DNA of 64,000 nt from Larkinella rosea (GTDB lineage: Bacteria; Bacteroidota; Bacteroidia; Cytophagales; Spirosomataceae), in NCBI RefSeq assembly GCF_003858635.1, contig NZ_RQJO01000010.1, positions 186,001 to 250,000 of the forward strand. Direction: 5' to 3'. The first letter of the stretch is position 1. The number at the start of each line of letters is the position of its first letter. The notes under the pieces are model-generated. The model had not been told where the DNA came from. It did not search any database and saw only the letters and a list, made by a program, of their open reading frames with translations. The position numbers and the translations under genes are program-made. Positions 1-64,000 of the stretch are shown here, piece after piece.

Positions 1-160
1 TGACATCGAAAATCCGTTCTCTGGCCCGCGCAAATGCGCGCTGAGCCGTTGGTTCATCCCGGTAGGAATTCTGACTGCAATAGGTTTTGTTTATTGCCTC
101 CTCTCCTTTCAGCAGCTCGACTCCCTGCTGAATTTTATCCGTAATATCCTTGACTTTCAT
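1..160 (-). CDS. Partial hypothetical protein (N-terminal 53 residues)
   Basis: An open frame reads from an ATG at 158-160 off the left edge of the window with no stop. The visible peptide starts MKVKDITDKIQQGVELLKG and is charged, predicted helical and without a signal peptide or membrane segment. I do not recognise the family. It lies downstream of, and on the same strand as, the small exported protein at 261-638, about 100 bases away. Only the start is visible, so no function is offered. Confidence 0.5.
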   Translation of the reverse strand, partial: MKVKDITDKIQQGVELLKGEEAINKTYCSQNSYRDEPTAQRAFARARERIFDV

Positions 161-260
161 CGGTGTGTTAGAAAAAAAGGTTCAAGTGAAAAATAGGATA
201 AACCCATTCCGGGTTTTAGACCTGAATGGGTTTCTGGAGTTAAAAGTCTACTACCGTCGG

Positions 261-638
261 TTAATTTTCCGAACCGGTATTTCCGAAGGTGCGGCCGTTG
301 CTGCGTTTTTTCTTCGTTTTCGGATCGGCTTTGGCTTTCATCTTCGTTGAAACCGCCCCGTCTGAATTACTTGGTGAGCGAGCTTCCCGATCCGCCTGTT
401 TGCCGGAGCGGCCGAACTTATCGGACAAGCTATTGCTGTCCGGGCGCGATCCGCTCACTTCCCTTCCCTCCTTCGCCCGCGCCCGACCCGGTTCTATTTC
501 CGGTTGCTGCATTTTCCCATTTCTACTTTGAGCAGGGTTGGCGGCATTTCCTTCCGAACTGGTGCTCTGGGCCTGAGTTTGCAGGGCGGTAGCCATTAAG
601 CCTACCCAAACCGCTGCCATTAACATTACCTTTTTCAT
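261..638 (-). CDS. Small basic exported protein, low complexity
   Basis: 125 residues. I chose the ATG at 636-638 rather than an upstream in-frame start at 815 because it gives a clean signal peptide: MKKVM, then a hydrophobic core, then cleavage near LQTQAQ (about residue 24). The mature part is hydrophilic and rich in Ser, Gly, Arg, Lys and Asn, with a lysine run (KTKKKR) near the C-terminus, and is probably disordered. There is no catalytic motif and I do not recognise the family. It is likely periplasmic or secreted. It stands alone, with a long leader of about 500 bases separating it from the divergent receiver gene at 1141. Confidence 0.6.
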   Translation of the reverse strand: MKKVMLMAAVWVGLMATALQTQAQSTSSEGNAANPAQSRNGKMQQPEIEPGRARAKEGREVSGSRPDSNSLSDKFGRSGKQADREARSPSNSDGAVSTKMKAKADPKTKKKRSNGRTFGNTGSEN

Positions 639-1140
639 CCGTTTTTCCGTTGAGTTAATTACTTCGTCTTCAACTGGCGAGCACTTCCCTGCTTCCTTGC
701 CGGTCACTGTCCCGCTAAATCCATTCGCATGAACATCCTGATTACATTTTCTTCTTAGGAATAACCACAAAACCGGGAAACCGGAATGTAAAATTATCCA
801 TTGGACCGGGTACAATTTTGAAAAATGGCAATCCGGCTGATGTTCAATCGATTTGGAGAACGTGAGAACTTGGATTGCAAAAATCAGATTGTTGACCGGT
901 TAAGCGATTTACCCATTTCCCTAACCTTTTACCGGAATTAATAGGTACATTCATCTGCCCGCTGCCTTAGCAGCTGTGAATCAACCCATTTTATTCAAAG
1001 TTTTACCCGGAACACTCAAATTAGCTGTAAATTCTACCTGATTTGGCAACGTAGATAGAAAATAAACAGACAAAGCAACGGTAAGTTTATTAAATTTCAG
1101 TCGGTTATAATTGGTTGATAATTCAAATCAATTCTGCTGT
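639..1140. other. Intergenic region between divergent genes, 502 bp
   Basis: AT-richer than its neighbours and without a convincing reading frame on either strand. It should hold the promoters of the small exported protein (minus) and the receiver gene (plus), but I could not find a TTTG-N19-TAnnTTTG pair that fits either start. One AAAACCG word occurs near 762. No hairpin-plus-T-run terminator or tRNA is visible. Confidence 0.5.
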
Positions 1141-1620
1141 ATGAACTCTTCCCGAACCAAATCAAACCCGATCCGAAGTCGGCGCGCCCGAATTCTGGTG
1201 ATTGAAGATAATCCGGACCATCAGGTAGTGATAAAAAATGCCATTCATCAAAGTTTCACGGATGTTGATCTTGTTCTGGTAACGACCGAATCTGAAGCCA
1301 TTGAATATCTCGGCAATAGTGTGCTGACCGGCCTGTTGCTGCCTCAACTGATCCTGCTGGAGTTGTATTTACCCAAACGGGAAAATGGATGGAATTGCCT
1401 GAATACCATCAAAAACCACTATCCGGAAACCGGGCAAATACCGGTGATCATGTTTAGCAATTCGACACTCTCCGAAGACATTACCAAATCCTATGACCTG
1501 GGGGCGGCTTCGTATGTGGTGAAGCCGACCGATTTTACGGAATGGGGTGCGTATTTTCAGACGTTGAAAGACTATTGGTGGGAAACCGTTAGTCTTCCCA
1601 GCCGTCCGATAATGTACTAA
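1141..1620 (+). CDS. Single-domain response regulator with Glu at the phospho-acceptor site
   Basis: 159 residues and a stand-alone receiver domain. The start is the ATG at 1141; an extension to 1111 would need a TTG start and adds nothing conserved. The acidic pair is present (ILVIEDNPD, about residues 18-26), as are the switch Ser in MFSNS and the conserved Lys in VVKPTD. The strand-3 acceptor that is normally Asp (LLDLNLP-type) reads LLELYLP, with Glu74 encoded by GAG at 1360-1362. Glu there usually mimics phosphorylation or abolishes it, so this is probably a constitutive or pseudo-receiver of the Rcp1-like class. It has no output domain and would act by protein contact. It is convergent with the kai operon, ending 15 bases from the LytTR gene. 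Confidence 0.85.
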   Translation: MNSSRTKSNPIRSRRARILVIEDNPDHQVVIKNAIHQSFTDVDLVLVTTESEAIEYLGNSVLTGLLLPQLILLELYLPKRENGWNCLNTIKNHYPETGQIPVIMFSNSTLSEDITKSYDLGAASYVVKPTDFTEWGAYFQTLKDYWWETVSLPSRPIMY

Positions 1621-1635
1621 TCAACCCATTGCAAA

Positions 1636-2484
1636 TCAGGCTGGCAGTGGCCTTGGTGCGGCAACAACTTGTGGAACTGCCACCATGGTTAACCAATAAC
1701 GCAACGTTCTTTCCAGCACCTGAATAAACCGGGTCAGGTCCGACGGATGGACAATTACGGAGTTGGCACCCGATGCATAGCCCTCCTGAGCCTGATCCTG
1801 ATCTTCGGCTGAGCTTAACAGCAGGGTCGGAATAAATCGGAAACTGGGGCTTTTTTTGATCGATTTCAACGTGGGCATACTTCTGGATTCGCTGCCATCG
1901 AGAATGATCATGGCGGGCAGATAATCGCCAATCACTTCGGGCAATGCATTTCGGAGCCGGGTGCCGGTTTCAAACAATTCGATCCACCACTGAGGCCATT
2001 TATCATGAACCAGTTGCCGCACCAGGCCCGCTTTCATCTCGTCGGCCATTACGATCCACAAATGCCGGAAAGGTTGTTTTATAGCCCGTGAAATCGGTTC
2101 AACAAAACTTGCAATGGATTGGCTAACAGGAGCTTGAACAACTTCCGATGTAGCGTATAAAGCAGAACTCTTTAGCATGGCAACGGTCAACGGGTTAATT
2201 ATTTCCTGCCAGCGCCGACGGCTAACGGGCAAGATTGTCTCTCCCTGCACCGTCACGGAACCCGCCATTTTGTGTCCCGGAGGAGCCTGTAAATCCGTGA
2301 TGTAGTGCGGGTTGACCAGAGCCGTTTTATGAATCCGAAAAAATCCCGGCAACCGTCCCTCAAAATACACGAGCGACTTGGCTACCAGCAACTTACGCCC
2401 GTCGCAGTAGTGCAGCCACGTGTAATTGCTGAACCCCTTCAAATGGGTAATCAATGCCGGAAATTGAATCGCTTGCTGAATCAT
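1636..2484 (-). CDS. LytTR DNA-binding protein with C-terminal receiver-like domain
   Basis: 282 residues. Residues 1-95 look like a LytTR DNA-binding domain: GFSNYTWLHYCDGRKLLV, then FFRIHKTALVNPHYI and a final LPVSRRRWQEI, the usual LytTR pattern. Residues about 140-265 form a receiver-like fold with an acceptor Asp (MIILDGSES) and a switch Ser pair (LLLSSAED), but the conserved Lys-Pro is replaced (VIVHPSD). The usual LytR/AlgR order is receiver first and LytTR last, so this is inverted. It is the last gene of the run kaiC to glgE, 81 bases after glgE on the same strand. It could be a transcriptional output of the Kai module, but that is inference. Confidence 0.8.
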   Translation of the reverse strand: MIQQAIQFPALITHLKGFSNYTWLHYCDGRKLLVAKSLVYFEGRLPGFFRIHKTALVNPHYITDLQAPPGHKMAGSVTVQGETILPVSRRRWQEIINPLTVAMLKSSALYATSEVVQAPVSQSIASFVEPISRAIKQPFRHLWIVMADEMKAGLVRQLVHDKWPQWWIELFETGTRLRNALPEVIGDYLPAMIILDGSESRSMPTLKSIKKSPSFRFIPTLLLSSAEDQDQAQEGYASGANSVIVHPSDLTRFIQVLERTLRYWLTMVAVPQVVAAPRPLPA

Positions 2485-2565
2485 GTGCTTCTAAACGTAC
2501 GTGCCTTTGCACTGGATAACTTTTTTAGAAGCAAAAGTGCCTGGTTTTCTGAGGCACCGGTTCTG

Positions 2566-4599
2566 TTACACCTCCATTTTCAGCAAATGCATCGGCAAAA
2601 GGTAGGGATCCAGCTCAACATAATTCCACTGTCCTTTCCACGTATAATGGGCTCCGGTTAGCAAATCGTGCACGATGTATTCCTGATCGTCAGCAATACC
2701 CAGCTGCCAGGTTGGTACCTGTACCATGGCGGCCCGCCGGTTATACGCATCGGTATTGATCACCATCAGCAGCCGGTTCGAACCGGTTACTTTCAGATAC
2801 GCCATCAAGGCATCGTCATCAATACGGCAGAATGTGAGGTTATTGGTGGTTTGCAAGGCCGGATTTTCCCGCCGAAGGCGGTTCACAAGCCCAATCAGAT
2901 ACGTAAGCCGGTTGGTCCGACTCCAGTCCCAGCGCCGGATTTCGTATTTTTCCGAGTCAATGTATTCTTCTTTGCCCGGAAACGGCAGGTATTCCATCAG
3001 CTCAAAAGAGGGCCCGTAAATACCGTAATTGGACGACAACGTTGCCGCCAGCAGATACCGGATCAAAAACTGCGGTTCGTGACCCGATTGCAGGATGTAC
3101 GGATTGATGTCGTGCGTGGTTGGCCAGAAGTTGGGCCGATAATAGCTCTTCATCTCGCTCTGCGTCAGCTCCTTCATGTATTCTTCCAGTTCGCGTTTGT
3201 TATTGCGCCAGGTGAAATACGTGTATGATTGGGCAAAACCGCGCTTCGCTAGTTGTTGCATCACCTTCGGTTTGGTGAAGGCTTCGGCCAGAAAAATCAG
3301 GTCCGGATACACTTTCTTCACTTCCGAAATCAGCCATTCCCAGAACTGAAACGGTTTGGTATGCGGGTTATCGACCCGGATGATCCGAACGCCCCACGAC
3401 GCCCAGGTCAGCATTGTTTCCTTCATTTCGATCCAGAGACGCTGCCAGTCTTCGGTTTCAAAATAAACCGGGTAAATGTCCTGGTATTTTTTGGGCGGAT
3501 TTTCGGCGTACTGAATGGTGCCATCGGGCCGTTTTTTGAACCATTCGGGATGATCTTTGGCCCACGGATGATCAGGAGAAACCTGAATCGCCAGATCCAT
3601 CGCCACCTCCATGCCGTGGTTTTTGGCAATGGCAATCAGGTGTTTAAAATCGTCGAGTGTGCCTAGCTCGGGATGAATGGCGGTGTGCCCGCCCAGTTCC
3701 GACCCGATGCCATATGGAACACCGGGTTCGCCCGGTTCCGAAACCACATTGTTGTTTTTTCCCTTCCGAAACGCCTGACCGATCGGGTGAATCGGCGGCA
3801 GATACAGCACGTCAAAACCCAGCGCTTCGATGCGTGGCAGCAATTTTTCCACATCCCGGAACGTACCGTGAACGGGTGCCCCTCCGTCGCCCGTTTCCTG
3901 CGAAGCCGAGCGCGGAAACAGGCAGTACCAGGTACTAAAACCAGCTTTCGAGCGATCGACATCCACCATCAATTCGCGTTCGAACCGGGTCGGGCTCTGC
4001 CGTTCGGGATACCGATTCAACAGCTCCGTAAACTGATCGCTGTGCGCAATCCGAATGGCCTCATTGTATTGAATTTCGTTGTATTCTTCCGCACCTTCCC
4101 TAAACAGTCCGGCCACCCACTCCAGCGTTGATTGATCGTCTCCTTCGGCTTTTCCGGCCATGCCTTCGGCAAAAACCGCACCGGCTTTCAGTTCACTCGT
4201 AATGCGCTGACCAGCCGCCACTTTCAACCCCACTTCGTGCTGCCACGACGCGATATGATCCACCCAGGCTTCAAACGTATACGCATAAAGACCCGGTTTT
4301 TCGACCGAAAAAGAAGAGCCCCACCGATCGTTGTTGATAAAACCCATCGGCACTTCGGACCAGTCCGAATCATCGGCGTGTTTATACATCAGCCGGGCCG
4401 CCAGCTTGTCGTGGCCATCCAGAAAAATATCGGCTTCAACGGCAATGATGTCACCGGGAACAGCTTTGATCGGAAACCGTCCGCCGTCCAGTTCGGGCGT
4501 AACCCGTTCAATAACAACGCGAACGCGTCCGTCAGCTGGCAGATTGGCTGCTTTAAAAACCGCTGCGGCCGATTTGGAGATTTTAGTACGGGTAGCCAT
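2566..4599 (-). CDS. glgE: Alpha-1,4-glucan:maltose-1-phosphate maltosyltransferase GlgE
   Basis: 677 residues, the usual GlgE length. It transfers maltosyl units from maltose-1-phosphate to the end of alpha-1,4-glucans, building cytosolic glycogen-like polymer. It belongs to GH13_3. An N-terminal beta-sandwich (to about residue 130) and helical insert precede the catalytic barrel. The nucleophile Asp410 is seen in GVRIIRVDNPHTKPF, the acid/base Glu439 in FLAEAFT, and the third Asp (about 497) in PTTHDINP. These sit about 16 residues later than the Streptomyces GlgE positions as I recall them. It starts only 20 bases after the response regulator of the kai cluster, so co-transcription is likely. 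No treS, pep2 or glgB lies in this window. Confidence 0.95.
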   Translation of the reverse strand: MATRTKISKSAAAVFKAANLPADGRVRVVIERVTPELDGGRFPIKAVPGDIIAVEADIFLDGHDKLAARLMYKHADDSDWSEVPMGFINNDRWGSSFSVEKPGLYAYTFEAWVDHIASWQHEVGLKVAAGQRITSELKAGAVFAEGMAGKAEGDDQSTLEWVAGLFREGAEEYNEIQYNEAIRIAHSDQFTELLNRYPERQSPTRFERELMVDVDRSKAGFSTWYCLFPRSASQETGDGGAPVHGTFRDVEKLLPRIEALGFDVLYLPPIHPIGQAFRKGKNNNVVSEPGEPGVPYGIGSELGGHTAIHPELGTLDDFKHLIAIAKNHGMEVAMDLAIQVSPDHPWAKDHPEWFKKRPDGTIQYAENPPKKYQDIYPVYFETEDWQRLWIEMKETMLTWASWGVRIIRVDNPHTKPFQFWEWLISEVKKVYPDLIFLAEAFTKPKVMQQLAKRGFAQSYTYFTWRNNKRELEEYMKELTQSEMKSYYRPNFWPTTHDINPYILQSGHEPQFLIRYLLAATLSSNYGIYGPSFELMEYLPFPGKEEYIDSEKYEIRRWDWSRTNRLTYLIGLVNRLRRENPALQTTNNLTFCRIDDDALMAYLKVTGSNRLLMVINTDAYNRRAAMVQVPTWQLGIADDQEYIVHDLLTGAHYTWKGQWNYVELDPYLLPMHLLKMEV

Positions 4600-4619
4600 A
4601 ACAACCTAAAGACTAGTGT

Positions 4620-5045
4620 TTAACCCACCGGTACGCTTTTGCATACCGCCAGGATTTCGTCCATCATCATATTATAGCCGTCTTTCGAAACCGGCTTGGA
4701 TTTCACCAGAGAACCACCCCGTTTCAGGCATTCATCGACCAGTTCCTGACCCACATACGTTGAATAAATGACGACATGAATTCGTGAAAACCGCTCATTG
4801 GACCGGATGTAACTCAGTGTTTCCAGACCCGTCAGTTTGGGCATATTCTGATCCAGAATGATTACATCCGGCAACAATTCGCTCAGCGAAACTCCATTCA
4901 GGTATTCAATCACCTCAACGCCGGTGGTAAGACCGGGCAGGAGCCTGATGTCGGTTCGATCACCTAAAAAATCAGCAAAAAAATCCCGATCGTCGACATC
5001 GTCTTCCGCAAGCAGGATTTTCTTTTTAGCTTCATCAAGGGGCAT
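4620..5045 (-). CDS. Single-domain response regulator of the kai operon
   Basis: 141 residues and a receiver domain only. All key residues are present: acidic cluster LLAEDDVDDR (residues 11-20), phospho-acceptor Asp65 in VIILDQNMPK, switch Ser/Thr in VVIYST, and conserved Lys117 in VKSKP. It begins one base after the stop of the PAS histidine kinase, so the two are almost certainly a cognate pair. It lacks a DNA-binding output domain, so its signal must pass by protein contact or to another regulator; the LytTR protein two genes downstream is a candidate. Confidence 0.9.
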   Translation of the reverse strand: MPLDEAKKKILLAEDDVDDRDFFADFLGDRTDIRLLPGLTTGVEVIEYLNGVSLSELLPDVIILDQNMPKLTGLETLSYIRSNERFSRIHVVIYSTYVGQELVDECLKRGGSLVKSKPVSKDGYNMMMDEILAVCKSVPVG

Positions 5046-5046
5046 T

Positions 5047-6327
5047 TCAAGACGGATTATTTTGCCTTAAAGGTAAGCTAATAATGAATGTAGACCCAAC
5101 TCCTTCCCGACTATGTGCTTTAATTCGGCCATTGTGTTTGTCGATGATCCGTTTCGTAACGGCCAGCCCAATGCCCGAACCTTCGTAGATGTCCTTCGTA
5201 TTCAGTCGCTGAAACAGCGAAAATATTTTTTCAACGTATTGTTCATCGAAGCCAATTCCATTATCTGAAATTGAAATCGAAGCAAACGGAATATCGGCCG
5301 GGTCGTCGACATTGGCTGACGGCAGGCTTTTAATTTCGATCACCGGTGGCTGATCGGAACGGCTAAATTTAAGGGCGTTGCTGATCAGATTCTGAAAAAC
5401 CTGCCGGATCTGGCCCGGATTGACCTCCAGTTCGGGCAATCTGCCGACCACAACCCGGGCTTTCTGCTCCTGAATCCGCAGTTCAAAATCTTTCAGGACT
5501 TCATGGACAATATCCGTTAAATCCATGATTTCGTAACTGTCGTTCTGCGTCGAAAGGCGGGAGTAGCTCAGAATATCGATAATCATAGTCCGCATCCGGT
5601 TCGATGAATCAATGATTTTTTCCAGGTATTTCACGCTGTCGGCCGGCAGTTCTCCCAGATGGCGGTCTTTCAGGATTTCCGAAAACATCTGGATTTTCCG
5701 CAGGGGTTCCTGTAAATCGTGGGACGCCACCGACGCAAACTGTTGCAGATCATGGTTGCTGACTTCGAGGGCGATATTCATTTCCTCCAACCGTTCGTTG
5801 TTGGATTTCAGCAACTTCTGCGTTTCTTTCTGGCTCGTCAGATCCGTGATGATCACGCTCATTGCAACACCGCCGTCCAGTTCCAGCGCTGTTACCGAAA
5901 GCTGGCAGGGCACCAACCCGTTGCTGCTCAATATAGACGTTTCGACTTTGGTGTCTTCGGTCCAGCCATGCTCGAACAACTGTTCGTATTGCTCTTTGCA
6001 ATCGGGTGGAATGAAGGTTTCGAAGGATAAGGCAATGACTTTCGACAGTGGCAAACCGACCATCGACGCAAACGTTGAATTGCAGTACAGAATTAATCCT
6101 TCCTCATTCAGCGTTACCGCGCCTTCGTTCATGGTTTCGATAAAAACCCGGTAGGTTTGATCGGCGGTTTTCAGGCTGTAGAGTTCGTGGCCGTCTTTTC
6201 CCTCCACCACTAGCGCATCGACCTGGCCCGTTCGGATGGCATGGATGGTTTCGGTAGCCTCATCCAGTTGAATGAGTAAGGCTTCGTTCTCTTCCACAAG
6301 CTGATCGTACGTTTTGGGCGTATTCAT
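5047..6327 (-). CDS. PAS-domain sensor histidine kinase linked to kaiBC
   Basis: 426 residues, no membrane segment, so cytoplasmic. A short N-terminal coil (VEENEALLIQLDEATETIHA) is followed by the IRTGQVDALVV motif, a PAS domain (about 58-170), a coil, HisKA and HATPase_c. The phospho-acceptor is His203 in ASHDLQEP. The N box is QNLISNALKFS (Asn313 region), G1 is SDNGIGF (about 354-360), and G2 is GSGIGL (383-388). There is no KaiB-like (SasA-type) sensor domain. The start overlaps the second kaiB by four bases and the next response regulator follows after one base, indicating tight coupling. By context it could read KaiC/KaiB state, taking the place SasA holds in cyanobacteria; that is inference. 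Confidence 0.9.
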   Translation of the reverse strand: MNTPKTYDQLVEENEALLIQLDEATETIHAIRTGQVDALVVEGKDGHELYSLKTADQTYRVFIETMNEGAVTLNEEGLILYCNSTFASMVGLPLSKVIALSFETFIPPDCKEQYEQLFEHGWTEDTKVETSILSSNGLVPCQLSVTALELDGGVAMSVIITDLTSQKETQKLLKSNNERLEEMNIALEVSNHDLQQFASVASHDLQEPLRKIQMFSEILKDRHLGELPADSVKYLEKIIDSSNRMRTMIIDILSYSRLSTQNDSYEIMDLTDIVHEVLKDFELRIQEQKARVVVGRLPELEVNPGQIRQVFQNLISNALKFSRSDQPPVIEIKSLPSANVDDPADIPFASISISDNGIGFDEQYVEKIFSLFQRLNTKDIYEGSGIGLAVTKRIIDKHNGRIKAHSREGVGSTFIISLPLRQNNPS

Positions 6328-6647
6328 TCACTTCCAGTAGAAATTCCCAGGCCCTTGAGCACTTTTGCCGTATCCGACATATCACCGATCAGCCTGCGCT
6401 GGGGCATGGGCAGTTTTTTAATCAATAATGGCAATGCAATAATCTGTTCACTTTCGGCAAGAGCTTTTTGCTGATACACATCGATAATTTCCAGTGAATA
6501 CCTTCCCGGAATATACATATCACAGATGTGTTTCAGATTGGCAATGGCGCGAATGGAATTGATCGACGCGCCAGTCACGAACAGGCGCAGTTCATAGGCC
6601 GGTTCGTCGTTAGACTCTAAATCCGAAAGTGTTACTGGTTCGATCAT
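6324..6647 (-). CDS. kaiB: KaiB-like protein, divergent copy
   Basis: 107 residues, thioredoxin-like KaiB family. Recognisable KaiB landmarks are [20 protein letters not shown] near the N-terminus, the proline-rich segment [15 protein letters not shown] and the conserved [16 protein letters not shown]. It differs from canonical KaiB (PTL to PLL, IIGDLS to LIGDMS) and carries about 12 extra N-terminal residues. In cyanobacteria KaiB switches fold to bind the KaiC CI ring. The gene overlaps the first kaiB upstream and the histidine kinase downstream by four bases each (ATGA-type), so the three are translationally coupled. It may be a specialised partner for the kinase, or bind KaiC with a different affinity. 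Confidence 0.85.
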
Positions 6648-6943
6648 TCTGTTTTCTTTGCCGGACGAATATTCAATCCCACCAATACTTTTTCTTCATT
6701 CGACAAGTCACCGATAATTTTCCGGATTGGCTCCGGTACTTTTTTTACCAGCGTCGGAATCGCCAGAATCTGGTCTCCTTCGGCCAATTGCGGCTGAACC
6801 AGCAAATCAATCACTTCAATAACGTATTTATCCTTTAAATGCTCTTCACAATAGCGTTTCAGATTGGATAGTGCGGTAACGGATTTAGCGGTTTTTCCGG
6901 CCACATAGAGCCTTAACTCCCATATTTCCTCTTTTGTTTCCAT
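6644..6943 (-). CDS. kaiB: KaiB-like circadian clock protein, canonical copy
   Basis: 99 residues, close to the cyanobacterial KaiB length. It follows the classic pattern closely: [20 protein letters not shown], then [18 protein letters not shown], the proline motif [14 protein letters not shown], and [15 protein letters not shown]. These cover the segment that refolds in the fold-switched state bound to KaiC. Charged ends and no signal peptide indicate a cytosolic protein. It lies 130 bases after kaiC, separated by a palindromic repeat element, and overlaps the second kaiB by four bases. Its assignment is much firmer than that of the second copy. Confidence 0.93.
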
Positions 6944-6973
6944 TCAGGTTTAGTAGGTTTACGGTTTAAAGTA

Positions 6974-7067
6974 GACGGTTTTCAATTTTCGGAGGGTCGA
7001 CGTTTCGGTATGCGGTGTAAAAGCTCGCGTCAGCTAACCGAATACAGAAAACCGAAAACCGTATACT
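6974..7067. repeat. Intergenic palindromic repeat, member B
   Basis: This lies in the 130-base gap between kaiC and kaiB. Its left part (6974-7008) matches the left arm of the element at 10287-10321 at 30 of 35 positions. It also shares the GCGTCAGC word (7027-7034) and the closing GAAAACCGTATACT (7054-7067). The right arm is degenerate, so the hairpin is weaker than at 10284. It could process or attenuate the kaiC-kaiB transcript, or simply be a mobile intergenic repeat. Confidence 0.65.
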
Positions 7068-7073
7068 GATTAC

Positions 7074-8786
7074 TTATTGTTCGTTGTGTCGGTTCCGTGT
7101 CATTTGCTCCCGATTTTTTTCTATCACCTCTTTCCGCAACTCCTCTTCCACGTACGCTTTGTTCAACTCGTCCTGCACCGATTCAAATTCTTCTTTCAAA
7201 CTGGCAATCTTCGACTCCAGCACCAGCCGTTTCCGTTCAATTTCACGGTCTTTCCGGTTGACGGCATTCTGGTGTAAAACCACCCCGGTTTTTTCCAGCA
7301 ACTGTTGGGATTCCCGGGCCGAACCCGTCAATACCCCTTCCGGACCCAGGTACACATCCACCAAACTGAGCCCTTCGTCGGTAATGACAAACTCCCGAAC
7401 CTGGTTCGAATGCTTCATTCCGCGCGACTTCATGATGTACAAGCCCCGGTTTCGCTCCCCGTTCGATTCAATCTCGCGCACCAGCACCCAGGCATCCACC
7501 AGCGACGAAACCCCCTCATCGGTTTGTTCATTGATAATGGTGTTCAGCGAAAGTGCCGTAAACATCACCGTGATCTGCCGCGATTGCAGAAAGTCAATGA
7601 GCCGCATCAGCATCGATTTCACTTCGCTTACCGAGCCCACCGTAATCAGATTGGTAATCGGGTCAAAAGTAACTACCTGCGGATCAAACATTTCAACCAT
7701 TTTATGAATTGATAACAGGTGCATTTCCAACCCGGTAAGGGAGGGTCGCGACGCCTGAAACTCCAGCAAACCGTTGTCGACATGCTGCTGAAGGTCGATT
7801 CCGATCGAGCGCATGTTCCGAATGATCTGTAGGGGTGATTCCTCAAAGGCAAAGTAGATCGCCCGTTTTTTCTGGTTGCAGGCTTCATGGATGAAGCTGG
7901 CGGCAATGCTGGTCTTTCCCGTACCGGCGGTTCCGGAAACCAGAATGCTGCTTCCCCGGAAAAACCCTTTACCTTCGAGCATTTTATCCATCGACGGAAT
8001 GCCGGATGAGACCCGGTCTGTCGTGACGTCATGCGCCAGCGTCAGCGACGTAATCGGCAGCACAGAAATACCGGTTCCATCGATCAGAAAAGGATATTCA
8101 TTGGTGCCGTGAACGGTGCCCCGGTATTTGACAATGCGCAAAAGCCGCGTCGAAATCTGGTTCGCAATGCGGTGATCGAGCAGAATCACACAGTCGGAAA
8201 TGTATTCTTCCAGGCCGTTGCGGGTTAACATCCCTTCGCCTTTTTCACCGGTAATAATGGCTGTTACCTTTTTCTCCTTCAGCCAGTCAAAAAGCCGCCG
8301 AAGTTCGGCCCGCAGAATGCTCTGATCAAGCAGACCGGAGAATAGATTCTCGACGGTGTCGAGCACCACCCGTTTGGCTCCGATGCTATCGATGGCGTAG
8401 CCCAGTCGGATAAAAAGACCATCCAGATCATATTCACCGGTTTCTTCAATTTCACTCCGATCAATCCGGACATAATCCATTTTGATTAATTTATCCCGCT
8501 GAAGCTGGTCCAGATCATAGCCCAGCGAGATGACATTCATGGCCAGCTCTTCGGCCTTCTCCTCGAAGGACATAAAAACGCCGGGTTCTCCGTAGAGAAG
8601 GGCACCATGTGCGATAAATTCGATGGAAAATAAGGTTTTACCGCAGCCCGCTCCTCCGCAAATCAGCGTCGGTCGGCCACTCGGCAAGCCACCAGCGGTA
8701 ATTTCATCCAATCCCGTAATTCCGGTCGGCGATTTAGGTAACGAACCACTTGGGAAGTCAGCTTTTGTTGAGGATTTTAAACTCAT
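7074..8786 (-). CDS. kaiC: KaiC-type double-domain clock ATPase/autokinase
   Basis: 570 residues with two RecA-like domains. CI has Walker A GGAGCGKT (44-51) and the catalytic Glu pair FEE (75-76). CII has Walker A GTAGTGKT (285-292) and FEES (315-316). The region around QTDEGVSSLVDAW aligns with the cyanobacterial phosphorylation site: Thr422, Ser427 and Ser428 stand where Thr426, Ser431 and Thr432 are in Synechococcus, so a two-residue site is kept as Ser-Ser. The C-terminus (about 510-565) is a highly charged predicted coiled coil, longer than in KaiC of Synechococcus. No KaiA gene is visible. It is the first gene of the kai-glgE run, with a TAGATTTG -7 box upstream. Confidence 0.93.
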   Translation of the reverse strand: MSLKSSTKADFPSGSLPKSPTGITGLDEITAGGLPSGRPTLICGGAGCGKTLFSIEFIAHGALLYGEPGVFMSFEEKAEELAMNVISLGYDLDQLQRDKLIKMDYVRIDRSEIEETGEYDLDGLFIRLGYAIDSIGAKRVVLDTVENLFSGLLDQSILRAELRRLFDWLKEKKVTAIITGEKGEGMLTRNGLEEYISDCVILLDHRIANQISTRLLRIVKYRGTVHGTNEYPFLIDGTGISVLPITSLTLAHDVTTDRVSSGIPSMDKMLEGKGFFRGSSILVSGTAGTGKTSIAASFIHEACNQKKRAIYFAFEESPLQIIRNMRSIGIDLQQHVDNGLLEFQASRPSLTGLEMHLLSIHKMVEMFDPQVVTFDPITNLITVGSVSEVKSMLMRLIDFLQSRQITVMFTALSLNTIINEQTDEGVSSLVDAWVLVREIESNGERNRGLYIMKSRGMKHSNQVREFVITDEGLSLVDVYLGPEGVLTGSARESQQLLEKTGVVLHQNAVNRKDREIERKRLVLESKIASLKEEFESVQDELNKAYVEEELRKEVIEKNREQMTRNRHNEQ

Positions 8787-8854
8787 TTATTGCGCTATTT
8801 TTCAAACCGTTTAGTGAGATACCATCTACAACATGCCTGGTTTTCCTGGTAAAT

Positions 8855-8862
8855 CAAATCTA
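8855..8862 (-). promoter_or_regulatory. Putative -7 box upstream of kaiC
   Basis: The minus strand reads TAGATTTG, matching the Bacteroidota sigma-A -7 consensus TAnnTTTG, about 70 bases before the kaiC ATG. No TTTG is found at the expected spacing upstream, so only half the promoter is seen. Confidence 0.4.
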
Positions 8863-8950
8863 AACTAATTAAAAAACCGGCAGGTAGTGCAGCAATATTT
8901 TTTAAGATGCATAACTTAATTTTTATAGCCAGTGTTTAAATCAACCTTCC

Positions 8951-8989
8951 AAAAAAGAAAAAGGATAGAAGCAAATGTTCCTATCCTTT
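8951..8989 (-). terminator. Intrinsic terminator closing the DUF3179 cluster
   Basis: A perfect 9-bp stem (AAAGGATAG at 8960-8968 with CTATCCTTT at 8981-8989) and a 12-base loop, followed on the minus strand by TTCTTTTTT. It lies about 90 bases past the stop of the DUF3179 gene and separates that cluster from kaiC. Confidence 0.8.
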
Positions 8990-9079
8990 ACGGTTATTTC
9001 ACCTAAGTATGTATTGCATGATATGACGATTGACCAGCGACGATTGTCAATGGTCAATCGTCCTTCGTCGTCTCTCCCC

Positions 9080-10267
9080 TCACAAATACCGCGACGACGC
9101 CGGGTGGAACGTCTCCCACGAATGCAGGTATTCCTGTGATGCCGGAATGCGGGCCAGTTTTTTCCCCTTTAGTAATCCATCCGTACAAATGCCGTGGCGG
9201 TTCCAGACTGACCCGGTTTCCTGATCCCGCAACCGATCGGTCGAATCTGCCGAGAAATGCAGCGTTTGCCCGTTCACTTTCCGGTTCCAGACGTGAAACG
9301 TAGCGCTGTCGGAAGCCACCATCAGCAGCAACGGAGTTCCCGCCAGACTGTCGTTGGTTACTTTTTGTTTCAATAACTGGCTCCAGTCGTAGGCCCGGGC
9401 GGTTTTGTTCTGCTCGACCCCGACAACCCACGATTTGGGTTTCCACGCCAGGCTATCGCGTCCCGTCAGTTTCCGTTTCACTTTGCCTTTTTCGTACGGT
9501 TCCATACTCGCATACTGCTCCTTGAACGTCGAATCGGGCTGCAAAACCAGCGTTTCAGGATGCAGTTCGGACCAGGCCTGCAAGGTCATCTGTTCAGCCT
9601 GCATTGCGGGCAGGTACTGCCCTTTCAAGGGGCCGGCAATCGCTTCTCCGTTGACCTGCCGCCACCAGCTACCCGTGGTTTTGTCTTCGAACATGGCGTT
9701 GAAATGGTCCATGCCCACCAGCCTGAATTCTTCTTTTTTATCGCCCACCAACGGCCGGAACACCCGGCCCGTGCGGCAAACCGTGCAGTACGTAATCATC
9801 ACCGGCTCACCACCCACCGTGTCCCGAACCTGGTGGTGGTACCCGATGAACTGAATCGGATAGGCCCGCGCCTGCCCGTTGACAACCAGTCCTAAAACCA
9901 ATTTATTGGGCGGGATTTTGCTGTTTTTTACAGCCAGCATCACGATATTTCTGGGCTGATAAAACATCTTCTCGGCCAGGTATTTGAAGTTGAACAGGTA
10001 GAAAACCGTCCCGTAAACCGCCAGCAGCACCAGCATCGACGCTTTCCGCCAAACGCGTTTTGGTTCGGTCAACAACTTGAAAACCGGATAGGCAATCAGC
10101 AGCCAGCCCAGCACCCGGATGATCCAGATATTCTGGTGAATCCAGTACGCAAAGTCGATCGTCTCGGCTTCCTGACTACCCGGCATCGGCATAATGAAGT
10201 AGACTTTCGCGATCTCGGCTGCCGTCAACAGCAAAATACCGAATATAAAAAGGAGTATATTTCTCAT
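9080..10267 (-). CDS. DUF3179 domain membrane protein
   Basis: 395 residues. Three hydrophobic segments lie in the first 100 residues (about 4-26, 47-66, 78-97), after which the chain is soluble and probably extracytoplasmic. The soluble part has the DUF3179 hallmarks: RAYPIQFIGYHHQVRD, then PVMITYCTVCRTGRVF with a CxxC pair, and MDHFNAMFEDKTTGSWW followed by EAIAGPLKG. The C-terminal part repeats family features (ARAYDWSQL, DQETGSVWN). The molecular function of DUF3179 is not known to me; the CxxC and His-rich motifs suggest metal or redox chemistry. It is the last gene of the long minus-strand cluster, 156 bases after an AhpD-like gene with a large palindrome between, and ends at a clear terminator. 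Confidence 0.85.
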   Translation of the reverse strand: MRNILLFIFGILLLTAAEIAKVYFIMPMPGSQEAETIDFAYWIHQNIWIIRVLGWLLIAYPVFKLLTEPKRVWRKASMLVLLAVYGTVFYLFNFKYLAEKMFYQPRNIVMLAVKNSKIPPNKLVLGLVVNGQARAYPIQFIGYHHQVRDTVGGEPVMITYCTVCRTGRVFRPLVGDKKEEFRLVGMDHFNAMFEDKTTGSWWRQVNGEAIAGPLKGQYLPAMQAEQMTLQAWSELHPETLVLQPDSTFKEQYASMEPYEKGKVKRKLTGRDSLAWKPKSWVVGVEQNKTARAYDWSQLLKQKVTNDSLAGTPLLLMVASDSATFHVWNRKVNGQTLHFSADSTDRLRDQETGSVWNRHGICTDGLLKGKKLARIPASQEYLHSWETFHPASSRYL

Positions 10268-10283
10268 AGAATTTGGGTTTTCG

Positions 10284-10424
10284 GTATACGGTTTTCAGTT
10301 TTCGCCGGGCCGACGTTTCGGATGCTTAGACATTCGGTGTTCAATATTCGTTATTCGCTATTTAAGAATGCGTCAGCAACCGAAACGTCGGCCCGGCGAA
10401 AACCGTAAACTGAAAACCGTATAC
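10284..10424. repeat. Large intergenic palindromic repeat, member A
   Basis: Left arm 10284-10321 and right arm 10380-10424 are inverted copies. The inner 19 bases (10303-10321 and 10380-10398) pair perfectly. The outer GTATACGGTTTTCAGTTT also pairs perfectly, with one 7-base insertion in the right arm. The loop is 58 bases and ends in GCGTCAGCAA. The right end touches the TAG stop of the AhpD-like gene at 10424. AAAACCG words are built into both arms. Confidence 0.85.
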
Positions 10425-10981
10425 TATTTTGGCATATAATGGTCATCGGCGGTGTAGCCGTATTCCGCAATTTTCGTTGCCCGGAATTTGTAAAGCTCCG
10501 GATTTTCGGGGGCCCAGGTCGCCAGGCCATCGACGTAGCGATTGAACATGCAGAAGGCGGCTGCGATCAAAACCGTGTCGTGAATGTCTTTGTCCGTTGC
10601 GCCCTGCTGCCGGGCTTCGTGAATCTGCTCGGGGGTGACCTCTTTTCCGCCTTTTTGCACGCTTCCGGCAATCGCCAGCAAGGCTTTGAGTTTGGGCGTA
10701 ATGGCCGTTAGTCCGTAGTTTTCTTTGACGGCTTTGACAAACTCCCCATTTTCGTCGCCCCAGTAATAGCTGGCCACGGCGCCGTGGATGGTCTGGCAAA
10801 AAAAGCAATCATTTTCGGAGGAAACGTAGGTGGCAATCAACTCGCGTTCGGCGCGGCTCAAGCCTTCGTCGGTTTGCAGCAGGGCGTTGGCCAGTGCATT
10901 GAGCGGCCGGGCGGTTTCGGGGCTGAAAGCCATCGGTCCGCGAATGCCGGGTAATCCGTCAGGTAATTGAATATGAGGCAT
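10424..10981 (-). CDS. AhpD-like carboxymuconolactone decarboxylase family protein (copy 1)
   Basis: 185 residues, all-helical AhpD-like fold. The redox motif is intact: NDCFFCQTIH gives Cys59, Cys62 and His66, preceded by the conserved ERELIA. The downstream segment DKDIHDTVLIAAAFCMFNRYVDGLA is typical of the peroxidase-related branch. Such proteins reduce peroxides or act as thiol-disulfide proteins; true decarboxylase activity is unlikely. It is cytosolic, with no signal peptide. It is paralogous to the genes at 11129 and 18165, all starting with M-(P/A)-H-I-x-(L/V)-P. It belongs to the minus-strand cluster, 147 bases after copy 2. Confidence 0.85.
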   Translation of the reverse strand: MPHIQLPDGLPGIRGPMAFSPETARPLNALANALLQTDEGLSRAERELIATYVSSENDCFFCQTIHGAVASYYWGDENGEFVKAVKENYGLTAITPKLKALLAIAGSVQKGGKEVTPEQIHEARQQGATDKDIHDTVLIAAAFCMFNRYVDGLATWAPENPELYKFRATKIAEYGYTADDHYMPK

Positions 10982-11128
10982 ATCGTTAAGAAAATGAAAG
11001 TCGGTGACTGATTAAAAGGGAACCATATATCCCTGACCGCAGAGCGGCCAGGGAATACCACTAACCTATTATGAACTATATTTTTGGTCGAGGGCAAAGA
11101 GTAACTGGTTAACCCAATACCCTAAGCC

Positions 11129-11677
11129 CTATGCTGGCAGAGTTGGCATCACGTAGCCTATGGTTCCCATTCGCTCGCCCATTGCTTCGTAGGCCGTCGG
11201 ATCGGTCGGGGTTAGCGTGGCTAATCCATCGACGTAGCGATTGAACAGGCAGAAGGTAGCGGCAATCAAAACCGTATCGTGAATATCGCGGTCGGTGGCA
11301 CCCTGATCGCGGGCTGCCGACACGAGTTCGTCCGAAACCGTGCGGGCATCTTCCTGAACGTGTTTGGCAATGGTCAGCAAGGCTTTCAGTTTGTCGGAAA
11401 CGGGAGCGGTTTGGTAATCCTGAATCACCTGATCGACCAATGCGTTGTCCTGCCCAAACAGAAACCGGGCGGCAGCCGCGTGGCTTCCGGCGCAAAAATT
11501 GCAATCGTTCAGCGACGACACGAAGGTGGCAATCAACTCGCGCTCGGCTTCGCTCAAGGGCGATTCGTTGCGTAGCAGCGCCTGCGCCAGTGCGTACAGG
11601 TGCTGACCGGTGTCGGGGCGGTACATGACCAGACTGCGAATACCGAAAATGCCTTCAGGAACTTGTATATGTGCCAT
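11129..11677 (-). CDS. AhpD-like carboxymuconolactone decarboxylase family protein (copy 2)
   Basis: 182 residues. It has the same layout as copy 1: ERELIA, then NDCNFCAGSHAAA with Cys59, Cys62 and His66, and DRDIHDTVLIAATFCLFNRYVDGLA. The shared N-terminus (MAHIQVPEGIFGIRSL) and C-terminal core show recent paralogy. The intact CxxC makes thiol peroxidase-type chemistry plausible. It lies 47 bases downstream of the MFS transporter on the same strand, within the cluster. The substrate is unknown. Confidence 0.85.
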   Translation of the reverse strand: MAHIQVPEGIFGIRSLVMYRPDTGQHLYALAQALLRNESPLSEAERELIATFVSSLNDCNFCAGSHAAAARFLFGQDNALVDQVIQDYQTAPVSDKLKALLTIAKHVQEDARTVSDELVSAARDQGATDRDIHDTVLIAATFCLFNRYVDGLATLTPTDPTAYEAMGERMGTIGYVMPTLPA

Positions 11678-11724
11678 AATTTTGATTGACTGCCCTGTCC
11701 GGGGCTAAAAATAGTTTAATTTAT

Positions 11725-12960
11725 TTATACCTTCATGTTAGCCGCTGACAGGGCTTTACCACGCCAGATGGCAATGAAGCCGATGACGAAGGTGCCGGAA
11801 AAAGCGACTATCGCGGAACCATAACCGCCCAGGCTGGCAACCAGCGTTCCAATGAAAAAAACTGCGGTCGCTGTAACGAGTCGTCCGATGTTGAAACAAA
11901 AACCGGTGGCCCGCCCCCGCAGCTGGGTTGGGAATAAGTCGGGTAAATACGCCGACATTGTACCCTGACTCATGCCGAAAAGCAGTGCCAGCAAGGCAAT
12001 TTCACCATACACAAGAGGAGTCAAAACCGCATTGGTTTTGAACACTACGGCCACCATCACGAAGCAAGCGGCAAACACAAACAACATCGTTCGGCGGTGA
12101 CCAATGGCTTTGACAACAAAACCGGACAGGATTCCGCCGATGACACCCCCGCTTCCCATCAGCATCATCGACAAACCGCGTGCTTTCTGCGCATCGCCCA
12201 CCACCAGACTCTGCACCCAGGTCGGCACCCAGGAAAAAACCGCCCACAAGCCGACCAGCATGGAGCCGAACGCCAGCGAACCCAGCCACAACGACCGCCG
12301 GTAGTTCGGATCGAACAGGCTGATGTCCGCCGATGCCGGTTGCCGGTTCACCTGCTTCCAGCCTTCGGGCTCCTGCACCAGACTGGCAATCAGCATCCCC
12401 ACCAGCAGCGGAAGTCCGCCAATCCAGAAAGCCTGCCGCCAATCCGGCAGCAGGTAGTTGACCAAACCGGACAGCATAATCCCCACCGGAAACGCAACCG
12501 CCAGAATGCCCAGCGCAACCGGGCGGTTACGTTCCGGCCAGATTTCGGCGACGATGACGGTGGTCAATACCAACACCCCGCCAATGCCAAAACCGGTGGC
12601 AAACCGCAGCAGAACGACCGTGATCCAGTTGGGCGCAAAAACCGTTAGCATCGTACAACCGCCGTACAACACCACCGCTCCCACCAGCGAGCGCACGCGG
12701 CCCAACCGGTCGCCGAAGTAGCCGAAGCTCATCCCGCCCAGCATCCAGCCGTACAGAAAGGTCGCCCCAACGTAAGCACTCACCTGATCGAAATCAGCTT
12801 TGTCGGCCTGCCCCAACAAATCACGAACAACCACCGGCAGGTACGTCGACATCAGCGTCGAAACGGTTCCGCTGAAAATGTACACCAGCATACAAAGCGT
12901 AAACACCAGGCTTCGGTAAGCCGCCGTTGGCCGGGCAGTTGGGAGTTGAATCGTTTCCAT
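11725..12960 (-). CDS. MFS transporter
   Basis: 411 residues with about 12 hydrophobic segments, inner membrane. The loop 2-3 signature is present as FGYFGDRLGRVRSL, and the loop 8-9 equivalent as VVKAIGHRRTM. The central loop between segments 6 and 7 (QEPEGWKQVNRQ) splits two six-helix halves. It most resembles the metabolite/aromatic-acid:proton symporter groups, but the substrate cannot be told from sequence. The start lies one base after the stop of the TonB-dependent receptor upstream, so the outer- and inner-membrane steps for the same compound are probably co-expressed. Confidence 0.88.
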   Translation of the reverse strand: METIQLPTARPTAAYRSLVFTLCMLVYIFSGTVSTLMSTYLPVVVRDLLGQADKADFDQVSAYVGATFLYGWMLGGMSFGYFGDRLGRVRSLVGAVVLYGGCTMLTVFAPNWITVVLLRFATGFGIGGVLVLTTVIVAEIWPERNRPVALGILAVAFPVGIMLSGLVNYLLPDWRQAFWIGGLPLLVGMLIASLVQEPEGWKQVNRQPASADISLFDPNYRRSLWLGSLAFGSMLVGLWAVFSWVPTWVQSLVVGDAQKARGLSMMLMGSGGVIGGILSGFVVKAIGHRRTMLFVFAACFVMVAVVFKTNAVLTPLVYGEIALLALLFGMSQGTMSAYLPDLFPTQLRGRATGFCFNIGRLVTATAVFFIGTLVASLGGYGSAIVAFSGTFVIGFIAIWRGKALSAANMKV

Positions 12961-12961
12961 G

Positions 12962-15760
12962 TTAACGCATGCCTTGATCGAAGGTCAATGAAACATAATA
13001 TAAACCGCCCACGGCCGGAGAGCCATACGCCTGCACGACATACTGGTTGGTCAGGTTGCTGGCTCCCAGTTTAACAGCAGTTTTCAGCGACGGAACCCGG
13101 TAGGTTACCTGCGCATCGAGCAGATTGTAGGCCTGGATTTTACCCGGACGCAGGTCGTTGAACGAACCGACCCAGTCGAACGCATCCTGCCAGTGCCAGG
13201 CCACGTTGAAGCCCAGATTTTTCGCCAGATTGCGGTTGCCGACCGTCACGTTGGTTTTGTAACGGGGCGTATTAAAAGCCGGAATGTTGTTCGGATTAGC
13301 GCCTTTCAGGTTGAAGTCCGACCAGGTTCCGTTGCCGCCGATCGTAAAACCGCCCGGCACGAAATAGGTCAGTCCCAGCGTTGCGCCCTGCGCCGTTACG
13401 CGGTCGGCGGCATTGGTGTAAAGCTGAAATACCTGGTATTTTGAATTCAGGATGTCCTGGGCGGCTGCGGGACTGATTTTTCCGTCGCTGCCCAAAACCG
13501 GGCTGTCGGGCCGGATGACCACCTGATTCAGAATAAAGTTCTGGTATTCACCGAAATAGTAGTTCACATCCACCGCCAGCCGGTTATTGATCAAACCGCG
13601 ATATCCGACTTCAAAGCTTTGTACTTTTTCGGGTTTAATGTAGGCGACATTCGATTTCACGAGCTTGTCTTTGTTGTTCCCAACGGCTTCTTGTGGGGTT
13701 TTACCCGACTGCATATCGGCCAGAAAACCGTTGACAAAACCGCCCACCGAAGGCGAGTTGACCGAATTTTCGTAGACATTCATGCCCGCGCTGTTGACCG
13801 GTGCCCCACCCAGAATCGTGATCGGGCCGACGTTGAGTTTGATAAACTGATCGCTCGGCGTGGGATTCCGAAAACCGGTCTGGAACGATGCCCGGAAATT
13901 ATGCGCTTCGGTTGGGGAGAAAACGAGCGATGCCCGAGGGGTGAAATACCCGGCGAAGTTCTGGTTTTTGTCGTATCGGCCCGAAACTGTCAATTTCAGC
14001 TTATCGGCTAAAAACCGCTGACTGGCCTGCAGAAAAGCACCGATTTCATGGTACAGAATGCGGCCGCCTTTGTCGTCGAAAAGCGTCCCGTTCGTAAACA
14101 GACTGAACTGGCGGAAATTGCCCCCGACCAAGACTTCGGTTTTCGACAGGCCGGCTTTTTCCAGTGCCGATTTAAAATTGTACTGCGCATCGGCGTGGTA
14201 CATTTTCGTCTGGCTCAGAATCCCGGCACCGTTCAGCCCCTGAATCGTTTTCAAGCGAGCTTTCTCGCGCTCAAATTCCGCCGAACCGGGCAAAAACCGC
14301 CCCTGATCGGCAAAAGCGCGGGCGGCCGCGTGGTCGGCGGTCGTTACGCCCTGTACTTTGCCCTGATAGGCCGAGGTGTACCGCGTAAACCACATTTCGT
14401 CGGCCTGATTGGCCGGAACGATGTTACCGCTTAAGTCCCGAACCCAGGTCCGGTCCACCTGCTGGCCCAGCGAACGGGTGTTGAAGGAATCGTGCGAATC
14501 TTCCTGATTGGTGTACCCGCGCACGAAGAAATTAGCGCCCCGGAGTTCGATCCGGTGTTGCAGCAGCGAAAAACCATTCACCGAAAACCGGTTACTGCCC
14601 GTATAATTGGCGGTTCCTTTCGAATAGTTGTACGAATAAATGGCTTCCAGGTTGGGGGTAATGCGGTAGTGAACGGCGCCACCTAGTTTCAGGCTGTACA
14701 CATTATAATCGGTTAAATACCGCTCTTCATACCCCGTACGGGCCACTTTACCAATGCCGGTTATCGTCCGGTTTACTTCGTCGCCGTATACGTTCAAGCC
14801 GTTGTAGGCAGGGTTATTCCGACCGAGTTTTTCGGCGGAGGTGGTCGCATCGACGTCGGTATAATCAGTAGCAAACCAGTCCAGCCCTTTCATGTACGAC
14901 ACGTTCAGCTTGAAGGCCAGTTTGTTATTGAACGCCTTCGCATACCGCAGGGCGTAATCGTGGTACAAAGCGGCACTCGTGTTCGGATCATTGACGTGGT
15001 TAACACCTACTTTAGCCTGCGCACTCAATCCCTGATACTGAAACGGATCTTTGGAATGCATCAGTAAGGCGCCGTTAAAAGCTGCCGGGCCATACAGCGC
15101 CGAAGCCGCTCCCGGCACCAGTTCGACGCTTTCGACGTCCAGATCCGACAACCCGTACTGGTTACCGACCGAAAACCCGAAACCGGCTGGCTGGTTGTCA
15201 ATGCCGTCGATCAATTGCAAAAACCGGCTGTTGCCCGTGCTCGCAAAACCACGCGTATTGATCTGCTTGTAGGTCAGCCCGCTGGTAACCATATCGACGC
15301 CTTTGAGGTTGTTGATCCCTTCGTAAAAACTGGCCGAGGGTGTTTCGCGAATGGCCCGGCTGTCCATTTTTTCGATGCTAACGGGTGCTTGCAAGATGCT
15401 TTCTTCCACCCGCGAAGCCGCTACCACGACGTCCTGCAACACCTGCGTACTGGCTTTCAGCGAGACCGCAACGGGCTGGTCGGCGTTGGTTACTGGAATA
15501 ACTTGTCTTTCATAGCCGACCATTGTCACAATGAGCGTCCAGGGCCCCCGGCGATTGGTGGCCAGGCTAAATTTGCCGTTGGCGTCGGCCACCGTACCCG
15601 ACAATTGGTCTTTCAGAATAACGGTAGCACCGGTCAGCGGGGCTTTCGTGTCGGCGTCGGTCAATGTTCCCGACAGGCGGGTTTGCTGGGCGACGGCCAC
15701 ACCACTCAGGAATAAAACAAGGCAAAGACTAAATAAGAACGTAAACGGTTTTTGATTCAT
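12962..15760 (-). CDS. TonB-dependent receptor with carboxypeptidase-like N-terminal domain
   Basis: 932 residues. A signal peptide (cleavage near GVAVAQQ, about residue 25) is followed by a CarboxypepD_reg-like domain (about 26-110, LSGTLTDADTKAPLTGATV). Next come a TonB-box/plug region (VEESILQAPVSIEKMD) and a large outer-membrane barrel ending in an aromatic-rich strand (GGLYYVSLTFDQGMR). It lacks the SusC signature and no SusD partner is adjacent, so it is a general TonB receptor for a small molecule or metal chelate. It is spaced 7 bases from the FG-GAP lipoprotein upstream and 1 base from the MFS gene downstream. Confidence 0.92.
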   Translation of the reverse strand: MNQKPFTFLFSLCLVLFLSGVAVAQQTRLSGTLTDADTKAPLTGATVILKDQLSGTVADANGKFSLATNRRGPWTLIVTMVGYERQVIPVTNADQPVAVSLKASTQVLQDVVVAASRVEESILQAPVSIEKMDSRAIRETPSASFYEGINNLKGVDMVTSGLTYKQINTRGFASTGNSRFLQLIDGIDNQPAGFGFSVGNQYGLSDLDVESVELVPGAASALYGPAAFNGALLMHSKDPFQYQGLSAQAKVGVNHVNDPNTSAALYHDYALRYAKAFNNKLAFKLNVSYMKGLDWFATDYTDVDATTSAEKLGRNNPAYNGLNVYGDEVNRTITGIGKVARTGYEERYLTDYNVYSLKLGGAVHYRITPNLEAIYSYNYSKGTANYTGSNRFSVNGFSLLQHRIELRGANFFVRGYTNQEDSHDSFNTRSLGQQVDRTWVRDLSGNIVPANQADEMWFTRYTSAYQGKVQGVTTADHAAARAFADQGRFLPGSAEFEREKARLKTIQGLNGAGILSQTKMYHADAQYNFKSALEKAGLSKTEVLVGGNFRQFSLFTNGTLFDDKGGRILYHEIGAFLQASQRFLADKLKLTVSGRYDKNQNFAGYFTPRASLVFSPTEAHNFRASFQTGFRNPTPSDQFIKLNVGPITILGGAPVNSAGMNVYENSVNSPSVGGFVNGFLADMQSGKTPQEAVGNNKDKLVKSNVAYIKPEKVQSFEVGYRGLINNRLAVDVNYYFGEYQNFILNQVVIRPDSPVLGSDGKISPAAAQDILNSKYQVFQLYTNAADRVTAQGATLGLTYFVPGGFTIGGNGTWSDFNLKGANPNNIPAFNTPRYKTNVTVGNRNLAKNLGFNVAWHWQDAFDWVGSFNDLRPGKIQAYNLLDAQVTYRVPSLKTAVKLGASNLTNQYVVQAYGSPAVGGLYYVSLTFDQGMR

Positions 15761-15767
15761 GATTTGG

Positions 15768-18026
15768 TTACAGTTTTTGAGATAGTAGTGCTAGCGGGGT
15801 CCGGCAAAGCGCCCCTTTTTCGTCTTTGAATTCGATTTTTTTAAGATTGATTTGCTCCACCCGGTCGCTGCCTTCGGTCAACCGGAGAAACTGGTTGGGT
15901 TTAATATGGCGGAAAACCTGCTTTTTACCGTTGGCTTGCCATTGAACTTCGATTTCATCAATGACGGTCGCCTTTCCGATGCCGATTTCCCGGCGCAACG
16001 GAGAGGCTCCGAAGCTTCCGCCCGAATTCACATCGCGGTAGACGCTGCGCAGAACGCCATTTTCGCGGAATGTTACCTTGACCCGGCTGCCGATGGCTGT
16101 CCGGTTGGTGTTGGTGCCCCGCAGCGAAAGGCAAATCCAGTTGTTGGCATTCTGGCCCGGATTGAGGAACAACGAATTGGGGTAAATGTCGCCAGTGTAG
16201 GCTCCACCCATTTCAATGAATACGTCCTGATCCCCGTCGTTGTCCAGATCGGCGAAGGAAACGCCATGACCTTTCTGAACATTCCCGACACGGGCCGAAG
16301 CCGTGACATCGGCAAATTGTTCACCGCGCAGATTTTTAAATAGTTTATTGGGAACCAGTGACTTGTAACTAGGATTACCGGAACCCAAATACATATCCAG
16401 CCACCCATCGTTGTCGATATCGCCAAAATTGGCCCCCATCGAAAACACGGTTTTCCGAACACCGGCCGACTCCGCAACATTGGTAAACGTGCCATCCTGG
16501 TTGTTGCGGTACAAATAAATCGTCCCGTTGGCGCCTTCCGGTTTGTTAAGGGCTTCGGCCGCTTCGTAAAACGAGAGGGCTTTGTGGAACGTGTAATCAC
16601 CAACGAAGATGTCCAGCCAGCCGTCGTTGTTGTAATCCCAGAACCAGGTTGTAAAGGAATTACCGGTTTCTTTCCGCAATCCGGCCCCGTCGGAAACGTC
16701 TTCAAAATGAACGACTCCGCCCATCATGCCCTGGTTTTTCAGCAAGTACCGGTTGCCGTCCATCGTCGACAGAAATAAATCCGCCAGCCCATCGTGGTTG
16801 TAATCCCCCGATGTCACTCCCTTGACATAGCCGACAATGGCACAACCGGCTTTTTCCGCAATTTCCGTGAACGTGCCGTCGTGGTTGTTGATGTACAGTT
16901 CGCAGGGATGGGTTTTCACGACAGACATCATCGAACCCGCCGTTTCGTTTCCGATGAACACGTCTACCCAGCCATCGTTGTTAAAATCGTTCCAGGTGGC
17001 AGTTTGGGTTGGATGGAACGACAGCAGACCGCTGACGGTGGTTACGTCGGTAAATGTGCCGTCGCCGTTGTTTTTCAGCAGCGAATTGGGTTGTTCCCCA
17101 AATTTACCCATCCAGGCCCCGCGCAACACGAAAATGTCGATCAGGCCGTCGTTGTTGTAATCCGTCTGGGTCAGGTTCAGGCCGCCGGTGATGCGGTTTA
17201 AACCCGATTGCACCGACTGGTCGCTGTATGTGCCATCGCCGTTGTTTTTGAAAAAATGCATCGGATCTTTCAGCCCCCAGGCCGAAGTCACCAGATCCAG
17301 GTAGCCGTCGTTATTAAAATCCTCAGCGATGACGCCACCGGCCATGTTGCTGGTGTTCAGTTTGAGCCCCGGCGCAATGTCCTGAAATGGCGCGATCTGG
17401 TGGGTCAGGTCGGTCATTTTCGGAATAAACCACTTCGCCGGTACTTTCGACGGATATTGGCCGAGGGTCATGTAGGCCAGATTCACTAACCAGCGCGATT
17501 CCAGATCATCAGGGTATTTTTCCAGAATTGTTTCATACAGTTTAATGGCTTTTTTCGAACCCGTCTGGATGGTGTGGATCCCCCCGCCCTGCAGCGGTAA
17601 TACGCAGGATTCCACCGAATGCAGGCCAACGCAATTGGTCTGCTCACCCAGACGAAGGTACGCCAGGGCGAGTTCAGTCATCGCCATTTGCGTTCCCCGC
17701 GTATTTCCCGTATCGATGTGCTGAACGATATCTTCCAGTAATTCAATGGCTTTTTCTTCCTCGCCCAGCTTCAGATACGCATCCGATTTCGCGAAATTGT
17801 ACATGATCCGCTGCTGCTCGCCGGTAACGGTTTTCAGTTGGGAATTGGTGTAGGCCAAAACCGCTTCCGGACAGAAGCTATTTTCAGGATCGCTGTATTT
17901 GACGGAAAGCTCCTGTAAAATCTTAATCATCTCCTCGTGCGACGACGGTTTCGACTGGCAGCTAACCAGCATCCCGATCAGGAGGGTCAGAACTAAAAAC
18001 CGGTTAAATACAATCTTCTGGATCAT
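15768..18026 (-). CDS. FG-GAP/VCBS repeat lipoprotein with ASPIC/UnbV domain (CRTAC1-like)
   Basis: 752 residues. The lipoprotein signal ends in the lipobox LVSC (about residue 23), so it is probably on the outer membrane or cell surface. Residues about 30-200 look like TPR helices (YLKLGEEEKAIELLEDIV). The middle holds FG-GAP repeats with calcium-type loops (DFNNDGYLDL, DYNNDGLIDIF, DIDNDGWLDM, DLDNDGDQDVF). The C-terminus is ASPIC/UnbV (GSRVKVTFRENG, SGGSFGASPLRREIGIG). Such proteins form beta-propellers with unknown ligands and often sit beside TonB receptors, as here (7-base gap). It is paralogous in architecture to the 1107-residue protein at 47626. Confidence 0.9.
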   Translation of the reverse strand: MIQKIVFNRFLVLTLLIGMLVSCQSKPSSHEEMIKILQELSVKYSDPENSFCPEAVLAYTNSQLKTVTGEQQRIMYNFAKSDAYLKLGEEEKAIELLEDIVQHIDTGNTRGTQMAMTELALAYLRLGEQTNCVGLHSVESCVLPLQGGGIHTIQTGSKKAIKLYETILEKYPDDLESRWLVNLAYMTLGQYPSKVPAKWFIPKMTDLTHQIAPFQDIAPGLKLNTSNMAGGVIAEDFNNDGYLDLVTSAWGLKDPMHFFKNNGDGTYSDQSVQSGLNRITGGLNLTQTDYNNDGLIDIFVLRGAWMGKFGEQPNSLLKNNGDGTFTDVTTVSGLLSFHPTQTATWNDFNNDGWVDVFIGNETAGSMMSVVKTHPCELYINNHDGTFTEIAEKAGCAIVGYVKGVTSGDYNHDGLADLFLSTMDGNRYLLKNQGMMGGVVHFEDVSDGAGLRKETGNSFTTWFWDYNNDGWLDIFVGDYTFHKALSFYEAAEALNKPEGANGTIYLYRNNQDGTFTNVAESAGVRKTVFSMGANFGDIDNDGWLDMYLGSGNPSYKSLVPNKLFKNLRGEQFADVTASARVGNVQKGHGVSFADLDNDGDQDVFIEMGGAYTGDIYPNSLFLNPGQNANNWICLSLRGTNTNRTAIGSRVKVTFRENGVLRSVYRDVNSGGSFGASPLRREIGIGKATVIDEIEVQWQANGKKQVFRHIKPNQFLRLTEGSDRVEQINLKKIEFKDEKGALCRTPLALLSQKL

Positions 18027-18164
18027 CTGAGTAGGTGTTAACCTGTGATGTATGTGGATATATTCTCGACTGGAAAAACCAGCTTTTCAGACCCCTGGCT
18101 CCGCAATTCAGAACCGTCGGGACATACCTCTGTCAAAGACTGGTGTTTCAAATCTCAAAAGATG

Positions 18165-18725
18165 CTACGTTTTTTGCGGTACCGGGAAACCGTCCTTCGG
18201 ACGCAAATACCCGTTCACAATGCGTTCGCCCAGCCGCTGGTAATACGCCGGATCGCTGGGCGTTACGGTTGCCATTCCGTCCACGTACTTGTTGTACAGA
18301 CAGAATAACGCCGTGATCAATACCGTGTCATGAATTTCCCGGTCGGTCGCTCCAGCCTGCCGGGCGCGTTCAACGGCTTCGGGTGTTACGTCCTTGCCAC
18401 TGTTCTGGGCCCGGGCCGCAATGGCCAGCAAGGCTTTCATTTTCTCGCTGACCGGGGCGGTTTCGTAATCCTGCTTGACCAGCCAGGCGGTTTCGTTTTC
18501 GCCCAATAACAAGTCGGCGGCTTTGGTGTGCGCAGCCGTGCAAAACCGGGTCTGGTTCCGGTTCGACACCAGGGCCGCAATCAGTTCGCGCTCGCCCGGC
18601 GTCAGGGTCGATTCCCCGCGCAGCAGAATCTGCGTCAGTTCCCGGATGGGTAAAGCTGTGTCGAGCCGGTACTCGAGCAGGCCGGTAATTCCCGGCAAAT
18701 GCTCAGGGAGGGGTATATGGGGCAT
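18165..18725 (-). CDS. AhpD-like family protein (copy 3) lacking the first redox Cys
   Basis: 186 residues from the ATG at 18723-18725; an upstream in-frame extension to 18971 overlaps the previous gene and is not conserved with the paralogues. It aligns with copies 1 and 2 throughout (MPHIPLPEHLPGITGL, GERELIA, DREIHDTVLITALFCLYNKYVDGMA). The CxxC motif, however, reads NQTRFCTAAH: Cys59 is Thr, while Cys62 and His66 remain. It probably cannot run a two-cysteine peroxidase cycle and may be a structural or regulatory partner, or use another chemistry. It follows the MetE-core gene by 49 bases. Confidence 0.82.
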   Translation of the reverse strand: MPHIPLPEHLPGITGLLEYRLDTALPIRELTQILLRGESTLTPGERELIAALVSNRNQTRFCTAAHTKAADLLLGENETAWLVKQDYETAPVSEKMKALLAIAARAQNSGKDVTPEAVERARQAGATDREIHDTVLITALFCLYNKYVDGMATVTPSDPAYYQRLGERIVNGYLRPKDGFPVPQKT

Positions 18726-18774
18726 TTGGGTAAGGTCAAAAAGGTGATAACCTGAAAACCGATGCGGGATAAGA

Positions 18775-19827
18775 TTACGCGAAGAGCTGTTCTTCCGCGA
18801 GTCTCGTACCGTCAATCCGGGCTTTGATTTTCGCAAAAGCGGTTTCGCGGCTGGTCGAGACATCGTCGGCAAACGGCGAAAAACCGCAATCGTCGGTGGT
18901 TCCAAGTTGCGCCAGCGGAATGTATTGGGCCGCTTCCAGCACCCGGTCGCGCACTTCTTCGGCAGTTTCAACTACCGGATTCAGCACATCAATCACGCCG
19001 ACAAACACGAACTGATTGGGTTTCAGGTTTTCCTTAATCGCTTTCAACACCTTGACCCGATCCGGTTCGCTCGCCAGCTGGAGGTAAAAATTCCGGACAT
19101 CCAGGTTAAACAATTCGGCCAGCAGATCGGCGTAATCCACATCGGCGCTGTGCGTCGAATCCCGATCGCCCCCGGGGCAGACGTGAACGCCAATTCGGGC
19201 TTTTTCTTCTTCCGAAAACCGGGCCAGCACCTGGTTATTCAGGGCAATAAAATGCCGCAAAACCCCACCCGATGGGTCCAGTTTCAGCGACAAGCGGCCT
19301 TCTGTAAAGTCGATCTGAACTTTATGGGCACCCTTTTCCAGGCAGCTGCGGATGTCTTTTTCAGATTCGTCGATCAGGTCGCTGATGAATTCGGGCTGCG
19401 AATACCCTTCCATTCCGTCGGCCGGATAGATCAGACTCAGGGCCGAAGCGGAGATAACCGCCTGTTTCAACGGCATATCTGTACACGATTGCGCCTTTGC
19501 CAGGTAGCTGCCGGCGAATTCTCCGAAGCGAAACGGCGTTTTTTTCAACAAGGGCAACTGCCGGAAATGGCCATCCGCAAAATCGATTCGCATGCCTCCC
19601 GGCACAATCATGTCGACCCCGCTCAAGGGATAGGTTGCAAAGCTCGATTTGGTCTGTTCGCCATCCGTCAACACCGGTGAACCCGTGTTTTCGAGTTCCA
19701 GCAAGGTTTGCCGAACGGCTTTGTCGTATAACTGATCCAGTTGCTCGGCAGGTAATCCAGCCTGCATGGCCTCAATCAGTTCAATGGGACGGGGTATACT
19801 GCCTATGGATTCGGTTTGTAACTTCAT
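18775..19827 (-). CDS. MetE-core (cobalamin-independent methionine synthase-like) protein
   Basis: 350 residues, a single C-terminal-type MetE barrel without the N-terminal half of full MetE (about 750 residues). The Zn-site features are visible: HVCPGGDRD gives the His-x-Cys pair, and DDCGFSPF gives the distal Cys. ESIGSIPRP at the N-terminus and TDGEQTKSSF are the usual entry motifs. It could transfer a methyl group to or from a thiol, or demethylate an imported compound; folate-dependent methionine synthesis is not certain because the short form is broad in substrate. It is embedded between a TonB receptor (45 bases) and an AhpD-like gene. Confidence 0.88.
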   Translation of the reverse strand: MKLQTESIGSIPRPIELIEAMQAGLPAEQLDQLYDKAVRQTLLELENTGSPVLTDGEQTKSSFATYPLSGVDMIVPGGMRIDFADGHFRQLPLLKKTPFRFGEFAGSYLAKAQSCTDMPLKQAVISASALSLIYPADGMEGYSQPEFISDLIDESEKDIRSCLEKGAHKVQIDFTEGRLSLKLDPSGGVLRHFIALNNQVLARFSEEEKARIGVHVCPGGDRDSTHSADVDYADLLAELFNLDVRNFYLQLASEPDRVKVLKAIKENLKPNQFVFVGVIDVLNPVVETAEEVRDRVLEAAQYIPLAQLGTTDDCGFSPFADDVSTSRETAFAKIKARIDGTRLAEEQLFA

Positions 19828-19872
19828 AAAAGTAGTCTGGTCTATCGCACCGGACGATTTCCGGCACGCGAT

Positions 19873-22086
19873 TTACAACTTGATTCCCAGCGTCAACACC
19901 CCAGACCGACCGTCGGACGGCCAGATTCCCGGACCCGGATAAAATGTCGGGCGTTTGGTGAAGTACGAGGTATTCAGCAAATTATTGATACTTCCCCGCA
20001 GGGTAACGTGCCGACCCATGCGCCACGTCGAGTTCAAATCCCAGATTCCGTAAGCCGGAACCGGACCTTTTGCGCCATTTGGCAAGGCAACCGGTGTATT
20101 CAGGGCGTCGGAGAAGGTTTCACTTACGTAGCTAAATTGGGCCGTCAGACTAAACGTGCGGTAACGGGCCGTTAATCCGTTGCGGCTGGTCCAGCGCGGA
20201 GCCGATTCGACCTGATTGCCGTTGATGGTTTTGTTATCCGTGCCGGTCGAAACGCGGGCGTTGGTATAGCGGGCGTCGACATAGGCCGTGGACGTAAAAC
20301 CGGTCAGGACAAACCGGCTGGTTCGGATAAACTGGGCTTCGATCAGGGTTTCAACCCCTTTCGTACGGCTGTCGCCCACGTTGGTGCGAAAAACCGTACT
20401 CTGGCCGCTGGCGTTGTTCAGAATCAGGCTTCCCAGGCGGTTTTTATACGGCAGATAAAACGCCGTAACATTGACATGCAGCGCGTTCCAGTACCCGTCC
20501 ATACCCGCTTCAGCGTTAAAACCGGTCGCATCTTTCAGATTTTTGTCCACCTGCTCATACACCGAGGTCGGAATGATATCCTTGAAAATCACCGGGCGAT
20601 AGGCCTGCGACCAGCCACCGTAGAACTTCAGTTCGGGACTGACCCGGTATTGAGCATTGACGCCGAGCAGCGCAAACTGGTGGTCGATGTCGTTCGGCAG
20701 ATTCAGCGGATCGTAGTAACTGATGGTTCCCCGCAGCCTGGTCAACCCGCTCTCGACCCGAATTCCAGGCGATACGGTCAGCTTCGACGTCAGGTGAAAC
20801 TGGCTTTCTGCAAAAACCGCCAGGTTGCTGGTATAGAAATGCAGATCGCGGGTAAACGGTCCGGTAATCGACAAATCGAAATCCGAGCCTGTCGTGCCTT
20901 TGCCTAACTGGCGCCGGTTCAGGTCGTTGTTCATCACCTGAACGCCCACCACGCCGGTTGCCGACACATTCCCAAGGTGGTAGGAATGCAGCAGACGCAG
21001 TTCGGAGGTAAAGCTGTGGAACTTGTCGATATCGACCTGCCGGTTTCGCGGCAATCCGGTTGCTTTGATCAGGGTATCGGGCACATTGGCCAGCGCATCG
21101 AACATAACGCTGTTCCGGGCACCCAAAACCGCCGACGCGAGTCCCATCAGCCGGGTCCGGTCCGTGATTTGCCAGTCCAGTTTCAGCGAAGGCACGTAGA
21201 TGTCGGGATTGAAATAATTCCGACCGCGCGTTGCCTGACGCGGATTCTCGGCAAACATCTCTTCGGTCAACGGGCCTGGAATGCGATACGTGTATTCCGA
21301 ACGACCCAATTCCGCGCTGATTTTCAACCGGTTTGTGGCCTGATACTGCAAACTGACAAACTGCGCCTGGGCATTGGAGGTCGCGTTGTCACGATAACCG
21401 TCCGAATGCCGCCGGTAGTAATAGCCGTAGTAAGTCCATTTGCCAACCCGTCCGCCCATGGCGTTATAAGTGCTTCGCAAACCGTAGGAACCCACCGAAT
21501 TGATGGTTTCAAAACTGAACCGACGCGTCGTGTCGCCCGATTTCGTCACGTAGTTCAGCATACCGCCAAACTGCGCCCCGTACTGCAGCGATGCCGTTCC
21601 GCGCACCAGTTCAACCCGATCGATGCTTTCCATCGGAGCCGAATAATGGCTGGCCGGATAGCCGTACATGTCCGAATTGGTCAGAATACCGTTCTGGCGA
21701 ATGTTGTACTCCCAGGACCGGTGCGGATCGAGCCCCCGCGTGGCGACGTTCATCTGGTTACCGGTTCCGTCCATGTCGTACACAAACAGCCCCGGAATCC
21801 GGGCGAACACCTGCCGGGCGTTTTTCTCCGCGATGTTGGCGTCGACCTCGTTCAACCGAATGACTTCACTCCGTTTGCCGCCTAACAGGTACGTTCCCTG
21901 GATGTCGGGCAGCGACGGGGTCAGCCCTTCCCGCATACCGGTCACGTTCACTTCCTGAAGCGTCCGGGTCCGAACGGAGTCCGTTGGTGCTTTCCGCGTT
22001 TGCGACTGGGCAAAACCGGGCGCCAACCAGCTCAGGACCAAACCGGTAGTCAAGCTTAACGAAATTAAGCCTTTTTTATCGACCAT
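19873..22086 (-). CDS. FecA-like TonB-dependent siderophore/metal receptor
   Basis: 737 residues. The signal peptide cleaves near GFAQSQ (about 27). There is no carboxypeptidase-like domain. The plug contains RIPGLFVYDMDGTGNQMNVATRG, then LDPHRSWEYNIRQNG and MESIDRVELVRGTASLQYGAQFGG, a pattern typical of FecA/siderophore receptors. The barrel ends with SGVLTLGIKL, with a terminal hydrophobic strand. It probably imports a ferric chelate or similar compound with TonB-ExbBD. It lies 12 bases after the haloperoxidase-like lipoprotein and 45 bases before the MetE-core gene. Confidence 0.9.
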   Translation of the reverse strand: MVDKKGLISLSLTTGLVLSWLAPGFAQSQTRKAPTDSVRTRTLQEVNVTGMREGLTPSLPDIQGTYLLGGKRSEVIRLNEVDANIAEKNARQVFARIPGLFVYDMDGTGNQMNVATRGLDPHRSWEYNIRQNGILTNSDMYGYPASHYSAPMESIDRVELVRGTASLQYGAQFGGMLNYVTKSGDTTRRFSFETINSVGSYGLRSTYNAMGGRVGKWTYYGYYYRRHSDGYRDNATSNAQAQFVSLQYQATNRLKISAELGRSEYTYRIPGPLTEEMFAENPRQATRGRNYFNPDIYVPSLKLDWQITDRTRLMGLASAVLGARNSVMFDALANVPDTLIKATGLPRNRQVDIDKFHSFTSELRLLHSYHLGNVSATGVVGVQVMNNDLNRRQLGKGTTGSDFDLSITGPFTRDLHFYTSNLAVFAESQFHLTSKLTVSPGIRVESGLTRLRGTISYYDPLNLPNDIDHQFALLGVNAQYRVSPELKFYGGWSQAYRPVIFKDIIPTSVYEQVDKNLKDATGFNAEAGMDGYWNALHVNVTAFYLPYKNRLGSLILNNASGQSTVFRTNVGDSRTKGVETLIEAQFIRTSRFVLTGFTSTAYVDARYTNARVSTGTDNKTINGNQVESAPRWTSRNGLTARYRTFSLTAQFSYVSETFSDALNTPVALPNGAKGPVPAYGIWDLNSTWRMGRHVTLRGSINNLLNTSYFTKRPTFYPGPGIWPSDGRSGVLTLGIKL

Positions 22087-22098
22087 TATACTGTCTGG

Positions 22099-23646
22099 TT
22101 AGAGACCCGAACCATCGGCTTTACCCCTTGCAATGGCGTATTTACCAACTTCGGTACCTGCTTTCAAACCTTCCGTACAATCAAAGCGATAGTGAATCAA
22201 CCCGTAGATCCGCGACGTGGATGCTTCCTGAGCCTGTTTGTTAAATGTTTCAGCCTGATCCGGGAAAATGTACCCCAAAACCGTTGCTGCAGCCGCAGAA
22301 AATGTCGAGTGTCCAGACGTGTAAGATGGGAAGTTGGGCAAACCAACGGAGGTTTTCACTTTGAACTGCTGCGGACGCGGATAGTAGTAGTAAAACTTCG
22401 TATCCCAGCAAACAATGGCGGCATCCATCTCGGCGGTTCCCAGCAGGGCCAGCGTACGCGCCATCCGAACCTCGCTGTGTTTCGCTTCGTAGCTCACGTT
22501 AGCCGCTGTCCGGTGCCAGTGGCCGGGGGGCGTGTAGCTCCCGGCACCATCGGACCAGTAGTTGGCGATGCGTGCCTGTTCCCGCGTCTGGTTTTTCTGG
22601 ATGTTCTGCAACTCCTCCAGGTCCTTCTTGAAATCCGGGCTGTCGAGGGCTGGTGGTGGCACGGCGCGCAGCGCAACGACCGTGGCTTTGTCGAAGTTCC
22701 AGGTCAAAACAGCTCCGTAGTTCGGCAGCATCGGCGGGCGAAGCGGAGTTTCCTGGCTCACCCAGGCTTCCCGCAGACCCCGCGCTTTGGCGCCTTCAAT
22801 CATTCCGGCCGTTAAGGCCTGATTGTTGGCAGCCGCCATCCCGTCGGTCTTGGCGCGTGACATTACTTTGGCTGCCACGGCATTTCCCAGGTCCACACCC
22901 GCTACCAGGTCGCTTTCCACGTTCATTCCGGCCCACAAACGACTCTCCCGGTGCTCTTTCATTTTAGCTTCCAGAAAAGGAACTTCGCCCGGAAACATCG
23001 CCTTCAGAATCGTCACCGAAGCCGCGGCAACCACGGCATCTTCCGACGGATACGTCGGAATCGTAGAAACCGGTAAGGAAACGGTGATCGTGGCGTCGGT
23101 TTTGGATGGGGCTGCGCGGTTGAACTTGTATTTGTAGTTCCAGGCCGCCACCAGCGCGTCATACTGCGCCACGCTCAGGTAAGCCAGCGCACGGGACGCA
23201 TAGGGCGGATTAGCAAACGGAAACTTCGGATCAGCCAGCGGATTGGCCGCATCGGGCACCGGATACTTTCCCTCGGCATTGTAGGCCGGTGGAATGTTGT
23301 AACGGGCCGATAATTCGCGGGCGATTTCGTTCCAGCGATAGACGGCACCCGACCCCCAGTACGCAACCGCTTCCTGCTGCTCTTTCGTCAGGCTGGCCGA
23401 TTTCTGTTTTAAACTTGCCAATTCCGCGATGTATTCGGGCGAGGAAACCGCTTTCGGATCAGCCACCGCAATTTCAGACGACGACGTTAATATGTAGGTT
23501 TTCCAGGTTCCTGCCTTCTCATCCACGGAAGCAGGTGCATACGCAGACCGCTGCGGTTCATCAATCGTCTTATCACAGGACGCCAGAACAGTCATCAGCC
23601 CCAGTGCGATTCCCACTACCTTTCCACTCAATATATACTTTTTCAT
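22099..23646 (-). CDS. Vanadium-dependent haloperoxidase/PAP2-type lipoprotein
   Basis: 515 residues. The N-terminus is a lipoprotein signal (LASC, about residue 24), so it is exported and membrane-anchored. The three vanadate/phosphate-binding motifs are intact near the C-terminus: KFYYYYPRP, then PSYTSGHS (Gly445, catalytic His446), then SRIYGLIHYRFD (Arg479, His485, Asp489). This places it in the vanadium haloperoxidase/acid phosphatase superfamily. The activity may be halide oxidation or phosphatase; sequence alone does not decide. It is followed after 12 bases by the FecA-like receptor and is part of the minus-strand cluster, whose AhpD-like members could deal with peroxide. Confidence 0.9.
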   Translation of the reverse strand: MKKYILSGKVVGIALGLMTVLASCDKTIDEPQRSAYAPASVDEKAGTWKTYILTSSSEIAVADPKAVSSPEYIAELASLKQKSASLTKEQQEAVAYWGSGAVYRWNEIARELSARYNIPPAYNAEGKYPVPDAANPLADPKFPFANPPYASRALAYLSVAQYDALVAAWNYKYKFNRAAPSKTDATITVSLPVSTIPTYPSEDAVVAAASVTILKAMFPGEVPFLEAKMKEHRESRLWAGMNVESDLVAGVDLGNAVAAKVMSRAKTDGMAAANNQALTAGMIEGAKARGLREAWVSQETPLRPPMLPNYGAVLTWNFDKATVVALRAVPPPALDSPDFKKDLEELQNIQKNQTREQARIANYWSDGAGSYTPPGHWHRTAANVSYEAKHSEVRMARTLALLGTAEMDAAIVCWDTKFYYYYPRPQQFKVKTSVGLPNFPSYTSGHSTFSAAAATVLGYIFPDQAETFNKQAQEASTSRIYGLIHYRFDCTEGLKAGTEVGKYAIARGKADGSGL

Positions 23647-23708
23647 GCGATTACTTTTGATTAATGTGAGTCACTAACAAGCCGTTTCAACCCGGCTTAT
23701 TCAACCCC

Positions 23709-24611
23709 TTACTGGTTTTTCCACAGTTTGAACTGGTACAGGACCCCCACCATCAGGTTCGTGCTTTGTCCCACATTCCGTCCGTCGGTCACGTAGCCAA
23801 ACCGCGCGTTCACGCCGATCTGTTTCGGCTGGAATTTGCCGTAAACGCCCACCGTTGTGGCCTGCATGTTGTTGGTCGGGAACGGCATATCGTGCCGGCG
23901 AATGTAATCGCCGTGCGTGCAGGACGTCCGTTCGGCCCACAATTCCGCCTGCCAGCCTTTCCGCAGAACGCCCAACCGCAAACCCGCATCGTAGGCGTTC
24001 GGAACACTCACTTCGCGGGTGTTGTAAACCCGGTCGTCGGCCTGATACGCATCCCGGTCCACCTTGATGTTGCTGCGCCACGAATACGTGCCGTGGGCAT
24101 TGACATAGATACCGGTTTGGGGATGTTTGTAATTGGCGATCAGGCGGCCGGAAACCGTCCGGCACTGCAAACCGATGGACATGGGCAGAAAATCCGGGAC
24201 GTAATTGCCCACCGGCACCGAGCCTCCCACAACGGCATGAACCGAAAAACCGTGGGTGTTCGCAACCCGGTATTTCAGCCAGCCCGACAGATCCTGAAAA
24301 CCTTTCTGGCCGAGCAAATTCCCGGCGCTGGTCTGGGTCCAGACGTAAGGCAAACTCAGGATCACGTTGAGACCTTTGGCAATACCAATGGCGGGCATCA
24401 CCATCACATTTTGGGTGGTGTGCGTTCCGATGTTGGAATTCGAACGTTTGAGCGAATTTTCCCAGTACTCCGTCCAGGTGCTGCGGCCATACATTGTGGC
24501 CACGCAAATCTGACCTTTTCCCATGTAAATGGCATCGTGCGGCATTTGTGCTTTCACCTCGCCCGTTACTAATACGGCACTGATAACCAGTAATTTGATA
24601 AAATTTTTCAT
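23709..24611 (-). CDS. Outer-membrane channel-like protein, hypothetical
   Basis: 300 residues from the ATG at 24609-24611. That start gives a signal peptide (MKNFIKLLVISAVLVTG, cleavage near VKAQ), which the upstream frame start at 24656 lacks. The mature chain is rich in alternating aromatic/polar strands (GLNVILSLPYVWTQ, GLQCRTVSGRLIANY, VGVLYQFKLWKNQ) and ends in a beta strand, as outer-membrane barrels do. It resembles the broad 'transporter/OmpP1-like' hypothetical proteins of Bacteroidota. A substrate is not inferable. It precedes the haloperoxidase-like gene by 62 bases. Confidence 0.7.
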   Translation of the reverse strand: MKNFIKLLVISAVLVTGEVKAQMPHDAIYMGKGQICVATMYGRSTWTEYWENSLKRSNSNIGTHTTQNVMVMPAIGIAKGLNVILSLPYVWTQTSAGNLLGQKGFQDLSGWLKYRVANTHGFSVHAVVGGSVPVGNYVPDFLPMSIGLQCRTVSGRLIANYKHPQTGIYVNAHGTYSWRSNIKVDRDAYQADDRVYNTREVSVPNAYDAGLRLGVLRKGWQAELWAERTSCTHGDYIRRHDMPFPTNNMQATTVGVYGKFQPKQIGVNARFGYVTDGRNVGQSTNLMVGVLYQFKLWKNQ

Positions 24612-24968
24612 TGCATAAAAAAGTGGATACGTGTCGGAAAGACAGCTCATTGTCAAGCGATCAGCGAATCAGATAAGCGCGCAGAACACTCCGGCGAAGG
24701 CTGGATATGCTTTTTACCGAAACCCGATCTGATTGACAGACCGGATTTCACGCACGACCTGAAAGCTGGTCTGACGAAAAACCGTTCCTGAGGTCAATGA
24801 CAGCAGATGAAGATTTACCCCGGAGCCTATGCTCCAATCCGGTAGCAACACCCGCTGGCCTGACTCAAAAAATTGGAAAGAGATGGATGATGGACGCAAC
24901 CGCGCAGATGTACCGAACTGCAACCATTCACGACTTGCAGGAATTCAGCTCATTACGTCAGTTGTAGG
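24612..24968. other. 357-bp gap inside the cluster, no confident gene
   Basis: On the minus strand a 69-codon frame (24714-24923) opens only with TTG, has no signal peptide and no recognised motif. It could be the remnant or the end of a small gene such as those that often accompany TonB receptor loci. No clear terminator or TTTG-N19-TAnnTTTG promoter is visible, so I leave this as an untranslated spacer with low certainty. Confidence 0.4.
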
Positions 24969-25520
24969 TCAGGCAAGAGACTCCGGTGGCGGAGAAAAAA
25001 CCGGTAGACTCCGGCTGGAGAGATAAGAAATAAAGGAAGGAATTCGCACCTTCTCCTCCGTCCAGTTATACAGAAAGAACCAGATACGGGCGCGGCTGAT
25101 GGGCGAGTACTCCTTGAGAAATAACTTTAGCAGATTGTTGGCTTTTTTGGCGGTTTCGGAGGTTCCGGTGGCAAATTGCTCTTTCACAAACGACAGCAAA
25201 TCCCGCTGGAAGAATGATTTGGTCTTGTTGACATAGCCGGAAATGTGCAGCGTATCGCCCGTTACATCCAAATTGACGATTTCATAATAGCTGCCCCGGT
25301 ATTTGAAGCCTTCCGGTTTATGTTGCGTCAAAATGGCTTCATTCGGGTGTTTTTGCAGTGGAATCTGAAATTCAACGATGTGATCTACTGAGGAAAAAAC
25401 CGTCAATCGCTCCGATAATTCGTGTTGTTCCTGCCATTGCACACTGAACAACACCAGCAAGTGCCCCAGCATGTGGTATAGCAAAACGACGAATAAACCG
25501 AACGAGATAAACCGTTTCAC
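24969..25520 (-). CDS. Small signal-anchored hypothetical protein at head of the cluster
   Basis: 183 residues with a GTG start (25518-25520); no in-frame ATG lies between it and the upstream promoter. One hydrophobic segment (FISFGLFVVLLYHMLGHLLVL) acts as signal or anchor. The middle holds KYRGSYYEIVNLDVTGDTLH, and the tail ends in VFSPPPESLA. From memory, this layout (anchor, YEIV..GDT core, PPP tail) recurs in small Bacteroidota proteins encoded at the head of TonB-receptor loci; I know no function. The tail also includes W-rich YNWTEEKVR. It is the likely first gene of the 25520-to-9080 cluster. Confidence 0.7.
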   Translation of the reverse strand: MKRFISFGLFVVLLYHMLGHLLVLFSVQWQEQHELSERLTVFSSVDHIVEFQIPLQKHPNEAILTQHKPEGFKYRGSYYEIVNLDVTGDTLHISGYVNKTKSFFQRDLLSFVKEQFATGTSETAKKANNLLKLFLKEYSPISRARIWFFLYNWTEEKVRIPSFISYLSSRSLPVFSPPPESLA

Positions 25521-25545
25521 AAATCTTTGTTTGGCAATTTTTACT

Positions 25546-25553
25546 CAAATATA
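25546..25553 (-). promoter_or_regulatory. Putative -7 box of the long cluster
   Basis: The minus strand reads TATATTTG, matching TAnnTTTG, about 25 bases before the GTG start at 25520. A TTGAC lies further upstream than the usual 19-base spacing, so the -33 element is uncertain. It would drive the gene at 24969 and perhaps the whole minus-strand cluster. Confidence 0.5.
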
Positions 25554-25651
25554 CTTACATCCTTGAAATCTTACTACTTTTTGTCAATATTTTCAAGTTA
25601 CTTTTCCGGACATACAGGAAAGTACTGGCACCGGTAAAAGTAACCCAATAT

Positions 25652-25668
25652 AAACCGCCAGACGGTTT
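25652..25668 (-). terminator. Small hairpin after the DUF3616 gene
   Basis: AAACCG (25652-25657), loop CCAGA, CGGTTT (25663-25668). It lies 36 bases past the DUF3616 stop. It has a T-run on the plus strand, but on the minus strand it is followed only by ATATT, so it is at best a weak terminator for that gene. It is one of several inverted pairs of the AAACCG word. Confidence 0.35.
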
Positions 25669-25703
25669 TTTCCAATTACAGAGTCTGAAAACCGGTTTAT
25701 CCG

Positions 25704-26861
25704 TTACCGAGCCAGCAAAAAAATATCGGCTTTAAAGCCATCTGAGCCCAGTTTGCGGCCCAGCAACGGATTCTCCGTTGCGTCATTCACAATCAGCAGG
25801 GCGTCCGTTTCCAGGCCATCCGCCGAGAAAAAGGTCATTCCTTCCGGGTGATCTTCGCCTTTTCCGAACGGAAGAGAGGCAACTTCGATCAGTTTTTCCC
25901 GGAAAACGAGACTTTCCCGGTTGGCCAGAATGCCGTCTCTCCACCGAAAAACCGTCACCGGCCCATCCAGAACCATCGTTGGTCCCGCCATAATGAGCAG
26001 GTCATTTCCCTGCACACACAGATCGCGAATGCCCAGCCCATCCAGTTCAAAAAAGTGTTTCCGATACCGTCGTGGTTCGCCATCGGCGCGTTCAAACGAC
26101 CGAAGTGTTAATAATGCCGGTTCGTCGTCCGCTTCAACCTCCAATTCCAGAATAATCGCCCAGCCTCGCAGAACCGGTCCCCGAAGGCCTACAAAAACGT
26201 GATTACCGGCCACCGCCAGCCCTTCGATGTCGAAACCATTGTCTTTCCCCGGAATGGCCAGGAAGTCCTTAACGTGTTCGTCAGCCTCTTCGTGCTTTTC
26301 TCCCTTTAAAATCTGGGTCAGCAGACTGCTTTTTTCATTTCCCGGTAATTGGGCGGCCCTTCGTTCTGCCTCCGGCTGCCGGACTTTCTTTTTCAGCCCA
26401 AAATGCCCCGGTTTATCCTCCGGCACGAGAGGGATTCGCGCCAACAAAAACCGGTTTCCTTTGACTTTTACATCCGTCAGATTCCGAATCGTCGTCTCCG
26501 GCAAATCATTTTCATCGGCTTTGGTCCGCTTCAGGCTATGAGATCCCACCAGCCAGAGGTATCCGTCGGCACAATAAAGTCCCTCAATATCCACTTCCTT
26601 GATGTCGCCGGAGGCTGGCGAAACCGGGAGGTTGAGGAAATCCACCAACGCGAAGGAAGTATGATTACCGAACTGATAAATTCCATTCTCATCCTGACCA
26701 AGCAGGAAAAGGCGTTCCAGGCTAACCGTTTCGTCGTTTGCAACCCAGAGTGTTTGGCCAATCTGGGCCACTGCCGACAGGCCGTCGGTTAGTTTTTTTT
26801 CACTGATCAGGTTGTTTACCGCCGGATCAAATTGCAGATGGGCAAAACCAAGGATTTCCAT
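25704..26861 (-). CDS. DUF3616 domain protein
   Basis: 385 residues, no signal peptide, so cytosolic. It shows the DUF3616 pattern: DGLSAVAQIGQTLWVANDET, then KEVDIEGLYCADGYLWLVGSHS, NGFDIEGLAVAGNHVFVGLRGPV, and DHPEGMTFF near the end. The repeated 'IEGL' blades suggest a beta-propeller. A lysine/glutamate-rich insert (about 170-205) separates the halves. The biochemical role of the family is unknown to me. It stands alone, with 182 bases before the cluster promoter downstream and 173 bases to the DUF2490 gene upstream. Confidence 0.85.
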   Translation of the reverse strand: MEILGFAHLQFDPAVNNLISEKKLTDGLSAVAQIGQTLWVANDETVSLERLFLLGQDENGIYQFGNHTSFALVDFLNLPVSPASGDIKEVDIEGLYCADGYLWLVGSHSLKRTKADENDLPETTIRNLTDVKVKGNRFLLARIPLVPEDKPGHFGLKKKVRQPEAERRAAQLPGNEKSSLLTQILKGEKHEEADEHVKDFLAIPGKDNGFDIEGLAVAGNHVFVGLRGPVLRGWAIILELEVEADDEPALLTLRSFERADGEPRRYRKHFFELDGLGIRDLCVQGNDLLIMAGPTMVLDGPVTVFRWRDGILANRESLVFREKLIEVASLPFGKGEDHPEGMTFFSADGLETDALLIVNDATENPLLGRKLGSDGFKADIFLLAR

Positions 26862-27034
26862 ACAAAAAGTAGATTGGAGAGTTCGGTGAGCGGTTCCGAA
26901 CCGGTAGATCCGTGGAACCGAAACAGCGCAATGAACAGATTACTTCTGGCTTGTATGGGATAGTTTCTTCGAAGGTAGCAACTTATTGACTCACTTATTC
27001 AATCAGTTACTACCGTTTAGTAAAAGCCGCCGGC

Positions 27035-27805
27035 TCAATATGGGGTGTACAACCAAACCAATAGATCGTCTAACCGAAAGGTGGTGCTGTACGAAACCTG
27101 AAACAGATGCAGATACCGGTGATCCCGGTGCGGGTTTCGAACCAGGTTCTGGAGCATATAACCCGCTTCGATCCGACCGGTTTTGGCGGTTGTGTACCCC
27201 AGGCCAACAAAGGACCAGTTTTCCCCACAAAACGCGTTTTTCGAACTGATTGGGCTGTTGGTGGCACCTGTCAGGCAAAGAAAAAATTCGTGGGAGGCCG
27301 TAAGGGAAAAACCGTGCTTCTGCTTTTTTGAATCGAACAAAGGCAAATTATACCCCAGCTGATACCGGAATAAGGTAGCTTTGGACTGACTATCCGTCTT
27401 TTTGTTCAGTGGATACCGCTCTTCGTACCGCAACCTATGCGTCAGACGACCGGCTGGCAGCGGATGGTTGTAGCCGGTCTGCGCCCAAAGGCGGTTTTCA
27501 TTGACCCGCAGCCCAAACAGATTATGGCGGGCAAAGGCATATCCAACGGCGGCAGTCCAGTCTGGTTTTAAATTGTAAATGACTCCCGGTTGAATGTATA
27601 GTTGCAACTGCGTGGCCGGGTAATGAACATTCTCAATAGTTCGGTCAAAGGCATCGACCGTGGACGAAGCCATGACGTTGTACAGAAATTTTGAATGGAT
27701 CACACCGGTTTGGGAAACCGACGGAAAAAAACCAAAAAAATGCAGCGGTTGAGCCGCCAGTACCTGACTCGACAGCGTCAACAAAATCACTAAAACAGGC
27801 TTCAT
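27035..27805 (-). CDS. DUF2490 outer-membrane protein
   Basis: 256 residues. The signal peptide is MKPVLVILLTLSSQVLA, cleaved near AAQ. The chain then alternates strands typical of an 8-12-stranded barrel (QLQLYIQPGVIYNLKPDWTAAVGY, cut here to its main features). The motifs RLRYEERYP and the C-terminal HLFQVSYSTTF fit DUF2490. Position in the outer membrane is likely; function is unknown. It is followed on the same strand by the intergenic space before DUF3616 and is 66 bases downstream of the glycine-rich exported protein, so the two may be co-transcribed. Confidence 0.75.
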   Translation of the reverse strand: MKPVLVILLTLSSQVLAAQPLHFFGFFPSVSQTGVIHSKFLYNVMASSTVDAFDRTIENVHYPATQLQLYIQPGVIYNLKPDWTAAVGYAFARHNLFGLRVNENRLWAQTGYNHPLPAGRLTHRLRYEERYPLNKKTDSQSKATLFRYQLGYNLPLFDSKKQKHGFSLTASHEFFLCLTGATNSPISSKNAFCGENWSFVGLGYTTAKTGRIEAGYMLQNLVRNPHRDHRYLHLFQVSYSTTFRLDDLLVWLYTPY

Positions 27806-27871
27806 GGTAAGACAGTAGAACGGAAAATTGCTCTACACAACGTACCAAAAGCTATGCCAGTTGACAGCCTA

Positions 27872-28693
27872 TTATTGAGCCGCCAGATCGACGGTTAACG
27901 AAAACCGGGTTGGCGACATCGTCGGGCCGCTGTAACCGCCCCCGCCCCCACCGTAGCCATAGCCACCGTAACCGCCATACCCGCCATAGCCACGACGTCC
28001 ATACATACCACCCATGCCGCCCATGCCCATATTACTGGAGTTCGACATGCTTTGTTTGGGTTTTTCGGCCACACCGGATTCAAAACTGATGGGCAGTGGC
28101 GTACCCGGTTTTGCGTTGATCAACGCCAGCGGAATAGTCAACTGGTACACCAACCGTCCCGCTTTGTCTTCCAGCTTTCCTGTAATACCTGATGGGTCGC
28201 GGGAAGCAGGCACAAGCATCTCGTCTTCGGCCACCAGCCGAATGAGTTTCATTTCAATTTTCCGATCGATCATCTGCTTCATCATGGTCGCCTTGTCGGT
28301 CGGTCCGGCTTTGGGGCCCATCGACAGGGGCCGACCGGTGGCGGGGTCCATTTCTTCCGCGAGCGGAAACTGAATGCCTTTCCAGTTTTTCCGTTTGCCC
28401 TTTTGATCAAGCCAGATCGTGCTGCCAAACAACAGGGATTTGAATTGATCCTGATCGTTGTCTAACTGGATGGTCAGAAACAATTTATCGGCGTTGTTGG
28501 TCGCCACGACGTGAACCTTGGCACCTTCCAGGTACACTTCATTGGGCGCAGCCCCTTTACCGGTCACTGTATCGGCGGAGGCTTCCGCCACCGGTGCAGC
28601 CGCCCAGGTACTTTTCACCGATCCTGATTTTTGACCAAATGACAGTGTCGCCGTCAAAACGAGTGCCATACCGATCCACGCTTTTCCTTTCAT
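27872..28693 (-). CDS. Exported protein with Gly/Tyr/Met-rich tail
   Basis: 273 residues from the ATG at 28691-28693. That start gives a standard signal peptide (MKGKAWIGMALVLTATLSFGQ), whereas the frame start at 28777 adds a charged leader. Residues about 40-215 form a globular domain (VYLEGAKVHVVATNNADKLF, LLFGSTIWLDQKGKR) resembling the DOMON-like/CBM9-like folds of Bacteroidota hypothetical proteins. The tail (about 220-260) is GMGGMGGMYGRRGYGG followed by repeated GGY units, a flexible low-complexity linker. It ends with RFSLTVDLAAQ. I do not know its function. Periplasmic or surface location is likely. Confidence 0.7.
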   Translation of the reverse strand: MKGKAWIGMALVLTATLSFGQKSGSVKSTWAAAPVAEASADTVTGKGAAPNEVYLEGAKVHVVATNNADKLFLTIQLDNDQDQFKSLLFGSTIWLDQKGKRKNWKGIQFPLAEEMDPATGRPLSMGPKAGPTDKATMMKQMIDRKIEMKLIRLVAEDEMLVPASRDPSGITGKLEDKAGRLVYQLTIPLALINAKPGTPLPISFESGVAEKPKQSMSNSSNMGMGGMGGMYGRRGYGGYGGYGGYGYGGGGGGYSGPTMSPTRFSLTVDLAAQ

Positions 28694-28811
28694 TGCCTGA
28701 GTTGAGAATTTAGTTAGGAGACCAGGTCTGCACCTCGTTTCATTCGGGTTTGCTAAGGTACGGGTTTTTCGCGGCAACGAATGGGTCTGGGTGGAGATTT
28801 CCCATTTTGGT

Positions 28812-30287
28812 TCATCGCAGACTCTTCACGGCTTTTGCGAGCAGAAAAACCGCCTGTTCGAGTTCGCCCGGATTCATCGACGCAAAGCCCAGCCGCACGT
28901 GGGAACTCTGCGTTTTTTCGTAGTAATAATTTTCGCCCGAATCCAGCCACAATCCCAGCGCTGCGGCCCGCTCGGCCACGGTTTTGCTCGTCAGGTTGCC
29001 AGTGTAGGTCGCCCAGACGCCCATGCCCCCGTCCGGCACATCGAACTGAATTTCTTCCGCTACCTGGTCGCGCAGGAGTTGGCAAAGCACATCCCGGCGT
29101 TCGTGGTAAATTTTGTTGGCCTTTCGCAGGTGCCGGTTGATGTCGCCATTTTTGAGCAGATTCGCCATGGCTTCTTCCAGCAAGCTCTCGCCCTGGCGAT
29201 CAATCAGGTACCGCAGGCGCGTGGCCCGTTCAATCAGGTTTTCCGGTGCCACCAAAAACCCAATCCGAATGGCCGGAGCAATGGTTTTGCAAAAGGAACC
29301 CGCATAAATGACCGATCCATCCTGATCGACGCTCGCCAGCGGCAACACCGGGCTGGAAGCATAATGGAAATCGTAATCATAATCGTCTTCCAGCACCGCA
29401 AAACCGTATTGGGCCGACAACGTCAGCAACTGCATCCGTCGTTCGGGGCTGAGGGTAACGCTGGTGGGCTGGTGGTGGTGTGGCACCACATACAAGAGCC
29501 GAACTTTTTTACGACGACAAATGGCCTCCACGACATCCATATCCATGCCCCGTGCATCGACCGGCACGCACTGAATCCGCGCACCCGCCTGTTCAAACAC
29601 ATCATTCGCTCCGAAAAAACCAGGATCGCCCACCATAACCGTATCGCCCGGGCTGATCAGCAATTGCCCAACCAGATACATCGCCATTTGGGCTCCTTTG
29701 GTAATCAGGATGTTGTCGGGTGAGATGTGCAGCCCGCGGGTATCGTTCAGGAAACGGGCCAATTCGATGCGGAGGTTTTCGGAACCCTGCGCCGGTCCGT
29801 AGCTTAAAAATTTCCGGGTAAACTGAAAATTGGCAAACCGGCGGTATTCCCGGATCAGCAAGTCCGTGGGCGTCAGCCGGGTATCCGGAAACCCATTGTC
29901 GAACACCCGCACCGATTTCCGGACACCCGGCACCGAGCGCAGCGGAGGAAGTCTTGTTTTCGGAAGTTCGAATAAAGTTTGATTGGGATAACTGTCCGGG
30001 ATTCGGTTCGTTGGGATTGGACGCGGTTTCACTTCTGGCAAGTGCGACACCACAAATACACCTTTGCGCGGTCTGGTTTCAATCCAGCTCTGGGCGTAGA
30101 GTTCGTCATAGGCGGCCCGAACGGTTTTGCGCTGAATCTGAAGCTGTTCCGCCAGCTCCCGACTACCGGGCAATTGCGCGCCAGGCCGGATGCTGCCCCG
30201 CTGAATGTGCGCAATAATCTCCCCGGCAATCTGCACATAAACCGGTAAAGCAAGTGTCCTGTCGACCGTGATGGCGAGTTGTTGCAT
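28812..30287 (-). CDS. MocR-type transcriptional regulator (GntR HTH + aminotransferase domain)
   Basis: 491 residues. The N-terminal GntR winged helix (about 8-80) contains PVYVQIAGEIIAHIQRG and GSRELAEQLQIQRKTVRAAY. A linker leads to a fold-type I aminotransferase domain (about 115-491) with the PLP lysine near Lys334 in YAGSFCKTIAPAIRIG and the usual LEDDYDYDF. The architecture is that of PdxR/GabR-like MocR regulators, which bind PLP (or a PLP adduct) and control a nearby gene. It is transcribed divergently from the AhpD-like gene at 30381, which is its most likely target. Two dyads lie in the shared promoter region. Confidence 0.9.
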   Translation of the reverse strand: MQQLAITVDRTLALPVYVQIAGEIIAHIQRGSIRPGAQLPGSRELAEQLQIQRKTVRAAYDELYAQSWIETRPRKGVFVVSHLPEVKPRPIPTNRIPDSYPNQTLFELPKTRLPPLRSVPGVRKSVRVFDNGFPDTRLTPTDLLIREYRRFANFQFTRKFLSYGPAQGSENLRIELARFLNDTRGLHISPDNILITKGAQMAMYLVGQLLISPGDTVMVGDPGFFGANDVFEQAGARIQCVPVDARGMDMDVVEAICRRKKVRLLYVVPHHHQPTSVTLSPERRMQLLTLSAQYGFAVLEDDYDYDFHYASSPVLPLASVDQDGSVIYAGSFCKTIAPAIRIGFLVAPENLIERATRLRYLIDRQGESLLEEAMANLLKNGDINRHLRKANKIYHERRDVLCQLLRDQVAEEIQFDVPDGGMGVWATYTGNLTSKTVAERAAALGLWLDSGENYYYEKTQSSHVRLGFASMNPGELEQAVFLLAKAVKSLR

Positions 30288-30318
30288 ATCGATCTGGGCT
30301 ATTTCGATTAAATACTGT

Positions 30319-30354
30319 GGGCTACAAAGCTAGCCCAGCTGGGTGGTATTTTTG
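30319..30354. promoter_or_regulatory. Divergent promoter/operator between MocR and AhpD-like genes
   Basis: The region holds GGGCTA-N6-TAGCCC (30319-30336) and the palindrome CCCAGCTGGG (30334-30343). A minus-strand -7 box TAGCTTTG (30325-30332) serves the regulator, and a plus-strand -7 box TATTTTTG (30347-30354) serves the AhpD-like gene. Overlap of the dyads with the boxes suggests control of both genes by the MocR protein. The boxes are seen; the operator role is inferred. Confidence 0.45.
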
Positions 30355-30380
30355 TCAGAAAAAAGATTTTCTCCACCACG

Positions 30381-30821
30381 ATGAAAAAGCGAATTCGAAT
30401 CCGGGAAGCCAATCCGGCGGCTTATCAAGCCATGCTGGCCTTGGATAGTTACTTAGCCCAAACGAACCTCAGTCAAACCCTCCGAGACTTAATTAAAATT
30501 CGGAGCTCCCAACTTAATCACTGCGCATTTTGCATCGATAAACATACGAAAGAAGCACGCGCACACGGCGAAACCGAACGACGGATTTATAACCTGAGTA
30601 CCTGGCACGAAACCCCGTTTTTCTCGGAGGAAGAACGAGCGGTTTTAGCCTTAACGGAAGCCGTGACGTTCATTGCCAGCCGGGGAGTTCCGGACGAGGT
30701 CTATGACGCGGTCGCGGCTCATTTTAGTGATTCCCAGATTGCGGATCTCATTCTGGCGATTAGTTCCATCAACACCTGGAACCGCTTTGGCATCGGAACG
30801 CAGCTGTCTCCGCCCCTGTAA
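30381..30821 (+). CDS. AhpD-like carboxymuconolactone decarboxylase family protein (copy 4)
   Basis: 146 residues, the compact AhpD-like form. It begins MKKRIRIREANPAAYQAM and carries NHCAFCIDKHT, giving Cys48, Cys51 and His55. These are followed by ARAHGETERRIYNLSTWHETPFF, typical of the alkylhydroperoxidase-like proteins that reduce peroxides through the CxxC pair. It is cytosolic. It is divergent from the MocR regulator at 28812, with 93 bases between, and ends three bases before the convergent transglycosylase gene. It belongs to a different subfamily from the three AhpD-like proteins of the long cluster, being shorter and lacking the ERELIA start. Confidence 0.85.
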   Translation: MKKRIRIREANPAAYQAMLALDSYLAQTNLSQTLRDLIKIRSSQLNHCAFCIDKHTKEARAHGETERRIYNLSTWHETPFFSEEERAVLALTEAVTFIASRGVPDEVYDAVAAHFSDSQIADLILAISSINTWNRFGIGTQLSPPL

Positions 30822-30824
30822 GAC

Positions 30825-32030
30825 TCACAACGCCTTCCAGGTCAGAATCCAGCCCGCCTTCAGCGCGTCCAGATCCGGTAACGGAATACCGCTTTGACCC
30901 GTCGACACATCGACGGCCGTCATCGCCAGCGGAACGAGCGTCCGGCTTTGCAACGACCAGATTTTCTGGGCGCGCAGGTACATTTTCCCGTTGCGGGAGT
31001 CCACCGATTCGATCACCGCGTAGAGTAAATCGCCTTCGTCGAAACGCAGATTACCCACGTCCCGCCCGCTCGTCAGGTTGAAAACCCAGACCTGACCGGG
31101 TTGGACGCTTCCGGCTTCGACCAGTTTCGCCCGCAAACCCGAATGAATCAGTGCCGATAGGCTTGCCAGGTGGAGTTCGTCCAATTTCTGGCGGGCTGCT
31201 GCTGCCAGATTAGGCAAAGTCAGGCGCGTGTTTCCTCCTTCGTGCCCGATGACCGCGTCAAGATCCTCCACCGAAACCAGTGCCGATTCAGGGTCGTCCC
31301 CTTCTTCGCCCGGCAGCGGATTGCTCAGATAGGCAATGGCTTCCGCGCTGATCAGGTTGTCGTAGGCCCTGTAATTCGTCAGTAATTCTTTAAAAGCCAC
31401 AATCCGGTAGAGGTAATGATTGGTTTCGGGATTCAGGTCCAGGTAATAATAATCCGACTCCCGTTGCCGACGGATGTTTTTCAGCAGATTACCGATTCCC
31501 ATGTTATAGGCCGCTGCAACCAATGTCCAGGAACCCAACTGGTTGTGCAGGTAGCGTAAATAGCGACAGGCCGCATCGGTGGACTTTTGCAGATCGCGTC
31601 GTTCGTCATTCCCCGCCTGAATGACCAGACCCAGTTCGCGGGCCGTTGCTGGCATGAGCTGCCAATAGCCCACTGCTCCTTTCGGCGAAACGGCCCGGCT
31701 TTGCAACGCGCTCTCAACCAACGGCAGAAACTTAAAATCCGGCGGAATCTGGTACGATTCCAGAATAGGTTCAATGGCCGGAAAAAAACCGGCCGCCCGG
31801 ATGCGGAGCCGGGACAGGGAGCGGTTTGGGGTGGCATGAGCCGCCAGCAATTTCACCAGCCGCCGGGCCACCCGGTGTTCGTGCGTCGGTACGGTTTCTC
31901 CGCAAAAATAAACCGGCGGCAACTCATTCGGTTTGCCGGAACCAACCAACCCTTCACGGTTTGTCACGCTGCGGGCTCCCGGGCCGAAACACAGTCCGGC
32001 CAACAACATCACTCCCAATCCGAATCGCAT
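30825..32030 (-). CDS. Lytic transglycosylase (MltD/SLT type), copy 1
   Basis: 401 residues. The signal peptide is MRFGLGVMLLAGLCFGPGA. The SLT domain lies at about 95-235, with catalytic Glu106 in FLPLVESAL, then PKGAVGYWQLMPATARELG and AAYNMGIG, the three classic motifs of family-1 lytic transglycosylases. It would cleave peptidoglycan glycan strands to 1,6-anhydro products in the periplasm. The C-terminal 150 residues show no LysM repeat. A shared N-terminal YFCGETVP/QFCGEFVP motif links it with the paralogue at 32273. The two tandem genes are separated by a strong terminator. Confidence 0.88.
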   Translation of the reverse strand: MRFGLGVMLLAGLCFGPGARSVTNREGLVGSGKPNELPPVYFCGETVPTHEHRVARRLVKLLAAHATPNRSLSRLRIRAAGFFPAIEPILESYQIPPDFKFLPLVESALQSRAVSPKGAVGYWQLMPATARELGLVIQAGNDERRDLQKSTDAACRYLRYLHNQLGSWTLVAAAYNMGIGNLLKNIRRQRESDYYYLDLNPETNHYLYRIVAFKELLTNYRAYDNLISAEAIAYLSNPLPGEEGDDPESALVSVEDLDAVIGHEGGNTRLTLPNLAAAARQKLDELHLASLSALIHSGLRAKLVEAGSVQPGQVWVFNLTSGRDVGNLRFDEGDLLYAVIESVDSRNGKMYLRAQKIWSLQSRTLVPLAMTAVDVSTGQSGIPLPDLDALKAGWILTWKAL

Positions 32031-32220
32031 GGTACACAGAGGATTTATGCTTAGACGGAACGAGTCGGGCGGAGTAACGCATACCCGGTCAGGGGCGTTA
32101 TATCGGCAAAAAAGGTAAACTTGAAGTTACTTCATTACTGCTTTCATAACTTTATAATTCTCTATTTCAGCGCATTCCAACCGAGGTAGAATTCTGAATT
32201 AACGCGATCGGTAGTACATC

Positions 32221-32250
32221 AAAAAAGGGGACGCAAGCGTCCCCTTTTTT
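32221..32250. terminator. Strong bidirectional terminator between the transglycosylase genes
   Basis: A perfect 14-bp inverted repeat AAAAAAGGGGACGC / GCGTCCCCTTTTTT with a two-base AA centre. The A-run and T-run make it work in either direction. It lies 23 bases past the stop of the transglycosylase at 32273 (minus strand). Confidence 0.9.
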
Positions 32251-32272
32251 GAAAATCCGGAATGGTTCCGTT

Positions 32273-33355
32273 TCACACCCAGTCCCAATCGAATAAGGGT
32301 TGAATTTTGCGTTTTGCGGCCAGAAATACCTGCCACAACCGCGTCCGACGGAACCGCAATACCCGCAATCCGAGCAATCCGGCCATCGTTGCGGGCGTTT
32401 GCCCGGGCGAAGAGGTCATGGAAGCCGAACCGGCATCGGAAGTAGTGTTGTTTTCTTCCGGTTCGCCGACGATCTGGGCCAGGGTTTCCTCCAGAAAATT
32501 CCGGCTGCGGGGCCCCCAGGTAGGCTCTGGTTCAACACCAGGTCCACTGGACGGGCGGGAAAAAGGCAAAACACCCGGCTGAAACCGCTCGCCCGGCAAC
32601 GGTCGGGTCAGGTCGGCCAGCACGGCGGGCGACAGCATGTCGCTGTACATCCGCGGGCGGGTCAGCAATTCCTTGTAGGCCAGAACGCGGTACAGATACG
32701 TACTGGTTTCGCGGTGGAGCCGCAGGTTGTAATAACTCCGGACGCCCTGCTGATCGATGCGGTTTTGGACGTGGGTAACACCACTGTTGTAAGCAGCCGC
32801 CACCAACGTCCAGGAACCCAGTTCATGATGCAACTCCTGCAGGTACCGACAGGCGGCCACAGTCGATTTGTAGAGATCCCGGCGCTCATCGTTTCCTGGT
32901 CTGACAATTAGACCGAAATCGCGGGCGGTTTGGGGCATCAACTGCCAATAACCACCGGCTCCTTTTGGGGATGTGCTGGTACCCGACAGGTCGCTTTCGA
33001 CCAGAGGCAGGTACTTGAAATCTCTGGGAATATTGTACCTCACCAGAACCGGCTCGATGACCGGAAAAAACTTAACGGCTCGTTTCCGAAGCCGAAGCAG
33101 GTAGTCCCGATGACGGGATTGCTGTAGTAAAACGGTCACCCAGCGACGGGTAACATTGGATTGTCGGAGGGGGACAAACTCCCCGCAAAATTGAACCGGC
33201 TGTAGACTTTGAATGGTTGAAGTCCCCGGGACCATAACGCTGACGGTACCGTTGGAGTGGGACGTAAACTCCCTTGAATTTACGTCTTTGGCTGTCGCCA
33301 AACCGATCGGTTTGAGTGTCGACAGGATCAGAATAATACTAGCTTCTTTTATCAA
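32273..33355 (-). CDS. Lytic transglycosylase (MltD/SLT type), copy 2
   Basis: 360 residues with a TTG start at 33353-33355: an in-frame stop lies upstream and no ATG follows before the conserved region, while TTG gives a signal-like MIKEASIILILSTLKP. The SLT core matches copy 1: Glu120 in YLPLVESDL, then GAGGYWQLMPQTARDFG and AAYNSGVTH. It acts on peptidoglycan in the periplasm. The tail is proline-rich and ends in basic RKIQPLFDWDWV. It is followed by the 14-bp terminator, so it is not co-transcribed with copy 1. Confidence 0.83.
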   Translation of the reverse strand: MIKEASIILILSTLKPIGLATAKDVNSREFTSHSNGTVSVMVPGTSTIQSLQPVQFCGEFVPLRQSNVTRRWVTVLLQQSRHRDYLLRLRKRAVKFFPVIEPVLVRYNIPRDFKYLPLVESDLSGTSTSPKGAGGYWQLMPQTARDFGLIVRPGNDERRDLYKSTVAACRYLQELHHELGSWTLVAAAYNSGVTHVQNRIDQQGVRSYYNLRLHRETSTYLYRVLAYKELLTRPRMYSDMLSPAVLADLTRPLPGERFQPGVLPFSRPSSGPGVEPEPTWGPRSRNFLEETLAQIVGEPEENNTTSDAGSASMTSSPGQTPATMAGLLGLRVLRFRRTRLWQVFLAAKRKIQPLFDWDWV

Positions 33356-33502
33356 AACAGACTTAGTTGTTGTTTACGTCAACACGACGGTCACGGTTTA
33401 ATAAAAAGTCATTTCTACGAAGCTAGTTGATTTTCTGGACTTTACCAAATTTCGGTTCTGGTAAAATTACTAAACGGCAATTCTACTAACGCCATAGACC
33501 AC

Positions 33503-35635
33503 TCAGAGAATCCGGCCCAAAAGTGCGGCAACGATTCGAATTTTGGTGTAATCGTAGCGCCCGTTGAGCGATTCAAAAACCGGTTTCAGTGCGTTGTTAT
33601 CGACTCCTACGCGGGCAATTGCGCGCTCAATGTCAAGCCGTTCGGCCGTATCGACGAGGGCGGCCAAATCGACATCATAACCGTTCCCGGCCAGGTAAAT
33701 CAGGTGCATGGCAACGGTGGTAGCAGACAATTTGCGTTCCTCCGCCAGCTCATCCAGAGTCAGACCGCGCTGGTATAATTCGTACGTCAGCAAATGGGTC
33801 GCTCCTTTCAGATTGGTACCTTCCCGGGCCTGTCCGGTTAGAAAAATGGCAATTTCTTCCATGAACCGTTTCCCGAATAATTGCAGTTTTCGGTCGCCCA
33901 CCCCACTGATACTGCGGAACGCTTCGGGCGTGGTGGGCCGCACCCGGCTCATCTCTTCCAGCGTCGAATCCGTAAAGACAACATACGGCGGTACGTTCTG
34001 TTCGTCCGCCAATTGTTTCCGCAACACCCGCAGCCGCTCGAAGAGATCGTCGCGCACCGACTCGGTTTTGGTTTTCGGTTTCTGTTCGGCTTTGAGCTGA
34101 GCCGCATCTTCCGGTTTGATCAACTGAATTTTCCGATCCTGAAACAAAACCGCATCGGCCAGGATTCCGCGTCGCAGGGCGTAATGATCGTTGTAGGCAA
34201 TTTCAATAACGCCAATGTTGATGAGTTGCTGCACGTAACTCCGCCATTCGTCAAACTTGAGATCGCTGCCCGCGCCGTAGGTTTTAATGAGGTGGTAATT
34301 ATTCTGAATGACTGTCTGATTACGCGACCCGCGCAGCACATCGATCAGGGTGTTGACCGGCACCTGTTCCTTCAGCCGAACGATGGCCGACAGGGCTTTC
34401 TGGGCCAAAACCGTACCGTCGAACATCACCCGTGGACTCTGGCAAACGTCGCAGTTTCCACAAGGCTCGGTTAGTTCCTCCGAAAAATAACTCAGCAAGA
34501 TCTGCCGCCGGCACGAATGGGCTTCGGCGTATTGCTGAATCCGCTCCAGTTTGGCCAGTTGCAACCCCAGATTCGCCGGGGCATTTTCGGCCAGCATCTC
34601 CTTCCAGCTCGCTACGTCGGCAAAACTGTAAAACAAAACCGTATCGGCCGCCGAACCGTCGCGCCCCGCCCGCCCGATTTCCTGGTAAAAACTTTCCAGA
34701 TTTTTGGGCATGTTGTAATGAATCACCCAGCGGACATTGGATTTATCGATGCCCATTCCGAAGGCAATGGTGGCACAGATAATCCGAATGTCGTCCCGAA
34801 CGAATTCTTCCTGCGTCTGCGCCCGGCTTTCGGCACTCATTCCGGCGTGGTAAAAACCGGCGCGGTAGCCCTTTTCCTGCAATTTGGCCGCCAGGCTTTC
34901 GGTCGATTTGCGGCTCTGGCAATAGATAATCCCCGAATTGTCGGGTTGCAGGGCCAGAAACCGCTCAATCTGCTGAATCCGTTTGAGACCCGGCAACACT
35001 TTCAGACTCAGATTCGGGCGGTTGAACGACGCCACAAAAACCGCCGGATCGTCCAGATTCAGTTGATTGACAATATCCTGGCGCGTCAGTTTGTCGGCGG
35101 TTGCGGTCAGCGCCACCACCGGCACATCCGCGAAATGCGTTTTCAGCATGTTCAGCTGCGTGTATTCCGGGCGGAAATCATGTCCCCACGATGAAATACA
35201 GTGCGCTTCATCAACCGCAAAAAGACTAATCTGCAAGGTTTTGAGAAATACAAAAAAGGATTCCGACAGCATTTTTTCGGGCGAAACATACAATAGTTTC
35301 AACCGACCGGCCAAGCAATCCTGCTCGATTTCGCGCTGCTCGCGGCTGCCCTGCGTACTGTTCAAAAAAGCGGCCGGAATACCGTTCAGCAACAGGGCTT
35401 CCACCTGATCTTTCATCAACGCGATCAACGGCGAAACCACGATGCAAACGCCCGGTTTCATCAGCGCAGGAATCTGGAAACAAACCGACTTTCCTCCGCC
35501 CGTCGGCATCAGCACGAGCGAATCGCGGCCGTCAAGCAGTGTTCGGACGACGGCTTCCTGCATGGGCCGAAACCGGTCGTAGCCGTAATATTGCTTCAGA
35601 AAATCAACCGGTTGGCGCGTTTGTGTTTCGTTCAT
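33503..35635 (-). CDS. recQ: ATP-dependent DNA helicase RecQ
   Basis: 710 residues, the long RecQ form. Walker A is MPTGGGKS (Lys49) and the DEAH box is FAVDEAHCISSWG. Motif VI is YQEIGRAGRDG. The RecQ zinc-binding cluster is Cys-rich (SCRRQ then EPCGNCDVC). An RQC winged helix and an HRDC domain (VFTDSTLEEMSRVRP) follow. It unwinds duplexes 3' to 5' in recombination and fork repair. It starts 11 bases after the stop of the carboxypeptidase-like protein at 35647, on the same strand. The C-terminal extension past HRDC (helix-turn-helix-like LTLDELAEERKLS) is usual in Bacteroidota RecQ. Confidence 0.96.
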   Translation of the reverse strand: MNETQTRQPVDFLKQYYGYDRFRPMQEAVVRTLLDGRDSLVLMPTGGGKSVCFQIPALMKPGVCIVVSPLIALMKDQVEALLLNGIPAAFLNSTQGSREQREIEQDCLAGRLKLLYVSPEKMLSESFFVFLKTLQISLFAVDEAHCISSWGHDFRPEYTQLNMLKTHFADVPVVALTATADKLTRQDIVNQLNLDDPAVFVASFNRPNLSLKVLPGLKRIQQIERFLALQPDNSGIIYCQSRKSTESLAAKLQEKGYRAGFYHAGMSAESRAQTQEEFVRDDIRIICATIAFGMGIDKSNVRWVIHYNMPKNLESFYQEIGRAGRDGSAADTVLFYSFADVASWKEMLAENAPANLGLQLAKLERIQQYAEAHSCRRQILLSYFSEELTEPCGNCDVCQSPRVMFDGTVLAQKALSAIVRLKEQVPVNTLIDVLRGSRNQTVIQNNYHLIKTYGAGSDLKFDEWRSYVQQLINIGVIEIAYNDHYALRRGILADAVLFQDRKIQLIKPEDAAQLKAEQKPKTKTESVRDDLFERLRVLRKQLADEQNVPPYVVFTDSTLEEMSRVRPTTPEAFRSISGVGDRKLQLFGKRFMEEIAIFLTGQAREGTNLKGATHLLTYELYQRGLTLDELAEERKLSATTVAMHLIYLAGNGYDVDLAALVDTAERLDIERAIARVGVDNNALKPVFESLNGRYDYTKIRIVAALLGRIL

Positions 35636-35646
35636 TACTGTTGTTT

Positions 35647-36876
35647 CTATTTTTTCTCCTGTAACCGCTCCGCTTCCAACGGCAGGATTGTATTGAAATT
35701 ACCCCAATAACGGTCATCATAGTGTCCGCCCTGTTTCGGCAGGTTTTCGGTCGTGAGCAAAACTTCGGTTTCCTTCACGGCCTGGCCGTTGGATTTAGCG
35801 TATTCGGTGGTCCCGAAATGCAGGTGAATCGAGGCCGTTGAGGGCGTCTGGTTGCCCAATGTAAACCGGGTTTCCAGCTCCAGCCGGGAGTCCTGCAAAT
35901 ACCATTTCCCGTTAAACTGACGGTATTGGCTCCGGCCCGCAACCCGTTGCACCTCCTTTTTTGCCCGTCCGGTCAGGTTATCAAAGACCGATTTCAGGTT
36001 GGTCTTCAAGACCTCACCGGCCGCTTCGGGCGTAAACTCATACGCAATCCGGACGATTGCCCGACTCGCCGTATCAATCAGGATTTCTCCTTTCCGGGCC
36101 GCCCGAACCCGCCGACCCGCCACCGGCTCAAACTCCAGTCGGTAGGCCAGCCGGTCATCGCAGCCGGTCAGCAGCGAATCCAGCCGAAAGGCGTAGTCGT
36201 TCAGGTGATCGCCATCGAAATAATCCGGTGGCCCCAGGTCCATGCTCCGCGTCACAATGGCGGCTCCGTTCGGAAAAGCGTATCCTTCCAACGCCCTGGG
36301 CAGCGGTTTTCGTTCGCGCTGGCGTCCTTTCACCAGTTTCACCTTTTCCGGCAATTCCGTTTGCACATTCGGCAGCTTCTCCGCTTTCAGAATCGCTTCC
36401 CGCACGTTCCAGCAGGCCGTATCGCTCGAAAGTGTTTCGCGGTAAAAACCGGTCAGCACGGTCGGCGTAGCCTGAAAATTGGTCGGAATGGATTTCAAAG
36501 CCGAAAAAACCAAAATTCGGGCATCGGTTTGCCGCCGAAACGAAACCGGAAGTTCCGGCCGAACGATGGGGTTCAGATGCACAGCTATTGAATCAACTGC
36601 TTTCAAATCCCGCAACAAAACGACGCTGTTCCGGTAGCCTGCTGCCGAAACAAGCATTTCTTTCTGCGCATCTATTTTCGGGTATTTAAGCAAAAACCGC
36701 CCTTCTGCGTTGGCCAGCGTTCCCCAGGCTTTGCCGGAAATGCTGACGTACGCAAATTCGACCGGTTTCCCGGTCGAATGGTCGGTAATCTGGCCTTTGA
36801 TTTGCTGATACCCTTGTGCTACTGACCCATTTATCCCTGAAAGCACAAGGAAAAATGTTCCTAAAAACCATTTCAT
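35647..36876 (-). CDS. Exported carboxypeptidase-like regulatory domain protein
   Basis: 409 residues. The signal peptide is MKWFLGTFFLVLSGINGSVA. Residues about 22-105 form a CarboxypepD_reg-like (DUF4480-type) beta-sandwich with QIKGQITDHSTGKPVEFAYV and ISGKAWGTLANAEGRF. The remaining domain carries GFYRETL and IVRIAYEF, typical of Bacteroidota surface proteins without a barrel. It is probably periplasmic or on the outer-membrane surface; its ligand is unknown. It runs tightly into recQ (11 bases) and is the likely first gene of that pair. Confidence 0.8.
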   Translation of the reverse strand: MKWFLGTFFLVLSGINGSVAQGYQQIKGQITDHSTGKPVEFAYVSISGKAWGTLANAEGRFLLKYPKIDAQKEMLVSAAGYRNSVVLLRDLKAVDSIAVHLNPIVRPELPVSFRRQTDARILVFSALKSIPTNFQATPTVLTGFYRETLSSDTACWNVREAILKAEKLPNVQTELPEKVKLVKGRQRERKPLPRALEGYAFPNGAAIVTRSMDLGPPDYFDGDHLNDYAFRLDSLLTGCDDRLAYRLEFEPVAGRRVRAARKGEILIDTASRAIVRIAYEFTPEAAGEVLKTNLKSVFDNLTGRAKKEVQRVAGRSQYRQFNGKWYLQDSRLELETRFTLGNQTPSTASIHLHFGTTEYAKSNGQAVKETEVLLTTENLPKQGGHYDDRYWGNFNTILPLEAERLQEKK

Positions 36877-37172
36877 GCGGAGTTACGTAAAATACTTAAA
36901 AACCGCTTCGTGGGGTCAGGTAAACTGAAATCCGATATCAAAAATACGAAATCCCGCCCGCTTATCCCATAAAACGATCTGTAAACATAAGGTTTGTTTC
37001 TGATTGCATATACAACAAAACGGGATTTGTTTTTCCGGTTCGCCGGTTCATCATTTTGGCGCTGAACGACAACCGGCACCTCCCCATAGCAGACGGACGG
37101 CTGGCCGTCCAAAAATCGCGGATTATCCGTATGTTTGACATTCAAAACGCTTCATTACTCTTCCGGATTCTC

Positions 37173-39086
37173 ATGAAAAAAATTGGATGGCTGGGCAGTA
37201 CACTGCTCCTCTCACTGGCTTCGATGGCCCAAAAACCGCTTACTCCCGAACAGCTCTGGAAGTGGGGGCGGGTGTCGGGGCTGGGCGTTTCCAAAGACAA
37301 ACAGTTTGTCGTTTATGCCGTCAGCACGCCCAATGCAGCAGAAAATAAAAGTACCCGGAAAACATACAAGATTCCGCTGACGGGCGGAAATGCCGTCGAA
37401 GTCCCACATGCGGACAGTCTGCTGGTGAATTCGAAAATCTCGTCGGACGGCAAACACATCATCAGCAGTGAAGCCGTCAAACTGGAGGATATAACCGGCA
37501 TTGAAAAATACCCCGACCTGAAAAAATCAAATGCCTACGTCTATACTTCACTGAATTACCGCCACTGGGATACATGGGAAGACGGCAAATACGACCACGT
37601 TTTCGTGGCTCCGCTGGCCAACGGAAAAGTCGGAACGGCCAAAGATATTATGCCGGGCGAGAAATTTGACTGCCCGCAAAAACCGTTCGGTGGCGACGAG
37701 GATTTCATCTGGAATCCCGATGGCAAACACATCGTTTACGTCACGAAGAAAAAAACCGGTACGGATTACGCCGTCAGCACCAACACCGATTTGTATGAAT
37801 ACGACATCACAACCGGGACGACCAAAAATCTGACGGAAGAAAACAAAGGCTACGACGTCAATCCGGAATACAATGCCAAAGGGCAACTCGCGTGGCTGCA
37901 AATGAAACGAGACGGTTACGAAGCGGATAAGCAGGACCTTATCGTCTGGAACGGTACCACCAAACTGAACCTGACGCAGCAGCGCGACGACATTCACGTT
38001 TCCGGTTTCAAGTGGAGCCAGGACGGCAGCGCGCTCTTTTTCAATGCGCCCATCGACGGCACGATCCAGTTGTTCAAAGTGACGTATCCGGGGCTGACCA
38101 AAATGATGCCCGTTATCACGCAGATTACGAAAGGCGATTTTGACATTACCGGGATTATCGGGCAATCGGGTAACACGCTGATCGTGGCCCGGAATGACAT
38201 CAACCACCCGTCGGAACTCTTCACGGTCGATTTGGGGAACGGTGTGATGAAGCAGTTAACGCACGTGAACGACGAAGAGCTGAAGACCACCGGCCTCTGT
38301 AAAACCGAACGCCGGTTCGTCACCACCACCGACAACCAGAAGATGCTCGTCTGGGTGATCTATCCGCCCGGCTTTGATGCTTCCAAAAAATACCCGACGC
38401 TGCTGTACTGCCAGGGCGGACCGCAGTCGGCGCTGACGCAGATGTATTCGTACCGCTGGAATTTTCAGCTGATGGCATCGCAGGGTTACATCGTTGTCGC
38501 ACCCAATCGCCGGGGTATGCCGGGGCACGGCACCAAATGGAACGAGCAGGTCAGCAAGGACTGGGGCGGTCAGGTGATCAACGACTACCTGAGCGCGATC
38601 GACGACGTTTCCAAAGAACCGTATGTCGACAAAAGCCGGCGTGGTTGCGTCGGGCCGAGTTTCGGCGGTTTTTCGGTTTTTGCGCTGGCTGGCGTTCATA
38701 ACAAACGGTTCAAAACCTTCATTTCGCACGACGGCGTCTTCGATTTCAAAAGCATGTACGGCACCACCGAGGAGGTGTTTTTTGTGAACTGGGACCTCGG
38801 CGGGCCGTATTGGGACAAGAAAAATCCGGCAGCCCAGCGTTCCTACAGCCAGTCGCCGAGCAATTTTGTGGACAAGTGGGACACACCCATTTTCATCATT
38901 CAGGGCGGCCGCGACTACCGCGTTCCCATCGAACAGGGTTTGCAGGCCTTTCAGGCGGCTCAGTTGCGGGGCATCAAGAGCAAACTGCTTTACCTGCCCG
39001 ACGAAAACCACTGGGTATTGAGTGCCCAAAACGCGCTGGTCTGGCAGCGGGAGTTTTTCAAGTGGCTGGAAGAGACGTTGAAGTAA
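37173..39086 (+). CDS. S9 family (prolyl oligopeptidase-type) serine peptidase
   Basis: 637 residues from the ATG at 37173, chosen over a TTG at 37056 and an ATG at 37131 because it gives a signal peptide (MKKIGWLGSTLLLSLASMA, cleavage near AQK). A seven-bladed propeller (about 25-380) precedes the alpha/beta hydrolase domain. The catalytic triad is visible: Ser496 in GPSFGGF, Asp581 in GGRDYRVP, His613 in DENHWV. It should cleave short peptides, probably after Pro or Ala as in DPP-type enzymes, in the periplasm. It stands alone, convergent with the di-heme peroxidase gene, with a hairpin between. Confidence 0.92.
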   Translation: MKKIGWLGSTLLLSLASMAQKPLTPEQLWKWGRVSGLGVSKDKQFVVYAVSTPNAAENKSTRKTYKIPLTGGNAVEVPHADSLLVNSKISSDGKHIISSEAVKLEDITGIEKYPDLKKSNAYVYTSLNYRHWDTWEDGKYDHVFVAPLANGKVGTAKDIMPGEKFDCPQKPFGGDEDFIWNPDGKHIVYVTKKKTGTDYAVSTNTDLYEYDITTGTTKNLTEENKGYDVNPEYNAKGQLAWLQMKRDGYEADKQDLIVWNGTTKLNLTQQRDDIHVSGFKWSQDGSALFFNAPIDGTIQLFKVTYPGLTKMMPVITQITKGDFDITGIIGQSGNTLIVARNDINHPSELFTVDLGNGVMKQLTHVNDEELKTTGLCKTERRFVTTTDNQKMLVWVIYPPGFDASKKYPTLLYCQGGPQSALTQMYSYRWNFQLMASQGYIVVAPNRRGMPGHGTKWNEQVSKDWGGQVINDYLSAIDDVSKEPYVDKSRRGCVGPSFGGFSVFALAGVHNKRFKTFISHDGVFDFKSMYGTTEEVFFVNWDLGGPYWDKKNPAAQRSYSQSPSNFVDKWDTPIFIIQGGRDYRVPIEQGLQAFQAAQLRGIKSKLLYLPDENHWVLSAQNALVWQREFFKWLEETLK

Positions 39087-39093
39087 GCCGGGG

Positions 39094-39112
39094 CGGTTTT
39101 TCGTGAAAACCG
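39094..39112. terminator. Hairpin formed by an inverted pair of the AAAACCG word
   Basis: CGGTTTT (39094-39100), loop TCGTG, AAAACCG (39106-39112). It lies 8 bases after the S9 peptidase stop and 12 bases before the convergent peroxidase stop. The T-tract is short, so efficiency is doubtful. Confidence 0.45.
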
Positions 39113-39123
39113 GTCTGAAACTA

Positions 39124-40323
39124 TCAATCCAGATTCCCCGACACTTTCAACCCGCTCGGCACGCGGGTCGGGACGGTTTTGTCGAAATTGTCGTCGTTGA
39201 GTGTATTCAGGAATTCGACAATTCCGGAAATGTCCCGGAAATTAACATCCATTCGGCGGGCCAGCGTATCGATCTGATGGGCAGTGACATGCGGATTTTC
39301 AACCTTTCCACCCGCAACGTCCTCGTAAAACAGCAGCACCTGGTCCAGCGTCGTAAATTTTCCGCTGTGCATGTAAGGGGCCGTATACCGGAGATTCCGC
39401 AAGGTCGGCGTCCGGAAGGCATAGGTATTGTTGGCGCCCGCATCCGATTCTTTGCGGTTTTGGCTGTCCGGCACGCCCAGAATGTGCAGTTTGTAATCCG
39501 AAAGCATCGGGCCATTGTGGCATTTGGCACAACCGGTTCTCAAAAATAAATTCATCCCCTCTTTTTCACTGAAGGAAAGCGCGTTGCTGTCGCCCCGCAT
39601 GTACTGGTCGAACCGGGAGTTTGTCGCGATCAGCGTCCGTTCGTAGGCGGCAATGGCTTTCGCCAGATTTTTGGCGTGAACGGGGTTGGATTCGCCCGCA
39701 AATGCTTCCGAAAACCGCACCTGGTATTCGGGGATTTTACGGATTCGGGCAATGATTTCGTCGATCACGGCCTCTTCCAGATACGAATGTCCCCGCATTT
39801 CCTCCAGCGTTTTGATCGGCAGTAAAGACTGTTCTTCCAGCCCTTTGGCCCGCGAATCCCAGAACATGGGTGCCAGAACCGGATTGTATTCCCCCTGATT
39901 CGTTAGTCCATTAAAAGCCGCATTCAGCACGGATTGGGAGTTTCGTTTAACAAACGGAATGGTGTTGGGCGTCAGAAATTGTCTTTTGCTGTCGCGGCCA
40001 CTGCCATTGACACCAATGGAGGTTTCCAGAAATTCGGCGTAGTTGAACTCCGGCTGGTGACAGGTAGCACAGGCCACATCCCGGTTTCCGGATAAGATCG
40101 GATCGAAAAACAGAAACCGCCCCAACTCCACCTTTTTCGCATTCGTCGGATTATCCGGCGGGTCGATGGCCGATTCCGGCAACGCACCCAATACCGCAAT
40201 GGATTCGGAGACTTTCTTTGATTTTTTCCGTTGCGTGTTTTGATCATTTCCGCACGAACAGAAACCCAACAGAATCATACTCAGAATCAGGCACTGAAAA
40301 CCATAAACACGCAAGCACGTCAT
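39124..40323 (-). CDS. Di-heme cytochrome c peroxidase-like lipoprotein
   Basis: 399 residues from the ATG at 40321-40323; the frame opens earlier at 40356 but this start gives a lipoprotein signal (LILSMILLGFCSC). Two c-type haem sites are visible: VACATCHQPEF and GCAKCHNGPM. Between them lie the family's SVLNAAFN and MFWDSRAKGLEEQ. It belongs to the CcpA/MauG superfamily and would reduce hydrogen peroxide or oxidise a substrate in the periplasm. Its nearest neighbours are not electron-transfer genes. It is divergent from the PBCV-adaptor gene at 40505. Confidence 0.9.
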   Translation of the reverse strand: MTCLRVYGFQCLILSMILLGFCSCGNDQNTQRKKSKKVSESIAVLGALPESAIDPPDNPTNAKKVELGRFLFFDPILSGNRDVACATCHQPEFNYAEFLETSIGVNGSGRDSKRQFLTPNTIPFVKRNSQSVLNAAFNGLTNQGEYNPVLAPMFWDSRAKGLEEQSLLPIKTLEEMRGHSYLEEAVIDEIIARIRKIPEYQVRFSEAFAGESNPVHAKNLAKAIAAYERTLIATNSRFDQYMRGDSNALSFSEKEGMNLFLRTGCAKCHNGPMLSDYKLHILGVPDSQNRKESDAGANNTYAFRTPTLRNLRYTAPYMHSGKFTTLDQVLLFYEDVAGGKVENPHVTAHQIDTLARRMDVNFRDISGIVEFLNTLNDDNFDKTVPTRVPSGLKVSGNLD

Positions 40324-40504
40324 TTTACTCACACCTAATAATGTATCAAAAAACAAAGCGACCGGTTTTTAGGATTTACTATAACCGGTCAGCGGTTTTA
40401 TTAAAATACACTTAAATAATCAGGAATTTTCTAATTAAATATCAATAAAGCAATAATTTACCCAAACTTTTGCCCACATTCATCTCTAACCAATTTACAT
40501 TCCT

Positions 40505-41029
40505 ATGAAAAACGCACTCATCATTTTTTGTTTCCTGTTCACGCTAACGGTTGTAGGCGTATCAGGACAGACGCCATCGGAAGCCAAAATTGCGAAGAAA
40601 GAAACGAAAGCGGCTAAAAAAGCGGCCGATAATCCCGACAATAAGGCAGCCATGAAGGATGCCAAAACCGAGAAAACGGCATCCAATCGCAATCCGGACG
40701 GTACGTTCAAGAAGGTTGATAAGACGGAAACCAAAACCGCTACGGCCACGCGGAATGCGGATGGAACTTTTAAGAAAGCCGAGAAATCGGAAACCAAAAC
40801 CGCTACGGCTGCGCGGAATGCGGATGGAACGTTCAAAAGCAAAACCGAGAAAACGGAAACCAAAACCGCTAAAGTTGAAAAAGAAGTCAAAGCCGTTCCG
40901 GAAGATTACAAAGCCGCCGTTGACAAGAGCCAGAAAGGCCCCGCCGGTGAAACGGTTTATACGGGTCCGCGCGGTGGAAAATATTACATCACCAAAGCCG
41001 GAAACAAACGGTATTTGAGCAGTAACTAA
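40505..41029 (+). CDS. Secreted Lys/Thr-rich protein with PBCV-type basic adaptor tail (1)
   Basis: 174 residues. The signal peptide is MKNALIIFCFLFTLTVVGVSG. The middle is Lys/Ala/Thr-rich and holds three tandem units starting RNPDGTFKK, RNADGTFKK and RNADGTFKS, about 22 residues apart. The last 22 residues (GPRGGKYYITKAGNKRYLSS) match the PBCV-specific basic adaptor domain, a short motif first noted in chlorella-virus proteins. The last 43 residues are nearly identical to those of the protein at 41254. The pI must be very high, so DNA, RNA or polyanion binding outside the cell, or at the envelope, is possible. A terminator follows. Confidence 0.8.
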   Translation: MKNALIIFCFLFTLTVVGVSGQTPSEAKIAKKETKAAKKAADNPDNKAAMKDAKTEKTASNRNPDGTFKKVDKTETKTATATRNADGTFKKAEKSETKTATAARNADGTFKSKTEKTETKTAKVEKEVKAVPEDYKAAVDKSQKGPAGETVYTGPRGGKYYITKAGNKRYLSSN

Positions 41030-41051
41030 TTCGAGAGACCGATGAATCAGG

Positions 41052-41087
41052 AGGGTGCAAAATTTAATCTGATTTTGCACCCTTTTC
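41052..41087 (+). terminator. Intrinsic terminator after the first adaptor protein
   Basis: AGGGTGCAAAAT and ATTTTGCACCCT pair with an 8-base loop TTAATCTG, followed by TTTCT. It ends the gene at 40505 and separates it from the second adaptor gene. Confidence 0.85.
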
Positions 41088-41253
41088 TGTTTTGGTGGAA
41101 ATAAAAATACGGTTAAATTTCGTTCGCCAACCAATAATCTAAATTAAATAATGGCGGTTTTTCTTACATTTCTGCACTCGTAGGGATTCTAACCCCAAAT
41201 CCCCATTCCGTACCGTTTCAATTGCTTAACAAACCACCTTAATCTCGCCAAAA

Positions 41254-41814
41254 ATGAAAAATACGCTCTCATTTCTGTTGCTCTTTTTGTGTCTGACTTT
41301 TGCAATTGACACCCTGGCGCAGGACGTCAAGGAAAAGAAAGATAAGCCCAAAAAAGAGAAATCGGACAAGAAAAAAGACAAGGCTCCATTGACCGAAGAA
41401 GAAAAAAAGGCGAAAGCCGAAAAGAAAGCCGCGAAAGCTGCGATGACCGACGAGCAAAAGGCAGCCGCGAAAGCTGAGAAAAAAGCCAAAAAAGCGGCTA
41501 TGACCGATGAGGAAAAGGCCGCAGCAAAAGCCGAAAAAAAGGAAAAGAAGGAGAAAAAAGAAAAAGCTGAAAAGCCCGAATTAGGCGAGAAAAAGGAAAA
41601 GGCCGAGAAGAAAGAAAAGCCAGAGAAAAAGGAAAAAACTGAAAAGGTTGAAAAGCCGGAGAAAGAAGTGAAAGCCGCTCCCGCCGATTACAAAGCGGCT
41701 GTCGATGCGAGTCAGAAAGGTCCTGGTGGCGAAACGGTTTATACCGGTCCGCGCGGGGGAAAATATTACATCACCAAAGCCGGCAACAAGCGGTATTTGA
41801 GTAGCAATAAATAA
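41254..41814 (+). CDS. Secreted Lys-rich coiled protein with PBCV-type basic adaptor tail (2)
   Basis: 186 residues. The signal peptide is MKNTLSFLLLFLCLTFAIDTLA. The body is almost entirely Lys, Glu and Ala, with a near repeat AKAAMTDEQKAAAKAEKK / KKAAMTDEEKAAAKAEKK (about 52-92), which should form a long charged helix. The C-terminal GPRGGKYYITKAGNKRYLSS is the PBCV basic adaptor motif shared with the protein at 40505. The body itself is unrelated in sequence to the first protein, so the tail is a portable module. Function unknown; binding to polyanions or the cell surface is the best guess. Confidence 0.8.
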   Translation: MKNTLSFLLLFLCLTFAIDTLAQDVKEKKDKPKKEKSDKKKDKAPLTEEEKKAKAEKKAAKAAMTDEQKAAAKAEKKAKKAAMTDEEKAAAKAEKKEKKEKKEKAEKPELGEKKEKAEKKEKPEKKEKTEKVEKPEKEVKAAPADYKAAVDASQKGPGGETVYTGPRGGKYYITKAGNKRYLSSNK

Positions 41815-41922
41815 AGGAGGAAACGACAAAGGAGGAAGGGAAGAGAGGAGTAAAAAGGATTCTTTCTCCCTCCATCCCCTCTTCCTTTCCTCCTTTATTC
41901 CGCTCAGCCCTTCTTCCTTTAA

Positions 41923-43377
41923 TTAAAATTCCGCGCTTTTCGGTGTTCTTGGGAACGGAATGACATCGCGGATGTTGCCCATGCCGGTGACGAACAGCAC
42001 CAGTCGTTCGAAGCCTAAACCAAAACCGGAGTGCGGGGCCGTACCAAACTGGCGGGTTTCGAGAAACCACCAGATATTGGATGGATCAATGCCCACTTCC
42101 TGAATCCGGGCCATCAGTTTGTCGTAGTTTTCTTCGCGCTGCGAGCCGCCGATGATTTCACCAATTCCGGGAAACAGGACGTCCATTGCACGCACTGTTG
42201 GGCCCGGTGCCGATTCGTCGACCTCGTCCTGTTTCATATAGAACGACTTGATTTCGCGCGGGTAATTGGTCAGGATAACCGGTTTTTTAAAGTGTTTTTC
42301 GACCAGAAACCGCTCGTGTTCCGATTGCAGGTCGATGCCCCAACCGACGGGATACTGAAATTTCTTTTCCTTGTGCGGTTTTGACTGCAGCAGGATTTCG
42401 ATGGCCTGGGTGTAGGTCAGGCGCTGAAAATCGTTGTTGACCACAAAGGCGAGTTTTTCGAGCAAGGGCATCGGGCTGCGGTCGGCCTGCGGTTTGGATT
42501 TTTCCTCCTCCATCAGGCGGTTTTGCAGAAACGCCAGGTCGTCGGCGCAGTGTTCGAGGGCATATCCGATGACGGTTTTCACAAAATCTTCGGCCAGATT
42601 CATGTTGTCTTCCAGCTCATAAAAGGCCATTTCGGGCTCAATCATCCAGAACTCGGCCAGGTGGCGCGTGGTGTTGGAATTTTCGGCGCGGAACGTTGGT
42701 CCAAAGGTGTAAATTTTCGACAACGCCAGCGCGCCGAGTTCCCCTTCGAGTTGTCCCGAAACCGTCAGGTTGGTTTCGCGCCCGAAAAAGTCCTGTTTAT
42801 AGTCGATATCACCTTCGTCCGTACGGGGCGGTTTGTTCATATCCAGCGTGGTTACGCGGAACATCTCCCCGGCGCCTTCGGCATCGGAAGCGGTGATGAT
42901 GGGTGTATGCAGGTAGAAAAAACCGTTGTCGTTGAAGTACTTATGTACGGCAAAGGCCAGCGCGTGCCGGATGCGAAGTACGGCGCTGAACGTGTTGGTG
43001 CGGGGACGTAAATGGGCAATTTCCCGCAGAAATTCCATCGAGTGTTTCTTGGGCTGCAGTGGGTATTTTTCCGGATCAGCAGTGCCATATACATGAATAT
43101 CAGTCGCTTTTACTTCCACTTTCTGACCCGAGCCCTGCGATTCGACCAGCGTTCCGGTGATGGCGACGCAGGAACCCGTGGTAACCAGTCGGAGTGTTTC
43201 TTCGCTGAACTGCCCCGGTTCGGCCACGGCCTGCAGGTTATGAATGGTTGATCCATCGTTGATGGCAATGAAAATGGCATTTTTACTTTCCCGCTTGGTG
43301 CGAACCCAGCCTTTGACGGTAATCGTGTGACCGGTCGTTTCAGACGCGAGCAATTGTTTAACAGGTAGCAGACTCAT
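41923..43377 (-). CDS. asnS: Asparaginyl-tRNA synthetase
   Basis: 484 residues from the ATG at 43375-43377. The extra 14 N-terminal residues of the longer frame (to 43419) are hydrophobic and not part of the OB-fold start ([11 protein letters not shown]). The anticodon-binding OB domain has [23 protein letters not shown]. The class II core has motif 2 around [12 protein letters not shown], with [12 protein letters not shown], and motif 3 [12 protein letters not shown]. It charges tRNA-Asn in the cytosol. It is a single gene, divergent from rpoN, with about 250 bases between. Confidence 0.97.
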
Positions 43378-43631
43378 TCTGAAAAGTAATAAGTGAAAGA
43401 CGGTGTAAAGGTAAGTCATTCGCGGAAATATGAAGCGGTTTCTTCAATCGGCAAAAACCGATTACTAGAAACTTTATACGATAATCACCTCATAATCAAC
43501 GACACGAATTCAAATGCATAAAATTCAGTAGGACGCAAAACATTTTTTTTTAAAATTGGTCTGGAATTTGATAGGCGGGTTCTCTAACACCCGAGTCAGG
43601 AAATAGTGACCCGCGAATATAGTACGTTATT

Positions 43632-45086
43632 ATGCAAAGACTCAGCCTTACCCAATCTCTTCAGCAAAAGCTGTCTCCGCAACAGATTCAGTTTATTAAA
43701 CTGTTGCAGATTCCGACTGCCGAACTGGAAACCCGGGTTGAAGAAGAACTGGAAATAAATCCGGCCCTGGAAGAGGGTCCCGATACGGAATACGAAGACT
43801 CGAATGCGGACGATCCGTTTTCGGATGAATACGACGACGATTACAAGGAACGGAATGACGATGTCGATCTGGGAAGTTATCTGAACGAAGATGACTACAA
43901 CGGCTATAAAATGCAGGGAGACGGCAATTATAGCGAAGAAGACCGCGAAATGCCGGTGGCTAACCGGTCGACCCTGACCGACACGCTGATGCAGCAATTT
44001 GGCTACCTGAACCTCGACGAGCGGCAGGAAGTCATTGGCATGCAGCTCATTGGCAGCATTGAAAACGACGGTTACATCCGGCGGTCGATGCAGGCTATTG
44101 TAAACGATCTGGCTTTTTCGCACGGCATTTTTACGGATACGGACGAACTGGAAACGGTTTTGAAACGGGTTCAGACTTTTGATCCGCCGGGCATTGCCGC
44201 CCGCTCACTGCAGGAATGCCTGCTGCTGCAACTGCACCGCAAGGATTCCAACGATCCGGCGGTTCCGCTGGCAATCCGGATCATTGAAGACCTCTTCGAG
44301 GAATTTTCGAAAAAACACTACGACAAAATCCAGAAACGGCTGAATGTCACGGAGGAACAGCTCAAAAAAGTCATTCAGATCATTACCAAACTGAATCCCA
44401 AACCGGGTTCGGTTGAGGGCGAAGACGGCGCGGTGCAATACCTGATTCCAGATTTTATCCTGACCAACAACGCCGGTAAAATCGAACTGACCCTCAACTC
44501 GCGCAACGCGCCTGAACTTCGCATCAGCCGGTCGTTTGCCGAGATGCTGGATACGTACGAAAAAAGTGACAAGAATAACCGCTCACTGAAAGAAACCGTC
44601 TCGTTTGTCAAGCAGAAACTCGATGCGGCCAAGTGGTTTATCGACGCCATCAAGCAACGCCAGGCAACGCTGCTGAAAACGATGAATGCCATCGTGAAAT
44701 TTCAGTACGATTTTTTTCTGGAAGGCGACGAGAATAAACTGCATCCCATGATTCTGAAGGACATCGCCAACCTGATCGACATGGACGTTTCGACGGTTTC
44801 GCGCGTGGCCAACAGCAAAGCCGTTCAGACCGAATTCGGCATTTATCCGCTCAAATACTTTTTTTCCGAAGGCATTGCGACCGACTCGGGCGAGGACGTC
44901 AGCAGCCGGGAAGTAAAAAATATCCTGAAGGAATTTATCGATCAGGAACCCAAAGGCAACCCGCTGTCGGACGATAAACTGGAAAAAATGCTCAACGAAC
45001 GGGGGTACAACATTGCCCGCCGAACCGTGGCCAAATACCGGGAGCAGCTAAACATTCCGGTTGCCCGGCTGCGGAAGCAGTTGTAA
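43632..45086 (+). CDS. rpoN: RNA polymerase sigma-54 factor RpoN
   Basis: 484 residues. Region I, the enhancer-responsive part, is visible as LTQSLQQKLSPQQIQFIKLLQIPT with conserved Gln-Leu spacing. An acidic linker (EDSNADDPFSDEYDDDY) follows. The core-binding domain has RVQTFDPPGIAARSLQECLLLQL. The HTH has DMDVSTVSRVANSKAV, and the RpoN box is ARRTVAKYRE (about 462-471). It directs transcription from GG/GC-type -24/-12 promoters with AAA+ activators, none of which is encoded in this window. A CGGTTTTGGG word lies just after its stop. Confidence 0.96.
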   Translation: MQRLSLTQSLQQKLSPQQIQFIKLLQIPTAELETRVEEELEINPALEEGPDTEYEDSNADDPFSDEYDDDYKERNDDVDLGSYLNEDDYNGYKMQGDGNYSEEDREMPVANRSTLTDTLMQQFGYLNLDERQEVIGMQLIGSIENDGYIRRSMQAIVNDLAFSHGIFTDTDELETVLKRVQTFDPPGIAARSLQECLLLQLHRKDSNDPAVPLAIRIIEDLFEEFSKKHYDKIQKRLNVTEEQLKKVIQIITKLNPKPGSVEGEDGAVQYLIPDFILTNNAGKIELTLNSRNAPELRISRSFAEMLDTYEKSDKNNRSLKETVSFVKQKLDAAKWFIDAIKQRQATLLKTMNAIVKFQYDFFLEGDENKLHPMILKDIANLIDMDVSTVSRVANSKAVQTEFGIYPLKYFFSEGIATDSGEDVSSREVKNILKEFIDQEPKGNPLSDDKLEKMLNERGYNIARRTVAKYREQLNIPVARLRKQL

Positions 45087-45146
45087 CGGTATACGGTTTT
45101 GGGCCTTCCATGCATTCAAATCGCGGAGCTTTGTTAATTTTGTTGA

Positions 45147-45836
45147 ATGATTGACGAGCAACGGCTGACCGAAGACCCAAAACCGAAAACCGAATCCGTG
45201 AGCACCGCGTTTGCCCGTGCGCTGTCGGCGGTTTTCCATCCGCTGCTGATGCCCACCCTTCTATTCAGTATCCTGTTTTTTGGCGCTCCGGAAGCATTGG
45301 GCGTCAGCATGCTCGAAAACCGGTCGAAGGTCAGTCTGCTGCTATTAATTGGCATCAGCACGTTCTTCATTCCGGCTTTCCTGATTTATTTTCTGCACCG
45401 CACCGGTTTTGTTCGCAGTTTGCACATGGACGAGTTGCAGGACCGCCGGTTACCTTATTTCATGACGGCCCTGCTCTATACGACAACGACTCTGTTGTTC
45501 ACGTTTCAACTGCCCGAAATTTCGAATTCGGTGCCTGAAATAGGCATTCTGCTGGGCAGCATAACCGTGTCCGTTACGCTGGTGGGACTGATCAGCCTAT
45601 TCTGGAAAATCAGCGCCCACAGTGTGGGAGTCAGTGGCATGGTGGGGGCGTTGCTGGGCATTGCCATCAAATCCGGGGACATTACGCTTTTGAATCCGTT
45701 ACTCGCCCTCATCCTACTGGCGGGTTTGCTGGCCAGCGCCCGTCTGAAACTGAATGCACACACGCCCGCACAAATCGCTGCCGGAATGGGTCTGGGCCTA
45801 CTGGTAAGCCTGACGACGGTAATGTTTCTGGTTTAA
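45147..45836 (+). CDS. Integral membrane protein, possibly PAP2-related
   Basis: 229 residues, with a hydrophilic N-terminus of about 25 residues and five to six hydrophobic segments. The segment LFWKISAHSVGVSGMVG and the later ARLKLNAHTPAQIAAG recall the His-containing loops of the PAP2 membrane phosphatase family, but the full KxxxxxxRP and SRxxxxxHxxxD motifs are not visible. An enzyme role is therefore uncertain. It starts 60 bases after rpoN on the same strand and is followed by the palindrome at 45843. Confidence 0.6.
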   Translation: MIDEQRLTEDPKPKTESVSTAFARALSAVFHPLLMPTLLFSILFFGAPEALGVSMLENRSKVSLLLLIGISTFFIPAFLIYFLHRTGFVRSLHMDELQDRRLPYFMTALLYTTTTLLFTFQLPEISNSVPEIGILLGSITVSVTLVGLISLFWKISAHSVGVSGMVGALLGIAIKSGDITLLNPLLALILLAGLLASARLKLNAHTPAQIAAGMGLGLLVSLTTVMFLV

Positions 45837-45842
45837 AAAATG

Positions 45843-45892
45843 GTTTACGGTGGCTGACGCGCGCTGCCATGAACGCGTCAGCCACCGTAAAC
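45843..45892. repeat. Intergenic palindrome, member C
   Basis: A perfect 19-bp inverted repeat: GTTTACGGTGGCTGACGCG (45843-45861) and its complement (45874-45892), with a 12-base loop. It is followed by AGAAAACCGTAAACC. It shares GCGTCAGC and AAAACCGTA with members A and B. It sits between the membrane protein and the enoyl-CoA hydratase gene and could also act as a terminator-like stem. Confidence 0.75.
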
Positions 45893-45915
45893 AGAAAACC
45901 GTAAACCGAAAAAAT

Positions 45916-46710
45916 ATGTACGAACACCTGCTTTACACCACTTCCGACGGCATTTGCCGCATTACGCTCAACCGCCCGCAGGTTCATAACGCCCTCAATC
46001 CGGCGCTGATTCGGGAACTCACGCAGGCTGTGAAATCCGCCGGGGCCGATGATTTCGTCCGGGTAGTCGTGCTAACCGGCACGGGCGACAAGGCATTTTG
46101 TTCCGGGGCCGATTTGAAAGAAGCCGCCGAACAACTGCAAGCGGGCAGCGGTTTTTCGATGGGCGATCTGCTGCGAACGACGTATCATCCGATGGTAGAA
46201 GCCATTCGGAACTTGCCAAAACCGGTGATTTGCCGGATGAACGGGGTGGCCGCCGGAGCGGGTTGCTCGCTGGCCCTGGCCTGTGATGTCGTCATTGCCG
46301 CCGACGAAGCCTATCTATCGCTGTTGTTTGTCGGTATCGGGTTGATGCCCGACGCCGGTTCAACGTTTTTTCTTCCGCGGCTGGTGGGTTCACAAAAGGC
46401 GTTCGAATTATGCAGTACGGGTCGGCGGGTGTATGGGCCAGAAGCCGCGCAACTGGGCCTGATCACGCGCTCGGTTCCGGCGACGGAGTTGGATACCGCC
46501 GTTGCCGAAACCGTCCGCCAGTATGCGGCAGCCCCAACCCAGGCCATTGGTCTGATGAAATTAGCGTTGAACCAGTCGTTGTACACCCCGCTGACGTCCC
46601 AACTGGAGCAAGAGGCTCAGTATCAGAATCAGCTGGGGCACTCACACGACGCCATCGAAGGCATCACGGCCTTTCTGCAAAAACGGAAACCGGTTTTTCG
46701 GGGAAAATGA
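45916..46710 (+). CDS. Enoyl-CoA hydratase/isomerase family protein (PaaG-like)
   Basis: 264 residues from the ATG at 45916; the longer frame from 45850 runs through the palindrome and is not conserved. The crotonase fold is clear: ITLNRPQVHNALNPAL, then the oxyanion-hole segment KAFCSGADLKEAA, then MNGVAAGAGCSLALACDVVIA. The GLMPDAGSTFFLPRLVG segment, with Asp at the second catalytic position, is the pattern of PaaG-type epoxyphenylacetyl-CoA/enoyl-CoA isomerases. No other phenylacetate genes are near, so the pathway is open. Cytosolic. Confidence 0.88.
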   Translation: MYEHLLYTTSDGICRITLNRPQVHNALNPALIRELTQAVKSAGADDFVRVVVLTGTGDKAFCSGADLKEAAEQLQAGSGFSMGDLLRTTYHPMVEAIRNLPKPVICRMNGVAAGAGCSLALACDVVIAADEAYLSLLFVGIGLMPDAGSTFFLPRLVGSQKAFELCSTGRRVYGPEAAQLGLITRSVPATELDTAVAETVRQYAAAPTQAIGLMKLALNQSLYTPLTSQLEQEAQYQNQLGHSHDAIEGITAFLQKRKPVFRGK

Positions 46711-46731
46711 GCGATAAATTTCAGCCGCCCA

Positions 46732-46762
46732 TTTGAATCTTATCTTTTTTGTCTTACTTTTG
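46732..46762 (+). promoter_or_regulatory. Promoter of the tRNA-Arg gene
   Basis: TTTG at 46732-46735, exactly 19 bases, then TACTTTTG (matches TAnnTTTG) at 46755-46762, the full Bacteroidota sigma-A layout. It ends 20 bases before the tRNA. Confidence 0.8.
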
Positions 46763-46781
46763 CAGTCCCAACACGGGTATT

Positions 46782-46855
46782 GCATTCGTAGCTCAATTGG
46801 ATAGAGCACCTGACTACGGATCAGGAGGTTTGGGGTTCGAATCCCTACGAGTGCA
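46782..46855 (+). tRNA. tRNA-Arg (anticodon ACG)
   Basis: 74 bases with a complete cloverleaf: acceptor GCATTCG/CGAGTGC (one T-G wobble), D arm GCTC...GAGC, anticodon stem CCTGA/TCAGG with loop CTACGGA, and T arm GGGG TTCGAAT CCCT. Anticodon ACG reads CGN arginine codons, with A34 presumably modified to inosine. The discriminator is A; no CCA is encoded. Confidence 0.97.
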
Positions 46856-46874
46856 CATTGATTATCAAGTAATT

Positions 46875-46904
46875 AAGCCACTTCATTCCGAGGTGGCTTT
46901 TTTG
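46875..46904 (+). terminator. Terminator of tRNA-Arg
   Basis: AAGCCACTTC pairs with GAGGTGGCTT (one G-T pair) across a five-base ATTCC loop, followed by TTTTG. It begins 20 bases after the tRNA end. Confidence 0.85.
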
Positions 46905-47125
46905 TTTACTACTCAATTCCTGGCGGACCATTCTAAATCGATAGTTTTCGTAGCTTGAAGCTAACTTATTTTCAAATACTGGTGAGAGTTCTTTTTATCG
47001 CTGGCCCATTTTTAAATGACCAATGTAGTCATATACGTCTCCGGTAGTCCTTAAAAAGTAATGATCGCGACCAAAGGCCGCAGTCGGGCCGTAGTTTTGG
47101 GTCGCCAAACTTATTTCTACGTGCC
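46905..47125. other. Gap between the tRNA terminator and the IS1 remnant
   Basis: 221 bases without a reading frame or tRNA. It may carry the decayed left end of the insertion sequence, but I could not see a matching inverted repeat or an 8-9 bp target duplication. Confidence 0.35.
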
Positions 47126-47624
47126 ATGTTTCAATAACATACCTGCCCTGCTTGCGGCTGGGCAAACCTAGTCAAGAATGGAGCCGCTTGCTACGGTAAA
47201 GCCCGACTAAAATGTAAACGCTGTGCCCGCCAGTTTGTCCTGATGCGAACCTATCAATCCTTGTCCAACGAATGTAAACGACGCATTGAACTACTGCTAG
47301 CCGAACGCATTTCGCTCGAATCGATCTGTCGAGTCATGGAAATTGAGGCCCATCAACTTTACACCTATATGGATGAACGGTATGATGAAATACCCCAGGA
47401 CTTAGCCTGTTCAGTAACTAATTCGACTGATATTGAGCTAGTTAAAGTTGATTCCGAACTGGATGAACTGTGGAGCTTGGTGGGCTAGAAAGCCAATATA
47501 ACAATGGCTTTGGCTTGCCCATGATTGAGCGAGTCGCCAGGTCGTTGCCTTAGGTGTAGGGAACCGTGGTGGGGATGGCACTTTCGTTGATACAGGCATT
47601 TTTGGTGCTTTTAAGAAACATTAG
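47126..47624 (+). pseudogene. Degenerate IS1-family transposase
   Basis: The translation contains TCPACGW and VKNGAACYGKARLKCKRC (the InsA zinc-finger region), then FVLMRTYQSLSNECKRRIEL, and the DELWS(L/F)VG segment of InsB. A TAA at 47135 breaks the N-terminus (ATG TTT CAA TAA). The first frame stops after DELWSLVG at 47486-47488. The protein continues in another frame as WLWLAHD, a TGA, then SRQVVALGVGNRG and a TAG at 47622-47624. The C-terminal third is missing, and the next gene ends two bases further on. It is a dead insertion sequence next to tRNA-Arg. Confidence 0.85.
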
Positions 47625-47625
47625 T

Positions 47626-50600
47626 TTATTCTTTCCGGGGGCGAAATACCTGCAACGCTCCTTTGTTGGCAGCAACCAGAATGAGTCGGTTGGACGGGCG
47701 GTTCAATCCAATGATAAATTTGCAATCGCCGTCCGCCAGAAAACCACTTTGCGGAAATAGTAACGGTTGAAAACCGCCTTTCCCATCACCTTTCAGCACC
47801 AGACCGGTCATGGCATCGTATTGCCCAGCCACCGACTCAGCCTCGTAGGCATTGCCCACCGCCAGTACATCCAGATGTCCATCCCGATCGATGTCCTCCA
47901 CCAGTAAACTCTGGATGGGCGCCCATTGGGCCAGTGCGGGCAGCGGTTTGATCCGGAAGCCGCCCCCGGTATTTTCGAGCCACACACTTTGTTGCCAGCA
48001 AGCCTGCAAAACCGTACTGATTTTTTTCCGTTCCGGCGTCAGCAAATCGGTCAGATTGGCTTGGGCGTACAGGGCATAATTCGTGAATTGCTTTTTGATG
48101 AGGGGCAACTGACGACCCAGTTCGTCGCGGGATGCAACCGGGTATTCAATGCCGTCCAGGTAATACGTAGCGATGGCGTCGAGCCGACCGTTGCCGTCGT
48201 AATCGCCCGCATACACGCGCATCGGCTGGCTGGGTGAAACCCGGTAGCGGCTGTTCAATCCCAGATTACCGATCACAAAATCGACATCGCCGTCGTGGTC
48301 AAAATCACCGGAACGAATGCAATTCCAGAAACCCTCGGAGCCTTTTAACTCATCCAATGACAACTGCGCGAGCTTGCCATGGTTATTTTTGAAAATCGTA
48401 ATCGGCATCATTTCGCCCACCACAACCAGATCTGGCCACGAATCGTGGTCGATGTCGGCCCAAACCGCATCAGTCACCATGCCGATGTTTTTCAGGTTGG
48501 GTGCTAACTCCTCCGTCGCATCCCGGAAACGCCCCTTCTCATTGATCAATAAACTGCTTTCACCGGGCAGCGGATAGTGCAAGGCCTTCAGCCGCCCACC
48601 CCGGAACAGATCCAGGTCACCGTCTTGATCAAAATCGGCCGCCAGTACACACGAACCACTGTGCCGAATGGTAGGCAAACGGTCCTTAGCGGCCGTAAAA
48701 TGTCCTTTTCCGTCGTTGAGATGCAGCCGGTCCTGATACTGTTCGGAGCCGTCGTAATACTCATTGGAACCGCTGACAATATACAAATCATTATCTCCAT
48801 CCCCGTCCGCATCGAACAGCAGCGCGCCCACATCTTCTTCGTCCTTGGGCAGCGATTCATCCGTATATGGTTTTTCAATAAACTTCCCCGCCGGAGTTTG
48901 GATCAACAATTTTCCGTAATGCCGGAATGAGCCCCCCACGAATACGTCCTCCAAACCGTCGCCGTTGACATCGCCAGCCGCCAGTTTCGGCCCTTGTTGC
49001 GAGAGCTTGTGCGGCAAAAGTGGTTCCTGATTGTAATCCAAATAGGGTTCTTCCTGATGCGTAAATTGCAAACCGGATGCACGGCTGACGTCGGTCAGCA
49101 AGGTAGAAGGCCGTTTTTCCGACGGCTGAGCGGTTTTTACAGCTTGCTGGTCATTCAGGGTTAAAAGCCGGTCAATGACTGGTTTTTTCAGCGTTTGCGA
49201 TTTCCCATCCGGCCAAACTACGCGCAGTGAATCAACCGTTTTTGCCGTTCCCAGTCCAAAATGAATAACGTAATCGACCGATGATTGGTAGCCTTTCGTG
49301 ACCGTTTGGTGGTGTGTTTGCGTCAATCCTTTGCTGTAGAGTGTTACATCGGCACCCAGACCGAAGGGATTTTGCGCTGACCCCTGTAATTTCACTTGCA
49401 GAAAATGCGTATTCGACGTATTGTTTTGCAGAATGTAGGCGTCCTGATTGATGTTGTTAACGATCAAATCCAGATCACCGTCGCGGTCGAGATCGGCATA
49501 GGCAGAACCGTTCGATAACGATGTTTCGGTGCCAAACCAGCTCGCCGTTACATCGTCAAAGGTCAGATCCCGGCGGTTTCGGAAAAACCGGTTGGCCTTT
49601 TTGATACTTGGCATTTTGGGCGCGCCCTGCCGCAGATACGCGTTGATTTCTTCGGGAGTGCGGTTTCCCTGCGCAAATGAATCGTTGAACGACACAAAAT
49701 CCAGATCGGTGATGTCGCGCAGATACCCATTGGTGATGACTAAATCCCGCCAGCCGTCGTTGTTTAGATCGGCCAGCAAGGGCGACCAACTCCAGTCGGT
49801 CGCCGAAACCCCGGCGAACTGCCCGATCTCCGAGAAAACCATGCGTCCGTCGGCGGCTTTTCCGCCGTTTACCTGGAGCATATTTCGCATGAACTGGGGG
49901 TGGTAACCCTGCCGAATGGTATTTTCAAACTGCTGGTAGTTAGCCGGTCCGGCCATTTTCTTACGCTGTTCGTTATCGGCTGGCAGCATGTCGGCCACCA
50001 CCAGATCCGGCAGCCCATCGTTGTTGATGTCGGCAGCATCACAACCCATCGAAAACTGGCTGTGGTGCTTGAAATACGATTTACTGACTTCGCTGAAAGT
50101 CCCGTTCTGGTTGTTGACGTACAGAAAATCGTTGGCCAGAAAATCGTTCGCGACGTAAATATCCTCCCAACCGTCCTGATTGAAATCCGCGATGGTCAGG
50201 CCCAGGCCAAACCCGTCGTGCAGAATCCCGGCAGATTTCGTCACCTCCGTAAACCGGGGTCCCGATGCCCCCGAATCGTTGCGAAACAGTTTGTCGTTCG
50301 CCAATCCGGAGCCGTCTGCAATCACGGGGGTGACCTGATTCGGATTGCGAACTAAATTCGTGCTGGTGAGCAGATAAACGTCCAGGTCCCCGTCCTTGTC
50401 ATAATCAAAAAAAGTGGCCTGGTTGGTGTAACTGGTATCGGCCAAACCGTATTGTTCGGCGCGCTCTTCAAAGCGCAATGATGAACCATTCGACGTTCCC
50501 TGGTTGATATAGAGTTGATTTTTCCGAAGGCCCCCTCGATAATTCCCGGATTTACAGACGTAAATATCCAGCAAGCCATCCGCGTTTACATCCGCCATGG

Positions 50601-50949
50601 TTACTCCCGTTGACCAGCCCCCTTTTTTAATCCCGGCTTTTTCGGTCACGTCTTCGAACGTTGGCGAACCCGAACCGGATTTGGTCGTATTGAGATAAAT
50701 TCGGTCGCCCACCTGATTTCCCGTAAAATATAAGTCGGGCAGGTTGTCGTTGTTGAGATCACCAACGGCTACGCCCCCGCCGTTATAGACGTAATAATAA
50801 TCGACCAGATTAAACGAGTCGTTTTCGGTGACAGTATTCTGAAAGCGGACGCCTGTTTCGGAGGCCGGTAAGGTGGTAAAGAGCGTTTTCGGTTTTTGCT
50901 CGCAGGCAATGATGCCCAGCAAAACCGGCAGGACTAACAGGTACTTCAT
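47626..50949 (-). CDS. Large FG-GAP/ASPIC (CRTAC1-like) lipoprotein
   Basis: 1107 residues. The lipobox is GIIAC (Cys16), so outer-membrane or surface-anchored. The N-terminal half has many FG-GAP loops (DLNNDNLPDLYF, DVNADGLLDIYV, DYDKDGDLDVYL, DLDRDGDLDLIV). An ASPIC/UnbV segment (about 520-575) carries GLGADVTLYSKG and IHFGLGTAK. A second propeller set follows (DVNGDGLEDVFV, DADGDGDNDLYIV, DIDRDGHLDVLA). Proteins of this kind commonly lie beside SusC/SusD pairs, as here. It may bind glycan or another surface ligand. It follows the SusD gene after a terminator. Confidence 0.9.
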   Translation of the reverse strand: MKYLLVLPVLLGIIACEQKPKTLFTTLPASETGVRFQNTVTENDSFNLVDYYYVYNGGGVAVGDLNNDNLPDLYFTGNQVGDRIYLNTTKSGSGSPTFEDVTEKAGIKKGGWSTGVTMADVNADGLLDIYVCKSGNYRGGLRKNQLYINQGTSNGSSLRFEERAEQYGLADTSYTNQATFFDYDKDGDLDVYLLTSTNLVRNPNQVTPVIADGSGLANDKLFRNDSGASGPRFTEVTKSAGILHDGFGLGLTIADFNQDGWEDIYVANDFLANDFLYVNNQNGTFSEVSKSYFKHHSQFSMGCDAADINNDGLPDLVVADMLPADNEQRKKMAGPANYQQFENTIRQGYHPQFMRNMLQVNGGKAADGRMVFSEIGQFAGVSATDWSWSPLLADLNNDGWRDLVITNGYLRDITDLDFVSFNDSFAQGNRTPEEINAYLRQGAPKMPSIKKANRFFRNRRDLTFDDVTASWFGTETSLSNGSAYADLDRDGDLDLIVNNINQDAYILQNNTSNTHFLQVKLQGSAQNPFGLGADVTLYSKGLTQTHHQTVTKGYQSSVDYVIHFGLGTAKTVDSLRVVWPDGKSQTLKKPVIDRLLTLNDQQAVKTAQPSEKRPSTLLTDVSRASGLQFTHQEEPYLDYNQEPLLPHKLSQQGPKLAAGDVNGDGLEDVFVGGSFRHYGKLLIQTPAGKFIEKPYTDESLPKDEEDVGALLFDADGDGDNDLYIVSGSNEYYDGSEQYQDRLHLNDGKGHFTAAKDRLPTIRHSGSCVLAADFDQDGDLDLFRGGRLKALHYPLPGESSLLINEKGRFRDATEELAPNLKNIGMVTDAVWADIDHDSWPDLVVVGEMMPITIFKNNHGKLAQLSLDELKGSEGFWNCIRSGDFDHDGDVDFVIGNLGLNSRYRVSPSQPMRVYAGDYDGNGRLDAIATYYLDGIEYPVASRDELGRQLPLIKKQFTNYALYAQANLTDLLTPERKKISTVLQACWQQSVWLENTGGGFRIKPLPALAQWAPIQSLLVEDIDRDGHLDVLAVGNAYEAESVAGQYDAMTGLVLKGDGKGGFQPLLFPQSGFLADGDCKFIIGLNRPSNRLILVAANKGALQVFRPRKE

Positions 50950-50970
50950 ACAGGCAAGGTTGCTAAAAAA

Positions 50971-51008
50971 TCAGAATCAAAAAAGGGCCCGTGAAAGCCC
51001 TTTTCTGA
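50971..51008 (-). terminator. Terminator between susD and the FG-GAP gene
   Basis: AAAAGGGC and GCCCTTTT form a stem with an outer TCAGAA/TTCTGA pairing and a short loop. It is followed on the minus strand by TTTTTTGATT. It lies 11 bases past the SusD stop, so the FG-GAP gene needs read-through or its own promoter. Confidence 0.75.
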
Positions 51009-51018
51009 TTGATCTATT

Positions 51019-52587
51019 TTATTGCCACTCCGGATTCTGTTTCACGCCGGGATTACCCTGCAATTCTTTCAGCGGCAGCGGCAGGACATAATCACGCGCT
51101 TTGAGCGTGCGGCCCATCTTGTATTTCGTAATGTAGTTGTTAATCCGGGCGCCCAGGTAATCGGGCGTTCCGCCGGGCTTGCTTTTCCGGCGTAATTCCG
51201 GATACATCACCTGCTCGAAAACAAACTCCTGCTCACGTTCCATGATAATGGCATCACGCAGAGCGGACTGACTCAAGCCGCTCAAGGGCGTTAAACCGGC
51301 CCGGGCCCGGACCTTGTTGATTCCCATGAATTTATCGCCGGTATTGCTTTCGTTACAGGCTTCCGAGTGCCCCAGTAGAATGTCGGCAAGTCGGATGTAA
51401 ATGGTGTTCTTTTCGGTGTTGTTGTAGTTAATGCCCAATTCCACCAGCTTACCCGCCCACGCCTTGCCAAAAATCAACTGATTGGGATCGGCCGGATTGG
51501 CGTCGGTTTTGACAATACCGCCAAAACGCGACAGGTTAAAATCAGCTTTCGGACTCCATTTGACAATCGGATACTGCCCGTTCACTTTTCCCAGTCGACC
51601 GGTTGGGTATGACTCGATAAAAGTGGCATCGATGCGTTTGTCCTTGGGATCGTAAGCCGCCCGGAATTCCTGCGTGGCACTCAGCCAGCTCCAGCCCGCA
51701 CCACCCAGTTCGCTCGGGTAATCTTCCGGGTTAAAGTGGGCCGAATGTACATCCCATTCGCTGGCATTGGCCGCTGCTGAAACCTGTGCTTCAAAAATCC
51801 GTTCGCCCTGGTTTTCGTGCGCTAAGTCGAAATTATAACCGAAGTTTTCGTACAGTTGCAGACCGCTGTTGGTGATGATGTCCTCGGCGGTGGTTTTGGC
51901 GTCGGCCCATTTTTCATCCCACAATTGAGCCTTCATCAAAATGGATTTGGCCGCCCATTTCGTTGCCCGGCCCGCATCCGCCCCGGTGTAAGCCGCGGGC
52001 AATACTTCCGCAGCGGCTTTGGCATCGGCGTAAATCTGATCGATTACGGCCCGTTTCCCACCCGCATTGGACGGCAATTCACTGATACCTTTCGTCGATT
52101 TGGTAGTCAGCGGAGGGTTATCGAAATAACTCAGCAAACCGTAGTAATAGAAAGCCCGCAGAAACAAGGCTTCTCCTTTCAGCCGTTTCACCAGCGCATC
52201 GTTCGACGGATCTTTCATCGCGTCGGCAATTTCGATGGCGGCATTGGCCCGGTTGATGGAACGATAACTGATCTGCCAATAGGCTTCAATGTATTCATCG
52301 CCCGAACTCACATTACCGAGGTTGTATTGCAGCGGTCCTTTTTCCCAGCCAATCTGATCGCCGGTCAGACACTCGAATACGTAGCGGTCATAGAAATAAC
52401 CGGAATAGCCGGAGTTCAGATCGTCGTAAATACCGTTGACCCCCAGTTGCAATTCAGTGGCCGACTTATAAAACGTATCGGGATTGATAAAGTCGGGTTT
52501 TTCCTTGAGATCCGAACAACCCAGGCCCGTAGCCAGGACGGACAGCATCAGCGCGGATTTGACTTTGGAAGATAGTATCAGGTTCAT
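51019..52587 (-). CDS. SusD/RagB-family nutrient-binding lipoprotein
   Basis: 522 residues. The signal ends in LGCS, giving an N-terminal lipid on the cell surface. The SusD-like fold shows NPDTFYKSATELQLGVNGIYDDL near the N-terminus, AEALFLRAFYYYGLLSYF-type TPR helices (here GEALFLRAFYYYGLL), and the C-terminal RRKSKPGGTPDYLG and KNPEWQ-type end. It forms the lid over the SusC pore and hands bound oligosaccharide to it. It follows susC by 29 bases. Confidence 0.95.
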   Translation of the reverse strand: MNLILSSKVKSALMLSVLATGLGCSDLKEKPDFINPDTFYKSATELQLGVNGIYDDLNSGYSGYFYDRYVFECLTGDQIGWEKGPLQYNLGNVSSGDEYIEAYWQISYRSINRANAAIEIADAMKDPSNDALVKRLKGEALFLRAFYYYGLLSYFDNPPLTTKSTKGISELPSNAGGKRAVIDQIYADAKAAAEVLPAAYTGADAGRATKWAAKSILMKAQLWDEKWADAKTTAEDIITNSGLQLYENFGYNFDLAHENQGERIFEAQVSAAANASEWDVHSAHFNPEDYPSELGGAGWSWLSATQEFRAAYDPKDKRIDATFIESYPTGRLGKVNGQYPIVKWSPKADFNLSRFGGIVKTDANPADPNQLIFGKAWAGKLVELGINYNNTEKNTIYIRLADILLGHSEACNESNTGDKFMGINKVRARAGLTPLSGLSQSALRDAIIMEREQEFVFEQVMYPELRRKSKPGGTPDYLGARINNYITKYKMGRTLKARDYVLPLPLKELQGNPGVKQNPEWQ

Positions 52588-52616
52588 GTTTCTTTGTTAA
52601 TTGTAGGGTTAGCGAA

Positions 52617-55600
52617 TTACAAGCCAAGATTTACACCAAACGTCATCATCCGGGCCCGCGGATACGCATCGTAATCATCCCCCCGGTTCAGGTTATTCTG
52701 CCCCTGGTTGTTCACTTCCGGATCGAAACCTTTGTACTTGGTAATCAGGAACAGATTCTGACCGCTGGCGTAAACCCGGGCCGTGCGAATGAACTTGCTG
52801 TGGAGCGGGAGCGTGTAGCCCAATGACAGATTCTGCAACCGGACAAACGAGCCATCCTGAATGAAGAACGACGAACGGCGGAACGAGATGAAATCCCGGC
52901 GACCATCGATAACCGGGCGGCTTGCACCGGTATTGGATGGGGTCCACGAATCCGTCAGGATGTTGCCGATCTGGTTGATTTTCTGAACACCATCACCCAT
53001 TTCCGACTGTTGCAGGTTCCGAACCTGGTTGCCCTGAACGCCCCGGAAGAAAATCGAGAAATCGAAGTTTTTAAACCTGATGCTCGAATTCAACCCCCAG
53101 GTAAATTTCGGGTTCGGATTGCCAATGATCTGGTAATCATCCGATGTGTACTTGCCATCGCCGTTCACGTCCTCGTATTTGGGATAACCGGCAAGTGCCG
53201 CAAAGCTTTTGCCTTCATCGTCGGTCTGGAACAAACCGGTGTATTTGTAGCCTTTCCAGGTGCCAATTGGGTTGCCGGCTTCCACCCAGCTGCCAAATAC
53301 GCCGAGGTGACCGCTCGTGCTGTTGGCGAAGAATGGCGTGCTCTTGCCCAAATCCAGAATTTTATTCCGCAACACCGAAATATTGCCACTCACATCCCAT
53401 TTGAACGCACCCTTGTTGAGGATTTTGTAGTTCGTCGAGAACTCGATGCCCTTGTTCGAGAGCGAACCGGAATTCAGCATGATGGTGCTAAAACCGGTAC
53501 TTTGTGGGATGGAAACGTCCAGCAGCAGGTCGGTGGTTTTGTTGTTGAACACGTCAAACGTCATCGACAGGCGATTGTCCATCAACGACATATCCAGGCC
53601 CAGGTTTAACATGGCCGTGCTTTCCCATTTCAGGTCCGGATTGGCAATCCGGTCGGGGCCGTAACCCGCCACCAGGGTGTTTCCCAATACGTAATTGTAA
53701 GGTACCAGGCCTCCCAGTGAGCGATAAACCGGTATTTGGGAGTTCCCCGTTATGCCGTAACTGGCCCGGAATTTGAAATCATCGAACACCTTGCTCAGCC
53801 CGGAATTCTGGAAGAATCCTTCGTTGACCACACGCCAGCCCACAGCCGCCGAGGGGAAATTTGCCCATTTGTTGCTCGGTCCGAATTTGGACGAACCATC
53901 GCGACGAACGGTTACCGTTAACAGGTATTTATCTTTCAGGTTGTAATTGACCCGGCCCAGGAAGGATTCCAGCGTCCAGTCGAGCCGACCCGAAGTCGGG
54001 ATTTGCGGTTTACTACCGTTTTGCATGTTGACCGACAGCGGATCATCGGACGGCAATCCGCGCGTCGAAGCCGTATTGATCTGGTTATTTTCCTTCTGAT
54101 AGGTATAACCGACGGTTACGTCCAGCGTGTGGCCCGGTTTGATCTGTTTGTTATAGCTTAAAATGTTTTCGTTCAGCAAACTGCTCACGCTGCGATTGGC
54201 CCGTTCCAGTTGGCGTCCGTACTGACGACCGGTATACGTGTAATTGTTGTAAAACGTGGTGCGGTTGGCGTTCACGATATCGGCACCCAGACTGGTCCGG
54301 AACTTCAGTCCTTCCAGAATATTGAATGTCAACGCCGTTGTACCGAATAAGCGATTGATATTATCCCGGTCGTATCCTTCCTTCGCTTCGGCCAGTGGGT
54401 TGATGTTAAACCGTTGATCGTAGCTGGGGTAATTGTAATTGCCGTTCTGGTCATAAATTGCTACGGTTGGATCAAGACCTAGCGCCGTAATAATAATCCC
54501 CCCCGGACCACCGCGATCGGTGGCGACGTTGCTGCTTCCTGTGCGGTTATACGACCAGCTGTTGCTCAGTGTCGCACGACCGTTCAGGAAATCGTTGTCG
54601 AGGTTCAGGCGAAAACCGTAGCGTTTGAAGAAGGTGTTCTGCACAATGCCCTTGTTATCCACGTAGTTGGCGACAAAAGCGTAGCGCGTTGCTTTGGTAC
54701 CGCCCGTAAAAGAAAGCTGATGATTGGAAAGCGCACCGGTTTGGCCAATCGCATCCATCCAGTTCGTTCCGTTGCCGATCTGGCTAATTTGGGCGTCGGT
54801 AAAACGTGGGCTGCCCCCCTGGCTTTTTTCCAGGATATTCAGGTACCGGGCGTAATCACTGCCGTTCAACACGTCGATGGGGTGGGCAATTTTCTGGAAT
54901 GAATACGAGCCTTCGTAATCGACCCGGCTTACGCCCTCTTTACCGCGTCGGGTCGTGATCAAAACCACCCCGTTGGAACCGCGTGAACCATAAATGGACG
55001 TTGCGGAGGCATCTTTCAAGATTTCGATCGACTCAATTTCGTTGGGGTTGATCGTTGCCATGGCATTGCTGGCCTGGCGGTTGCCCGACGTTCCCATTGC
55101 GCCGTTGTCGGGATACATGGGAAAACCGTCGATGACGTACAGCGGCTCGCTCCCGCTGTTGATGGAGTTGGCCCCCCGAACGCGAATGGAAATTCCACCG
55201 CCCGGTGCGGCTGAACTCTGCGTTACCTGCACCCCCGGCGCCCGGGATTGGATGGCCTGGTCGACCGAAATAACCGGCATTTCCTTGATGGCATCGGCTT
55301 TAATCGTCGATACCGAACCGGTCAAATCACTTTTTTTCACCGTACCGTACCCCACCACGACCACTTCTTCCAGACTGCGGGTATCGGTCACCAGTTTGAT
55401 GTTGAGGCTGGTCCGGGTCCCCACCGTTGCTTCCTGCGTCACAAACCCTACATAGCTGAATACCAGCGTTTCATTCGCGGCTGCCGTGACCTGAAACCCG
55501 CCGGTCGCGTCGGTCGTTGTGCCCCGGGTTGTGCCTTTGATGGTAATGGTAACACCCGGTATGCCTTCGTTTTGTTCACCAACCACCTTACCCGTTATGG

Positions 55601-55676
55601 GGCTTTGGGCAAAGCTGGTGAGCGTAAGGCAAACCAACAGGAAAGTCGTTTGCAGACATCGTAAATAATAATGCAT
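52617..55676 (-). CDS. SusC/RagA-family TonB-linked outer-membrane protein
   Basis: 1019 residues. The signal peptide is MHYYLRCLQTTFLLVCLTLTSFA. A CarboxypepD_reg-like domain (about 26-110) is followed by the SusC signature EEVVVVGYGTVKKSDLTGSV and plug segments GGGISIRVRGANSI and EPLYVIDGFP. The barrel ends in RARMMTFGVNLGL. It imports glycan pieces with TonB energy and works with the SusD protein 29 bases downstream. A putative promoter lies just upstream. The adjoining sugar porter, GH2 and AraC genes suggest a polysaccharide utilisation locus of unknown substrate. Confidence 0.96.
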   Translation of the reverse strand: MHYYLRCLQTTFLLVCLTLTSFAQSPITGKVVGEQNEGIPGVTITIKGTTRGTTTDATGGFQVTAAANETLVFSYVGFVTQEATVGTRTSLNIKLVTDTRSLEEVVVVGYGTVKKSDLTGSVSTIKADAIKEMPVISVDQAIQSRAPGVQVTQSSAAPGGGISIRVRGANSINSGSEPLYVIDGFPMYPDNGAMGTSGNRQASNAMATINPNEIESIEILKDASATSIYGSRGSNGVVLITTRRGKEGVSRVDYEGSYSFQKIAHPIDVLNGSDYARYLNILEKSQGGSPRFTDAQISQIGNGTNWMDAIGQTGALSNHQLSFTGGTKATRYAFVANYVDNKGIVQNTFFKRYGFRLNLDNDFLNGRATLSNSWSYNRTGSSNVATDRGGPGGIIITALGLDPTVAIYDQNGNYNYPSYDQRFNINPLAEAKEGYDRDNINRLFGTTALTFNILEGLKFRTSLGADIVNANRTTFYNNYTYTGRQYGRQLERANRSVSSLLNENILSYNKQIKPGHTLDVTVGYTYQKENNQINTASTRGLPSDDPLSVNMQNGSKPQIPTSGRLDWTLESFLGRVNYNLKDKYLLTVTVRRDGSSKFGPSNKWANFPSAAVGWRVVNEGFFQNSGLSKVFDDFKFRASYGITGNSQIPVYRSLGGLVPYNYVLGNTLVAGYGPDRIANPDLKWESTAMLNLGLDMSLMDNRLSMTFDVFNNKTTDLLLDVSIPQSTGFSTIMLNSGSLSNKGIEFSTNYKILNKGAFKWDVSGNISVLRNKILDLGKSTPFFANSTSGHLGVFGSWVEAGNPIGTWKGYKYTGLFQTDDEGKSFAALAGYPKYEDVNGDGKYTSDDYQIIGNPNPKFTWGLNSSIRFKNFDFSIFFRGVQGNQVRNLQQSEMGDGVQKINQIGNILTDSWTPSNTGASRPVIDGRRDFISFRRSSFFIQDGSFVRLQNLSLGYTLPLHSKFIRTARVYASGQNLFLITKYKGFDPEVNNQGQNNLNRGDDYDAYPRARMMTFGVNLGL

Positions 55677-55779
55677 AATAGGTAAGGATTAAGGGTTAGT
55701 TGATTAGTCAGAATTAGCGAACGGAGTGAACGGCAGGCACAATAAAATACAAATCAATATTTGCTAAATTCCATAAATA

Positions 55780-55810
55780 CAAAGATTAATGTCTTCGCTT
55801 GCTTAATCAA
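55780..55810 (-). promoter_or_regulatory. Putative susC promoter
   Basis: On the minus strand TTG (55808-55810), then 19 bases, then TAATCTTTG (55780-55788), one base longer than the TAnnTTTG consensus. The box lies about 105 bases before the susC ATG. Confidence 0.35.
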
Positions 55811-55848
55811 TAGAGAGAATTTCGATTAAGATGGATAATCTTATGAAA

Positions 55849-57189
55849 TTAATGCACCATGAAGTTATCTTCCAGTTCTTCCAGCGTTTTCCCCTTCGTT
55901 TCGCGCACGTTTCGGCGAACAAACCAGAATCCGGCGAAGCAGATTATGGCGTAAAGCCAGAAGGGGCCATAGGTTCCCAGCCGTTCGGCGAGGATCGGGA
56001 ACGTGAAAACCAGAATAAAATAAGAACCCCATAACGCCAGAATGGCGACCGATAAGGCCAGTCCGCGGACCCGGTTGGGGAAAATTTCCGAAATCAAAAC
56101 CCAGGTGATGGGCGCCAGCGAGGTAGCGTAAACACTAATGGCCAGCAACACAAAAACGGAAAGCAAGCCCGAGGATGCGCCGGTTTTCAGGAGCAATGCA
56201 ATGACCACGTAGAGCACCGACAACCCGAGTGTCCCGATGAGCATGAGCGGTTTTCGGCCCAGCTTATCCACCTGCCACATCGCCACGAGCGTAAACACCA
56301 GATTGACGATGCCGATGGCGACGGTTTCAAACAATTGCCGGTCGAGGTTGGCTCCCACGGTTTCAAAAATCGTGGAGGTATAATTGAAAACCACATTGAT
56401 CCCACACAATTGCTGGAGCACTGCCAGACCAACACCGACTATGATCGCCGGGCGTACGCTCTTCTCCATCAGCATCGACAACGACGGTTTTTCGGCCCCT
56501 TCCATCGAGCGATTAATGGCCGTAACCGTCTGTTTAACAAAGGCTTCTCCTCCGATTTTTCGCAATATGGCTTCACCTTTCGTGACGCTGCCGGTCTGCA
56601 CCAGCCAGCGCGGACTTTCGGGTAACCAGAGTACGCCGAAGAGAAAGCAGGCCGACGGCACCACACCCAGACCGAACATCCAGCGCCACGCATCGGGACC
56701 ATTGTCAGCCAGACTGTAGTTGACCAGATTGGTAATCAGAATACCGATCACAATGGTCAACTGGTTGATGGACACGTTGCGACCCCGGACTTCGGCGGGC
56801 GAAATTTCGGCGATGTACAGCGGACTCAGCGTGGACGCCATGCCGACCCCAATGCCAGCAAAAAACCGCATTGCGATGAAAACTGGCAAGGTAGTGGAGA
56901 AAGCCATACCCAGGGAAGAGAGGGCAAAAATTAGGGCGGCTACCATCAAACCCGGCTTCCGCCCGTAGCGGTCGGCGAGGTTTCCGGCCAATACGCATCC
57001 CACCATGCAACCCAGCGCCAGTGAACCGGTCAGGAATCCTTCCCACCAGGCGTTAAGTCCAAAGTAGCCACGAAGAAACGGAAGCGCGCCCGAGATAACG
57101 GCAAAATCAAAGCCAAACAGGTAACCACCCAGGGCCGAAATGAAGGCAATTCCAAAAATATAATTCGCGTTGAGTCCGGTTTTTTCCAT
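55849..57189 (-). CDS. Sugar porter family MFS transporter
   Basis: 446 residues with 12 hydrophobic segments, inner membrane. Family signatures are clear: DRYGRKPGL, PESPRWLVQTG after segment 6, QQLCGINVVFNYTSTIF in segment 7, and PITWVLISEIFPNRVRG in segment 10. These mark a XylE/GLUT-type proton symporter for a monosaccharide or small sugar. It is divergent from the AraC regulator (102 bases between) and lies upstream of susC, so it likely takes sugar released in the periplasm into the cytosol. Confidence 0.94.
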   Translation of the reverse strand: MEKTGLNANYIFGIAFISALGGYLFGFDFAVISGALPFLRGYFGLNAWWEGFLTGSLALGCMVGCVLAGNLADRYGRKPGLMVAALIFALSSLGMAFSTTLPVFIAMRFFAGIGVGMASTLSPLYIAEISPAEVRGRNVSINQLTIVIGILITNLVNYSLADNGPDAWRWMFGLGVVPSACFLFGVLWLPESPRWLVQTGSVTKGEAILRKIGGEAFVKQTVTAINRSMEGAEKPSLSMLMEKSVRPAIIVGVGLAVLQQLCGINVVFNYTSTIFETVGANLDRQLFETVAIGIVNLVFTLVAMWQVDKLGRKPLMLIGTLGLSVLYVVIALLLKTGASSGLLSVFVLLAISVYATSLAPITWVLISEIFPNRVRGLALSVAILALWGSYFILVFTFPILAERLGTYGPFWLYAIICFAGFWFVRRNVRETKGKTLEELEDNFMVH

Positions 57190-57291
57190 GATGGGTTTAG
57201 TAAAGTATTCGGGTACTGGTTAGAATAAAAACGGGATGGCTACGTACTTTTACAAAGCGTCCCTATCCCCAGACCTAGATAAAAATACGAT

Positions 57292-58173
57292 ATGCTCAAA
57301 AAGAAAGAAGGCTTTGCCGGACAACGCAGTTACGTGCTGCCGGGTGACCTGGAAAAACTAATCGCCGTTCATCCGCTTTGTGAGTCGCTCTACATCACCG
57401 ACATCGGATATTACCCAAAAGCCGCCTTTCATGATCGGGAGCGTCGGAAAGGTAGCCCGCAACACATCCTGATTTACTGCGTTCAGGGCGAAGGCTGGTA
57501 CTTCCTGAACAACCAGAAACACATCGTGAAACCCAACCAGGCTTTTATTCTCCCGGCCGATCTGGCCCACCGTTACGGAACCGACGCCCTAAATCCATGG
57601 ACGATTTACTGGCTGCATTTTACGGGGTCGCGCGCTCACCATTTTTTGCAATTTTTAAAGCAGGATACGGGCTCCTCGCCGGTTACCGTGTCGCCCCAAC
57701 CCGAACGTTTTCAGCTCTTTGACGACATTCTGACCCACGTTGAAATGTCGTATAACATGGATAATATCGTTTATGCCAACAGCAGTTTGTCGCGCTTTCT
57801 GGCCACGTTCAACAACGCCGTCTACAATCCCAGCCACCTCGCCCAATCCGAAAACAATCCGATCAGCCGGACCATTGCGTTTATGCGGGAGAACCTGAGC
57901 AAGAACCTCAGTCTGGAAGAACTGGCGCAGGTTGCGGGGATGTCGGCCTCCCATTATTCGGCGGTGTTTCGGACCAAGGTTCAAAGCGCACCCGTCACTT
58001 TCTTTACTTTTTTAAAGATTCAGCAAGCGTGCAGGCTACTCGAAAACACCGCCTTGCGCATCAAGGAAGTCGCTTACCAGATTGGCTACAGCGATCCTTA
58101 CCATTTCAGCCGGGTTTTTGCCCACGTCATGGGCGTGTCTCCGCGCGACTTCCGCAAACTCCGAAAATCTTAA
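57292..58173 (+). CDS. AraC-family transcriptional regulator with cupin-like sensor domain
   Basis: 293 residues. The N-terminal half (about 15-175) is an AraC-binding cupin-like domain (HILIYCVQGEGWYFLNNQ, IVKPNQAFILPADLAHRYG). The C-terminal double HTH has SLEELAQVAGMSASHYSAVF and IKEVAYQIGYSDPYHFSRVF, ending GVSPRDFRKLRKS. It probably senses a sugar and controls the divergent transporter and the neighbouring locus. It overlaps the convergent DUF5107 gene by four bases. Confidence 0.93.
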   Translation: MLKKKEGFAGQRSYVLPGDLEKLIAVHPLCESLYITDIGYYPKAAFHDRERRKGSPQHILIYCVQGEGWYFLNNQKHIVKPNQAFILPADLAHRYGTDALNPWTIYWLHFTGSRAHHFLQFLKQDTGSSPVTVSPQPERFQLFDDILTHVEMSYNMDNIVYANSSLSRFLATFNNAVYNPSHLAQSENNPISRTIAFMRENLSKNLSLEELAQVAGMSASHYSAVFRTKVQSAPVTFFTFLKIQQACRLLENTALRIKEVAYQIGYSDPYHFSRVFAHVMGVSPRDFRKLRKS

Positions 58174-61100
58174 TTCGAAACTTCCTGAGCGGTCAGAAAA
58201 CCAACCATTTTCCGGTGCAAAGCCGCCCCCTGGTGGTTGCGATCGCTGGCGAGCGCACTGTCAAAACAGGCCATCGCCCGGTCAATGTGACCATTTCCTA
58301 AACCTAAGTAGCCCAATCCCATTAAATACTGGCAGCCGATGCGGTTTCGCTCGTTGAGGTCGGCGTCAAAAACCAGCAGATCGGGCAGCGACACCGCAAA
58401 ATAATCGATCTTGATCGTGTCGTTCAGGTGCGTTTCTCCGAACGAAATCAACGTTTTAAAGATCTTTTCCGCCCGTTCGTGCTGGCCCAGTTTCTTCCAC
58501 GCCAATCCCTGATAGAACAGTTTATCGGGTTGCTGATCGTTGTAGAAAACCGCCTGAACCGGTGTGTCTAAGCCTACCGACGCCTTTTTGTAATACGACC
58601 AGGCCGTTTGCGTATCGCCCAGTGCTTCGCAGACCAAGCCTTTTAAATAGAATAGATCGGGTTCCTGAACGCCATAGAGTTTGCCTTCGCCGAGGTTATG
58701 CGGATACGATTCGGCGGCATCCAGCAGCGTTAAGGCTTCGGCGTAGTCGGCATTTTGCAGCGCCTGTTTCGCCAGTTCAATATGACAAATCAGGTATTGA
58801 CTCACTACTTTTCCCTCGCCCCCCTCCCAGGGGTGAAACTGCCGGGCCGCCAGTAATTCGCGCGCCTTTTGGTAGTTGCCCAGCTGGTTATAGAGCGTGA
58901 CCCGCTCCAGATACAGGTCGTCCCGATCCTCGGTTGCCGTCAGGTGCTTTTCCAGTAGGGCCAGCCGTTCGTCGTGAGGGTAATTCAATTTTTTATACAA
59001 CTGGTCCAACTCCATTAACACCCGCGCATCGGTGGTATCCAGCGCAAAAGCCGTTTCCAAAGCCGCCCGCGATTTATCGGCTTTTTGCTGCTTGTTGTAA
59101 TATGCCAGGGACAGATTCCGGAAAACCGTCGGAAACGAATCATCCAGTTCAACCGAACGTTCCCAGGCATCGATCGCTTCGTGGTATTGCCGGTTTCCGT
59201 ACCAGAAATTGCCGAGGAAATACCAGGTATGAGCGTGATTAATTTCCGGACCAATACCCTTTTGTAAAACCGCCCATTGCAAAACGTTCAGTTCTTCCAG
59301 GCGGTTTGGAAATACGAAGTCCGGGCTGGATTCAGCGGCTTTTTTGAGAAAGGTACCGGCTTGATCCGAATGGTCCAATTGGGCGTGGAAAAAGGCCAGA
59401 AAGTAATAAACCATGGGATAAACTGCAGCCTCGGTTTTCAGCAATTCCGATAGCAGTTGGATGGCTTCGTCATACAACCCGGCCCGGCTGTAATCCAGCG
59501 CATATTCCAGATACGTGTGGACGTTAAACCGCATCAACTGGTTGAGGTCGTGCCGCGTTTGGGCCGCCGAAACCGGGTCGCCGGTTTGTTCGATGAGCGA
59601 CTTTTCAAACAGGCAGCCGAAGTGAAACCGGTCAATCGCCAGTGTGTCGTCGATGAGCCGTAAAGCCTCGTCGGTTTTTCCAATTTTCCGCAACAGAGCC
59701 CCTTTCAAATGCCGGGCCGAATGGCCGTGCCAGTTCCGCACCAGCGACCGTTCGACCAGTTCAAGCCCCTGCGCGTAGTTCTTCCGCCGGGTTGCCATTC
59801 GAGCCAGTTCGAGGAAGCTGGTGTCCTGCCAGGCGGCATTCCAGGTGGCTTTGAAAAAGGCGTCGAAGGCTTCGTCATACCGCCCCATCAGTTGCAGACA
59901 TAATCCTAAATTGTAATACGGTTCGCCGTCGTACGGGTTGGGATTCCGTTTGACAAGCGTCTGAACCGCCTTCCTGAAATACGGCTCCGCTTTCGCGAAC
60001 TGCCCACGCTTCAGATTCCACAATCCCAATGCGTTGTTGCACCGCACATCATTGGGATCACGACGCAGGGCTTCGTTGTAATAATCAGTAGCCACGTAGG
60101 TCGCGTGACGGTATTGCTCGATGTGCAAACCGGTTAAAAACAACTGTTCGTTATTCTCCACCTCGGCGGGGTCTTTAGCCGCCTGTGCCGGTTCCGGAAT
60201 GGTATTCTCACCGATTTCGTCCGGCTGATAAGCGACTAGCTCAATGCCGTCAGCGGTTTTTACACTTAATCGGACTGCGGTTGCCTTTTCAACTTCTAGC
60301 GGCAATTCGTGCAGAAAAGGGCATTCCGGCGAAAGATCAACGCGTTGTTCAAAAACAACCTGCCCATCCTTCGTCAGTTGTACAACGGCTCCAGGATAAA
60401 CGGCTGTTGCATAGACACTCACCTTAATGGAATGATCCGTAATTTCCAGATTAAGGGCGGCTTCCTTCGTGGCATTTTTGACGATTCCGATTTCGCTGTA
60501 AGGCATGAAATACTGCCGGAACGTGCGTTCTTCGTTGGGCATGATCCACGAAAAATCGGGTTGGTTATCGGTAAAAACGCCGGTCATTAGTTCAATATAC
60601 GGGCCGTCCTCGTCGGTCAGGTTGCGATCCCAGGCGTAACCAAACTCGCCATTTCCCCAGGTCCACTGTTTTTTACCGGGCGACAAATGGTGATTGGCCA
60701 CGTGCAGCAAACCGCCCCGGCTGTCGTGTTCGTAACCGCCCATAAAATCGTACTTCGACGAAATCGCCATATAGGACGTCGGCACGGGAATCGTTGCGTA
60801 CCGGGAAATGTCGGTTCCCGGCGAGTAATCCACTTTGTAGTAGGTTCCCTTCGCAATCGGGAACGACGAAACATCCCGTTTTCCGTGATCGAAAACCGCG
60901 TAAACATCCGGCGGAAAGACCGACTGGTAATAGTCATTCACTTTCACGGCCGGATTCGTCCACCACAGAAACGTCTGGGGAACGCTGGTGCGGTTGTACA
61001 ATACGCCCTGAATTTCGAGGTAGGCTTTGTCGGGATACAGCCGGAAACCGGCCATGCCCTTGGTATGGAACATCCGCTCGACTTCACTGACCCAAACCGT

Positions 61101-61535
61101 TTTGGAGCCGTCGGGATGGGTTTCGGTCGTGTAATCCACCGGTTCAAACGTGCTGGGGCGGTGGTGCTGCGGCCAGTTAAATTCAATGCCGCCCGAAATC
61201 CACGGGCCGGTCAGCCCAACGAGGGCCGGTTTGATCACCTGGTTGTAATAAACGAAATGGCGGTTTTTGATTTTATCGTACGCCATCTGAATCCGCCCGC
61301 CCAGTTGGGGTAGCACCATGATTTTCAGGTAGCGGTTTTCCAGAAAAACCGCCTGATAGGTCTGGTCTTTCTTCTGGTCGTCGATCTTCTCAATAACGGC
61401 GTGCGGATACACGACTCCACTGCTGCCCTGATAGACCCGTTTCTCCAGAAACATCGGATTCTTTTCGGGTGCGCCAACGCCATACGTGGGAATGACGACC
61501 TGTTCTTCCCACACGTTTACTTCCTGCAAATTCAT
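58170..61535 (-). CDS. DUF5107 protein with TPR repeats
   Basis: 1121 residues, no signal peptide, so probably cytosolic. The N-terminal DUF5107 (about 25-330) shows LPQLGGRIQMAYDKIKNRHFVYYN and GLTGPWISGGIEFNWPQHH, resembling aldose-epimerase-like beta-sandwiches. From about residue 470 a long TPR superhelix follows (NALGLWNLKRGQFAKAEPYF, YNLGLCLQLMGRYDEAFDAF, KGALLRKIGKTDEALRLI). DUF5107 proteins are common in carbohydrate loci of Bacteroidota, but the activity is not known to me. It is 52 bases after the GH2 gene on the same strand. Confidence 0.88.
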   Translation of the reverse strand: MNLQEVNVWEEQVVIPTYGVGAPEKNPMFLEKRVYQGSSGVVYPHAVIEKIDDQKKDQTYQAVFLENRYLKIMVLPQLGGRIQMAYDKIKNRHFVYYNQVIKPALVGLTGPWISGGIEFNWPQHHRPSTFEPVDYTTETHPDGSKTVWVSEVERMFHTKGMAGFRLYPDKAYLEIQGVLYNRTSVPQTFLWWTNPAVKVNDYYQSVFPPDVYAVFDHGKRDVSSFPIAKGTYYKVDYSPGTDISRYATIPVPTSYMAISSKYDFMGGYEHDSRGGLLHVANHHLSPGKKQWTWGNGEFGYAWDRNLTDEDGPYIELMTGVFTDNQPDFSWIMPNEERTFRQYFMPYSEIGIVKNATKEAALNLEITDHSIKVSVYATAVYPGAVVQLTKDGQVVFEQRVDLSPECPFLHELPLEVEKATAVRLSVKTADGIELVAYQPDEIGENTIPEPAQAAKDPAEVENNEQLFLTGLHIEQYRHATYVATDYYNEALRRDPNDVRCNNALGLWNLKRGQFAKAEPYFRKAVQTLVKRNPNPYDGEPYYNLGLCLQLMGRYDEAFDAFFKATWNAAWQDTSFLELARMATRRKNYAQGLELVERSLVRNWHGHSARHLKGALLRKIGKTDEALRLIDDTLAIDRFHFGCLFEKSLIEQTGDPVSAAQTRHDLNQLMRFNVHTYLEYALDYSRAGLYDEAIQLLSELLKTEAAVYPMVYYFLAFFHAQLDHSDQAGTFLKKAAESSPDFVFPNRLEELNVLQWAVLQKGIGPEINHAHTWYFLGNFWYGNRQYHEAIDAWERSVELDDSFPTVFRNLSLAYYNKQQKADKSRAALETAFALDTTDARVLMELDQLYKKLNYPHDERLALLEKHLTATEDRDDLYLERVTLYNQLGNYQKARELLAARQFHPWEGGEGKVVSQYLICHIELAKQALQNADYAEALTLLDAAESYPHNLGEGKLYGVQEPDLFYLKGLVCEALGDTQTAWSYYKKASVGLDTPVQAVFYNDQQPDKLFYQGLAWKKLGQHERAEKIFKTLISFGETHLNDTIKIDYFAVSLPDLLVFDADLNERNRIGCQYLMGLGYLGLGNGHIDRAMACFDSALASDRNHQGAALHRKMVGFLTAQEVSN

Positions 61536-61587
61536 AGAGATGATGGGTCATAAATGAAACCGAACTGATACCTTTTCCTGGATGTGC

Positions 61588-64000
61588 TCATGGCTTCCTG
61601 GCCGGAATAATCAGGCTCGTTTCGTCCTGAACTAATTGATTGATCGGGTCAATCGCCAGTTCGTTGGTGGGTTTGAACTGACTACTGTTCATGTAATTGA
61701 GCAGACTGAACTTCAATTGCCGGGCGGCCGGTCGTTGCGCCAGATTGCTTTCCAGATCAATGCTGCAAACCATAAGTTTACCTTTGCCGACCCGCCCTTC
61801 GAACGCCAGCGACAACCGGCGGTTTTCGAACCAGGTATCGATCGGCTGAATCAGCGGGCGCAGATTTTTCGGAAAATCGTCGAGAATGATAGCCTGGGAA
61901 TGGCTGACCAGATCCTGCCACTGGTAATTGCTGCTGCCCTCGGTCGGGAAAGCCGCAAACAGCGGATGAGCCGGATTGCAAATTAGCCCAAGCGTGTGCG
62001 GGGCTTGTCCGTTCGTCCACGAAGTGTTCCAGAAAACCGTGGAAAAACCGATCGCCACTTCCGCTCCTTTGCCCTTTTTCACGTGACCATAGGGCAGCAA
62101 CAATACCTTCGCGCCGTTTTGTAACTGATTCACCACGTCCGAGGTCAGGGCATGCGCGACAATGACGTTGCCCGTAGCTGCATCAGGATTGACAGCCGCC
62201 GGATAGACCCAGAAATTCCAGGAATTTACCACGTCGGTGCCTTTCAATGCGACTTTCAGCGTTAGCATTTCCGGTTTTTTAAAAACCGCTAACGGCAATT
62301 GGGCGGTTCCAATCGGCTGAAGATTGTCGATGGCGACTTTGTCTTTGGTCAGCGAACCCGACGTTTTTACCTTTCCGGCCGCATCCAAAACCTGCCAGAT
62401 AACGGTTTGATTGGTCAGTTCGCCCGCGCCGAAATGGGCAATTTCCAAAGCCGCCCGGAGCGTTTCGTTATTCTCGTAAACGAGCTTGTCCATCCGCGCC
62501 AGCAAAACCGTGGGGCCGCAAAACGTCCGGTATTCGGCCGGGGTCGTGTAGCCTTTGGATTCCCAGAAAACGTCTAAAGCGCCAACCAGCGCCGAACCCT
62601 GTCCCGGAAAATCGTGGAGGCCCAGCAACTGAAACCCGGCAAAACCGGGGGTGCGCAGGGCGGCTTCCATATCGGCTTTGTAGCAAAGCGTCTGCAAACG
62701 GCCCGACGAATGCAGGAAGGCTTCCGCCTGATCGCCCATGCCCGCTTCTTCCAACGTTTCCTTAAAAATCTCAAAATTGGTGGCCTTCACCACACCGGTG
62801 TATTTGGCAATTTCCTTGAAATTCGGGTAGGCGCACCACTGCCCGATTTCGTGGCTGATGTACGGAGCTGTCGCCGTTTTGGTAATTTCCCGCCAGTCGT
62901 AACTGGTTTTTGGTGACCCGGAGTTAATGATACTGTTGACGCCTTCGCCCCACCGCTGAATCCGGGCGTCGGAATGAATGTGGAACTGATTTTCGGGAAG
63001 CATTGGCCAACCCGCCCCGCTGGTATAAAGCCGCCGACTGTCTTTCTTTTTGAAATGATCGACCCAACGGCCCAGAAAATCAGCCTGATAAGCGCCACCG
63101 GGTTCATTTCCGTACGACATCATGCAGAACGACGGATGATTGCCGTACGCTTTCAGAATGCGTTCCGATTCCTGATAAATGAAGTCATCGATCACGCCAC
63201 CGGTTCCGACGGCGCTGCTCTGATTGGCCCAAAGCGGACTTTCTACATACAGATAAATCCCAAGCCGGTCCGCTACGTTAAAAGCCGCTTCGGGCGGACA
63301 CCAGGAGTGAAAACGGAGGTGATTCAACCCATATTGCCGGGAGGTTTTCATGATTTTCTCCCAGTACGGTTCCGTCGTTGGCGGATAACCCGTCAGCGGA
63401 AATGTTGCACATTCGACATCACCCCGCAGAAAAATCGGCCGGCCGTTAATGGTCAGGCGGGTTCCGCTCGTGCCCATTTCGCGCATCCCGAACGTCACCT
63501 CCTTTTCCGACATGACCTGATTTTGCTCATTGACCAACTTGACCAGCAACTTGTAGAGGTTGGGATTAAACTCGTCCCAGAGCTGCGGATTCGACAGGGT
63601 ATAGGTTGGCGTTACGGTGGTTTCTTCGGCGGTTAAACGAACCGGCTGCGACCATTCCGGCAAAGCCGCACCGTTCTTTTGCAGACTCTGGGCCTGAAGA
63701 ATGATCTTACCCTGAAACGTTTGACGCCGGGGCTGATGGAGCGAAAGGGCTACGTTAATCGCTTTCGCTGACAGATTGGGAAACACCCGCACGTCATCGA
63801 TATACGTCAGCGAATCGACCGTCAAAGACAAGTCGCCAACCAGCCCGTTCCAGTTCGTTTGCGTGTGATCGGCAACGCTGTGTGAGTTGGGTCCAACGTG
63901 GAGTTTGTAGCGGTTATCGACCCGGACGGCAATGGTATTCTTGCCGGGGCGCAGGAGTTTGGTCAGGTCAAATTGATGGGCGGAAACCAGGCTGTTACGG
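61588..64000 (-). CDS. Glycoside hydrolase family 2 protein, partial at the N-terminus
   Basis: 803 residues are visible; the frame stays open to the window edge, and the first ATG-like start inside (a TTG at 63831) is not the true start. The sugar-binding beta domain shows KNTIAVRVDNRYKLHVGPNS. The catalytic barrel holds LRFHSWCPPEAAF, the acid/base Glu in SYGNEPGG and the nucleophile Glu in YISHEIGQW. It would hydrolyse a beta-linked glycoside such as a galactoside, mannoside or glucuronide; the residues seen do not settle which. The signal peptide lies outside the window. It is the first gene seen of the pair with the DUF5107 protein. Confidence 0.93.
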   Translation of the reverse strand, partial: RNSLVSAHQFDLTKLLRPGKNTIAVRVDNRYKLHVGPNSHSVADHTQTNWNGLVGDLSLTVDSLTYIDDVRVFPNLSAKAINVALSLHQPRRQTFQGKIILQAQSLQKNGAALPEWSQPVRLTAEETTVTPTYTLSNPQLWDEFNPNLYKLLVKLVNEQNQVMSEKEVTFGMREMGTSGTRLTINGRPIFLRGDVECATFPLTGYPPTTEPYWEKIMKTSRQYGLNHLRFHSWCPPEAAFNVADRLGIYLYVESPLWANQSSAVGTGGVIDDFIYQESERILKAYGNHPSFCMMSYGNEPGGAYQADFLGRWVDHFKKKDSRRLYTSGAGWPMLPENQFHIHSDARIQRWGEGVNSIINSGSPKTSYDWREITKTATAPYISHEIGQWCAYPNFKEIAKYTGVVKATNFEIFKETLEEAGMGDQAEAFLHSSGRLQTLCYKADMEAALRTPGFAGFQLLGLHDFPGQGSALVGALDVFWESKGYTTPAEYRTFCGPTVLLARMDKLVYENNETLRAALEIAHFGAGELTNQTVIWQVLDAAGKVKTSGSLTKDKVAIDNLQPIGTAQLPLAVFKKPEMLTLKVALKGTDVVNSWNFWVYPAAVNPDAATGNVIVAHALTSDVVNQLQNGAKVLLLPYGHVKKGKGAEVAIGFSTVFWNTSWTNGQAPHTLGLICNPAHPLFAAFPTEGSSNYQWQDLVSHSQAIILDDFPKNLRPLIQPIDTWFENRRLSLAFEGRVGKGKLMVCSIDLESNLAQRPAARQLKFSLLNYMNSSQFKPTNELAIDPINQLVQDETSLIIPARKP

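Follow-up and report, generated by a model that had tools for sequence, protein, structure and literature searches.

In R. sphaeroides and Rhodopseudomonas palustris, kaiC, kaiB and a gene for a PAS histidine kinase follow one another in a kaiC-B-PAS/HK operon that has been called a proto-circadian or hourglass timer, and the accessible portion of the same source gives kaiA as limited to cyanobacteria (PMC4794148). A Nature 2023 paper attributes, in its accessible text, an ATP/ADP-driven hourglass to the KaiBC pair of R. sphaeroides (PMC10076222). A KaiB2/KaiC2 group from Bacteroidetes has been described by Schmelling et al. 2017, who reported an SS phosphosite pair for KaiC2; the available part of that description makes no mention of a kinase-receiver-glgE arrangement (PMC5520375). 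With regard to glucan synthesis, clusters of the TreS-Pep2-GlgE-GlgB type are described for Pontibacter in the available text of PMC11206854. For Defluviicoccus genomes, both kaiC/kaiB and the GlgE pathway are reported, separately and unlinked in the accessible text (PMC9041414).

The window analysed here is a stretch of 64,000 nucleotides from Larkinella rosea. Seven minus-strand reading frames, kaiC through a LytTR regulator gene, lie where the original prediction had placed them, as judged by coordinates and Pfam matches. They are kaiC (7074..8786; 570 amino acids, two RecA-like domains, Pfam KaiC ATPase in two stretches, E 2.4e-104), kaiB1 (6644..6943; 99 amino acids, Pfam KaiB, 8.9e-28), kaiB2 (6324..6647; 107 amino acids, a second KaiB with a lower score, 1.5e-22), a PAS histidine kinase gene (5047..6327; 426 amino acids, Pfam PAS, HisKA and HATPase_c), a single-domain response regulator gene (4620..5045; 141 amino acids, Pfam Response_reg), glgE (2566..4599; Pfam GlgE_dom_N_S and GLGE_C) and the LytTR gene (1636..2484; Pfam LytTR, with a degenerate C-terminal receiver fold). 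The spacing along this run is 130, -4, -4, 1, 20 and 81 bases, just as had been claimed, and glgE does start 20 bases past the response regulator gene (gap at 4600..4619, minus strand). The 8.17 Mb genome carries one double-domain KaiC and one full-length GlgE. A dispersed repeat is contained in the 130 bp between kaiC and kaiB1 (6944..7073, minus strand), with 15 further partial matches genome-wide at 70-93% identity, two of them near window positions 10276-10325 and 45874-45908. The same gap measures 98 bp in L. terrae and 12-13 bp in the remaining four genomes that have kai beside glgE.

Among solved structures, the nearest to this KaiC are the R. sphaeroides entries 8dba and 8fwi. Residues 16-569 align with 8dba (R. 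sphaeroides KaiC) at 638 bits, versus 356 bits for the best PDB entry of another kind, 8zn5, and 312 bits for 1u9i, which we take to be S. elongatus KaiC. Each half has a Walker A motif and a catalytic EE, and the C-terminal extension aligns, by sequence only, with the coiled-coil tail of 8dba to residue 569. The phosphosite pair is SS (residues 427-428), which recurs in 42 of the 43 kaiC compared, the remaining one having AS. For KaiB1, the nearest solved structure is 8fwj_M, the KaiB chain of an entry that contains the phosphomimetic form of R. sphaeroides KaiC. The claim that a Bacteroidota cell carries a KaiBC of the KaiA-less hourglass type thus finds support in the nearest PDB entries of its predicted KaiC, 8dba and 8fwi.

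In common with the R. sphaeroides and R. palustris operon, the locus has the order kaiC, kaiB, PAS kinase, together with the SS dyad and the alignment just described, and it adds a second kaiB, a single-domain receiver and glgE to the run. Phylum and SS dyad are also those of the KaiB2/KaiC2 group. The cyanobacterial KaiABC-SasA-RpaA system likewise combines KaiB, KaiC, a histidine kinase and a response regulator. However, no SasA-like KaiB domain is present in the Larkinella kinase by Pfam and model scan, in agreement with what had been stated from the sequence, and the 141 amino acid receiver yields only Response_reg in Pfam, with no output or DNA-binding domain found. Model NF006800, which also matches the KaiBs, covers kinase residues 167-422 only.

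The enzyme encoded by glgE looks like a standard maltosyltransferase from its sequence. It matches the N/S domain (PF11896, 182.5 bits) and the GlgE C-terminal domain (PF21702, 80.9 bits), and its RVDNPHTKP and FLAEAFT motifs and THDI/TPDI aspartate align with 3zss; the catalytic residues of S. coelicolor GlgE1 are presumably D394, E423 and D480. Past glgE and the LytTR gene lie a convergent single-domain response regulator gene that is resident in the glgE cluster (1111..1620, plus strand), two small genes, a maltokinase gene (Pep2, 376.1 bits against a cut-off of 375.05), glgB (959.6 bits) and an Alpha-E gene. The presence of glgE near maltokinase and glgB is shared with the TreS-Pep2-GlgE-GlgB clusters. 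Unlike these, Larkinella has a kai cassette beside glgE and its treS match elsewhere, where the TreS model scores 910 bits, over its cut-off, on separate contig C15 of the window genome. This match (positions 44555-46168) falls within a 1111 amino acid open frame whose length allows a TreS-maltokinase fusion, in addition to the separate maltokinase of the glgE cluster. Neither GlgA nor GlgC scores above its curated cut-off in any of nine Larkinella genomes, all of which have GlgE, and kai therefore adjoins the only full-length glucan polymerase gene identified. All nine do contain a frame of 285 amino acids that is similar to the N-terminal half of GlgA (contig C11, 729751-730449, in L. rosea).

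LytTR and glgE also occur together without kai, which rules out a seven-gene unit of single origin. The LytTR gene had been proposed as a member of the module; the gene and its domains are real, but it is part of the older glgE neighbourhood and not of the kai unit. In its gene content, the locus is best described as two units of apparently different age, wherein kaiC-kaiB-kaiB-kinase-receiver sits inside an older GlgE-pathway cluster composed of DUF3179, glgE, LytTR, maltokinase and glgB. The LytTR protein has a reversed order, with LytTR first and the receiver last. Its receiver half has no Pfam match at E 0.01, and residues about 140-268 are predicted to follow the (beta-alpha)5 receiver order, with pLDDT per ten-residue block of 60-86; the LytTR half is modelled poorly. 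The best PDB match for the receiver fold is 6xvu (Foldseek, E 5e-8), followed by Rcp1, and the nearest regulators are thus of the bacteriophytochrome/Rcp1 type. This receiver is presumably degenerate, with H, Y or L near what we take to be the position of the conserved lysine.

There are nine genomes of the genus Larkinella in the sample, of which seven have kaiC, all nine have glgE and six have the two side by side. These six are L. rosea (the window), L. terrae, L. knui, L. punicea, L. humicola and Larkinella sp. C7. In L. arboricola, kai is located on a different contig from glgE, and genomes G100 and G016 have no kai. In neighbourhood maps made by tblastn, L. arboricola and G100 have the same glgE cluster, with DUF3179 directly 5' of glgE, and in G016 the DUF3179 gene is some 7 kb from glgE. 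Absence of the linkage in close relatives had been set beforehand as a ground for rejecting it, and the outcome is divided, with three of nine congeners lacking the link and six of nine having it.

Outside the genus, the arrangement was not found in any sample searched. A sample of 150 genomes from the family contains KaiB over the cut-off in 40 and GlgE in 114. Other genera contribute 33 of the KaiB genomes, and none of the 32 that also have GlgE shows kai near glgE, with separate contigs scored as unlinked in 20 of the 32. A sample of 390 genomes from the order has KaiB in 92, and GlgE was searched in 67 of these (62 of other families and five further members of the family of Larkinella). 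No linkage is seen in the 16 that carry both genes, eight of which were scored as unlinked on separate contigs. GlgE is without a match in 51 of the 67, and the KaiB genomes of other families divide into 11 of 62 with GlgE and 51 of 62 without. The nearest kai-glgE pairs on shared contigs outside Larkinella are 343 kb and about 169 kb apart. Among 35 named kaiC loci, glgE is present in five, all from Larkinella. Finally, flanking sequence fetched for 40 other kai loci, in some cases cut short by a contig edge, contains none of glgE, pep2, glgB or GH13 relatives, and two positive controls were found by the same search.

By these family, order and named-locus samples, kai loci are not commonly linked to glgE, and the glucan reading does not extend to the other Kai loci sampled. 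A search of Bacteroidota genomes for a conserved kaiC-kaiB-kaiB-HK-RR-glgE order had been proposed; the order occurs in six Larkinella and in no other genus sampled. The kaiC-kaiB-kaiB core is widespread, from Bacteroidota to Geobacteraceae and Methylococcaceae, and kaiC is followed by two KaiB-like matches in 32 of the 35 named loci, the other three being cut by contig ends. A kai cassette with kinase and response regulator and no glgE is found in G054 and in a Segetibacter MAG. Within the family sample, GlgE accompanies KaiB in 39 of 40 genomes versus 75 of 110 without KaiB (Fisher p 6e-5), a statistic that ignores kinship; for this reason, and because GlgE is found in only 11 of the 62 KaiB genomes from other families, the correlation is given no weight. 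Two damaged matches were also noted: in G104 a partial kaiB is interrupted by an in-frame stop (C14:572495-572665), and in G214 the glgE match is split in two and contains a stop (C18:824571-826512). The frequency of KaiB in the order (92 of 390) contrasts with a remark, in the accessible text of PMC11573002, that KaiB and KaiC are rare among Bacteroidota. A literature search whose reach mostly excluded subscription papers recognised no report of the kai-glgE arrangement; the kaiC-kaiB-PAS/HK operon by itself is already known from the available part of PMC4794148.

In L. arboricola and G100, the stretch between DUF3179 and glgE contains first a hairpin-like sequence, which is weaker in G100, and further on a block AAACACTC-N12-CGGTTATGTTTGTGA. 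All six linked genomes have a related block, again with a 12-base spacing, 84-152 bases 5' of kaiC, where it scores 20, 20, 20, 19, 18 and 16 of 23; the two kai-less loci, from which the block was defined, score 23 by construction. The best scores elsewhere are 15 (12 other kaiC), 14 (13 glgE of other genera) and 12 (G016). Across about 604 kb of sequence from Larkinella, a figure that counts both strands and overlapping loci, a single unrelated site reaches 18. The window's own block (8903..8937, minus strand) is weak at 16 of 23, a score that several other window sites equal or exceed (16-17), and it is accepted only because of its position and its better-matching relatives. A terminator-like hairpin (8960..8989, minus strand) lies between the block and the DUF3179 gene (9080..10267, minus strand), which forms the upstream flank of the insertion site, and similar sequence separates DUF3179 from glgE in L. 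arboricola. The Bacteroidota -7 element is TAnnTTTG, and TATGTTTG within the block resembles what we take to be this element. The block may be a promoter; its absence 5' of 12 other kaiC, of 13 other glgE and in G016 rules it out as kai's own promoter or as a family-wide glgE promoter.

In alignments of the whole intergenic stretches, seven pairs beat all 500 shuffles, which preserved single-base composition only: L. arboricola with L. rosea, L. humicola, sp. C7 and L. terrae, and G100 with L. punicea, L. humicola and sp. C7. Five of the 12 pairs did not (counts out of 500: L. arboricola with L. knui, 1, and L. punicea, 22; G100 with L. rosea, 111, L. knui, 33, and L. terrae, 2). For the control, which used the region 5' of L. 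arboricola's own kaiC, the counts were 146 and 472, and the kai-less stretches may hold some 30 coding bases. The strong L. arboricola matches and that of G100 with sp. C7 fall at the hairpin, and those of G100 with L. punicea and L. humicola and of L. arboricola with L. knui fall at the block.

In the kaiC tree, the sequences from the six linked genomes group together as a clade (100/99), and the kaiC of L. arboricola groups with G048, from another genus (99/98). This tree omits eight named loci, of which seven repeat genomes already included and the eighth is L132 (Spirosoma endophyticum). In the tree of resident genes, each obtained for between 5 and 17 of the 17 taxa, the six linked genomes again form a clade (100/100), with L. 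arboricola and G100 outside and G016 further out. Matches covering less than 80% of the query or containing stops were dropped from the kaiC and kinase trees, as were kinases below 250 bits, and the kinase tree is without the L. arboricola kinase. The L. arboricola kai genes (L076, 8173-11803) are a differently related cassette at another site; no receiver match adjoins it, and its kaiC groups with genus g26. These groupings suggest that kai cassettes may move between genera.

One insertion in the ancestor of the six linked Larkinella is, on the trees, the simplest history. The block precedes glgE in the two kai-less loci and, in a related form, kaiC in the six linked genomes, so that the cassette apparently landed between glgE and its putative promoter, and the same flanking genes with and without kai also count for an insertion. 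Thus, a KaiBC cassette of kaiC, two kaiB, a PAS kinase and a single-domain receiver would have entered an existing GlgE-pathway cluster and landed between glgE and its putative promoter, leaving the former glgE promoter region 5' of kaiC and the kai genes under glgE's old control. Since this region now lies 5' of kaiC and only 20-23 bases separate the response regulator gene from glgE, the six genes from kaiC through glgE are likely carried on one transcript. If the R. sphaeroides mechanism carries over, KaiC would self-phosphorylate at high ATP/ADP, KaiB would help to hold it dephosphorylated at low ATP/ADP, and the PAS kinase and receiver would pass its state onward. We assign a probability of roughly 0.6 to this reading as a whole, namely the insertion, the single transcript of six genes and, by analogy, an hourglass.

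The kai-glgE link apparently arose once, in a single genus, and a function therefore gains no support from independent recurrence. One possibility, which we regard as doubtful but by no means negligible, is that the cassette landed once by chance and that its order has been kept through general conservation of the region, with kai and glgE functionally unconnected. The restriction to one genus, the lack of the tested glucan genes beside 40 other kai loci and the 51 of 62 KaiB genomes of other families without a GlgE match are all as expected from this account. The resident DUF3179, MFS and TonB genes are likewise kept in order, so that retention of kai beside glgE proves little by itself. Against it, the gap between the response regulator gene and glgE is steady (20 bases in the window; 22 in four of the other linked genomes and 23 in the fifth), whereas that between DUF3179 and kaiC ranges from 169 to 383, and a shared promoter, if real, would bring about co-expression even after an accidental landing. 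It is distinctly less probable that the cassette already stood at this site in the common ancestor of the eight Larkinella sharing the DUF3179-glgE neighbourhood, with a later clean loss in the lineage of L. arboricola and G100. Those two kai-less loci form a single sister clade (100/100), and one gain with one loss would fit. Yet this history requires an extra event, the earlier-branching G016 has no kai and its DUF3179 some 7 kb from glgE, and L. arboricola has a differently related cassette.

Internal promoters are common, and glgE might also retain one of its own inside the receiver gene, which would allow regulation apart from kai. The original prediction would have been undermined by a promoter or terminator splitting glgE from kai, and a scan that covers promoters other than those of Bacteroidota lists no minus-strand site in the response regulator gene or in the gap that follows it. 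The promoter and terminator scans are at chance overall (9 found versus 9.3; 12 versus 10.0), which leaves some room for an internal promoter, but the gap is only 20-23 bases and the block found 5' of glgE in kai-less loci sits 5' of kaiC instead. An internal glgE promoter is accordingly judged improbable, and the promoter evidence, if it points anywhere, favours glgE's old regulation now driving the kai genes. A different question is what the module senses. Larkinella is not known to be photosynthetic, and the Kai proteins could regulate by stress or energy state instead of timing the day, in which case glgE would serve storage under stress, a reading to which we give somewhat less than an even chance. 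The accessible literature ties KaiC2-type homologues to stress response in Legionella (PMC5520375), and the R. sphaeroides mechanism responds to ATP/ADP in the available text of PMC10076222; on the other side, the R. sphaeroides protein, to which this KaiC is closest, has been described as an hourglass timer.

Under the insertion reading, glgE's old control might set the dose of Kai, which would couple timer dose to glucan synthesis, and Kai might control glucan through the kinase and receiver, although this receiver lacks an output domain and none of the other kai loci fetched lies with the glucan genes looked for. Perhaps, in one Larkinella lineage, the promoter of the sole full-length glucan polymerase gene identified now also drives a Kai hourglass that reads ATP/ADP, such that storage synthesis and timer abundance rise together in a feedback loop hard-wired by one genomic event. 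We hold this last proposal to be tentative and rather unlikely.

A timer and a storage enzyme are probably placed on one transcript, and closely related Larkinella species differ in whether the two are linked. Because these differences lie within one genus, a possible role of primitive Kai timers in carbon storage becomes directly testable. If the feedback loop is real, a non-cyanobacterial Kai timer would have been hard-wired to glucan storage by a single genomic event, and L. arboricola, whose kai genes are unlinked, and G100, which has none, would serve as natural controls.
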